DNA from: a virus
Virus record (IMG/VR): IMGVR_UViG_3300044993_000120
Coordinates: 1 to 28,827 of that record
DNA length: 28,827 nt
Strand: one strand, 5' to 3'
Shown here piece by piece: positions 1 to 28,827 of the stretch. The notes beneath the pieces are model-generated. The model saw only the letters and a list, made by a program, of their open reading frames with translations, did not search any database and had not been told where the DNA came from. Positions within the stretch are counted from its first letter, which is position 1. Each line of letters opens with the position of its first letter. Both the position numbers and the translations under genes were made by a program.

Positions 1-454
1 CAACAATCATTCACATTAGGGCAAACCGATGTTCCAAACAACCCAACCTATTTTTTAAGATTTAATCAAACAACAGGAGCATCAACCGCACCGTATTTGG
101 AGCAAAGAATTGAAAGCGTTAGAACATTTGCTAATCAAAAAATAACAGTCTCATTTTGGGCAAAAGTAGCAAGCGGAACATTATCCGTTAATGTTAAAGC
201 AATCCAAAACTTTGGAACAGGTGGTTCTCCATCATCAACGGTTGAGACGTCACTTGGTAGCAAAACCATTGATACAACTTGGAAAAGATATACGGTTACG
301 GGAACATTACCTTCTATTTCAGGAAAAACATTGGGAAGTAATAACAACGATTATTTAGCGATAAGATTAGAATTCCCGACCTCATCTACCTTTACCTTTG
401 ATGTTTCGCAAGTTATGGCTCATTATGGTGAAGTTCCTTTACCTTTCTATCCAA
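1..454 (+). repeat. Diverged terminal repeat of the contig (fibre gene, 5' copy)
   Basis: These 454 bases align without gaps to 28374-28827. I count 26 mismatches, all within the first 327 bases. Bases 328-454 (127 nt) are identical to the window end. Twenty-one mismatches fall on third codon positions. The pattern is that of two alleles of one gene joined at an exact 127-base overlap, rather than sequencing error. Confidence 0.9.
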
Positions 455-786
455 AAAGTTATGAAGAAGAATTAGAGGTATGTCAACGTTTTTATCAAGT
501 ATTTAATTTTTATGCTCGAGGCTCAACAGTTGATACCGCATATCAAACAACTTCTGGTGAAGGAATTGTGGTTTATTTGCCTGTCCCAATGAGGGGAGTT
601 CCAACAATTGTTGATTACTCGATAACAAAAATTGGACATATTATATCTACCCCATCGTCGAACCCACCAAATATAATTTCCGTCTCTAATTCTACTGTTG
701 AGTTTTCTTGGTATTCAACAAATGCAGCTTATAGAAATTATGCTTATCGATGTAATGGTTGGTTAAAAGCTAATGCAGAGTTATAA
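1..786 (+). CDS. Tail fibre / receptor-binding protein, C-terminal part (5' end missing)
   Basis: The frame is open from base 1 and stops at TAA 784-786. No start belongs here: the ATG at 97 is internal, because the homologous gene at 28002 has about 155 residues before that point. The protein has a beta-rich carbohydrate-binding-like stretch (QKITVSFWAKV, then DYLAIRLEF) followed by LPFYPKSYEEELEVCQRFYQ, a motif typical of phage and prophage fibres. It should be at the tail tip and bind the host surface. On a circular map the complete gene would run 28002-28827 and then 455-786, giving 385 residues. Compared with the 3' copy it differs at four residues (R/E, T/A, S/L, T/I). The fibre role is family-level recognition; the receptor is unknown. 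Confidence 0.8.
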   Translation, partial: QQSFTLGQTDVPNNPTYFLRFNQTTGASTAPYLEQRIESVRTFANQKITVSFWAKVASGTLSVNVKAIQNFGTGGSPSSTVETSLGSKTIDTTWKRYTVTGTLPSISGKTLGSNNNDYLAIRLEFPTSSTFTFDVSQVMAHYGEVPLPFYPKSYEEELEVCQRFYQVFNFYARGSTVDTAYQTTSGEGIVVYLPVPMRGVPTIVDYSITKIGHIISTPSSNPPNIISVSNSTVEFSWYSTNAAYRNYAYRCNGWLKANAEL

Positions 787-815
787 TTTAATATAACCAA
801 CAAAGAAAATTTTAA

Positions 816-917
816 GTACCTATTTTTTTAACAGCAACAAATCAAAACATAGGCGGAGGACAAGTTCATAATAATTTACAACCATATATTACTTTAAATT
901 TTGTTATTAAGTATTGA
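816..917 (+). pseudogene. Remnant of a tail-collar-type fibre C-terminus
   Basis: An open frame without a start codon runs from 816 to the TGA at 915-917; an in-frame TAA at 813 closes it upstream. It reads NQNIGGGQVHNNLQPYITLN and then FVIKY. This is the usual end of tail-collar and microcystin-dependent-protein-like fibres (GGG.xHNN.QPY..LN..I). Only this C-terminal piece survives, downstream of the intact fibre gene. Its 3' end overlaps the promoter region of the next gene. I infer loss of a former fibre gene by recombination at the adhesin locus. Confidence 0.7.
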
Positions 918-926
918 CTTTATTTT

Positions 927-935
927 TGCTATAAT
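927..935 (+). promoter_or_regulatory. Extended -10 promoter for the 963 gene
   Basis: TGC followed by a perfect TATAAT at 930-935. The TTGACT at 914-919 is only 10 bases from it and cannot be its -35 box. A start near 942 would give a leader of about 21 bases with no Shine-Dalgarno site. Confidence 0.55.
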
Positions 936-962
936 GAAATTATAAGTTAAATTTTAAAAACT

Positions 963-1829
963 ATGGCAAAACGAATATCTATCAGAGGCGGAGCAACGGC
1001 TTTACCCGAAGAAAGCGTGGCTCATTTATCAGTATCATTAATTAAAGAAAGCGGAGTTGAGAATTTAACTACCGATTTTATTGTTAGCGAAAATAATCCG
1101 CAAAATTTATCCGTAAATGTATCAAGCGGAAGAGCCTTTTTTGTTAAAAGTGGAATGGTTTATCACGGATATTCTACCGAAACGGTTAATTTAAGTATAA
1201 CTGCTAATTCAAGTGGAAATGATAGAATAGATGCGGTGGTTTTATATGTAGATTTAATGACTTCGCCGAATAGTGATGCTTCTAACATTTTGAAATATCA
1301 AGTAGTTCAAGGGACACCCGCTTCCAGTCCCGTTGCTCCTACCGATAGCGAAATTCAGACTGCTATTGGGGCGGGAAATCCTTTTATTAGATTGGCTAAT
1401 GTTTATGTTGCTAATAATAATACAACTATAACAAATAATAATATAACAGATAAAAGGACAAAGTCTTATATCAAAACAGCGGGAATGAAAGAAGTTGAGA
1501 TTTTGAAAAGTGTTTTTGGCGGAAATTATAATAAGGTTTATGAGGCAAATGTTAGTGGGAGTGTTAATTTGGATTGTGATACTTGTAGCGTATTCATTTT
1601 AACTTTAAGTGGGAATACTACGATTAATTTTACTAACTTTAATAAAGGGCAGACGATTCATTTAATTATAACCAACGCTTCAAGTTATACGATTACTTGG
1701 GGTAGTATGATTAAATGGAGTGATGATACGACACCGGGAATTTACGGGAATTATAACGGATTGGTATTTTTTGCGATAAGTAATAGTGTTTTGATTGGAA
1801 ATTTATCTTTTAGCGGAGTGACGATTTAA
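963..1829 (+). CDS. Baseplate/tail fibre structural protein
   Basis: 288 residues. The N-terminal part (about 1-165) has the pattern of phage baseplate adhesin-support proteins: VSSGRAFFVKSGMVYHGYST, then SGNDRIDAVVLYVDL, VVQGTPASSPVAPT and NPFIRLANVYV. The C-terminal 100 residues form a separate beta-rich domain (GSVNLDCDTCSVFILTLSGN to the end) of the kind that ends many tail fibres. It probably joins the tail tip and works with the fibre genes on either side. It starts at ATG 963 after an A-rich leader without a Shine-Dalgarno site. The family assignment rests on motif recognition only. Confidence 0.7.
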   Translation: MAKRISIRGGATALPEESVAHLSVSLIKESGVENLTTDFIVSENNPQNLSVNVSSGRAFFVKSGMVYHGYSTETVNLSITANSSGNDRIDAVVLYVDLMTSPNSDASNILKYQVVQGTPASSPVAPTDSEIQTAIGAGNPFIRLANVYVANNNTTITNNNITDKRTKSYIKTAGMKEVEILKSVFGGNYNKVYEANVSGSVNLDCDTCSVFILTLSGNTTINFTNFNKGQTIHLIITNASSYTITWGSMIKWSDDTTPGIYGNYNGLVFFAISNSVLIGNLSFSGVTI

Positions 1830-1850
1830 AAGTTTTAATATATTAAAATG
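1825..1850 (+). repeat. Intercistronic palindromic element, copy A
   Basis: TTTAAAAG followed by the perfect palindrome TTTTAATATATTAAAA (1833-1848). It contains the stop of the upstream gene (1827-1829), and the start codon of the next gene overlaps its last base. The whole 26-base block recurs exactly at 11821-11846. Confidence 0.8.
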
Positions 1851-2018
1851 AAAACTATATTTGTGGTTCAAGGTTATGAAAATAAATTAGATAACGGACA
1901 GTTGATTGATGTTGTTGTTTTTGAAATTTACGCTAAAAATGAAAAAGAAGCAATTCAGAAAGCAAAAAAATATTTAAAAAAGCCTTTTTATAGAGTTGCT
2001 TCTATTATTGAGAAATGA
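1848..2018 (+). CDS. Small hypothetical protein, 56 aa
   Basis: A short frame from ATG 1848, directly at the end of the palindromic element, to TGA 2016-2018, which overlaps the next start as ATGA. The product begins MKTIFVVQGYENKLDNGQLI, continues with a K/E-rich helix and ends ASIIEK. Its tight fit between two genes and good coding character support it as real. It resembles short alpha/beta phage proteins, but I recognise no family. It may be translationally coupled to the collar-repeat gene. Confidence 0.6.
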   Translation: MKTIFVVQGYENKLDNGQLIDVVVFEIYAKNEKEAIQKAKKYLKKPFYRVASIIEK

Positions 2019-3289
2019 GAATACCGAAAGATGTTATTTTAATTTGGACGGGAGATGAAGCAAGTATTCCATCTGATTGGACGAGAGAAAATAGTTTGAA
2101 TGGTTTATATCCGAAAGGTTGGGGAAGTCAATCTCCTAATCAAGGTGGCGGAAGTGCTACTCATAGTCATATTGTATCTGACCCTGGCCATTCTTTACAA
2201 AATCATACTCATACTTATACTTTAAACGCTTATTGTCCTGACAATACTTATCCGAATAAAGGTTGGACTGCTAATGAACCGAATTTTAACATTCCTGATT
2301 GTCATACTCATACAGGAACGACTGGAAATGCTAATAATGGTGGTTTAAGTAGTGTTAATTTTACGAGTGGTAATGCTTCTAATGAGCCTCCATTTAAAGA
2401 TGTTATCTTTATTAAGGCTGGTTTAGCAAGTCTTTTAAGAGATAATATATGTGCTTTATGGGATAAAAATACTTTGCCGAGTGGGTGGAGTGATATGATG
2501 GATTATCACGGAAAGTTTTTGAAAGGGTCTAATACGAGTAGTAGTGGAAATACGGGAGGAAGTTTAACGCATAGCCATTCTATTAATCATACTCATACTA
2601 TTATACCTCATAATCACGCTTCAAGTTGGTGTAATGATTGGCCTGGTGTTTCTGGTGGTTGGGGATATGGAAGAAATCCTGTTAATAATTGGACGACTTA
2701 CGTTCACGCCCATTGGTGCGATTATGGAAATGATAATACCGCTAATTCTACAACCAGTTATACAGGGACTTATGATACGACAGAAGAAGTTGAGCCTGAA
2801 TATGTTAAATTAGGATTAATTAAAAAAACTTCAAGTGGAAAATTGGAAATTGGGATAATTGGTTTATGGCTTGGGAGTGAGACCTCAATACCAAAAGGTT
2901 GGGTATTATGTGATGGAAATAACGGAACTTTAAATTTAAAGGATAAATTTATTAAAATATCGCCTTTAAATGAAGTAGGACAAACGGGAGGAAGTAATAC
3001 TCATAGCCACGCTGGTTATAGCCACGGACATTCAGCCATTTCTCATACTCATCCTATTACTACGGGATATGCTAATAATAATACTTATGAGCCCGCTTGG
3101 AGTGGTTATTATGCTACTAAAAAAAATCATACGCATACGGGGACGACGAATGCGGTTAATATGACTTTTAATAATTCAACTTTAACTTTTGCGAGTGCTG
3201 ATAATCAACCGCCATATAGGACAGTAGTCTTTATTCAATTACAAAAAAGATTAGCAGGAGCAGGAATGATGACAGGATTGTTAAATTAA
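2015..3289 (+). CDS. Tail adhesin with three tandem collar-like, His-rich repeats
   Basis: 424 residues made of three copies of one unit, at roughly 1-135, 140-275 and 276-424. Each unit has a strand ending in W, 'iP..W', a GGS.THSH motif, further H.H pairs (NHTHT, NHTHTI, SHTHP), and an 'N.PP..vvFI' closing strand. Repeated HxH pairs inside beta structure are known from fibre tips such as T4 gp12, where they bind metal ions in trimers. A trimeric metal-stabilised fibre or receptor-binding protein is therefore likely. It overlaps the preceding small gene by 4 bases. The exact fold and receptor are unknown. Confidence 0.7.
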   Translation: MRIPKDVILIWTGDEASIPSDWTRENSLNGLYPKGWGSQSPNQGGGSATHSHIVSDPGHSLQNHTHTYTLNAYCPDNTYPNKGWTANEPNFNIPDCHTHTGTTGNANNGGLSSVNFTSGNASNEPPFKDVIFIKAGLASLLRDNICALWDKNTLPSGWSDMMDYHGKFLKGSNTSSSGNTGGSLTHSHSINHTHTIIPHNHASSWCNDWPGVSGGWGYGRNPVNNWTTYVHAHWCDYGNDNTANSTTSYTGTYDTTEEVEPEYVKLGLIKKTSSGKLEIGIIGLWLGSETSIPKGWVLCDGNNGTLNLKDKFIKISPLNEVGQTGGSNTHSHAGYSHGHSAISHTHPITTGYANNNTYEPAWSGYYATKKNHTHTGTTNAVNMTFNNSTLTFASADNQPPYRTVVFIQLQKRLAGAGMMTGLLN

Positions 3290-3292
3290 TTT

Positions 3293-3301
3293 TGCTAAAA
3301 T
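3293..3301 (+). promoter_or_regulatory. Extended -10 promoter, leaderless type
   Basis: TTTTGC-TAAAAT, with TGC at 3293-3295 and the hexamer at 3296-3301. It lies 8 bases before ATG 3310, so the transcript would begin within about two bases of the start codon. It opens the lysis block. Confidence 0.5.
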
Positions 3302-3309
3302 AATAGTAT

Positions 3310-3603
3310 ATGGAAGATATAATTAACGAAATCATAAAAGCAAAAGAGAAAAATTTAATCAATTCTATTGATGTTAAAGATGATAAATTAATTGTGGTAA
3401 GAAAGGTTTTTAATGAGGATGGAGAAGAAATTAATCCAAGAATTTTAACGGTGAATTTAAATGAATTAAAAAATTTAATAGATATAACAACTACTAAATT
3501 AAAATTGTTTTATATGATTTATAACTTAATTAATAAATATACTGAAATTAATATTACAGATGAAAGTAAAAATGTTATTAATTTATTGAAAAAGATTAAA
3601 TAA
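3310..3603 (+). CDS. Hypothetical protein, 97 aa
   Basis: A small soluble protein rich in I, N, K and E, beginning MEDIINEIIKAKEKNLINSI. It contains a short beta segment (DKLIVVRKVFNEDGEEINPR) and a helical C-terminus (LKLFYMIYNLINKYTEI). There is no membrane segment or Cys/His cluster. It lies between the adhesins and the endolysin, with a 1-base gap before the endolysin ATG, and probably shares its mRNA. I do not recognise the family. Expression from the promoter just upstream is likely. Confidence 0.6.
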   Translation: MEDIINEIIKAKEKNLINSIDVKDDKLIVVRKVFNEDGEEINPRILTVNLNELKNLIDITTTKLKLFYMIYNLINKYTEINITDESKNVINLLKKIK

Positions 3604-3604
3604 A

Positions 3605-4549
3605 ATGCTATACCAAAGCCAACGAGATAGTAGATGGGCAAATCATAAATTAGGTTTTAGCAATGAAACTATCGGAAATTTTGGCTGTGTCATCACTTGT
3701 CTTGCTAATCTTTTTGAAATCACTCCTTTACAGATGAATGAATGGATGAAGAATAATGGAGCATTCGTAAATCAAAATTTAACATACTGGGCAAAGATAC
3801 CAGGCTTCATTTATAGAGGTTGGTCTTACAATAATGATGAGGTTAAAAAAGCAATTAGTCAATATGGTGCTGTTATTGTAGAAGTGGATTTTGATAATAA
3901 TCCACGAACCGATTTGTCTCATTATGTCATCTTCATTGGCAATCAGAAACTATTTGATGTGTGGGACGGAAAAGAAAAACCGACTTCAATTTATTCTATT
4001 TTGAAAGGTTATGTAGTTTATGATATTGAGAAAGCAAAGGCTTACTTTAAAAATCAATTTAGCAATAGTCAAGATAATTATTACAAAGGAATTGATATGA
4101 ATAATAAGGAAAGCGTAAAAGTGTGTATTGATGAGTGGAAGAGAGTTGTTGATGGTTATTATGTGAAAAAAGAAGAATATGAAGCAAAGATAAAAGAATT
4201 AAACGATAAATACCAAAGAGAGATTGACGATAAGGAAAAGACAATTATAAATCTTAATACCCAGATTGATAACTTAACAAAGCAAAATCTTCAACTAATT
4301 AAAGATAACGAAATGCTTAATGATTATAAAAATAAATACAGTGAATTTGGAAAACAATTAGAAGAGTTGACAAAAGAGCATACGCAATTAAAGATTGATT
4401 TTGGAAATGCGAAAGAGGAATGGGTAATAAAAGAGCAAGGATATCTAAAACAGATTAAGACTTTACAGACAAAGTATGAAGCAACTAAATCACCATTGAA
4501 AAAGTTATTAATAGATTATATTTACGGAAAAACCCAAATTAAAAGTTAA
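3605..4549 (+). CDS. Endolysin candidate: C39-like cysteine peptidase plus coiled coil
   Basis: 314 residues. Residues 1-140 match the C39-like papain fold: YQSQRDSRWANHKLG (oxyanion Gln), GNFGCVITCLANL with catalytic Cys28, DLSHYVIFIG with His106, and FDVWDG with Asp118. Such domains cut peptides and occur in phage endolysins. Residues about 165-300 are a long K/E/Q-rich coiled coil, which is unusual for a cell-wall-binding region and may oligomerise the enzyme or hold it near the membrane. There is no signal peptide, so release needs a holin, and two membrane proteins follow directly. Peptidoglycan-peptide cleavage is inferred from fold and context; a tail-associated peptidase is the alternative. 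Confidence 0.65.
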   Translation: MLYQSQRDSRWANHKLGFSNETIGNFGCVITCLANLFEITPLQMNEWMKNNGAFVNQNLTYWAKIPGFIYRGWSYNNDEVKKAISQYGAVIVEVDFDNNPRTDLSHYVIFIGNQKLFDVWDGKEKPTSIYSILKGYVVYDIEKAKAYFKNQFSNSQDNYYKGIDMNNKESVKVCIDEWKRVVDGYYVKKEEYEAKIKELNDKYQREIDDKEKTIINLNTQIDNLTKQNLQLIKDNEMLNDYKNKYSEFGKQLEELTKEHTQLKIDFGNAKEEWVIKEQGYLKQIKTLQTKYEATKSPLKKLLIDYIYGKTQIKS

Positions 4550-4571
4550 GGATTTTTAGCAAAGTAAAGGT

Positions 4572-4859
4572 ATGATTGCGAGGATTAAAAAAGAGCCAAC
4601 TATAATAGACGAAAAAACAAGGATTTCATTACAGACCAATAACTTATGGGCGATATTGATGTCTGCGGTAGTGGTTGCTATATCTTGGGCTTCATTAGTA
4701 AATAAGATTGAATTGCTTAATCAAAAATTAGATTTTGTCGCTCAAAGACAAGAGGAGTTAGCACAAGAGTTTAAAGAATGGAAGAAGCAAGAAGAAAAAA
4801 GAATTAGTGACTTGGAGGTTGGATTAGCAGAGGTTAGGTCTATATTAAAAGTTAAATAA
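4572..4859 (+). CDS. Membrane-anchored coiled-coil protein, probable lysis accessory
   Basis: 95 residues. A hydrophilic N-terminus is followed by one membrane helix at about 25-43 (LWAILMSAVVVAISWASLV) and then a continuous coiled coil to the end. The layout resembles XhlA-like or holin-accessory proteins, though XhlA places its helix at the C-terminus. It sits between the endolysin and a two-helix holin candidate. The coiled coil could contact that of the endolysin; this is inference. The gene ends with ILKVK-stop, encoded by a TTAAAAGTTAA element shared with other gene ends here. Confidence 0.55.
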   Translation: MIARIKKEPTIIDEKTRISLQTNNLWAILMSAVVVAISWASLVNKIELLNQKLDFVAQRQEELAQEFKEWKKQEEKRISDLEVGLAEVRSILKVK

Positions 4860-4868
4860 AAAAAAGAT

Positions 4869-5036
4869 ATGGAAAAACTATTAAGTAGAAAATTTATAAT
4901 GACGGTGGGATTGGTGGTTTTGTCTTATATTTTAGTATTAGTTGGTAAAATGACAAGTAAAGAATGGATTGAGTTTTCAATGGTGGTTGCTGGAATTTAT
5001 ACGAGCGGTAATGTGGTAAGTAAGTTTGCTAAATAG
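4869..5036 (+). CDS. Small holin candidate, 55 aa
   Basis: From ATG 4869 to TAG 5034-5036. The protein starts MEKLLSRKFIMTVGLVVLSY and has two hydrophobic segments (about 9-26 and 37-50) separated by a charged turn (GKMTSKEWIE). Two short helices, a charged N-terminus and a position next to an endolysin fit small class II holins. It would form the membrane lesion that releases the endolysin. No sequence family was recognised; the call rests on size, topology and position. Confidence 0.6.
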   Translation: MEKLLSRKFIMTVGLVVLSYILVLVGKMTSKEWIEFSMVVAGIYTSGNVVSKFAK

Positions 5037-5042
5037 AATTAT

Positions 5043-5112
5043 GGGGGCTTAGTTTAATGCAGAACAGGGGTCTCCAAAGCCTCTAGTGGGGGTTCAAATC
5101 CCTCAGCCTCTG
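5043..5112 (+). tRNA. tRNA-Trp (CCA), atypical
   Basis: A complete cloverleaf can be folded. The acceptor is 5043-5049 with 5105-5111. The D stem GTTT/GAAC has a 6-nt loop (5056-5061). The anticodon stem is 5067-5071 with 5079-5083, and its loop CTCCAAA places CCA at 5074-5076. The T stem GGGGG/CCCTC has loop TTCAAAT. The discriminator is G73 (5112), as expected for Trp. CCA is not encoded; CTT follows. The D loop is one base shorter than usual and lacks the second G of the GG pair, and the acceptor has G1-U72 and G3-U70 wobbles. The gene lies 7 bases before the HNH start. It may supplement host tRNA; no integrase was seen that could use it as an att site. Confidence 0.85.
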
Positions 5113-5119
5113 CTTAAAA

Positions 5120-5410
5120 ATGGAAAAACGATATAAAGAAATATTAATGATATCTGCGGTTAGTTTAGGATTATTAGCGGTATCATTTTGTGCTTTTCCT
5201 GAATGGCTAAAAAAATTAATAAGAAAAGAGCAGAATAATTGTTGTGATTGGTGCGGAAAAAAGGTGAAAAAATTACAGATTCACCATATAATACCGCAAT
5301 CAATGGGGGGGAGTGATGAAAGAAGTAATGCTGTGGGGCTGTGTCAAGAATGCCATAGTTATTGGGATAAAGAAGCGTTAAAATATAGAAGGCTTTATCC
5401 AAAAAAATGA
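5120..5410 (+). CDS. HNH nuclease-domain protein with N-terminal membrane anchor
   Basis: 96 residues. Residues 8-26 (ILMISAVSLGLLAVSFCAF) form a hydrophobic helix after a basic start, resembling a signal anchor. Residues 41-83 are an HNH domain: Cys42-x2-Cys45, catalytic-type His55-His56 in IHHIIPQSMGG, Asn70, then LC75QEC78H79. All key positions are present. Phage HNH proteins usually lie beside the terminase and are soluble. This one follows a tRNA and is predicted to sit on the membrane, most likely with the nuclease outside. The role is unknown; cutting DNA at the cell surface or excluding other phages are guesses. Confidence 0.75.
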   Translation: MEKRYKEILMISAVSLGLLAVSFCAFPEWLKKLIRKEQNNCCDWCGKKVKKLQIHHIIPQSMGGSDERSNAVGLCQECHSYWDKEALKYRRLYPKK

Positions 5411-5583
5411 ATAATATTGATTATTTAAATAAAGAAAAAAATTTTATAAGATTAAGTAAGGATTTTTTTTGTATAAAGTGTAAAACAAATTTTAGAAATG
5501 GGCGAAGTAAGTTTTGTTTTGGTTGTTTACAAGAGATAAAATATGAAAGGGATAAAAGATATAGATTAAAAAGGCAAAATTAA
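5407..5583 (+). CDS. Mini zinc-ribbon protein, 58 aa
   Basis: Starts at ATG 5407, overlapping the previous stop as ATGA, and ends at TAA 5581-5583. It has one CxxC pair in FFCIKCKT and a second in FCFGCLQE about 20 residues later, followed by a very basic tail (YERDKRYRLKRQN). This is a typical small zinc ribbon, probably binding nucleic acid. It is followed after one base by another zinc-ribbon gene. No family was recognised. Confidence 0.6.
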   Translation: MNNIDYLNKEKNFIRLSKDFFCIKCKTNFRNGRSKFCFGCLQEIKYERDKRYRLKRQN

Positions 5584-5584
5584 A

Positions 5585-5809
5585 ATGAAAAATTTTGTTT
5601 TTACAAGGTGTTTTATCTGCGGTAGAAATGAAAAACTTTATAGAAAGATAATGTATTCTAATGGTAAAGCAATCCTACTCCCGAATAAGTTTTATATCTG
5701 CGACCATTGTTATAAAATAGAGACGAATAAAAAATATACTTTACCCGATGGTATGACTTATGAATGGAGACGGGTTTATAGTTTTAAAGATGTTTTTAAA
5801 TACGGTTGA
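5585..5809 (+). CDS. Small zinc-ribbon protein, 74 aa
   Basis: It contains CFICG near residue 9 and CDHC near residue 39, forming a four-Cys zinc site, with a basic and aromatic C-terminus (YEWRRVYSFKDVFKYG). It is the last gene before the promoter and structured leader of the replication region, and its final codons overlap the -35 box of that promoter. It may act in transcription or DNA binding, by analogy with other phage zinc ribbons. No family was recognised. Confidence 0.6.
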   Translation: MKNFVFTRCFICGRNEKLYRKIMYSNGKAILLPNKFYICDHCYKIETNKKYTLPDGMTYEWRRVYSFKDVFKYG

Positions 5810-5834
5810 CAAAATTTAAAATATATTTTATTAT
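5806..5834 (+). promoter_or_regulatory. Strong sigma-70-type promoter of the replication leader
   Basis: TTGACA at 5806-5811, a 17-base spacer, then TATTAT at 5829-5834. The predicted start is near 5841, so the first transcribed region is the structured leader ending at 5978. Confidence 0.75.
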
Positions 5835-5861
5835 TAAATAAGGGACAACGAGTAGTAAAAG

Positions 5862-5978
5862 GCTGGGGGGTTGAAAATAGGTGAGGTATAGAGTATAATT
5901 TGATAATCCCGAATTTATAACTCCTATACCTCACCAGCCCCCCAGCTGGTTAGGAGTTATAAGTTTGGGATTTTTTTT
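5862..5978 (+). promoter_or_regulatory. Structured leader RNA / probable attenuator before the initiator gene
   Basis: Three pairings are visible. A: GCTGGGGGG (5862-5870) with CCCCCCAGC (5938-5946). B: GGTGAGGTATAG (5880-5891) with CTATACCTCACC (5924-5935). C: 5905-5926 with 5951-5972, 22 pairs including two G-U. Pairing C starts inside the B loop and overlaps B, so C excludes the full A+B fold or forms a pseudoknot with it. C is followed by eight T residues. This is the layout of an attenuator with two competing states, placed directly before the initiator ATG at 5979. The trigger (ligand, antisense RNA or protein) is unknown. Confidence 0.7.
5905..5978 (+). terminator. Intrinsic terminator immediately before ATG 5979
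   Basis: A 22-bp stem (5905-5926 with 5951-5972) carries an inner 6-bp hairpin, ACCAGC/GCTGGT (5933-5938 with 5945-5950), and is followed by the T tract 5971-5978. Transcripts stopping here would not include the initiator gene. Confidence 0.7.
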
Positions 5979-6923
5979 ATGAAATATTTTTTATTTATTA
6001 ATCAAGAGGCGATAATTAAAAATCAAATAAATATATCAATAGAGGAAGCAATTTTATTAGATTATTTATTTTGGTTATGCGCTTCACCGTCAGAAGATGT
6101 GGAAAAACAAAGGATAGTTGAGAATGGAAAAACTTATACTTGGTTTGATTATGGTTATTTTTTAAATCAAATGCCATTATTAAGAGGCAAAACTGCTCCA
6201 AGTATTACTACAAAAATTAAAAAATTAGAAAATGAAGGTCTAATTGAAACTATTTTAAAACATAAAAGAAAATATGTAAGGATATTACCAAAGGCTGATT
6301 TATTATTCAGAAAAACAGAAGAAAAATCGTTAAGAAATCTTAACGATAATGAAGAATCGTTAAGAAATCTTAACGATATCGTTAAGAAAACTAAACGAAT
6401 AAATATATTAAATAATAATATATTTCTATCTAATAATAAATTAGATAGAAATGGTCTAACGACCAAAAAACAATTTGGTAACGGGGAAGTTAATTTGATT
6501 TTAGAGAAATTTAAGCAATTAAAAGGCTTTTATCCTACCGATAAAGACCCGAGACGCCGGGCTTGGAATATCGTCCAGCAAATAAATACCTTCTTAAAGA
6601 AAAATCCTATCTTAATTGAGAAATATGGTTTTACTTTTGAGAAAATGGTTGATAAGTTTTTTAATATATTAAAATCAAAAGATTATTGGGCTTATATTGA
6701 GAATCTTGATACTTGCAGGCGGAAATTAAATGTTTTCTTTGGAGCGTTGGAAAAAAAGATTAAGGCTTTGGAAACTATGAAAATAGTTGAAAAATCATTA
6801 GAAAAACAAAACGAATACATTGAAAACAAAAGAAAAGAGGAAAATATAGCCGAAATACCTCATATTAAAGAAGAAATTGATGAAATGAGACGAAAACTTG
6901 CGGAAAAATTTAAAATTGAGTAA
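5979..6923 (+). CDS. Replication initiator / replisome organiser-like protein
   Basis: 314 residues. Residues 1-110 look like a winged helix-turn-helix of phage and plasmid replication proteins: SIEEAILLDYLFWLC, then KTAPSITTKIKKLENEGLIE and a basic wing. Residues 115-165 are low complexity and include the duplicated SLRNLND. Residues 170-310 form a helical domain (FKQLKGFYPTDKDPRRRAWN) and a coiled C-terminus. The central DNA has iteron-like repeats and an AT-rich stretch, as in lambda O, where the origin lies inside the gene. With no helicase or polymerase in the window, it probably recruits the host replisome. Expression is probably limited by the leader terminator abutting its ATG. No close family was identified. 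Confidence 0.65.
   Translation: MKYFLFINQEAIIKNQINISIEEAILLDYLFWLCASPSEDVEKQRIVENGKTYTWFDYGYFLNQMPLLRGKTAPSITTKIKKLENEGLIETILKHKRKYVRILPKADLLFRKTEEKSLRNLNDNEESLRNLNDIVKKTKRINILNNNIFLSNNKLDRNGLTTKKQFGNGEVNLILEKFKQLKGFYPTDKDPRRRAWNIVQQINTFLKKNPILIEKYGFTFEKMVDKFFNILKSKDYWAYIENLDTCRRKLNVFFGALEKKIKALETMKIVEKSLEKQNEYIENKRKEENIAEIPHIKEEIDEMRRKLAEKFKIE
6326..6387 (+). repeat. Iteron-like inverted repeats inside the initiator gene
   Basis: Two perfect inverted repeats, ATCGTTAAGA-AA-TCTTAACGAT, lie at 6326-6347 and 6356-6377, a 30-base period (about three helical turns). A third half site, ATCGTTAAGA, is at 6378-6387. They encode the repeated SLRNLND and then IVKK. They are likely binding sites for the initiator dimer. 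Confidence 0.75.
6388..6451 (+). other. Putative origin: AT-rich unwinding tract and hairpin
   Basis: The iterons are followed by a nearly pure A/T run (about 6399-6425). A perfect 12-bp inverted repeat comes next: TTTCTATCTAAT (6423-6434), spacer AATAA, ATTAGATAGAAA (6440-6451). Iterons beside an unwinding element inside the initiator gene match lambdoid origins. Function is inferred from layout. Confidence 0.55.
6655..6676 (+). repeat. Palindromic element copy inside the initiator gene
   Basis: TTTTAATATATTAAAA at 6659-6674, in frame as FNILK. The surrounding 22 bases are identical to 7346-7367. Confidence 0.7.
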
Positions 6924-6974
6924 TAATTTTTTATTGTTCTATCAATTTAAATCAAAAGAATATTAAAATAGGGG

Positions 6975-7003
6975 TTGACAAAAATTATAAAATATTTTAT
7001 AAT
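6975..7003 (+). promoter_or_regulatory. Consensus promoter for the early operon
   Basis: TTGACA at 6975-6980, a 17-base spacer, TATAAT at 6998-7003: full consensus. The ATG at 7037 gives a leader of about 27 A-rich bases without a Shine-Dalgarno site. It probably drives the recombination genes. Confidence 0.85.
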
Positions 7004-7036
7004 TAAATTAGTTAAAAGTTTAAACAAAATAAAAAT

Positions 7037-7363
7037 ATGATAAAAAAATTTTTCTATAATTACGAAAAACCTTATAAAGGACCATTTAAATTTGAAGACG
7101 CAAAAGCAATTCTAAATGAATTTTTAAGAACTAAAAGATTTATTGGCGGTATGATTACTACTTTTACCGGTGGATTTTTAAAAAAAAGAGCAAAGACTAA
7201 TAAATATGATGTTTTTATAAAGGTTTACCAAGAGAAAGCGACTTGTAATATTTGCGGAAAGGAAGCAGAAAGTGAAATTGAATTTGAATTTATTAAAGAA
7301 AATGGAATTTGCCTTGGATGCGACCACGTCCAAGGCGAAGTTAACAGTTTTTTAATATATTAA
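7037..7363 (+). CDS. Hypothetical zinc-binding protein, 108 aa
   Basis: First gene after a consensus promoter, so probably expressed early and strongly. The C-terminal half carries CNICG (about residues 71-75) and CLGCD (about 92-96), a four-Cys zinc ribbon on beta strands (SEIEFEFIKENG). The N-terminal half is basic, with a Gly-rich turn (FIGGMITTFTGGFLKKR). Its stop codon lies inside the palindromic element. No family was recognised. Early takeover or replication roles are plausible but unproven. Confidence 0.6.
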   Translation: MIKKFFYNYEKPYKGPFKFEDAKAILNEFLRTKRFIGGMITTFTGGFLKKRAKTNKYDVFIKVYQEKATCNICGKEAESEIEFEFIKENGICLGCDHVQGEVNSFLIY

Positions 7364-7367
7364 AATC
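7346..7367 (+). repeat. Intercistronic palindromic element, copy C
   Basis: The perfect 16-base palindrome at 7350-7365 contains the stop of the upstream gene and ends 3 bases before ATG 7369. The flanking 22 bases equal those at 6655-6676. Confidence 0.8.
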
Positions 7368-7368
7368 T

Positions 7369-7656
7369 ATGGAATACTTTTTAGGATTTAATAACTTGAA
7401 TTACGAAACGCAGGAAGAAATTTTAACCGAGTTAAAGAAAAGATTAATGAAAAAATTGGAGCAAGAGGCAAAGGAAAAAGAAAAAACATTAAAACAACTG
7501 ATGTGGACGGAATATGATTTGGATTGGGATATTGAAAATCAAGCAGATAAAGAAAGGTTTTTTGAATTAAGTCTTGATGAGTTTTTGGAAGACCAAGCAA
7601 AAGATATAATAAATAGAACCTTTAAACATTTATCAGTTTATTTTGAAATACTATGA
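7369..7656 (+). CDS. Hypothetical acidic helical protein, 95 aa
   Basis: An E/K-rich, mostly helical protein (EEILTELKKRLMKKLEQEAK, then an acidic WTEYDLDWDIENQ stretch). No motif is recognisable. It starts just after the palindromic element and overlaps the RecB-like nuclease start by 4 bases (ATGA), so the two are probably translationally coupled. It might be a partner of that nuclease; this is inference from position only. Confidence 0.6.
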   Translation: MEYFLGFNNLNYETQEEILTELKKRLMKKLEQEAKEKEKTLKQLMWTEYDLDWDIENQADKERFFELSLDEFLEDQAKDIINRTFKHLSVYFEIL

Positions 7657-8696
7657 ATTTAGATTGGACTTTCTTTCAAAGTTGGAATAGTGGTTTGGAA
7701 TTAGCAAGGAATGGGAATAAACGGGAAATTAAACCACGTGATATAATTTGGGCTTCCGAGATTGGAAAATCCTATATAGATGTTTATCTTGCGTTGAAAG
7801 GTGAAAAACCAAGTAATGATTTTTCTCAGACTACCCTGCGAAAGTTTGATGCGGGGATAATTTGGGAAAACATTATTGGAGTAATTCTTAAACGAGTAGG
7901 GTTGTTAAAAGAAAGTCAAGAATGGGTAAAGTATGAGATGAAAGGTTGTTTACCGATTACGGGAAGATTAGATTTTACCGCTGGTGGGAAAATTGACAAA
8001 GAAAAGGCTTTATCCGAATTGGAAAATATCAAGGAATTACTACCTAATAATGTTTATGAGGCTTCAAAAACGATTATTGATAATTTGGCTGGAAAGGAAT
8101 TAAAAGAAATTGTTTTGGAAATTAAGACCGTGTCTTCATTTATGTTTGATAAATACGAAACAAGCGGACAAGCGAATGGGAATCATAGATTACAGATACT
8201 TCATTATCTATTGGCTAAAAATATGCCAGAAGGACATATTGTTTATATTAGTAAAGATGACGCCCGTATGTTAGAGGTTGGGGTATTCAATCCCTCATTC
8301 GTAAATGATGAATATACAAAATGGATTAAAGAATTAAGTGGTTATTATTACGCTAACGAGCAACCACCAAAAGAAAAAGAAATTATTTTTGATGAAGAAT
8401 GGGGGAAATTTACTTTGAATTGGAAAGTGTTATATTCAAGTTATTTGACAAAAATTTACGGATACAAAGACCAAGAAGAAGTAAGACAGATGTATCAGCC
8501 GTTAGCGGAAAGTTGGAATAGAGTTTTGTCAAGGGTTAAAGGCGGAAAGGATATGACGAAAGATAATTTGGAAAAGATTAAAGCCATTAAGGATTGGGGA
8601 TTTGATTATGAAGAGATAATTGAAAAATTAAAAGTTAATTGGGAAAAAGAAAAGGAACAAAAAGAGGCGGATTTAGAAATTGAGTTAAAAGGTTAA
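7653..8696 (+). CDS. RecB/Cas4-like PD-(D/E)XK exonuclease
   Basis: 347 residues. The PD-(D/E)XK core is visible: ASEIGKSYIDVYLAL and WEN (Glu72) near the N-terminus, GRLDF with Asp107, LEIKTVSS with Glu156 and Lys158, then QILHY (Gln181-x3-Tyr185), the extra motif of RecB/Cas4-family nucleases. The C-terminal third is helical and charged. No iron-sulphur cysteine set is seen, so it is closer to phage RecB-like exonucleases than to Cas4. It probably resects DNA for phage recombination, with the SSB at 11196 and the resolvase at 13129. It overlaps the preceding gene by 4 bases. Confidence 0.8.
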   Translation: MNLDWTFFQSWNSGLELARNGNKREIKPRDIIWASEIGKSYIDVYLALKGEKPSNDFSQTTLRKFDAGIIWENIIGVILKRVGLLKESQEWVKYEMKGCLPITGRLDFTAGGKIDKEKALSELENIKELLPNNVYEASKTIIDNLAGKELKEIVLEIKTVSSFMFDKYETSGQANGNHRLQILHYLLAKNMPEGHIVYISKDDARMLEVGVFNPSFVNDEYTKWIKELSGYYYANEQPPKEKEIIFDEEWGKFTLNWKVLYSSYLTKIYGYKDQEEVRQMYQPLAESWNRVLSRVKGGKDMTKDNLEKIKAIKDWGFDYEEIIEKLKVNWEKEKEQKEADLEIELKG

Positions 8697-8731
8697 AAGT
8701 TTAGAAAATAAATAAACTTATAAAAATAAAT

Positions 8732-8959
8732 ATGAGAAAGTTTAGTCGGTGGATATTTGAAACAAAATGCCGAAGATGTGGAGAATTGAATGAATGGATA
8801 ATTAGTCTCAATGATAAGGAACCAACAGAAAAAAAAATAAACTTTCATATATATTATTATAACGAAAATCCATTTGAAATAAAATGGTGTGAAAATTGTA
8901 AAATGCTTACAAGACAAGAATGGATTTGTCTTTATGAAAAATTAAAAGTTAAAAAATAA
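8732..8959 (+). CDS. Small zinc-ribbon protein, 75 aa
   Basis: Contains CRRCGE (about residues 13-18) and WCENCKM (about 52-58): two CxxC pairs making a zinc ribbon, with a basic N-terminus. It ends KLKVKK-stop, encoded by the TTAAAAGTTAA element that also ends other genes here. It is one of a cluster of tiny zinc proteins in the early region, and probably binds nucleic acid. No family was recognised. Confidence 0.55.
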   Translation: MRKFSRWIFETKCRRCGELNEWIISLNDKEPTEKKINFHIYYYNENPFEIKWCENCKMLTRQEWICLYEKLKVKK

Positions 8960-8962
8960 TCT

Positions 8963-9190
8963 ATGAAAAAAATAATTTGTGAATTCTTTGGCTCTCATTT
9001 TTGTAGAGAAATTAGTATTAATGAATATACAAAAGGAGAATTTTATATTGCTATATCAAATATAATGCTTCCTACATTAAAATCTTTTTCAGAAGGAGAA
9101 ATTAATGAAATTGATAATAAAAATATTAAAAAATTGGTGTTTAGAAAAGACAAAGAAGATGTTTTTCGTCTTATAGGTTATAAAGATTAA
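8963..9190 (+). CDS. Hypothetical protein, 75 aa
   Basis: Starts MKKIICEFFGSHFCREISIN and then has a mixed alpha/beta composition with no clear motif; two Cys near the N-terminus are not a standard zinc site. It follows the zinc-ribbon gene after 3 bases. About 60 bases downstream an in-frame-less fragment encodes another KKLEVKK ending without a start, perhaps debris of a similar small gene. Function is unknown. Confidence 0.5.
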   Translation: MKKIICEFFGSHFCREISINEYTKGEFYIAISNIMLPTLKSFSEGEINEIDNKNIKKLVFRKDKEDVFRLIGYKD

Positions 9191-9252
9191 AAAAGATATT
9201 TTAGAAAAGGTAATTGAATTTATTAAAAAGTTAGAAGTTAAAAAATAAAAAT

Positions 9253-9807
9253 ATGTTTGATTTTCAAGATTTTCTTACTAACACAATAAAAGCAAAAAGG
9301 GCTGAGGAGATGAAAACCTCTCCTCAGCTTACTTTAGGTGAACTTATACTAAAATTAGAAGCAATAGATAAAAATCTGCCAGTCTATTTTGATAACGAAA
9401 AATATAGACCAACCAGCATAGGTAGTTGGAGAGGGAGTTATTGCGAATTATCAATTAATTATAAAAGTAATAAAGGTTGTGACACTATTAATTCAGACGA
9501 AATAGAAAGGGTTTATGAATATGAGAACGGTGAAAAATATATTGTTTATAAGCAAATAGATACAACTTTACCTAAAAATGTAAGAGTAAAAGATTTATTA
9601 AAAATACTTAAAATGGCGATTGGAAAGACAATGCCAGGTTATAAAGGAGGAAATTTTTTAATTGGTAAAACTACTCCAGTTTGGGTAGCTTCTTATGGTG
9701 AAAGCGAAGGATATAAGACTGATGAAGATTATAATTTTCAAGCAATAGTTGATGTTAAAGTAAAAAATAAAAAAGCGATTTTAATGACAAAATTGATACT
9801 ATATTGA
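9253..9807 (+). CDS. Phage protein of a conserved unknown family (TLGELI ... SWRGSY type)
   Basis: 184 residues. The region TLGELILKLEAIDKNLPVYFD followed by PTSIGSWRGSYCELSINY resembles a small protein family found in many unrelated phages, with a conserved GELI helix and SWRGxY strand; its function is not established. The annotated start (9253) adds about 25 residues before that core. ATG 9310, at residue 20, is a possible alternative. The DNA at 9301-9328 is a perfect GC-rich hairpin covering that second start, so initiation there could be controlled by structure. Confidence 0.55.
   Translation: MFDFQDFLTNTIKAKRAEEMKTSPQLTLGELILKLEAIDKNLPVYFDNEKYRPTSIGSWRGSYCELSINYKSNKGCDTINSDEIERVYEYENGEKYIVYKQIDTTLPKNVRVKDLLKILKMAIGKTMPGYKGGNFLIGKTTPVWVASYGESEGYKTDEDYNFQAIVDVKVKNKKAILMTKLILY
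9301..9328 (+). repeat. GC-rich perfect inverted repeat inside the 9253 gene
   Basis: GCTGAGGAGA (9301-9310), an 8-base loop, TCTCCTCAGC (9319-9328): 10 perfect pairs, much richer in GC than its surroundings, about 48 bases after the start codon. No T tract follows, so it is not an intrinsic terminator. It may act as an RNA structure or protein site. Confidence 0.6.
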
Positions 9808-9835
9808 AAAAAGTTAAAAAATAATTAATTTTTAG

Positions 9836-9915
9836 TTCGGGCGTGTATTGAAGTTCGGGCTGGAGCAACGACTTCAATGGCAAGCAATATCCAGCATAAG
9901 GCTTGCCCGCCCGAA
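9836..9915 (+). ncRNA. Three-way-junction RNA element with predicted kissing loop
   Basis: P1 is TTCGGGCG (9836-9843) with CGCCCGAA (9908-9915). P2 is ATTGAAGT (9847-9854) with ACTTCAAT (9871-9878), closing a 16-nt loop. P3 is GGCAAGC (9879-9885) with GCTTGCC (9901-9907), closing a 15-nt loop. The two loops hold complementary GCTGGA (9859-9864) and TCCAGC (9890-9895), a 6-bp kissing pair. The only unpaired junction bases are TGT between P1 and P2. AGTTCGGGC occurs twice (9834, 9852), so P1 has a competing partner. No known riboswitch or ribozyme consensus was recognised. It lies between two genes and may be the leader of the 9943 gene or an independent RNA. Confidence 0.7.
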
Positions 9916-9942
9916 TAAAGAATTAAAAATTAAAAAATAATT

Positions 9943-10293
9943 ATGAAAAATAAAATTGAAAAAAAGTTAAAAGAATATCTAAATGAAAATGAAATACCAT
10001 TAAATGATATTATGTCTAAAGATATTCAAACATTTACGATAATAAATCAAAAGTTTTTAGGATATGAAATTATAGAAAAAGGAAATTATTGGGAAGCCTG
10101 GTATGAAGCTCAATTTTATATAGGAAAAATAATTATAATTTTTGAAACAGATATAAAAATAAAATTTTATAAAAATAAATTTAAAAATGTTGTTGAGGAA
10201 TTATTTAGGCTTTATGAAGAAAGTAAAAAAGTTAAGAAATTATTTAATATAAAAATACCTATTGACAAAAGTTATAAATTATTTTATTATTAA
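9943..10293 (+). CDS. Hypothetical protein, 116 aa, downstream of the structured RNA
   Basis: Starts MKNKIEKKLKEYLNENEIPL. The middle has alternating aromatic/hydrophobic beta strands (GNYWEAWYEAQFYIGKIIII, then FETDIKIKFY), and the C-terminus is a basic helix. There is no Cys/His site or membrane anchor. It begins 27 bases after the three-way-junction element, which may control its expression. Its last 32 bases contain the promoter for the next gene. No family was recognised. Confidence 0.55.
   Translation: MKNKIEKKLKEYLNENEIPLNDIMSKDIQTFTIINQKFLGYEIIEKGNYWEAWYEAQFYIGKIIIIFETDIKIKFYKNKFKNVVEELFRLYEESKKVKKLFNIKIPIDKSYKLFYY
10262..10290 (+). promoter_or_regulatory. Promoter for the transglycosylase gene, leaderless type
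   Basis: TTGACA at 10262-10267, a 17-base spacer, TATTAT at 10285-10290, embedded in the end of the upstream gene. The ATG at 10299 is 8 bases later, so the predicted mRNA starts within about two bases of the codon. Confidence 0.75.
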
Positions 10294-10298
10294 AATAT

Positions 10299-10859
10299 AT
10301 GATAAGAAAATTTGATTTTGAAATAGGTAGAAAAAAACCAAATTGGAGAATAAAGGTAATAATAGTTTTAGTTTTTTTAGGATTATTGACCTTTGGATTT
10401 TATAAGGCCTTACAGGAAGTTAATAATTGGTTTGCTACTCATTATTTTAAGTTTAATCCGATTATTGAATTAAAGATTAATAAACCGATTGAGATTAGAA
10501 AAAGAGAAATTGAAATTAAACAAGTGATTAAAGAGGTGAAAAATCTTCCTGAACCGAAAACTACATTAGAGAAATATATTTGTGATAAATTTGGAGTTGC
10601 GGATTGTAAGATTGCTATTGCGGTAGCAAAAGCAGAAAGTGGATTGGGCGAGACTAAATATCACGTTAATAAAGATGGTAGTATTGATATTGGAATTTTT
10701 CAGATTAATTCAGTTCATTGGAGTAAGCCTGGTTGTAGTCCGAAGGAATTATTTGACGCTTATAAAAATGTAGATTGTGCTTATAAAATTTGGGAAAAAC
10801 AAGGGTGGACGCCGTGGGTGGCTTACCAATCAGGAAGTTTTATTAATCATTTGAAATAA
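10299..10859 (+). CDS. Membrane-anchored lytic transglycosylase
   Basis: 186 residues. A basic N-terminus, then a membrane helix at about 18-36 (IKVIIVLVFLGLLTFGFYKA), then a linker with IEIRKREIEIKQVIKEV. Residues 92-186 form a lysozyme-like transglycosylase domain: AVAKAESGLG with catalytic Glu113, NKDGSIDIGIFQINSVHW, and GWTPWVAYQSG. Four cysteines (95, 103, 146, 160) suggest disulfides, so the domain should face outside (type II topology). It cuts peptidoglycan glycan strands. It lies among replication genes with its own promoter, away from the lysis block. Lysis, local wall opening or blocking of superinfection are possible roles. Confidence 0.8.
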   Translation: MIRKFDFEIGRKKPNWRIKVIIVLVFLGLLTFGFYKALQEVNNWFATHYFKFNPIIELKINKPIEIRKREIEIKQVIKEVKNLPEPKTTLEKYICDKFGVADCKIAIAVAKAESGLGETKYHVNKDGSIDIGIFQINSVHWSKPGCSPKELFDAYKNVDCAYKIWEKQGWTPWVAYQSGSFINHLK

Positions 10860-10860
10860 T

Positions 10861-11184
10861 ATGGAGAAAACAAAAAATTTTTACAATCCAAAATATAAAA
10901 TTGGGACAACTGTTTATCACGTTGATAATTGTGGAAAAATTATAAAAACGAAAATTGTAAAGATACTATCTTATCAGTCAGAAAATGGTTTTGAGTATGA
11001 TTATTGGTGCGATAATTACGGTTCATTTAAAAAGGTTGGTGAAAGGTATTTTCTTGAAAAAGAAAAAGCAAAGAAATCTTTATCGAGAATTATTAAAGAA
11101 GAGATTGAAAGACGAGATATGGCTATTAAATTGCTTGAAAAAGAAAAAAGGAAATATCAAAAATTATTAAAAGTTAAAAGTTAA
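10861..11184 (+). CDS. Small SH3/KOW-like phage protein, 107 aa
   Basis: The N-terminal 55 residues read as a small beta barrel (YKIGTTVYHVDNCGKIIKTK, then IVKILSYQSENGFEYDYWC), a pattern common in short phage proteins of unknown role. The C-terminal half is a K/E-rich coiled helix ending LLKVKS. The DNA at this end holds two overlapping copies of TTAAAAGTTAA (11167 and 11174), the second containing the stop. The start, one base after the previous stop, suggests coupled translation. Confidence 0.5.
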   Translation: MEKTKNFYNPKYKIGTTVYHVDNCGKIIKTKIVKILSYQSENGFEYDYWCDNYGSFKKVGERYFLEKEKAKKSLSRIIKEEIERRDMAIKLLEKEKRKYQKLLKVKS

Positions 11185-11195
11185 ATTTAAATACT

Positions 11196-11825
11196 ATGGC
11201 AGACGATTTAATTTGGGATGAAAATGAGGTCTGGAATGAAATTAAAAGTTATAAAAATCAGAAAAGTGTATTTTTAAAATTCAAGAGCGGAGTAAATAAA
11301 TTGGAATTGAAATCGCATCAAGGAGGATTATTTACTCACTATATTAAAAATTTAGGAACTGTTATTTGTAAAGGTAAAGATTGCTTTTTTTGTGAGAAGA
11401 AAAGTAAAAAAAGAAGAGAAATTTACTATTTTGCTAATTTAAATGACGAGATGGGATTATTGAGATTACCAGTTTCTATTTTTATTAATATTTTAAATTT
11501 AGTTAATGAGAAAGTTTATGATAAAGTTAATTCTCCCAGAGATGCTAGGTGGATTATTATTAAAAAAGGTGAAGGGCGAGATACTGAATATACAACATCG
11601 TTTGGGTCTCTAATAGAGCCTAATGAAAATGAAGTTAAAGAAAATACCGAGAAAGTAAAAAAGTTTTTGGAAAGGTATAAAGAAAAGTTGATTAATAAAT
11701 ATGATGAATTTGTTAGTAAATTTAATCAAGGAAAAAAAGAAATAGTAAAAAACGAGGAAGAAATACCAGAATCAATAGAAGAAGAAAATCAAGAGGAAAT
11801 TAATCCAGATGAGATACCGTTTTAA
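11196..11825 (+). CDS. Single-stranded DNA-binding protein
   Basis: 209 residues. The N-terminal two thirds look like an OB-type core (SVFLKFKSGVNKLELKSHQGG), interrupted by a Cys58-x4-Cys63-x2-Cys66 cluster that may bind zinc, as in T4 gp32-like proteins. The C-terminus is strongly acidic and ends INPDEIPF, very close to the D/E-rich IPF tip by which bacterial SSBs bind partner proteins. It probably coats ssDNA in replication and recombination and recruits host enzymes through this tip. Followed at once by the palindromic element. Confidence is high for an SSB role and lower for the exact family. Confidence 0.75.
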   Translation: MADDLIWDENEVWNEIKSYKNQKSVFLKFKSGVNKLELKSHQGGLFTHYIKNLGTVICKGKDCFFCEKKSKKRREIYYFANLNDEMGLLRLPVSIFINILNLVNEKVYDKVNSPRDARWIIIKKGEGRDTEYTTSFGSLIEPNENEVKENTEKVKKFLERYKEKLINKYDEFVSKFNQGKKEIVKNEEEIPESIEEENQEEINPDEIPF

Positions 11826-11846
11826 AAGTTTTAATATATTAAAATG
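11821..11846 (+). repeat. Intercistronic palindromic element, copy D
   Basis: Exact 26-base copy of 1825-1850. It again contains the upstream stop (11823-11825), the palindrome (11829-11844) and the next ATG (11844-11846). Confidence 0.85.
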
Positions 11847-11996
11847 GCGATTATTGTAATTTTTATTTTGGTTTATATTTTAGGATTTTTTGTTGGAATG
11901 ATATTTACAAGGGCAATGATTTTAAGAATTATAAAAAGAATGTTAGAAGATAAAAAAGATTTTGATAAACGAAATATATGGAAAATTATCAATTAA
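11844..11996 (+). CDS. Single-helix membrane mini-protein, 50 aa
   Basis: From ATG 11844 at the end of the palindrome to TAA 11994-11996. It begins MAIIVIFILVYILGFFVGMI, one membrane helix, followed by a basic cytoplasmic-type tail (RAMILRIIKRMLEDKKDFDK). It overlaps the next gene by 19 bases. No family was recognised. Small membrane proteins like this can be lysis or exclusion factors; there is no direct evidence here. Confidence 0.55.
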   Translation: MAIIVIFILVYILGFFVGMIFTRAMILRIIKRMLEDKKDFDKRNIWKIIN

Positions 11997-12367
11997 ATTT
12001 AATTAAAGAAGTAGAAAAAGAGGGTAAAAAGGCAAAGGTTTATGAGGTTGTTTATAAAGATAATGATTACCCGAGAAAAATTGGAAAATTAAAGGTAGCG
12101 AAAACTTATAGAACATTTTTAAAGGAAGTAGATTCAACGAAGCATAAGATGAGATTGTTTAATGCTTATGGAATACAAAAAGATTTTTTTGATAAGTATT
12201 TAAAAGGTAAAAAAGGAAAAATTTTTATTTATGAAATTGATTTAAACCGATATTTAGAAAGTGATATTAAAGATTGGGAAGAACACGGAAAATATGCTAA
12301 TTATGGAAGCGGGAGACAAATGTTTTTGTCATTAAATTATTTTAAAAGTTTTAAAGCAATAATATGA
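11978..12367 (+). CDS. Hypothetical protein, 129 aa
   Basis: A soluble alpha/beta protein, starting MENYQLNLIKEVEKEGKKAK. Notable parts are YEVVYKDNDYPRKIGKLKVAKTY and an aromatic C-terminus (HGKYANYGSGRQMFLSLNYF). The N-terminus is read in another frame within the end of the 11844 gene, and its stop overlaps the next ATG by 4 bases, so it sits in a tightly coupled operon with the SSB. No family was recognised; a DNA-metabolism role is suggested only by its neighbours. Confidence 0.55.
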   Translation: MENYQLNLIKEVEKEGKKAKVYEVVYKDNDYPRKIGKLKVAKTYRTFLKEVDSTKHKMRLFNAYGIQKDFFDKYLKGKKGKIFIYEIDLNRYLESDIKDWEEHGKYANYGSGRQMFLSLNYFKSFKAII

Positions 12368-12897
12368 ATCAAATAATAAAAAATATAAGCCATTTACAAA
12401 ATAAAGAGGCTTTTGATTATTATCAAAAATTAGTTTTTTTGAGACGAAAGCAAGGTGAGGTAGCGTTAGAGATAGGAAGAGTATTAAAGGAAATAAAAGA
12501 AAAGAAACTTTATAGATATTTAGGCGAAGGCGGTTATGATGACTTCTTTCAGTTTTTATCCGACCCTGAAATAAGTATGAATTATAATACCGCAAGCCTT
12601 TATATCCGAGTATATGAGTTTTATGTAGAACAATTAAAATTAAATCCCGATGAATTAGCCTCTATTCCAATTAATAGATTAAATACTTTAAAGTCTAAAT
12701 TAGAAAAAACGGAAAATAAAGAAGAAATTGAAGAATGGCTGGAAAAAGCAAAAACATTAGGAAGGTTAGATTTTGAAAAAGAGACCGAGGAGGCCAAAAT
12801 AACAAAGCCGAGACCTATTGTATTGACAAGATGTAAAAAATGTGGCAAAATTAAAATAGTTATAAATTTACCAGATGAAATATGTCAATGCAGATAA
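12364..12897 (+). CDS. Hypothetical protein with HTH-like region and C-terminal zinc ribbon
   Basis: 177 residues. The N-terminal 100 residues are helical (LRRKQGEVALEIGRVLKEIK, then YLGEGGYDDFFQFLSDPEIS and NTASLYIRVYEFYV), resembling a plasmid/phage type with a helix-turn-helix-like organisation. A charged linker follows, and the last 30 residues hold a zinc ribbon (CKKCGK and CQC). It may be a DNA-binding regulator or a ParB-like accessory protein; this is uncertain. It overlaps both neighbouring genes. Confidence 0.5.
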   Translation: MNQIIKNISHLQNKEAFDYYQKLVFLRRKQGEVALEIGRVLKEIKEKKLYRYLGEGGYDDFFQFLSDPEISMNYNTASLYIRVYEFYVEQLKLNPDELASIPINRLNTLKSKLEKTENKEEIEEWLEKAKTLGRLDFEKETEEAKITKPRPIVLTRCKKCGKIKIVINLPDEICQCR

Positions 12898-13127
12898 GTT
12901 TAAGACAATTACCAAAATTTTTAGAGGAAAATTATGGCATTCTTGTGTCATATTTGACCGTATGGTCTTGGATAAAGAAATTTGATTTTGAGGATTTAAC
13001 GCATAAGATAGAGTTTAACGGAAAAACATATAGATTTTTTGAGCCTAATGATGTGGCAATTTTAGTGGAAAGATTAAAGAGATTATACCGGGAGAAAAAG
13101 ATTAAATTTAGATTAAAGAAAATCTAA
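12882..13127 (+). CDS. MerR/excisionase-like HTH protein, 81 aa
   Basis: The layout SLRQLPKFLEENYGILVSYL, TVWSWIKKFDFE and GKTYRFFEPNDVAILVERLK fits a winged MerR-type DNA-binding domain as in excisionases and small phage regulators. The tail is very basic (LYREKKIKFRLKKI). Start ATG 12882 overlaps the previous gene by 16 bases; ATG 12888 is an equally possible start. With no integrase found, a regulator or replication/packaging accessory role is more likely than excision. Confidence 0.6.
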   Translation: MSMQISLRQLPKFLEENYGILVSYLTVWSWIKKFDFEDLTHKIEFNGKTYRFFEPNDVAILVERLKRLYREKKIKFRLKKI

Positions 13128-13128
13128 T

Positions 13129-13590
13129 ATGCTACCAAGAAATAAAAAACAAAAAGGAAAACATTTGGAAAAGTGGGTGGCCGGGGAATTAAAAAAGATT
13201 TTTGGATTTGTTTATAGCCGAGCCGATAGTGGAAGTGGAAAATTTCATAAAGAAGATATTACTTTACCGAATATTGTCCCTCTTCATATTGAATGTAAAA
13301 ATCAAAAAGATAAGAATTTAAAAGAGTGGTGGAAGCAGACTTATGAGGCTTGCGCTTCAAGTAAAATACCTGTTTTAATCTATAAGTTAAATTATCAAAA
13401 AGTCCCGACAGTGGTAATGAGTGCAGTGGATTTTTTAGACTTTTTAAGTGGAAATTTTAAGACAAGAGATTTTGACTTTATGGATAATTGGAAAAGGTTC
13501 TCCGATATTAGTTTTTTAATTGAATTTAGTTTTAGCGATTTTTTTAATATATTAAAATACCATTACAAAGAAAAATATAAAATTGAATAA
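13129..13590 (+). CDS. Hjc-like Holliday-junction resolvase (PD-(D/E)XK)
   Basis: 153 residues. Core motifs are in the usual Hjc order: KGKHLEKWVAGELKKIFG with Glu14, RADSGSGKFHKEDI with Asp43, HIECKNQ with Glu55, Lys57 and Gln59, then a helix (LKEWWKQTYEAC). The family cuts four-way DNA junctions. Here it would resolve recombination and branched replication intermediates before packaging. The C-terminal extension is rich in aromatics and includes a palindromic element read as FFNILKY (13542-13557). Confidence 0.8.
   Translation: MLPRNKKQKGKHLEKWVAGELKKIFGFVYSRADSGSGKFHKEDITLPNIVPLHIECKNQKDKNLKEWWKQTYEACASSKIPVLIYKLNYQKVPTVVMSAVDFLDFLSGNFKTRDFDFMDNWKRFSDISFLIEFSFSDFFNILKYHYKEKYKIE
13542..13557 (+). 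repeat. Palindromic element inside the resolvase gene
   Basis: Perfect TTTTAATATATTAAAA, in frame near the end of the gene and 40 bases before ATG 13598. Confidence 0.75.
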
Positions 13591-13597
13591 TAAAGAA

Positions 13598-13798
13598 ATG
13601 GAAAAAGTAATTTTAGGTTTAGTTTTAGGGATAACAATAACAACTATTTTATTTTATAATGGATATAATGCTTCTCCTATTTTAAAGTGGGATTGGGATT
13701 TAAAGGAGGTAGATAAAAACTGTCTTTATTTTAAGATTAAAGAAACAAGTAATAGTTTAATTTATAAAAAATTAGTTTGTATTAAAAATGGCTTTTAG
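13598..13798 (+). CDS. Single-helix membrane protein, 66 aa
   Basis: The frame could begin at TTG 13583, but ATG 13598 is preferred because it gives MEKVILGLVLGITITTILFY directly, a membrane helix or signal anchor at about 3-20. The remaining 45 residues contain two Cys (NCLYFK and LVCIKN) and would lie outside. The Cys pair could form a disulfide. It lies between recombination genes and the terminase. No family was recognised. Confidence 0.5.
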   Translation: MEKVILGLVLGITITTILFYNGYNASPILKWDWDLKEVDKNCLYFKIKETSNSLIYKKLVCIKNGF

Positions 13799-13801
13799 AT
13801 T

Positions 13802-13969
13802 ATGCGGGAAATAATTGAGATTTTAATAAATAAGAATTTAAAGATAAAAGATTTTGTTTATTTTAGATTGGATAAAGACCGGGAAGATATAAAGGATTTA
13901 AAAAGGTATTTAAATGTTAAAGAAGGTGATTTTGTTTTAATAGTTGCTTTAAAGAAAAATAAAATATGA
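13802..13969 (+). CDS. Hypothetical mini-protein, 55 aa
   Basis: From ATG 13802 to TGA 13967-13969, which overlaps the next ATG as ATGA. The product begins MREIIEILINKNLKIKDFVY, with FRLDKDREDIKDLKRYLNVK and a short beta C-terminus (EGDFVLIVALKKNKI). The tight overlap supports it. It may be a small DNA- or protein-binding helix bundle; the family is unknown. Confidence 0.5.
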   Translation: MREIIEILINKNLKIKDFVYFRLDKDREDIKDLKRYLNVKEGDFVLIVALKKNKI

Positions 13970-14208
13970 AAATCCAAGAAAAAATAGTTAGAGATTATAT
14001 TTTGGGCGAAAAAGATTGTAAGATAAGAATGACTTTAATTGATAATGATTTTATAGAAATCAAAACCTATAACGAGCGAGATGAATTTGTCTTTAATAAC
14101 GAATATACCGAAAACACGTTAGATAAATGGGATAGGGTTTTATCTTTAATGAAAGAAGCGGTTAAAATAGCAAGGAAAAAACTACAAGATTATGAAAGAA
14201 AAAGTTAA
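13966..14208 (+). CDS. Hypothetical protein, 80 aa
   Basis: A charged alpha/beta protein (CKIRMTLIDNDFIEIKTYNE, then a C-terminal helix LMKEAVKIARKKLQDYERKS). It overlaps the preceding stop by 4 bases and ends 27 bases before the small terminase gene. No recognisable motif. It is the last gene of the early operon. Confidence 0.5.
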   Translation: MKIQEKIVRDYILGEKDCKIRMTLIDNDFIEIKTYNERDEFVFNNEYTENTLDKWDRVLSLMKEAVKIARKKLQDYERKS

Positions 14209-14220
14209 AAATACTTTATT

Positions 14221-14229
14221 TGTTATAAT
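14221..14229 (+). promoter_or_regulatory. Extended -10 promoter of the packaging operon, leaderless type
   Basis: TGT-TATAAT with the hexamer at 14224-14229, 6 bases before ATG 14236. The predicted first base is the A of the start codon. No clear -35 box is visible. Confidence 0.6.
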
Positions 14230-14235
14230 TCAATT

Positions 14236-14634
14236 ATGGAAGAAAAAAATAAAGGCAGACCAAAAATAGATTTACAAGCTGAATTTGAAAAAATTAAACC
14301 TTTTTTAAAGGTTGGTTATAGCCTTCATAAAGCCTGTATTTTAGGAAGAGTAAATTATACGACCTTATATAATTATTACAAGGAAGATGAAGAATTTAGA
14401 AATATGGTTGAAAGAGAAAGGAATTTAGTTAATGTTTTAGCAAGGCAGGTTATTATAGAGAAAATAAGAGATGAAAAAGATTCAAGATTGGCATTAGAGT
14501 GGTTAGACCGAATGGAAAAAGATGATTTTAGCAAAAAATTAGAGTTAGAATTGACTAATGAAAACGATATTGGAGCAAAAGAATTGTTATTTTATCTTTT
14601 CAAAAAACAAAATCAAAATGGAGCAAAAGAATAA
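14236..14634 (+). CDS. terS: Terminase small subunit
   Basis: 132 residues. A helix-turn-helix lies in the first half (GYSLHKACILGRVNYTTLYN, YYKEDEEFRNMVERERN), followed by a helical core (VLARQVIIEKIRDEKDSRLA LEWLDRMEKD) like phage small terminases that recognise the packaging site. It lies directly upstream of the large terminase, with a 38-base gap. It binds phage DNA and regulates the motor. The assignment rests on pattern plus position. No cos-like sequence was found, so headful packaging is possible. Confidence 0.75.
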   Translation: MEEKNKGRPKIDLQAEFEKIKPFLKVGYSLHKACILGRVNYTTLYNYYKEDEEFRNMVERERNLVNVLARQVIIEKIRDEKDSRLALEWLDRMEKDDFSKKLELELTNENDIGAKELLFYLFKKQNQNGAKE

Positions 14635-14672
14635 TTTAAAATTAGAAACTATTTTATTTTTTGTAAAATTCT

Positions 14673-15947
14673 ATGGATTGGAAGAGTTATATCTCCGCAG
14701 TATTTAAAAAGAATGGAAAACCTTTTATCCCTACCGACGGACAGGTGAGAATATTTGAAGCAATACTTAATCCGAATTATCCTTTCGTTTGGATAAACGC
14801 TCCTACACGATACGGTAAATCTGAAATATCCGCTATGGCTTTATTAATTGGTGCGACTGTTTTTAATTTAAAAATACCGATTGTTGGTGGTAGTTTAGAT
14901 AAAGCGAATAAGATTATGGAGTATGTATTGGAGCATATAGGGGATAATAAAGATTTATATGAGGGATTAATTAATACCGATTTAAAAGATATTGAAGCGT
15001 TAAAGGTTCAAAGAAGTAAAAGTATTTTAAGATGGAAAGACGGCGGGTGGATTTATATTACCTCTATCGAGCAAAAGAATTTAAGTAAGGAAGGTGAAAA
15101 GGTAGTTGGTGAAGGTGGCGATATTGTTTTTTTAGAAGAAGCAGGTTTGATTAGGTCAAAAGAACAATTTTCAAAAGTATTAAGAATGCCAGAAGGGAAA
15201 ATTGCTAAATTAGTTATGGCTGGAAATTGTTTTGAGAATAGTATTTTTGAGGAAGCGTATAAAGATAACGATTATTATAAAGTTAAAATTGGATTAGAGG
15301 AAGCCTTTAATGAAGGTAGATTAGATAAAGAAAGAGTTTATAATTTTATCAAGCCAAAAATAACTTATAAAGATTGGCTAAGATTTTATGAAGGTAAGTT
15401 CCCGCAAGCGAATCTATATGGCTATTTTAAACCGCATAAATATGAATTTTTACCACCATTAGATAAATTGAATATATTTGGTGCTATGGATTTAGCATTA
15501 GGGGAAAAAGAAGGTAAATTAACGGGTATTGTTGTTTTAGGAAAGCATAAAGAAACAGGACAAATTTATGAGGTGGAAAGTATAGGGGAAAAAATGCTAC
15601 CAGATGAAGCGATTAGGACGGTATTAAATTTACCGTATAAATTTACGAGATTTGGTATTGAGGAAGTTCAATTTCAGAAATATTTTAAAGATATAATTGA
15701 CAAAAAGTCAAAAGAATTAGGAAAGTATATCCCATTTACGGGAATTAAACAATCAATCAAAAAAGAGGAAAGAATTGAAAGTTTGGAGCCGTATGTGAAT
15801 ACAAGGCAGATTTTATTTAAAGGTGATAATGAATTATGGAATGAGATGATAAATTGGCCAAATGTGGAGTATAATGATGTTATAGACGCATTGGAGATGG
15901 CATTTAGATTAGTAAAGGAAATTAAAATAGGTATTTACAGGTTATAA
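14673..15947 (+). CDS. terL: Terminase large subunit
   Basis: 424 residues. ATPase: Walker A APTRYGKSE (43-51), Walker B DIVFLEEAG (150-158, catalytic Glu pair), motif III-like KLVMAGN. RNase-H-like nuclease: Asp273 in FGAMDLALG, Glu330-Glu331 in FGIEEVQFQ, and Asp402/Asp405 in NDVIDALEM. All catalytic positions of both domains are present, so the motor that cuts and pumps phage DNA should be active. The length is normal for the family. It starts at ATG 14673, preceded by TAAAAT only 3 bases away, which is too close for that hexamer to be its promoter. Confidence 0.95.
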   Translation: MDWKSYISAVFKKNGKPFIPTDGQVRIFEAILNPNYPFVWINAPTRYGKSEISAMALLIGATVFNLKIPIVGGSLDKANKIMEYVLEHIGDNKDLYEGLINTDLKDIEALKVQRSKSILRWKDGGWIYITSIEQKNLSKEGEKVVGEGGDIVFLEEAGLIRSKEQFSKVLRMPEGKIAKLVMAGNCFENSIFEEAYKDNDYYKVKIGLEEAFNEGRLDKERVYNFIKPKITYKDWLRFYEGKFPQANLYGYFKPHKYEFLPPLDKLNIFGAMDLALGEKEGKLTGIVVLGKHKETGQIYEVESIGEKMLPDEAIRTVLNLPYKFTRFGIEEVQFQKYFKDIIDKKSKELGKYIPFTGIKQSIKKEERIESLEPYVNTRQILFKGDNELWNEMINWPNVEYNDVIDALEMAFRLVKEIKIGIYRL

Positions 15948-15951
15948 TTTT

Positions 15952-15960
15952 TGCTACAAT
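15952..15960 (+). promoter_or_regulatory. Extended -10 promoter of the portal gene, leaderless type
   Basis: TGC-TACAAT with the hexamer at 15955-15960, 8 bases before ATG 15969. A TTTACA at 15934-15939, 15 bases upstream of the hexamer, may be the -35 box. Confidence 0.5.
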
Positions 15961-15968
15961 TAAAATAT

Positions 15969-17867
15969 ATGAATATCATCAATAAAATAAAATCGCTTTT
16001 TGGAAACGAAAGAGGCTGGAATTCATTTTTTATGTTTTCTAAATTTGATAGAAAATATGGCGATTATGATATGCTTCGTGGTTTGGTTTTTGCTTGTTTA
16101 AATGCTATTGCGAGTAAAGTAGGGACTATTAATTTGATATTGAGAAAAAGAAAAGATGATAAGATTGTAGATGAACATCCTATTTTGGATATGATAAGAA
16201 ATCCCTATCCTTATATTACTTATTTTCAATTTTTATATTTAACTGCTTTTTATTTAGGATTAAAGGGAAAGGCCTTATGGTGGATTAAAGAAGGAGAAAC
16301 GAAATCAAGGAAATTCTTGGTTCCTATTAGTCATCTTAATCCTGTATTAAAGGTAGAAAATAATAAAATCTTTTATGAATTTATAATGAATAACGAAACT
16401 AAAAAATTACCTGATGAAGAAGTTTTAGATTTTAAAAGACCGCATCCGTTTAATCCTTTTGAGGGTTTAAGTGTATTGGAGCAGGCAAGATTAGAAGTAG
16501 AGGCGGATTTACAAGCGGTTGATATCTTTAAGGGATTTTTGAAAAGAGGAGCGGTTCCGTCAGGGATTTTAAAGACGAAAGGCGAGATGACGGAAGAAAC
16601 TTATCAAAGGATAAAAAGTCAAGTTAATGAAGAATTTACCGGCGATAACAACTTCTTTAAGCCGATGGTTTTAGAAAATCTTGAATGGCAAAATATTACG
16701 ATACCATTTAAAGATTTAGAATTTATAGAGCAAAGGAAATTTACAAGAGACCAGATTTTAGCGATATTTGGTGTCCCTAAGGCTATGTTATTTGCTGATG
16801 ATGTTAATCGTGCTAATAGTGAAGCAGCAAAGTATTGGTTTGCGGAATATACCGTTAAGCCGTATATGGATATTATCATTGACACGCTGGAAAATGATTT
16901 GTTAAAGAAATTAGGTGCTTTTGATGTTTATTTTGATTACGAAAACTTTATTCCCGAAGATAAAGAATATGAATTGAGAAAAATTGAGGTTTTGACGGAT
17001 AGAGTGATGACGAGAAACGAAGTAAGAAATGAAATGGGATTAGATAGAGTAGAAGGTGGTGATACTTTATATTTACCGAATGGATTACCAGTTGGCGAGG
17101 TAATCAATCAAAATAAAGAGGTTAAAGAAAAAAAAGTATTCAAGACCAAAAGGGAATTACTCCATATTGAGGAAAGAGATAAGTATTTGGATAAAAAAGA
17201 AAGATATTATAAAGGGCGATTGAAAATCGTATTTAATTTATTTTTGGATAGGATTAAAAAACATAAAAAGAAATCCGAAAAAGCGTATACGAATGTGAGT
17301 GAGGTTATATTTGAATTTAATCCTTATTTTGAATATTTGGAAGATGATTTAGCGGTAGAGATTGGAAAAGCAAAGGTAACGGTTGCGGAAATGGCGGTTG
17401 AGATGTTTGAGAAAGTTTACGGGATAAGTCTTAATTTTAATTTAGAGGATACGGGAGCGATTAAGTATTTAACAAATAAAGCAATGGAAAGTGCGGATAA
17501 TATAACGAATAACGTCATTAAACGAATAAGAGAAATTTTAGCCGATATGTTAAGTGAAGGAAAATTTAGTTTAGAAAAAGCAAAAAATAGAATTATGGAG
17601 GAATTAACTGATGAAATTGACTGGCGAGTTGAAAGAATCGTTAGGACGGAATTAATTGACGCTTATTCTTATTCGGATAGTCAAATTATCAAAAATAATA
17701 ACTTAATTCAAAAGAAAAAATGGATAACGGCAAAAGATGATAGAGTTTGTCCCGATTGTGCGAGGTTAAATGGTGAGATTGTGGATAAAAATGCTTTATT
17801 TAGTGGCGGAGTTGATAGTGCGCCATTTCATCCGAATTGCAGATGTGCGGTTGTCCCTGTTTTTTAA
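15969..17867 (+). CDS. Portal protein fused to a Mu gpF/SPP1 gp7-like head-morphogenesis domain
   Basis: The start is placed at ATG 15969, behind the promoter; a TTG at 15951 would add six residues. 632 residues. The first 370 or so form an HK97-type portal: LRGLVFACLNAIASKVGTI, HPILDMIRNPYP, LKGKALWWI, RPHPFNPFEGLSVLEQARLE and IFGVPKAMLF. After a charged linker, the last 180 residues are a minor head protein domain of the Mu gpF/SPP1 gp7 type: VRTELIDAYSYSD, W.TAKDDRVCPDCARLNGEI and PFHPNCRCAVVPVF, with its Cys/His set. These are normally two adjacent genes; here one chain carries both, joined in frame with no stop. Confidence 0.9.
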   Translation: MNIINKIKSLFGNERGWNSFFMFSKFDRKYGDYDMLRGLVFACLNAIASKVGTINLILRKRKDDKIVDEHPILDMIRNPYPYITYFQFLYLTAFYLGLKGKALWWIKEGETKSRKFLVPISHLNPVLKVENNKIFYEFIMNNETKKLPDEEVLDFKRPHPFNPFEGLSVLEQARLEVEADLQAVDIFKGFLKRGAVPSGILKTKGEMTEETYQRIKSQVNEEFTGDNNFFKPMVLENLEWQNITIPFKDLEFIEQRKFTRDQILAIFGVPKAMLFADDVNRANSEAAKYWFAEYTVKPYMDIIIDTLENDLLKKLGAFDVYFDYENFIPEDKEYELRKIEVLTDRVMTRNEVRNEMGLDRVEGGDTLYLPNGLPVGEVINQNKEVKEKKVFKTKRELLHIEERDKYLDKKERYYKGRLKIVFNLFLDRIKKHKKKSEKAYTNVSEVIFEFNPYFEYLEDDLAVEIGKAKVTVAEMAVEMFEKVYGISLNFNLEDTGAIKYLTNKAMESADNITNNVIKRIREILADMLSEGKFSLEKAKNRIMEELTDEIDWRVERIVRTELIDAYSYSDSQIIKNNNLIQKKKWITAKDDRVCPDCARLNGEIVDKNALFSGGVDSAPFHPNCRCAVVPVF

Positions 17868-17872
17868 TAGTA

Positions 17873-17903
17873 TTGACAAAATTAAAAGTTATTTTGCTAT
17901 AAT
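17873..17903 (+). promoter_or_regulatory. Promoter of the protease/capsid genes, leaderless type
   Basis: TTGACA at 17873-17878, a 19-base spacer, TGC-TATAAT with the hexamer at 17898-17903. ATG 17912 is 8 bases later, so the leader would be about two bases. Confidence 0.7.
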
Positions 17904-17911
17904 AAAATCAT

Positions 17912-19159
17912 ATGGAAAAAACTTTTGGAAAAATAAAAGGGATTGATGTTGAAAAAAGATTAATTGATGTTGTTGCTTCAACTGAAACTGTGGATAGACA
18001 CGGTGAAAGTATTAATCAATTAGGTTGGGAATTAAATCATTATTTAAAAAATCCTGTTATTTTATGGGCGCATAATTACTCCGAATTACCAATTGGAAAA
18101 GCCGAAAAAGTTTGGGTTGAGGATAATAAATTAATGGCTACTATTAAATTTGCTACTCATAATTTTGCGAATGAAGTTTGGAATTTGGTTAAAGATGGAT
18201 TTATTAAATCTGTTAGTGTTGGATTTAGGGTTTTAAAATTTGGTGAAGAGGATAATAAAATTGATAAAGCCGAATTATATGAAATATCTTTTGTCCCAGT
18301 CCCCGCTAATCCCGAAGCGTTAGTACAATTGGGTTATAAAGAAAATGAAGCAAAAGATTTAGAAGCGAAATTTAAGACTTTATTAGATATTTATAACAAA
18401 GAAATTGCTAAAAAGAATGATAAGGCAGATGAAAAATGGGAAGTTTGCGGTAGTAGAGATTTACCAACTGATGATGAGGATAGTTGGGATGGTGATAAAG
18501 CAAGAGATGAAATGGAAAAATGGGCTAATGGTGATTGGGAAAAGTATAAAAAAGGTTTTGTGGTTAGAGATGCTAATAATAAAGAAACGCTTGGTGCTTA
18601 TAAATTACCATTTGCGAGAGTTAAAGATGGAAAATTAGTTGCGACTTGGGGTGGTGTAAAAGCAGCAATGGGTGCGGTATTAGGAGCAAGAGGTGGTGTT
18701 AAATTACCAGAAGAAGTTAGAAAAGGTGCTTATAACTTTTTAGCAAGTTATTATAAAAAATTTGATAAAGAAGTTCCCGAGTATAAACAATATAGTGAAG
18801 AGGAATTAGGAAAATTATTTGACGAAAAGAAATCAGATGAGAAATTGGTTATTAGTAAAGACGAATTAAAGAAATTGATTAAAGATAGTGTTAAAGAATA
18901 TTTTGAAGCCTATAAAGAATTAAAGGAAAACGAAAAAGAGAAAAAGCAAAAAGAGATTTTAAAGAAAGTATCAAAAGCGGAGTTATTAAAAGAAATGTTA
19001 AATCATTTAAGAGAAGCAGATAAACAAGTTGGTTTAGGATTACAAAAGGCTAACCTTTACCAAAAAAAGATTGAGTTTTTAAATAAGATTAAAAGTTATT
19101 ACCAGTTAAGGAAAGGGGGTGAAAAAAATGGAAGAGAATACAAAGGCAATCATAGATGA
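17912..19159 (+). CDS. HK97-type prohead protease with C-terminal scaffold-like region
   Basis: 415 residues. Residues 1-140 are the U35 prohead protease: ILWAHNYSELPIGKAE with His54, DGFIKSVSVGF with Ser100/Ser102, and ELYEISFVPVPANPEA. Residues 175-295 form a further domain often found on such proteases (CGSRDLPTDDEDSWDGDKAR, then VKLPEEVRKGAYNFLASYY). Residues 305-400 are a K/E-rich coiled coil, probably the scaffold, cleaved during head maturation. It overlaps the capsid gene start by 32 bases. It should process the capsid protein after assembly. Confidence 0.9.
   Translation: MEKTFGKIKGIDVEKRLIDVVASTETVDRHGESINQLGWELNHYLKNPVILWAHNYSELPIGKAEKVWVEDNKLMATIKFATHNFANEVWNLVKDGFIKSVSVGFRVLKFGEEDNKIDKAELYEISFVPVPANPEALVQLGYKENEAKDLEAKFKTLLDIYNKEIAKKNDKADEKWEVCGSRDLPTDDEDSWDGDKARDEMEKWANGDWEKYKKGFVVRDANNKETLGAYKLPFARVKDGKLVATWGGVKAAMGAVLGARGGVKLPEEVRKGAYNFLASYYKKFDKEVPEYKQYSEEELGKLFDEKKSDEKLVISKDELKKLIKDSVKEYFEAYKELKENEKEKKQKEILKKVSKAELLKEMLNHLREADKQVGLGLQKANLYQKKIEFLNKIKSYYQLRKGGEKNGREYKGNHR
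19112..19121 (+). promoter_or_regulatory. Strong ribosome-binding site of the major capsid gene
   Basis: AAAGGGGGTG, one base off the ideal AAAGGAGGTG, ends 6 bases before ATG 19128. It is one of the few convincing Shine-Dalgarno sites here, and argues for ATG 19128 over the GTG at 19119. Confidence 0.75.
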
Positions 19160-20213
19160 AATTAAACAAGACCTCAAAAAGGATTTACTTCCAGAGGTCT
19201 TAAAAAGTCTTGATGAAAAACTTGAAAAAATCGGTTTAGATTTTAAGCCGAAATCTCAAAGCGAATTTGAGGAAAAGAAAAAAGCGGCGGAATATATTGC
19301 TGCTGTTTATAAACGGGATTATGAAAGAATGAAAGTCCTTTCTCCCGCTACCGCAGGGGAGGGTGCTGAATTAGTGCCTACCGTATTGTCAAGTGAAATT
19401 TTAAGAGTAGCAGGACAATATGGTTATGCTGGTAGATTGGGAAGAATTTTCCCCGTTACTAATTTAAAAGAAAATCTACCGACCGCTGATGGTGTTGCTT
19501 TTTATAGAAAAGGACCAAATGGTAGAATTACTGTTTCGTCAGTTTCTACTAATTATGCGGTTCAGGTAGATTTGGAAGAGGTTGTCGCATTGGTTCCTTT
19601 TCCGAATTCTTTCTTAGAAAATCCTACAATAAATGTAGTTGACCTTATTGCTCTTTTGGCTGGTGAAGCCTACGCCAAAGGACGAGACGAGTGGGCAAGA
19701 GACCAAATTTTCTCTAACGCCACTGCTTATGTTTTAGGTAGCGGAAAAACTTTCTATACCGATATTACTGCTGATGATTTAGCAATGGCAGTTGAAAGTA
19801 TAGATGAAAATCTAATTGGCAATTTAACTTGGGTTATGTCGTTCTCAGTCTTTAACAGATTGAGATTGAAAAAAGATAGTCAAAATAGATACATAGTCCA
19901 AGAACCAGGGGCAGGAAGACCAGCTACACTTTGGGATATCCCAGTAGTGTTTAGCAGTGTCTATCCTAAGACTTCGGAAGAAAATCAGGCTGGTAAGCCG
20001 TTTATTGCTCTTGGAGATTTCCGCTATTTGGTAATTGCTACCAAAGGTGGAATGAGAATGGATATCTCGAAAGAGGCTTCCGTTCAAGTAGGTGCTACAA
20101 CCTACAATCTATTCCAAGACAATATGTCCGCAGTTAGATTTGTTGGTTATGAGGATATTAATGTCGCTCTACCAACTAAATCGTTCGTCGCTATTAAGAC
20201 GTCAGCGTCATAA
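19128..20213 (+). CDS. Major capsid protein, HK97 fold
   Basis: 361 residues from ATG 19128, chosen for the Shine-Dalgarno site. A charged helical N-terminal arm of about 65 residues (delta-domain type) precedes the HK97 core: LSPATAGEGAELVPTVLSSE, then LPTADGVAFYRKG, VVALVPFPNSFLENP, DLIALLAGEAYAKGRDEWA and the C-terminal PVVFSSVYP and DNMSAVRFVGY. These are classic features of the phage major capsid family. The arm is probably removed by the protease encoded just upstream. Base composition here is slightly less AT-rich, as expected for a highly expressed gene. A hairpin follows the stop. Confidence 0.95.
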   Translation: MEENTKAIIDEIKQDLKKDLLPEVLKSLDEKLEKIGLDFKPKSQSEFEEKKKAAEYIAAVYKRDYERMKVLSPATAGEGAELVPTVLSSEILRVAGQYGYAGRLGRIFPVTNLKENLPTADGVAFYRKGPNGRITVSSVSTNYAVQVDLEEVVALVPFPNSFLENPTINVVDLIALLAGEAYAKGRDEWARDQIFSNATAYVLGSGKTFYTDITADDLAMAVESIDENLIGNLTWVMSFSVFNRLRLKKDSQNRYIVQEPGAGRPATLWDIPVVFSSVYPKTSEENQAGKPFIALGDFRYLVIATKGGMRMDISKEASVQVGATTYNLFQDNMSAVRFVGYEDINVALPTKSFVAIKTSAS

Positions 20214-20219
20214 GTCTTT

Positions 20220-20252
20220 GATGAGGTCGTCCTATATGGCTCCGACCTCATC
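20220..20252 (+). terminator. Hairpin after the capsid gene
   Basis: GATGAGGTCG (20220-20229), a 13-base loop, CGACCTCATC (20243-20252). The stem is perfect but has no T tract, so it may be a processing or stabilising structure rather than a full terminator. The palindromic element follows at 20271. Confidence 0.55.
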
Positions 20253-20263
20253 GCAAGGTTAAG

Positions 20264-20286
20264 TTAAAAGTTTTAATATATTAAAA
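20264..20286 (+). repeat. Intercistronic palindromic element, copy F
   Basis: TTAAAAG plus the perfect palindrome at 20271-20286, two bases before ATG 20289. It shares 23 bases exactly with copies at 1826 and 11822. Confidence 0.8.
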
Positions 20287-20288
20287 AT

Positions 20289-20495
20289 ATGAAAGTTAAA
20301 ATGCTCCGCCGAGTGCTTTATAACGGAAAGTTTTATGAAGCGGGTATGGAATATGATATGGAAAAAGAAGATGTGAGGGCTTTGGGTAATTTAGTAGAGG
20401 TAACGGAAAAAGAAAAGAAAGAAAATAAGAAGGAAAAAGAAGCAAAAGCGGAAAAAAATAAAATGATTGAAAAAGAAGATGTAAAAACAAAATAA
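20289..20495 (+). CDS. Small charged head-region protein, 68 aa
   Basis: The first 35 residues (KVKMLRRVLYNGKFYEAGME, then YDMEKEDVRALGNLVEV) resemble short head proteins found after the capsid gene in many phages. The last 30 are almost only K, E and N. The related-looking small gene at 22345 also follows a promoter. It may decorate the head or act in head completion; the role is unknown. Confidence 0.55.
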   Translation: MKVKMLRRVLYNGKFYEAGMEYDMEKEDVRALGNLVEVTEKEKKENKKEKEAKAEKNKMIEKEDVKTK

Positions 20496-20496
20496 G

Positions 20497-20505
20497 TGAT
20501 ATAAT
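20497..20505 (+). promoter_or_regulatory. Extended -10 promoter of the connector genes, leaderless type
   Basis: TGA-TATAAT with a perfect hexamer at 20500-20505, then a T-run and ATG at 20514, 8 bases later. No -35 box is evident. Confidence 0.6.
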
Positions 20506-20513
20506 TTTTTTAT

Positions 20514-21098
20514 ATGGAAATCCGGTATAATGATTGGCAATCAAATTATAGTGGTGTATCTGTAAATGATATTCAAGTCTTTTTAAAAAGGACTTTAACT
20601 GATAGTGAAAAAGACTTCGTAAATGCTTTACTTCCTTTATTGGAAAGTTATATTTGTTTAAATACCGATAGACAATTTAAAGTTTTAAATGATGGCGATT
20701 ATTATTATGAAGAATATAAATTTGAAAAAGTTCATTTCCTTTACAATTATCCCGTAAAAGAAATTTATAAAATTTTAGTTGATGATGAGGTTGTTTATTT
20801 AAAAGGCGCTTCTAATAACGATTTTGAAATTGGATTAGATTTTGATTATGATGAGTATCAGTTGATGATTTATAGAGATTTAACGGGAAGTAAAATTAAG
20901 GTTCTTTATACGATTAATAAATTTTATGGTAATGATGTTAAATTAGCGATTATTGAGGCGGTGATTGATTATTTGAATACTTCCGATTATGGAATGAAAA
21001 AGGTAAATAATTTGTCTATTGGTGGATTAAGTGTTAGTTTAAGTGAAAGAGGCGTATTAGATAAAGTTATTGAAAATTATAAAAAAGTCAATTTATGA
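20514..21098 (+). CDS. Head-tail connector (adaptor) protein
   Basis: 194 residues. A helical N-terminal half (VSVNDIQVFLKRTLTDSEKD, VNALLPLLESYICLNTDRQF) is followed by beta strands and a C-terminal helix (KLAIIEAVIDYLNTSDYGMK, SLSERGVL) typical of HK97 gp6-like adaptors. It should form the ring under the portal. It lies between capsid and stopper genes as in other siphoviruses, and overlaps the next gene by 4 bases. Assignment is by pattern and order. Confidence 0.75.
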   Translation: MEIRYNDWQSNYSGVSVNDIQVFLKRTLTDSEKDFVNALLPLLESYICLNTDRQFKVLNDGDYYYEEYKFEKVHFLYNYPVKEIYKILVDDEVVYLKGASNNDFEIGLDFDYDEYQLMIYRDLTGSKIKVLYTINKFYGNDVKLAIIEAVIDYLNTSDYGMKKVNNLSIGGLSVSLSERGVLDKVIENYKKVNL

Positions 21099-21427
21099 TA
21101 CCTAATCAAGTTTATATTACCATTAAAAAAATTGTCAAAGATGTTAATGGCAATAATTCTTTTACTACTTTAAAAACAGGAGTTAAGGCATCAATCGTCC
21201 CGACTACTCAAAATGATTTAGTCCTTAATCCTGACTTACCAGCTGGAAAATCTTATATGATTATTATTTTTGATGATTTAGAGATTAAAGGCGGTTATAG
21301 AGTAATAATTGAAAATCCTTTGAATAGTGGATATACGGGAAATGAAGAATTTATTTGCTTTAATGATTTTAATAAAGTAAAGTATATGGCTAATCAAGTT
21401 ATTATTGGTTATATTTTTAAAAAATGA
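21095..21427 (+). CDS. Head-closure (stopper) protein
   Basis: 110 residues, all beta: VYITIKKIVKDVNGNNSFTT, LKTGVKASIVPTTQNDLV and KSYMIIIFDDLEIKGGYRVI, a small barrel as in gp7/gp16-like stoppers that close the connector. Its place after the adaptor and before the gp10-like protein is the standard order. It overlaps both neighbours by 4 bases. The sequence alone is not diagnostic. Confidence 0.6.
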   Translation: MIPNQVYITIKKIVKDVNGNNSFTTLKTGVKASIVPTTQNDLVLNPDLPAGKSYMIIIFDDLEIKGGYRVIIENPLNSGYTGNEEFICFNDFNKVKYMANQVIIGYIFKK

Positions 21428-21894
21428 GTTTTATAATCAAAATTAACGATAAAGATGATGTTGTTGGTGGTTTGGAGAAATTGGCAAGTAATTTGGATAG
21501 GATAATTACTGATATTTTAGATACCAGCGCTTTAATGGTAATGGGGTCAGCAAAAGAAAATGCTCCTGTTGATACTGGGATTTTAAGAGGTAGTATAACA
21601 AAATCTAATGTAAGTAAGGCTGGGAATAGTTATAAAGTAAGTATTGGTTCTAATGTTGAATACGCTCCTTATCAAGAATATGGGACAGGAATTTATGTTG
21701 GACGAGGTTTTATTTATCCGAAGCGTAGCAGATTCTTAGTTTGGAAAGATAAAAGAAGTGGTAAAATGATATTAGCGAAAAGAGTTAGAGGTGTCCCTGG
21801 AAAGTTTTATTTTAAAAAAGGTGTTGAGTATTTTAGGGCAAATATGGGAAAAATTGTTAGTTTGTTAAAAAGTAGGATAAGCGATTATGTTTAA
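21424..21894 (+). CDS. HK97 gp10-like tail-completion protein
   Basis: 156 residues. The family hallmarks are clear: LDTSALMVMGSAKENAPVDT, GILRGSI, YKVSIGSNVEYAPYQEYGTG, then the variable region (RGFIYPKRSRFLVWK), and a C-terminal helix. HK97 gp10-like proteins help join tail to head. It overlaps the stopper gene by 4 bases and the next by 8. Confidence 0.85.
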   Translation: MSFIIKINDKDDVVGGLEKLASNLDRIITDILDTSALMVMGSAKENAPVDTGILRGSITKSNVSKAGNSYKVSIGSNVEYAPYQEYGTGIYVGRGFIYPKRSRFLVWKDKRSGKMILAKRVRGVPGKFYFKKGVEYFRANMGKIVSLLKSRISDYV

Positions 21895-22303
21895 TGATAT
21901 TATTGAAAAACTAAAAGAAAAAATATCAACTTTACCGTCAATTAAGGCGGTTTATGATTATGAGGCAAAAGCGTATGATGAATATCCTTGCGTTGTTATT
22001 ATTCCTGTTAAGTATAAAGACGAATATAAAAGTTTAGGCGAAATCAAAAGATTATATGAATTTAGAATTAGGATTTTGAATTATACCGATAGATTAGAGG
22101 ATGGTTTAAAAGATATTCAGGTGGCATTACGGAAAGCGGTTGATGATGTTATTGCTTTATTAAATACAAGAGAAAATATCATGCTTGACGGAAAAGTTGA
22201 TTTTTCGCAATTAACAGAAGGCGAGTTTAGTTTTATGGAAAGAGAAGGGGCGTATTATGTTTGTCAGATGAGTTATTTTGCTTTTAAAAGTTTAAACTTT
22301 TAA
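21887..22303 (+). CDS. Tail terminator protein
   Basis: 138 residues with the alpha/beta layout of tail-terminator (gpU/gp17-like) proteins: DIIEKLKEKISTLPSIKAVY, YPCVVIIPVKYKDEYKSLGE, RIRILNYTDRLEDGLKDIQV and a final beta strand (YYVCQMSYFAFKSL). Its position between the gp10-like protein and the tail tube is as in other siphoviruses. It caps the tail tube. Function is inferred from order plus pattern. Confidence 0.65.
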   Translation: MFNDIIEKLKEKISTLPSIKAVYDYEAKAYDEYPCVVIIPVKYKDEYKSLGEIKRLYEFRIRILNYTDRLEDGLKDIQVALRKAVDDVIALLNTRENIMLDGKVDFSQLTEGEFSFMEREGAYYVCQMSYFAFKSLNF

Positions 22304-22307
22304 ATTA

Positions 22308-22337
22308 TTGACTTGACAAAAAAAAATTTGCTATACT
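22308..22337 (+). promoter_or_regulatory. Promoter of the tail operon, leaderless type
   Basis: TTGACT at 22308-22313, an 18-base spacer ending in TGC, TATACT at 22332-22337. ATG 22345 follows after 7 bases. Confidence 0.65.
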
Positions 22338-22344
22338 TAATAGT

Positions 22345-22503
22345 ATGAAAGAATATGTTTATAAGGGAAATACAGAAACGTATTTAGCAGGCTACGGAAT
22401 TGTTAAGCCTGGCGATACGATTAAATATGATAAAATTATTAATAATGATTTGTTTGAATTAAAAGTTAAAGAAAACAAAAAATATGGCAAATCCTCTAAA
22501 TAA
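22345..22503 (+). CDS. Small tail-region protein, 52 aa
   Basis: From ATG 22345, right after a promoter, to TAA 22501-22503. It begins MKEYVYKGNTETYLAGYGIV, then KPGDTIKYDKIINNDLFELK and a basic end. The YKG.....G.VKPGD pattern is like short head/tail proteins of phages. It overlaps the tail-tube gene by 20 bases in another frame, which supports coupling. Related in style to the 20289 gene. Confidence 0.6.
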   Translation: MKEYVYKGNTETYLAGYGIVKPGDTIKYDKIINNDLFELKVKENKKYGKSSK

Positions 22504-23437
22504 TTACATTGGAATTGGCAAGGAAACTACCTACGGGACAGCGGTTAGTCCTTCAACTTATTTAAAAATTAATGAAAGTGACGGTATTTCTATTAATAAA
22601 GATAGTCAATATGTTGAAAGTATTGTTGCTGGGGTTCAAGCGAAAAATAAAGAAGTATTTGACGGAAAGATTGAATATAGCGGTGGTTATGAATTGGCTT
22701 TAAATTCAAGCGATATTGGATTAATTCTTTTATCCGCATTAGGAAATCTTAATTCAGAATTAGTATCAGGTGAAACAGGAGTTTATAAACATACTTTTAG
22801 CGAGGCTTTATCAAAAGTATCATTGACTATTGAGCAAAAAATTGGCGAAATTGTTAAAAGATTTGCTGGATTTTTGGTTAATAGTATTAAAATAGAAGGT
22901 AGTGCTGGTGATGTTAATACTTTTAGTTTTGAGGGATTTGCGAAAACGCAAGTTGATAATGTAGAAACTACACCAACTTATTCAACTGAAAGAAGTTTGA
23001 ATTTCGCAGATGTTTTGAGTATTAAAGTTGGCGGAGTTAATTATAGACAATATGTTGAGGAATTTTCTTTTGAATATAAATGGGACGGGGAAGGATTTTA
23101 CGGATTAGGACAAAATGAGTTAGTGGCTCCTGTTATTAAGATGAGTGAGGTTAGCGGTAGTTTTACAATGTATCTTAATAATACTACCAAAGCCGTTTTT
23201 GATAAGTTTGTTAATTCAGAAAATACTGATATTGAAATTGTAATTAAGGGAAATTCTATTGGAACAGCAAGTAATAGACAGATTAAAATTACTATCCCGA
23301 AAGCGAAATTGGAAGAAGCCTCAACGAGTTTGTCAACTGATTATAATGCGGTTGAGGTTAGTTTTAATGGAGTTTACGATTTTACAACTAATAAACTTTT
23401 GGAAATTGAATTAATTAATACAATTGCTAATTACTAA
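22484..23437 (+). CDS. Major tail (tube) protein
   Basis: 317 residues. It starts MANPLNNYIGIGKETTYGTA, the usual beginning of siphovirus tail-tube proteins (GIGKETTYGTAV), and continues with beta-rich sequence (KIEYSGGYELALNSSDIGLI, SLTIEQKIGEIVKRFAG, FSFEYKWDGEGFYG). It polymerises into the tail tube. Placed between the terminator and the chaperones as expected; its stop overlaps the next start by one base. Confidence 0.85.
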   Translation: MANPLNNYIGIGKETTYGTAVSPSTYLKINESDGISINKDSQYVESIVAGVQAKNKEVFDGKIEYSGGYELALNSSDIGLILLSALGNLNSELVSGETGVYKHTFSEALSKVSLTIEQKIGEIVKRFAGFLVNSIKIEGSAGDVNTFSFEGFAKTQVDNVETTPTYSTERSLNFADVLSIKVGGVNYRQYVEEFSFEYKWDGEGFYGLGQNELVAPVIKMSEVSGSFTMYLNNTTKAVFDKFVNSENTDIEIVIKGNSIGTASNRQIKITIPKAKLEEASTSLSTDYNAVEVSFNGVYDFTTNKLLEIELINTIANY

Positions 23438-23760
23438 TGGAAATAACATTCGGCAATAATTACAAAGCGATTTTAAGAAGGGATTACCTTACTTATAGGG
23501 AAAGTATTGAAATTCAGAAAATCCTTTTAAAAGGGACAGGTGGCTTAAAGCCTAATCCCGAAGGTAAAGTTGATTTTGAATTAAAAGACCCGACCGTTGT
23601 TTTTGAAATGAATTTGAAAATGTTTGAATTTTTGATTGAAAAGATTATTGATGATAAAGGAGTGGAGCATTTGAATGTTAAAGACTATATAATGGATTTG
23701 AAACAAGAGGTTGTAGAAGACCTTTTGAATAAAATTAATGAAATAACAAAAAAAAAATAA
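23437..23760 (+). CDS. Tail assembly chaperone, short form
   Basis: 107 residues (ITFGNNYKAILRRDYLTYRE, then KDPTVVFEMNLKMFEFLIEK and VKDYIMDLKQEVVEDLLNKI), ending in Lys codons on a run of ten A (23748-23757) directly before TAA. It lies between the tail tube and the tape measure, the position of the gpG-type chaperone. The next frame continues without its own start codon, so a longer form is probably made by frameshift. Confidence 0.75.
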   Translation: MEITFGNNYKAILRRDYLTYRESIEIQKILLKGTGGLKPNPEGKVDFELKDPTVVFEMNLKMFEFLIEKIIDDKGVEHLNVKDYIMDLKQEVVEDLLNKINEITKKK

Positions 23761-24010
23761 TATTGGAATAGACGACCCTAAATTACTTCATTTATTCTTT
23801 AAGACGGGAAAAAATCTACCTATTGATTATGAGATTTGTTATTTATCCGATATATTGAAATTACCGTATTCAGTTTTAATAGAACAGCCCGATTGGTATA
23901 TCAAAAAGATGATGTTATGGCATAATGTAAAAAACAAAGTAGAGGAAGCGGAGTATAAAAAATTAGAAGCAAAAAAATTAAAATCTCATTCAATTAGAAA
24001 AAGAAAATAG
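23756..24010 (+). CDS. Tail assembly chaperone extension, read by frameshift
   Basis: Open in the +1 frame from before 23756 to TAG 24008-24010, reading IGIDDPKLLHLFFKTGKNLP, then YEICYLSDILKLPYSVLIEQ, PDWYIKKMMLW and a basic tail. It lacks a start codon in its first half and shows the P-x-W pattern of gpT-type extensions. Joining to the short form needs a net +1 or -2 shift at the A10 run. A -2 slip keeps Lys-tRNA paired to AAA; RNA-polymerase slippage would also work. The long form would be about 190 residues and would bind the tape measure as a chaperone. Confidence 0.75.
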   Translation, partial: NNIGIDDPKLLHLFFKTGKNLPIDYEICYLSDILKLPYSVLIEQPDWYIKKMMLWHNVKNKVEEAEYKKLEAKKLKSHSIRKRK

Positions 24011-24016
24011 TAAAAT
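24011..24016 (+). promoter_or_regulatory. Possible -10 box before the tape-measure gene
   Basis: TAAAAT ending 8 bases before ATG 24025, the same spacing as the stronger leaderless promoters, but without TGn or a -35 box. Weak on its own. Confidence 0.3.
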
Positions 24017-24024
24017 TAAATTAT

Positions 24025-26160
24025 ATGGATAACAAGGTAATTGAAATCATATTACAAGCAAAAGATTTGGCTTCTAAACAGATAGAATCTGCTTTTAGTT
24101 CTATTAATCAATCAACGAAAAAAGCGGAAGAAGGGACGAGTAGTTTTGGTAAAGCACTTCAAGATGTAGGAAAAATAGCAGCGGGACTTGGATTGTATAA
24201 ATTAGCGGAAGAAGGAATGAATTTTGCTAAATCAATGGTTATGGCAGGAATAGAGACTGCTTCATTTTACGAAAATGCGAGGATAAGATTGACTACTTTA
24301 TTAAAAGACGGACAGCAAGCAACTCAGTTATTAAACGATATAAAAAAAGTTGCTTTACAGACACCATTTGATACGAGAGTATTGGTAGATGGTGTAAGTT
24401 TATTAGTATCCGCAGGAGTATCAGCAAAAGAGGCTCAAAAGCAAGTATTACTATTAGGAAACGCCGTCTTAGCAACGGGAGGTGGTAATGCTGAATTACA
24501 AAGAATGTTGGTTAATTTACAGCAGATAAAATCAACGGGACAAGCAACTTCTATGGATATTAGACAATTTGCTTTTGCTGGAATTAATATTTATAAACTA
24601 TTAGCCGACAGTATGGGGAAGACGACAGAACAGGTTAAAAATATGAAGATTAGTTATGATGATTTAATTAAAGCATTAGAACACGCCGCAAGTAAAGGTG
24701 GAATGTTTGAGGGAGCAATGGAAAAGGCAAGTGGTAGTTATCAGCAATCACTATCTAATATGAAAGAAGCGATGGATACTTTTATGGCTGATTTAATTAA
24801 AGAGACAGGGATATTTGAATTAGTTAAAGAAGGAATGAGAGGATTGACTGATGCGATTAATAATAATAAGACGAAGATTATTGACATTGTTGTTAATGTA
24901 GAAGAATTTATTATTAAGCATAAAACTTTATTTAAAGTAATTGGATTGACGATTGGGATATTTTTGGCTTTAATAACAGTGGTGACTATACTAAATTTTG
25001 CTATGGGAATGTTAGTTGTTTTATACGGACTTTTAATGCTCCCTGTTGTAAAAGTTATACTTGTAATTTCAATTTTGGTAGCAATTTTTCTTGTATTTCA
25101 TAAACAGATAATTGCTTTTGTTAATCAAGCAATACCAGTAATTATTAGTGCTTTTAATTCATTTATTAGTGGAGTCGTAGGATTCGTAAACGGAATTATA
25201 TCCTTTATAGGTGAAGCGATTAATTCTATTATTGGCTTTATTGTTGGAGTTTTTAATTCTATCGTTGGTTTTGTCGCTGGAATAATAAACGGAATTATTG
25301 CTTTCGTAACGCCTATTTATGAGGTGATAAGAGGATTAGTTGCTTTAATGGTTGGTGGATTTTTGGTGTTATTTACTTTTATTTTTAATATATTAAGTGC
25401 TTTATTTATAGTTGTCTTTACGATTTTTAATTCTATTGCTAATTTTATTTTTGGAATTTTAAATTGGGTCTGGTTATCTGTTATTGTCCCGATTTGGAAT
25501 GCTATTTTAAGTGTTTTTAATACGGTTTTGAATTTTATATTAAACGCAATAATAATACCGATTTTTGAAGGGATAAAGTTTGTTATTAATACGGTTTTGA
25601 ATGTTATCAAAACGATTACCGAAACGATTTGGAATGCGGTAAAAAGTTTTTATGATAATGTATTAACAAAGATTTTTAATAAGGTTAGTGATACTTTTAA
25701 TGATATAAAAAATACGATAAATAAGGCAATCACGGACGCTTGGAATTATTTGAAAAATGGTTTAGAAAATATGTGGAATTCAGTCACGGATTTTGTTGGT
25801 AAGATAATTAATAAGTTTAAGGAAATGGCTAATGGGATAACAAGCGCTTTAAGAAGTATTAAATTTCCTCATTTAAGTATAGGAGAAGGAAGCGTAACAA
25901 TTATGGGTAAAGAAATCAAATATCCGAAATTAAATGTTGACTGGTATGAAAAGGGCGGTTGGGTAAGAAATACAGGATTGGCAATGCTTCACGCAGGGGA
26001 GTTTGTTTTGTCAAGAGATATGTTAAGAGGATTAACGCCGATACCGAGTAGTATTGGTGATACCTTTAATCAAAAGGTTATTGTTAATGCTAATATAAGT
26101 AATGATGTTGATATTTATGATTTATCTTATAAGTTGGCTTGGTTATTAAGAAATGGTTAA
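24025..26160 (+). CDS. Tape measure protein
   Basis: 711 residues, the largest gene, directly after the chaperones. The N-terminal part has the tape-measure signature (MVMAGIETASFYENARIRLT, TPFDTRVLVDGVSLLVSAGV, LQQIKSTGQATSMDIRQFAF, then MEKASGSYQQSLSNMKEAMD). Residues roughly 300-520 are a long run of hydrophobic helices with repeating FNSIVGFV/INGIIAF units. The C-terminus has GGWVRNTGLAMLHAGEFVLS, also common in this family. It sets tail length and may form a channel for DNA through the host membrane. It overlaps the distal tail gene by 8 bases. Confidence 0.9.
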   Translation: MDNKVIEIILQAKDLASKQIESAFSSINQSTKKAEEGTSSFGKALQDVGKIAAGLGLYKLAEEGMNFAKSMVMAGIETASFYENARIRLTTLLKDGQQATQLLNDIKKVALQTPFDTRVLVDGVSLLVSAGVSAKEAQKQVLLLGNAVLATGGGNAELQRMLVNLQQIKSTGQATSMDIRQFAFAGINIYKLLADSMGKTTEQVKNMKISYDDLIKALEHAASKGGMFEGAMEKASGSYQQSLSNMKEAMDTFMADLIKETGIFELVKEGMRGLTDAINNNKTKIIDIVVNVEEFIIKHKTLFKVIGLTIGIFLALITVVTILNFAMGMLVVLYGLLMLPVVKVILVISILVAIFLVFHKQIIAFVNQAIPVIISAFNSFISGVVGFVNGIISFIGEAINSIIGFIVGVFNSIVGFVAGIINGIIAFVTPIYEVIRGLVALMVGGFLVLFTFIFNILSALFIVVFTIFNSIANFIFGILNWVWLSVIVPIWNAILSVFNTVLNFILNAIIIPIFEGIKFVINTVLNVIKTITETIWNAVKSFYDNVLTKIFNKVSDTFNDIKNTINKAITDAWNYLKNGLENMWNSVTDFVGKIINKFKEMANGITSALRSIKFPHLSIGEGSVTIMGKEIKYPKLNVDWYEKGGWVRNTGLAMLHAGEFVLSRDMLRGLTPIPSSIGDTFNQKVIVNANISNDVDIYDLSYKLAWLLRNG

Positions 26161-26986
26161 AAAAATCTATTTAAACAATTTGGAATTATCTCCGTTAACG
26201 GGATATTATGTTAGTAAGATTGACAATGTAGGATTCGCTACGAAATATGGTAAGGGTGAAGTTTATAAACGACACGGAAGTGTTTTAAGTGAGCCGTATT
26301 TGGTTAATAGATTGTTAAATATAGAATTGACGATAATTGGCGGTAATCAAAACGATTTAATAAATAAAAAAAACAATTTAGCAAAAAATATCAAGGTTGA
26401 CGGAAAAACGAAATTGGTAAAAATTGAGTTGTTATTGGCGAATAACGAGTTGGTTAGTGTTTTTGGGGTTTTAAAATCTTTTGAAGAGAATTTAGAGGCG
26501 GGATATATTAATAGTCAAGGTATTAGAATGAGTTTTGAAACGGAAAGTCCGTTTTTTAAGAGTAGTCAATTATATCAAGTGAATATACCTATTACCAAAG
26601 GTGGTGGTGGTGCTGTTCCGATGACAATACCATTTAATATGACTGCTGGTAGTAGTGGATTTAGTTTAGTTAGTACAGATGGAAATGCTATTTCATACCC
26701 CGAAATATACTTTTATGGAGTTTTAACGAATCCTGTTTTGATTAATTTAACAACGGGACAGACTTTAAGTTTAAATAGTTTGACTATTGGTAGCGGTAAT
26801 TATGTTAAGATTGATACCGAAAATGAGATTGTGATTGATAATTTAGGGGTTAATAAGAGAGATAAAATGAATGGTGATTTTATTTACTTATTGACGGGTG
26901 AAAATCAATTTAAATTACAATCCGACAATCCCGGCGATACAGGTTATGTGGTTATGATTTATAGAAATTTTTACAAAGTCTTATGA
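26153..26986 (+). CDS. Distal tail protein (Dit-like)
   Basis: 277 residues. The N-terminal half has the Dit pattern: a beta N-terminus, VYKRHGSVLSEPYLVNRLLN, IELTIIGGNQNDLINKKNNL and FETESPFFKSSQLYQV. The C-terminal half is a galectin-like beta domain (GNAISYPEIYFYGVLTNPVL and TGQTLSLNSL). It should form the ring at the tail tip that carries the adhesins. It overlaps both the tape measure gene and the next gene. Confidence 0.8.
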   Translation: MVKKIYLNNLELSPLTGYYVSKIDNVGFATKYGKGEVYKRHGSVLSEPYLVNRLLNIELTIIGGNQNDLINKKNNLAKNIKVDGKTKLVKIELLLANNELVSVFGVLKSFEENLEAGYINSQGIRMSFETESPFFKSSQLYQVNIPITKGGGGAVPMTIPFNMTAGSSGFSLVSTDGNAISYPEIYFYGVLTNPVLINLTTGQTLSLNSLTIGSGNYVKIDTENEIVIDNLGVNKRDKMNGDFIYLLTGENQFKLQSDNPGDTGYVVMIYRNFYKVL

Positions 26987-28002
26987 CTTGGACTGCGAGA
27001 TTATTTAATAAAAGCGGTAATTATCTTTATGATTTGCCAATAGAAGGTTTAAGTATTGATTTTGTTTTGAATAATATCTGGACTGCTAATTTACGGGTTA
27101 ATTTTTATACCTTTAAGGAAATTGTAAAGGCTTATAATGATACAGTAGAGAATGCTTTAACAGGTGGATTTAGGGAAGTAAGGATTTATTATGGTGATAG
27201 TTTAACTTTTAGTGGTATTTTAAGCGAGATAAATGTTAGTAAAAATTTATATGATATTAATATAGGTTTAGTGGTTAAGAGTTGGTTGGCTTATTTTCAG
27301 AAAAGATTTATAACGAAAACTTATTCAAATACCGACGCTGGGCAAATTGCTTGGGATATGATTAATACTTGTCAAGGTGTTAGCGGGGGAAATATAGGGA
27401 TAACGCAAGGGACGATTCAGGCAACGAAAAATAGGGATAGGACTTATAAAGATGATGAGATAGCAAAAAGTATAATCAATTTAGCCTATCCGAATATCAA
27501 AGATGGTTTTGATTTTGAAATTAGTAATACGAAAGTATTTACAGTTAAAAATAGATTAGGTTCAGATAAGCCTTTTATCGTTTTTAATAATAGAAATATA
27601 GAGAATTGGCAAGTAGATTTAAAATGTGGGTTAAGTTTATGTAATAAAGTTATCAGTTTAGGAAATGGAATTGGCGACGACCAGCCGAGAATTGAAGCGA
27701 TTGCGGATAGTTCTTATATTAATAAATGGTATTTATTGGAAGAATTAAGAAATGATACAGGAGTAATCGAAACTGATACTTTAACTGATAAAGCGAATTC
27801 TTATATCAATTTAAGAAAAGATTATTTCAAGACTTTTGCTATTAAGGTTAGATTGACGAATGTTAGTTTAACCGATTTTAATATTGGCGATAGTGTAAAG
27901 GTTGAAATTGAGGATTTTGTTAACGGAATGTATAGGATTTATAAGAAATCTATTAGTTTTAGTAATACTGATGAGGTTATTAATTTAGAGTTTATTTTCT
28001 AA
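26983..28002 (+). CDS. Tail hub / baseplate protein (Tal- or gp27-like)
   Basis: 339 residues. It starts MTWTARLFNKSGNYLYDLPI, a beta-rich N-terminal domain as in gp27-like hubs, continues with IGLVVKSWLAYFQKRFITKT and an internal helix pair (DAGQIAWDMINTCQGVSGGN), and ends with TLTDKANSYINLRKDYFKTF and NIGDSVKVEI, the typical last barrel of this family. It sits at the end of the tail tube. No peptidase motif is seen. It overlaps the Dit gene by 4 bases and the fibre start by 1. Confidence 0.8.
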   Translation: MTWTARLFNKSGNYLYDLPIEGLSIDFVLNNIWTANLRVNFYTFKEIVKAYNDTVENALTGGFREVRIYYGDSLTFSGILSEINVSKNLYDINIGLVVKSWLAYFQKRFITKTYSNTDAGQIAWDMINTCQGVSGGNIGITQGTIQATKNRDRTYKDDEIAKSIINLAYPNIKDGFDFEISNTKVFTVKNRLGSDKPFIVFNNRNIENWQVDLKCGLSLCNKVISLGNGIGDDQPRIEAIADSSYINKWYLLEELRNDTGVIETDTLTDKANSYINLRKDYFKTFAIKVRLTNVSLTDFNIGDSVKVEIEDFVNGMYRIYKKSISFSNTDEVINLEFIF

Positions 28003-28827
28003 TGGAAAACTTTATTCAGAAAATTAAAGAATTGGAAGAAAGGATACAGAATTTAGAGAAAAGAAAGGGAATTGTTATACCCGAAAATGAATATATTACT
28101 TTAACCCAACAATCCTCAACGCCACCTAATCCTAATACGGGAAAAGAAATAATTTATACTGGTAATGGTTCAGTAGACCCAAAAAATTTACCGATTTTAT
28201 TACCTGAAACAGGTTATAAACACTATTTTGAGTTAGCAAGTTCAATGTATCGTCAAGCCATAATCAATGGCAATTTTGATATTTGGCAAAGAGGAACATC
28301 ATTTACGGTAGATGGATATACGGCTGATAGATGGTATGCTTCAAAAGGGACAGGTGGAGCATTTACGGTAAGCCAACAATCATTTACATTAGGGCAAACC
28401 GATGTTCCAAACAACCCAACCTATTTTTTAAGATTTAATCAGACAACAGGAGCATCAACTGCACCATATTTGGAGCAAAGGATTGAGAGTGTTGAAACAT
28501 TTGCTAATCAAAAAATAACCGTCTCTTTTTGGGCAAAAGTAGCAAGTGGGACATTATCGGTAAATGTTAAAGCAATTCAAAACTTTGGGACAGGTGGTTC
28601 TCCATCATCAGCAGTTGAGACATTACTTGGTAGCAAAACCATTGATACAACTTGGAAAAGATATATAGTTACGGGGACATTACCTTCCATTTCAGGAAAG
28701 ACATTGGGAAGTAATAACAACGATTATTTAGCGATAAGATTAGAATTCCCGACCTCATCTACCTTTACCTTTGATGTTTCGCAAGTTATGGCTCATTATG
28801 GTGAAGTTCCTTTACCTTTCTATCCAA
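28002..28827 (+). CDS. Tail fibre / receptor-binding protein, N-terminal part (continues at 455 on a circular map)
   Basis: The ATG at 28002 overlaps the previous stop by one base (TAATG). A short coiled coil (IQKIKELEERIQNLEKRK) links to the baseplate. A Pro-rich linker and then the fibre motif follow (IINGNFDIWQRGTSFTVDGY, TADRWYASKG), typical of phage receptor-binding proteins. It is open to the window end and would join at position 455 to make 385 residues, stopping at 786. The part from 28374 on is the second allele of 1-454. Confidence 0.85.
   Translation, partial: MENFIQKIKELEERIQNLEKRKGIVIPENEYITLTQQSSTPPNPNTGKEIIYTGNGSVDPKNLPILLPETGYKHYFELASSMYRQAIINGNFDIWQRGTSFTVDGYTADRWYASKGTGGAFTVSQQSFTLGQTDVPNNPTYFLRFNQTTGASTAPYLEQRIESVETFANQKITVSFWAKVASGTLSVNVKAIQNFGTGGSPSSAVETLLGSKTIDTTWKRYIVTGTLPSISGKTLGSNNNDYLAIRLEFPTSSTFTFDVSQVMAHYGEVPLPFYP
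28374..28827 (+). repeat. Diverged terminal repeat of the contig (fibre gene, 3' copy)
   Basis: Gap-free homologue of 1-454. The last 127 bases (28701-28827) equal 328-454; before that there are 26 differences in 327 bases. The offset is constant at 28,373. Confidence 0.9.

Follow-up and report, generated by a model that had tools for sequence, protein, structure and literature searches.

The window analysed here is the whole 28,827-nt viral record IMGVR_UViG_3300044993_000120. On its plus strand, after the tail and lysis genes, a tRNA-Trp gene and an HNH gene, and before the early genes, lies a leader (5843-5978) that follows a promoter-like site, P1, and runs up to the start codon of a probable replication initiator gene; the features of this region are collected in the table. 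The predicted start of P1 transcription is at about 5841-5843, and the -35 box of P1 shares bases with the stop codon of the ORF before it. The tRNA-Trp (CCA) gene, at 5043-5113, is phage-borne and is absent from the related loci examined. Elsewhere in the window, TATAAT-like boxes stand ~8-12 nt before the starts at 14236, 15951, 17912 and 20514, and Shine-Dalgarno sites are few, a combination that suggests leaderless transcripts.

Table. Features of the leader and of the gene that follows it, in window coordinates.
Feature	Position	Strand	Basis or remark
Promoter-like site P1, TTGACA-17-TATTAT	5806..5834	+	11/12 consensus; -35 5806-5811, -10 5829-5834
Arm A5' (GCTGGGGGG), antiterminator (pre-emptor)	5862..5870	+	fold energies; shuffle p = 0.002
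Internal sense promoter-like site P2, TTGAAA-17-TATAAT	5871..5899	+	11/12; -35 5871-5876, -10 5894-5899
Arm B5' (GGTGAGGTATAG), antiterminator	5880..5891	+	fold energies; 12 bp in 0/4000 shuffles
Terminator arm C5'	5905..5926	+	fold energies, shuffles
Predicted ~70-nt terminated P2 RNA	5905..5976	+	single hairpin, -38.4 kcal/mol; prediction
Arm B3' (CTATACCTCACC), within terminator loop, 3-nt overlap with C5'	5924..5935	+	
Arm A3' (CCCCCCAGC), C-rich, within terminator loop	5938..5946	+	
Terminator arm C3'	5951..5972	+	
Terminator U8 tract, directly before ATG 5979	5971..5978	+	
Probable replication initiator gene, 314 aa	5979..6923	+	N-domain homologues L033-L039; neighbours and C-domains of homologues
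Five ATCGTTAAGA iterons, two inverted, within the initiator gene	6326..6387	+	followed by an AT-rich stretch (to 6440)

The protein encoded downstream of the leader itself matches no Pfam or PHROG family, tblastn against plasmids found nothing, and a search by initiator protein among viral contigs, phages and plasmids returned no close relatives. Its N-domain is common to seven loci (L036, L037 and L038 being identical to each other), and it is the homologues there that identify it: the gene following the initiator homologue in L035 and L036 is an IstB/DnaC-like AAA+ loader, followed in L036 by a gene for a TOPRIM-DnaB protein (primase-helicase); the C-domains of the L035 and L036 initiators match PHROG DnaD-like / O-like replication families; and the L035 homologue matches annotated replisome organizers. 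These neighbours and C-domains bear out the earlier note, which had called the downstream gene an initiator, and we regard that assignment, inferred from homologues, as well supported. In lambda O the origin, with iterons and then an AT-rich stretch, lies inside the initiator gene; the iterons and AT-rich stretch inside the window gene are a probable origin of this lambda-O-like kind. With these in-gene iterons, and with the loader and helicase neighbours in L035 and L036, the gene resembles a replisome organizer of the DnaD- or lambda-O-like type. The iteron palindromes also scored as an interleaved element, and were discarded as repeats rather than a leader; the initiator model that AlphaFold gave in single-sequence mode had a mean pLDDT of 51, too low for use. 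In L036 an HNH-like domain (CEWCNN...HHFP...CTACH) appears to be inserted between the two initiator domains (4001-4957).

Two long folds can form in the leader. One (ANTI) is a nested hairpin made of helix A, 9 bp, and helix B, 12 bp, the latter extended by 3+4 more pairs that reach the upper part of C5'; the other (TERM) is a stem of 22 pairs (20 Watson-Crick and two G-U) with a 24-nt loop, which itself holds an extra 6-bp inner hairpin, ACCAGC/GCTGGT. Writing the 3' arms with a prime, the order along the RNA is A-B-C-B'-A'-C'-U tract-ATG. The earlier note had described the P1 promoter, a 9+12-bp nested hairpin, a 22-pair terminator stem and a T tract ending at the base before ATG 5979; all are present, and both folds exceed what shuffled sequence produces. 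The terminator has 20 Watson-Crick pairs beside the T tract, compared with a maximum of 11 across 1000 shuffles, and the fold of the whole leader has z = -4.3.

The two complete folds exclude each other, as had been proposed, although their overlap in sequence is partial: B' uses 5924-5926 of C, and the extension of B occupies the upper C5' arm. Complete ANTI and complete TERM cannot coexist, because the linker from A' to C3' is 4 nt (5947-5950) and because B' and C share three bases. The large pseudoknot that the earlier note had also allowed for was rejected on loop lengths, since those 4 nt would have to span ~18 bp, which is sterically implausible; a pseudoknot limited to B, of about 9 bp, is possible. 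When each fold is enforced on 5843-5978, ANTI reaches -50.4 and TERM -44.2 kcal/mol, and the computed preference for ANTI holds at 37, 60 and 70 C. In step-wise folding ANTI is complete at about 5945-5950, ahead of the synthesis of C3', and the A/B fold is still preferred at full length; blocking 5843-5895 lets TERM form, at -38.8 kcal/mol.

The leader is also singular within the record. Among 4782 plus-strand positions it ranks first for joint strong prefix and suffix folds, with a lead of ~10 kcal/mol, and no second site with two such rival folds was found when both strands of the 28.8-kb record were scanned; the best dual-fold site on the minus strand reaches -29.2 vs -38.8 for the leader, and at the leader's own place the strength is -38.8 for the plus-strand RNA vs about -26 for the minus strand. 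We dropped the strand asymmetry of the interleaved topology as an argument, since interleaving is symmetric under reverse complement, and use the asymmetry in energy alone. This bias toward the plus-strand RNA, like the U tract and the promoters, fits RNA better than a DNA-level element (origin hairpins or a packaging site) that would have no RNA role; such an element might be expected from the inverted repeats and from the adjoining initiator gene, but the in-gene iterons and AT-rich stretch already provide a probable origin, and we judge it very improbable.

No other terminator-like hairpin in the record comes near the one in the leader in strength, and the position of the latter between late and early genes raises the possibility of a plain terminator that separates the late/tRNA region from the early one, with A and B without function and the initiator living on read-through. 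A and B are, however, well beyond chance and their order recurs in L036, and a promoter that leads straight into an always-active terminator would be of little use to the gene, so that we hold this explanation to be improbable. No consensus promoter was found between the terminator and ATG 5979, and the initiator gene thus needs read-through.

The earlier note missed a second promoter-like site, P2, inside the leader. Only five promoter-like sites across the record reach at least 11/12; P1 and P2 are among them, all five are on the plus strand, and shuffled genomes give an expected 1.6 for both strands together. Transcription from P2 is predicted to start at about 5905-5907 (6-8 bases past the -10), that is, on the first bases of terminator arm C5'; the resulting RNA, being without the A and B arms, should always fold as the terminator hairpin and end at the U tract. 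The C-rich apical loop of this RNA (CCCCCA) is complementary to the G-rich A arm, the sequences that pair with A and B lie in its loop and bulge, and in trans it could pair with the A/B arms of a P1 transcript still being made, in a predicted duplex of -42.5 kcal/mol. The minus strand of the whole record has no promoter-like site of 11/12 or better, and in a search for an antisense promoter the minus strand of the leader region yielded only 9/12 sites (5848, 5859 and 6039), at chance density.

The arrangement recurs in a distant relative. The initiator N-domain of L036 is 42% identical to that of the window, and its leader (A 3863-3873/3945-3955, B 3872-3880/3936-3944, C 3883-3909/3956-3982, then a U tract and ATG 4001) keeps the arm order described above with unrelated sequences; the retention of six arms in order without sequence similarity reads as a strong sign of selection on folding. 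Interleaved-helix scores of 57 for the window and 54 for L036 are the top two in about 325 kb of related contigs, none of ten shuffles gave a score of at least 50, and four control phages reach at most 44. The B match of L036 taken alone is modest (p = 0.01, and 0.07 for the second element of L036). In the growing L036 transcript ANTI forms first (-32.4 at 3959) and TERM follows (-46.8), and at full length the terminator fold is favoured, not the A/B fold; the default state may differ between the two leaders. A counterpart of P2 was not found in L036, whose own promoter is a weak match to the consensus. A weaker interleaved helix pair (3684-3780; 8 bp, 26-nt arms) lies some 180 nt upstream of the L036 initiator leader, immediately past the stop of a small ORF, and an ATG-started open frame of ~39 codons (3857-3980) covers the whole A-B-C element of that leader, either a possible leader peptide or chance.

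Closer sequences were of less help. Two contigs from the same metagenome, 3300045922, are 94-95% identical to the window, one ending at window 4921 (L028) and the other beginning at 8243 (L005), and none of the 94-95%-identical contigs examined reaches the leader; the two stop on either side of it, and the assembly may break around the leader. The relatives by terminase and exonuclease (L003-L010, L028-L032) were set aside, as they end before the leader or are without the initiator. The exact 18-mer CCTCACCAGCCCCCCAGC was likewise discarded, its 17 contigs all representing a single unrelated GC-rich region.

Among the remaining loci with this initiator N-domain, L033 and L034 have a long plain hairpin, ending ~7 nt short of the initiator ATG, with one compensatory apical change and no U tract; L035 has a long hairpin ahead of the initiator, also without a U tract; and in L039 an SSAP-like gene (ATG 2413) is directly preceded by an interleaved B-C-B'-C' element (2333-2412, B 2333-2342), which again has no U tract. 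Structure beside the initiator start is a family habit, and its terminator form is found in two members and is not family-wide. The L033/L034 hairpin and the L039 element would suit a switch that acts mainly on translation or RNA processing, in which the AUG-adjacent hairpin blocks the ribosome or serves as an RNase III target, its rival opens up the start region, and termination is secondary or absent; an AGGAG within C3', sequestered in the TERM fold, points the same way. Yet the AGGAG lies ~22 nt from the ATG, too distant for a normal Shine-Dalgarno site, such sites are absent from most genes here, and the U tract directly follows C3' in both the window and L036; for the window leader we consider a switch of this kind unlikely. 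The same architecture would also serve a leader that senses a ligand or a protein, be it a riboswitch or an initiator that regulates itself by binding its own leader, as any factor seizing 5862-5891 gives the same switch. The arms of the window and of L036 share no sequence motif, unlike ligand pockets, and the riboswitch families of Rfam 15 gave no match in the window at the gathering score, so that the riboswitch parallel drawn in the earlier note finds no echo and sensing of this type seems quite unlikely. Low-threshold Rfam matches (miRNA models, and PK-repBA on the minus strand at 14.8 bits vs 45) were dismissed as chance.

We favour, as the likely reading, a leader that is a two-state transcription attenuator of the phage replication initiator. 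That it is a real switch, setting the amount of initiator and so the amount of phage DNA, is very probable, because the distant relative has the same arrangement in wholly different sequence. In the mechanism that we infer, A and B of the P1 transcript would be made first, and B' and A' on emerging would close the nested hairpin and hold the upper part of C5'; ANTI would block timely formation of the terminator, and the initiator gene would be read through as the default, ON state. Were the 5' arm (5862-5891) captured before B' and A' had been made, the C hairpin would form over the U8 tract and transcription would stop before the ATG, the OFF state. The most economical trans-acting signal would be the P2 RNA, whose loop bears B'A' and which would rise with phage copy number; by pairing in trans with A/B of nascent P1 transcripts it would bring about termination, and the outcome would be negative feedback on replication.

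A more specific proposal, which we put forward tentatively and regard as doubtful, is that phage copy number is controlled by the sense-strand P2 RNA, its C-rich loop capturing the G-rich 5' arm and forcing termination, so that the leader would be its own antisense, with no counter-transcript, and that interleaved leaders would make up a recurring class before the replication and recombination genes of these phages. Attenuation of the initiator gene is classical in plasmids; the attenuator reading, if true, would place a plasmid design in a tailed phage from a lineage not yet in culture and would mean that RNA is the means by which some phages keep count of their genomes. Interleaved hairpins ahead of an ATG also give a criterion with which to search for leaders that escape RNA families defined by sequence.

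Our literature search, which covered few subscription papers and is weak evidence of novelty, found no such leader described in a phage of this kind. The nearest phage parallel is with satellite phage P4, in which an RNA of sense origin stops transcription of the replication genes by pairing with sites that flank it (PMC4825925). As in the CI RNA of P4 immunity (C4, RF01695; seqA/seqC), a central segment of the leader, 5905-5946, can pair with either 5862-5898 or 5945-5972; unlike P4, the window has an intrinsic terminator and a separate promoter in place of processing. The covariance models of C4 (RF01695) and isrK gave no match in the window, while P4, as a positive control, matches both, C4 scoring 74.9 bits. 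In Gifsy-1, the short terminated RNA IsrK targets, in trans, the transcript that reads through its own locus (PMC4825925); the predicted P2 RNA would likewise be short, terminated and active in trans on read-through from the same locus, but IsrK activates translation, and an isrK match is absent here.

In pT181 a pre-emptor prevents the terminator directly upstream of repC until antisense RNA binds (PMC5703833). The window leader is like pT181 repC and pIP501 repR in that the gene downstream is an initiator, a terminator-like stem stands directly before the start codon, and an upstream pre-emptor pairs with the 5' arm of the terminator, with a predicted read-through by default; it differs in that pairing of the pre-emptor extends to the terminator loop, that the element belongs to a phage and not a plasmid, that the initiator is of another family, and that antisense promoter sites were seen only at chance level, next to a strong sense-strand promoter within the leader. 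Of the pT181/pIP501-type attenuation put forward in the earlier note, then, the plan of pre-emptor and terminator is supported and recurs in L036, and for an antisense promoter the search gave sites at chance density. With such sites, and with an initiator from another family, we do not file the leader as a member of the pT181 group, but it would work like pT181.
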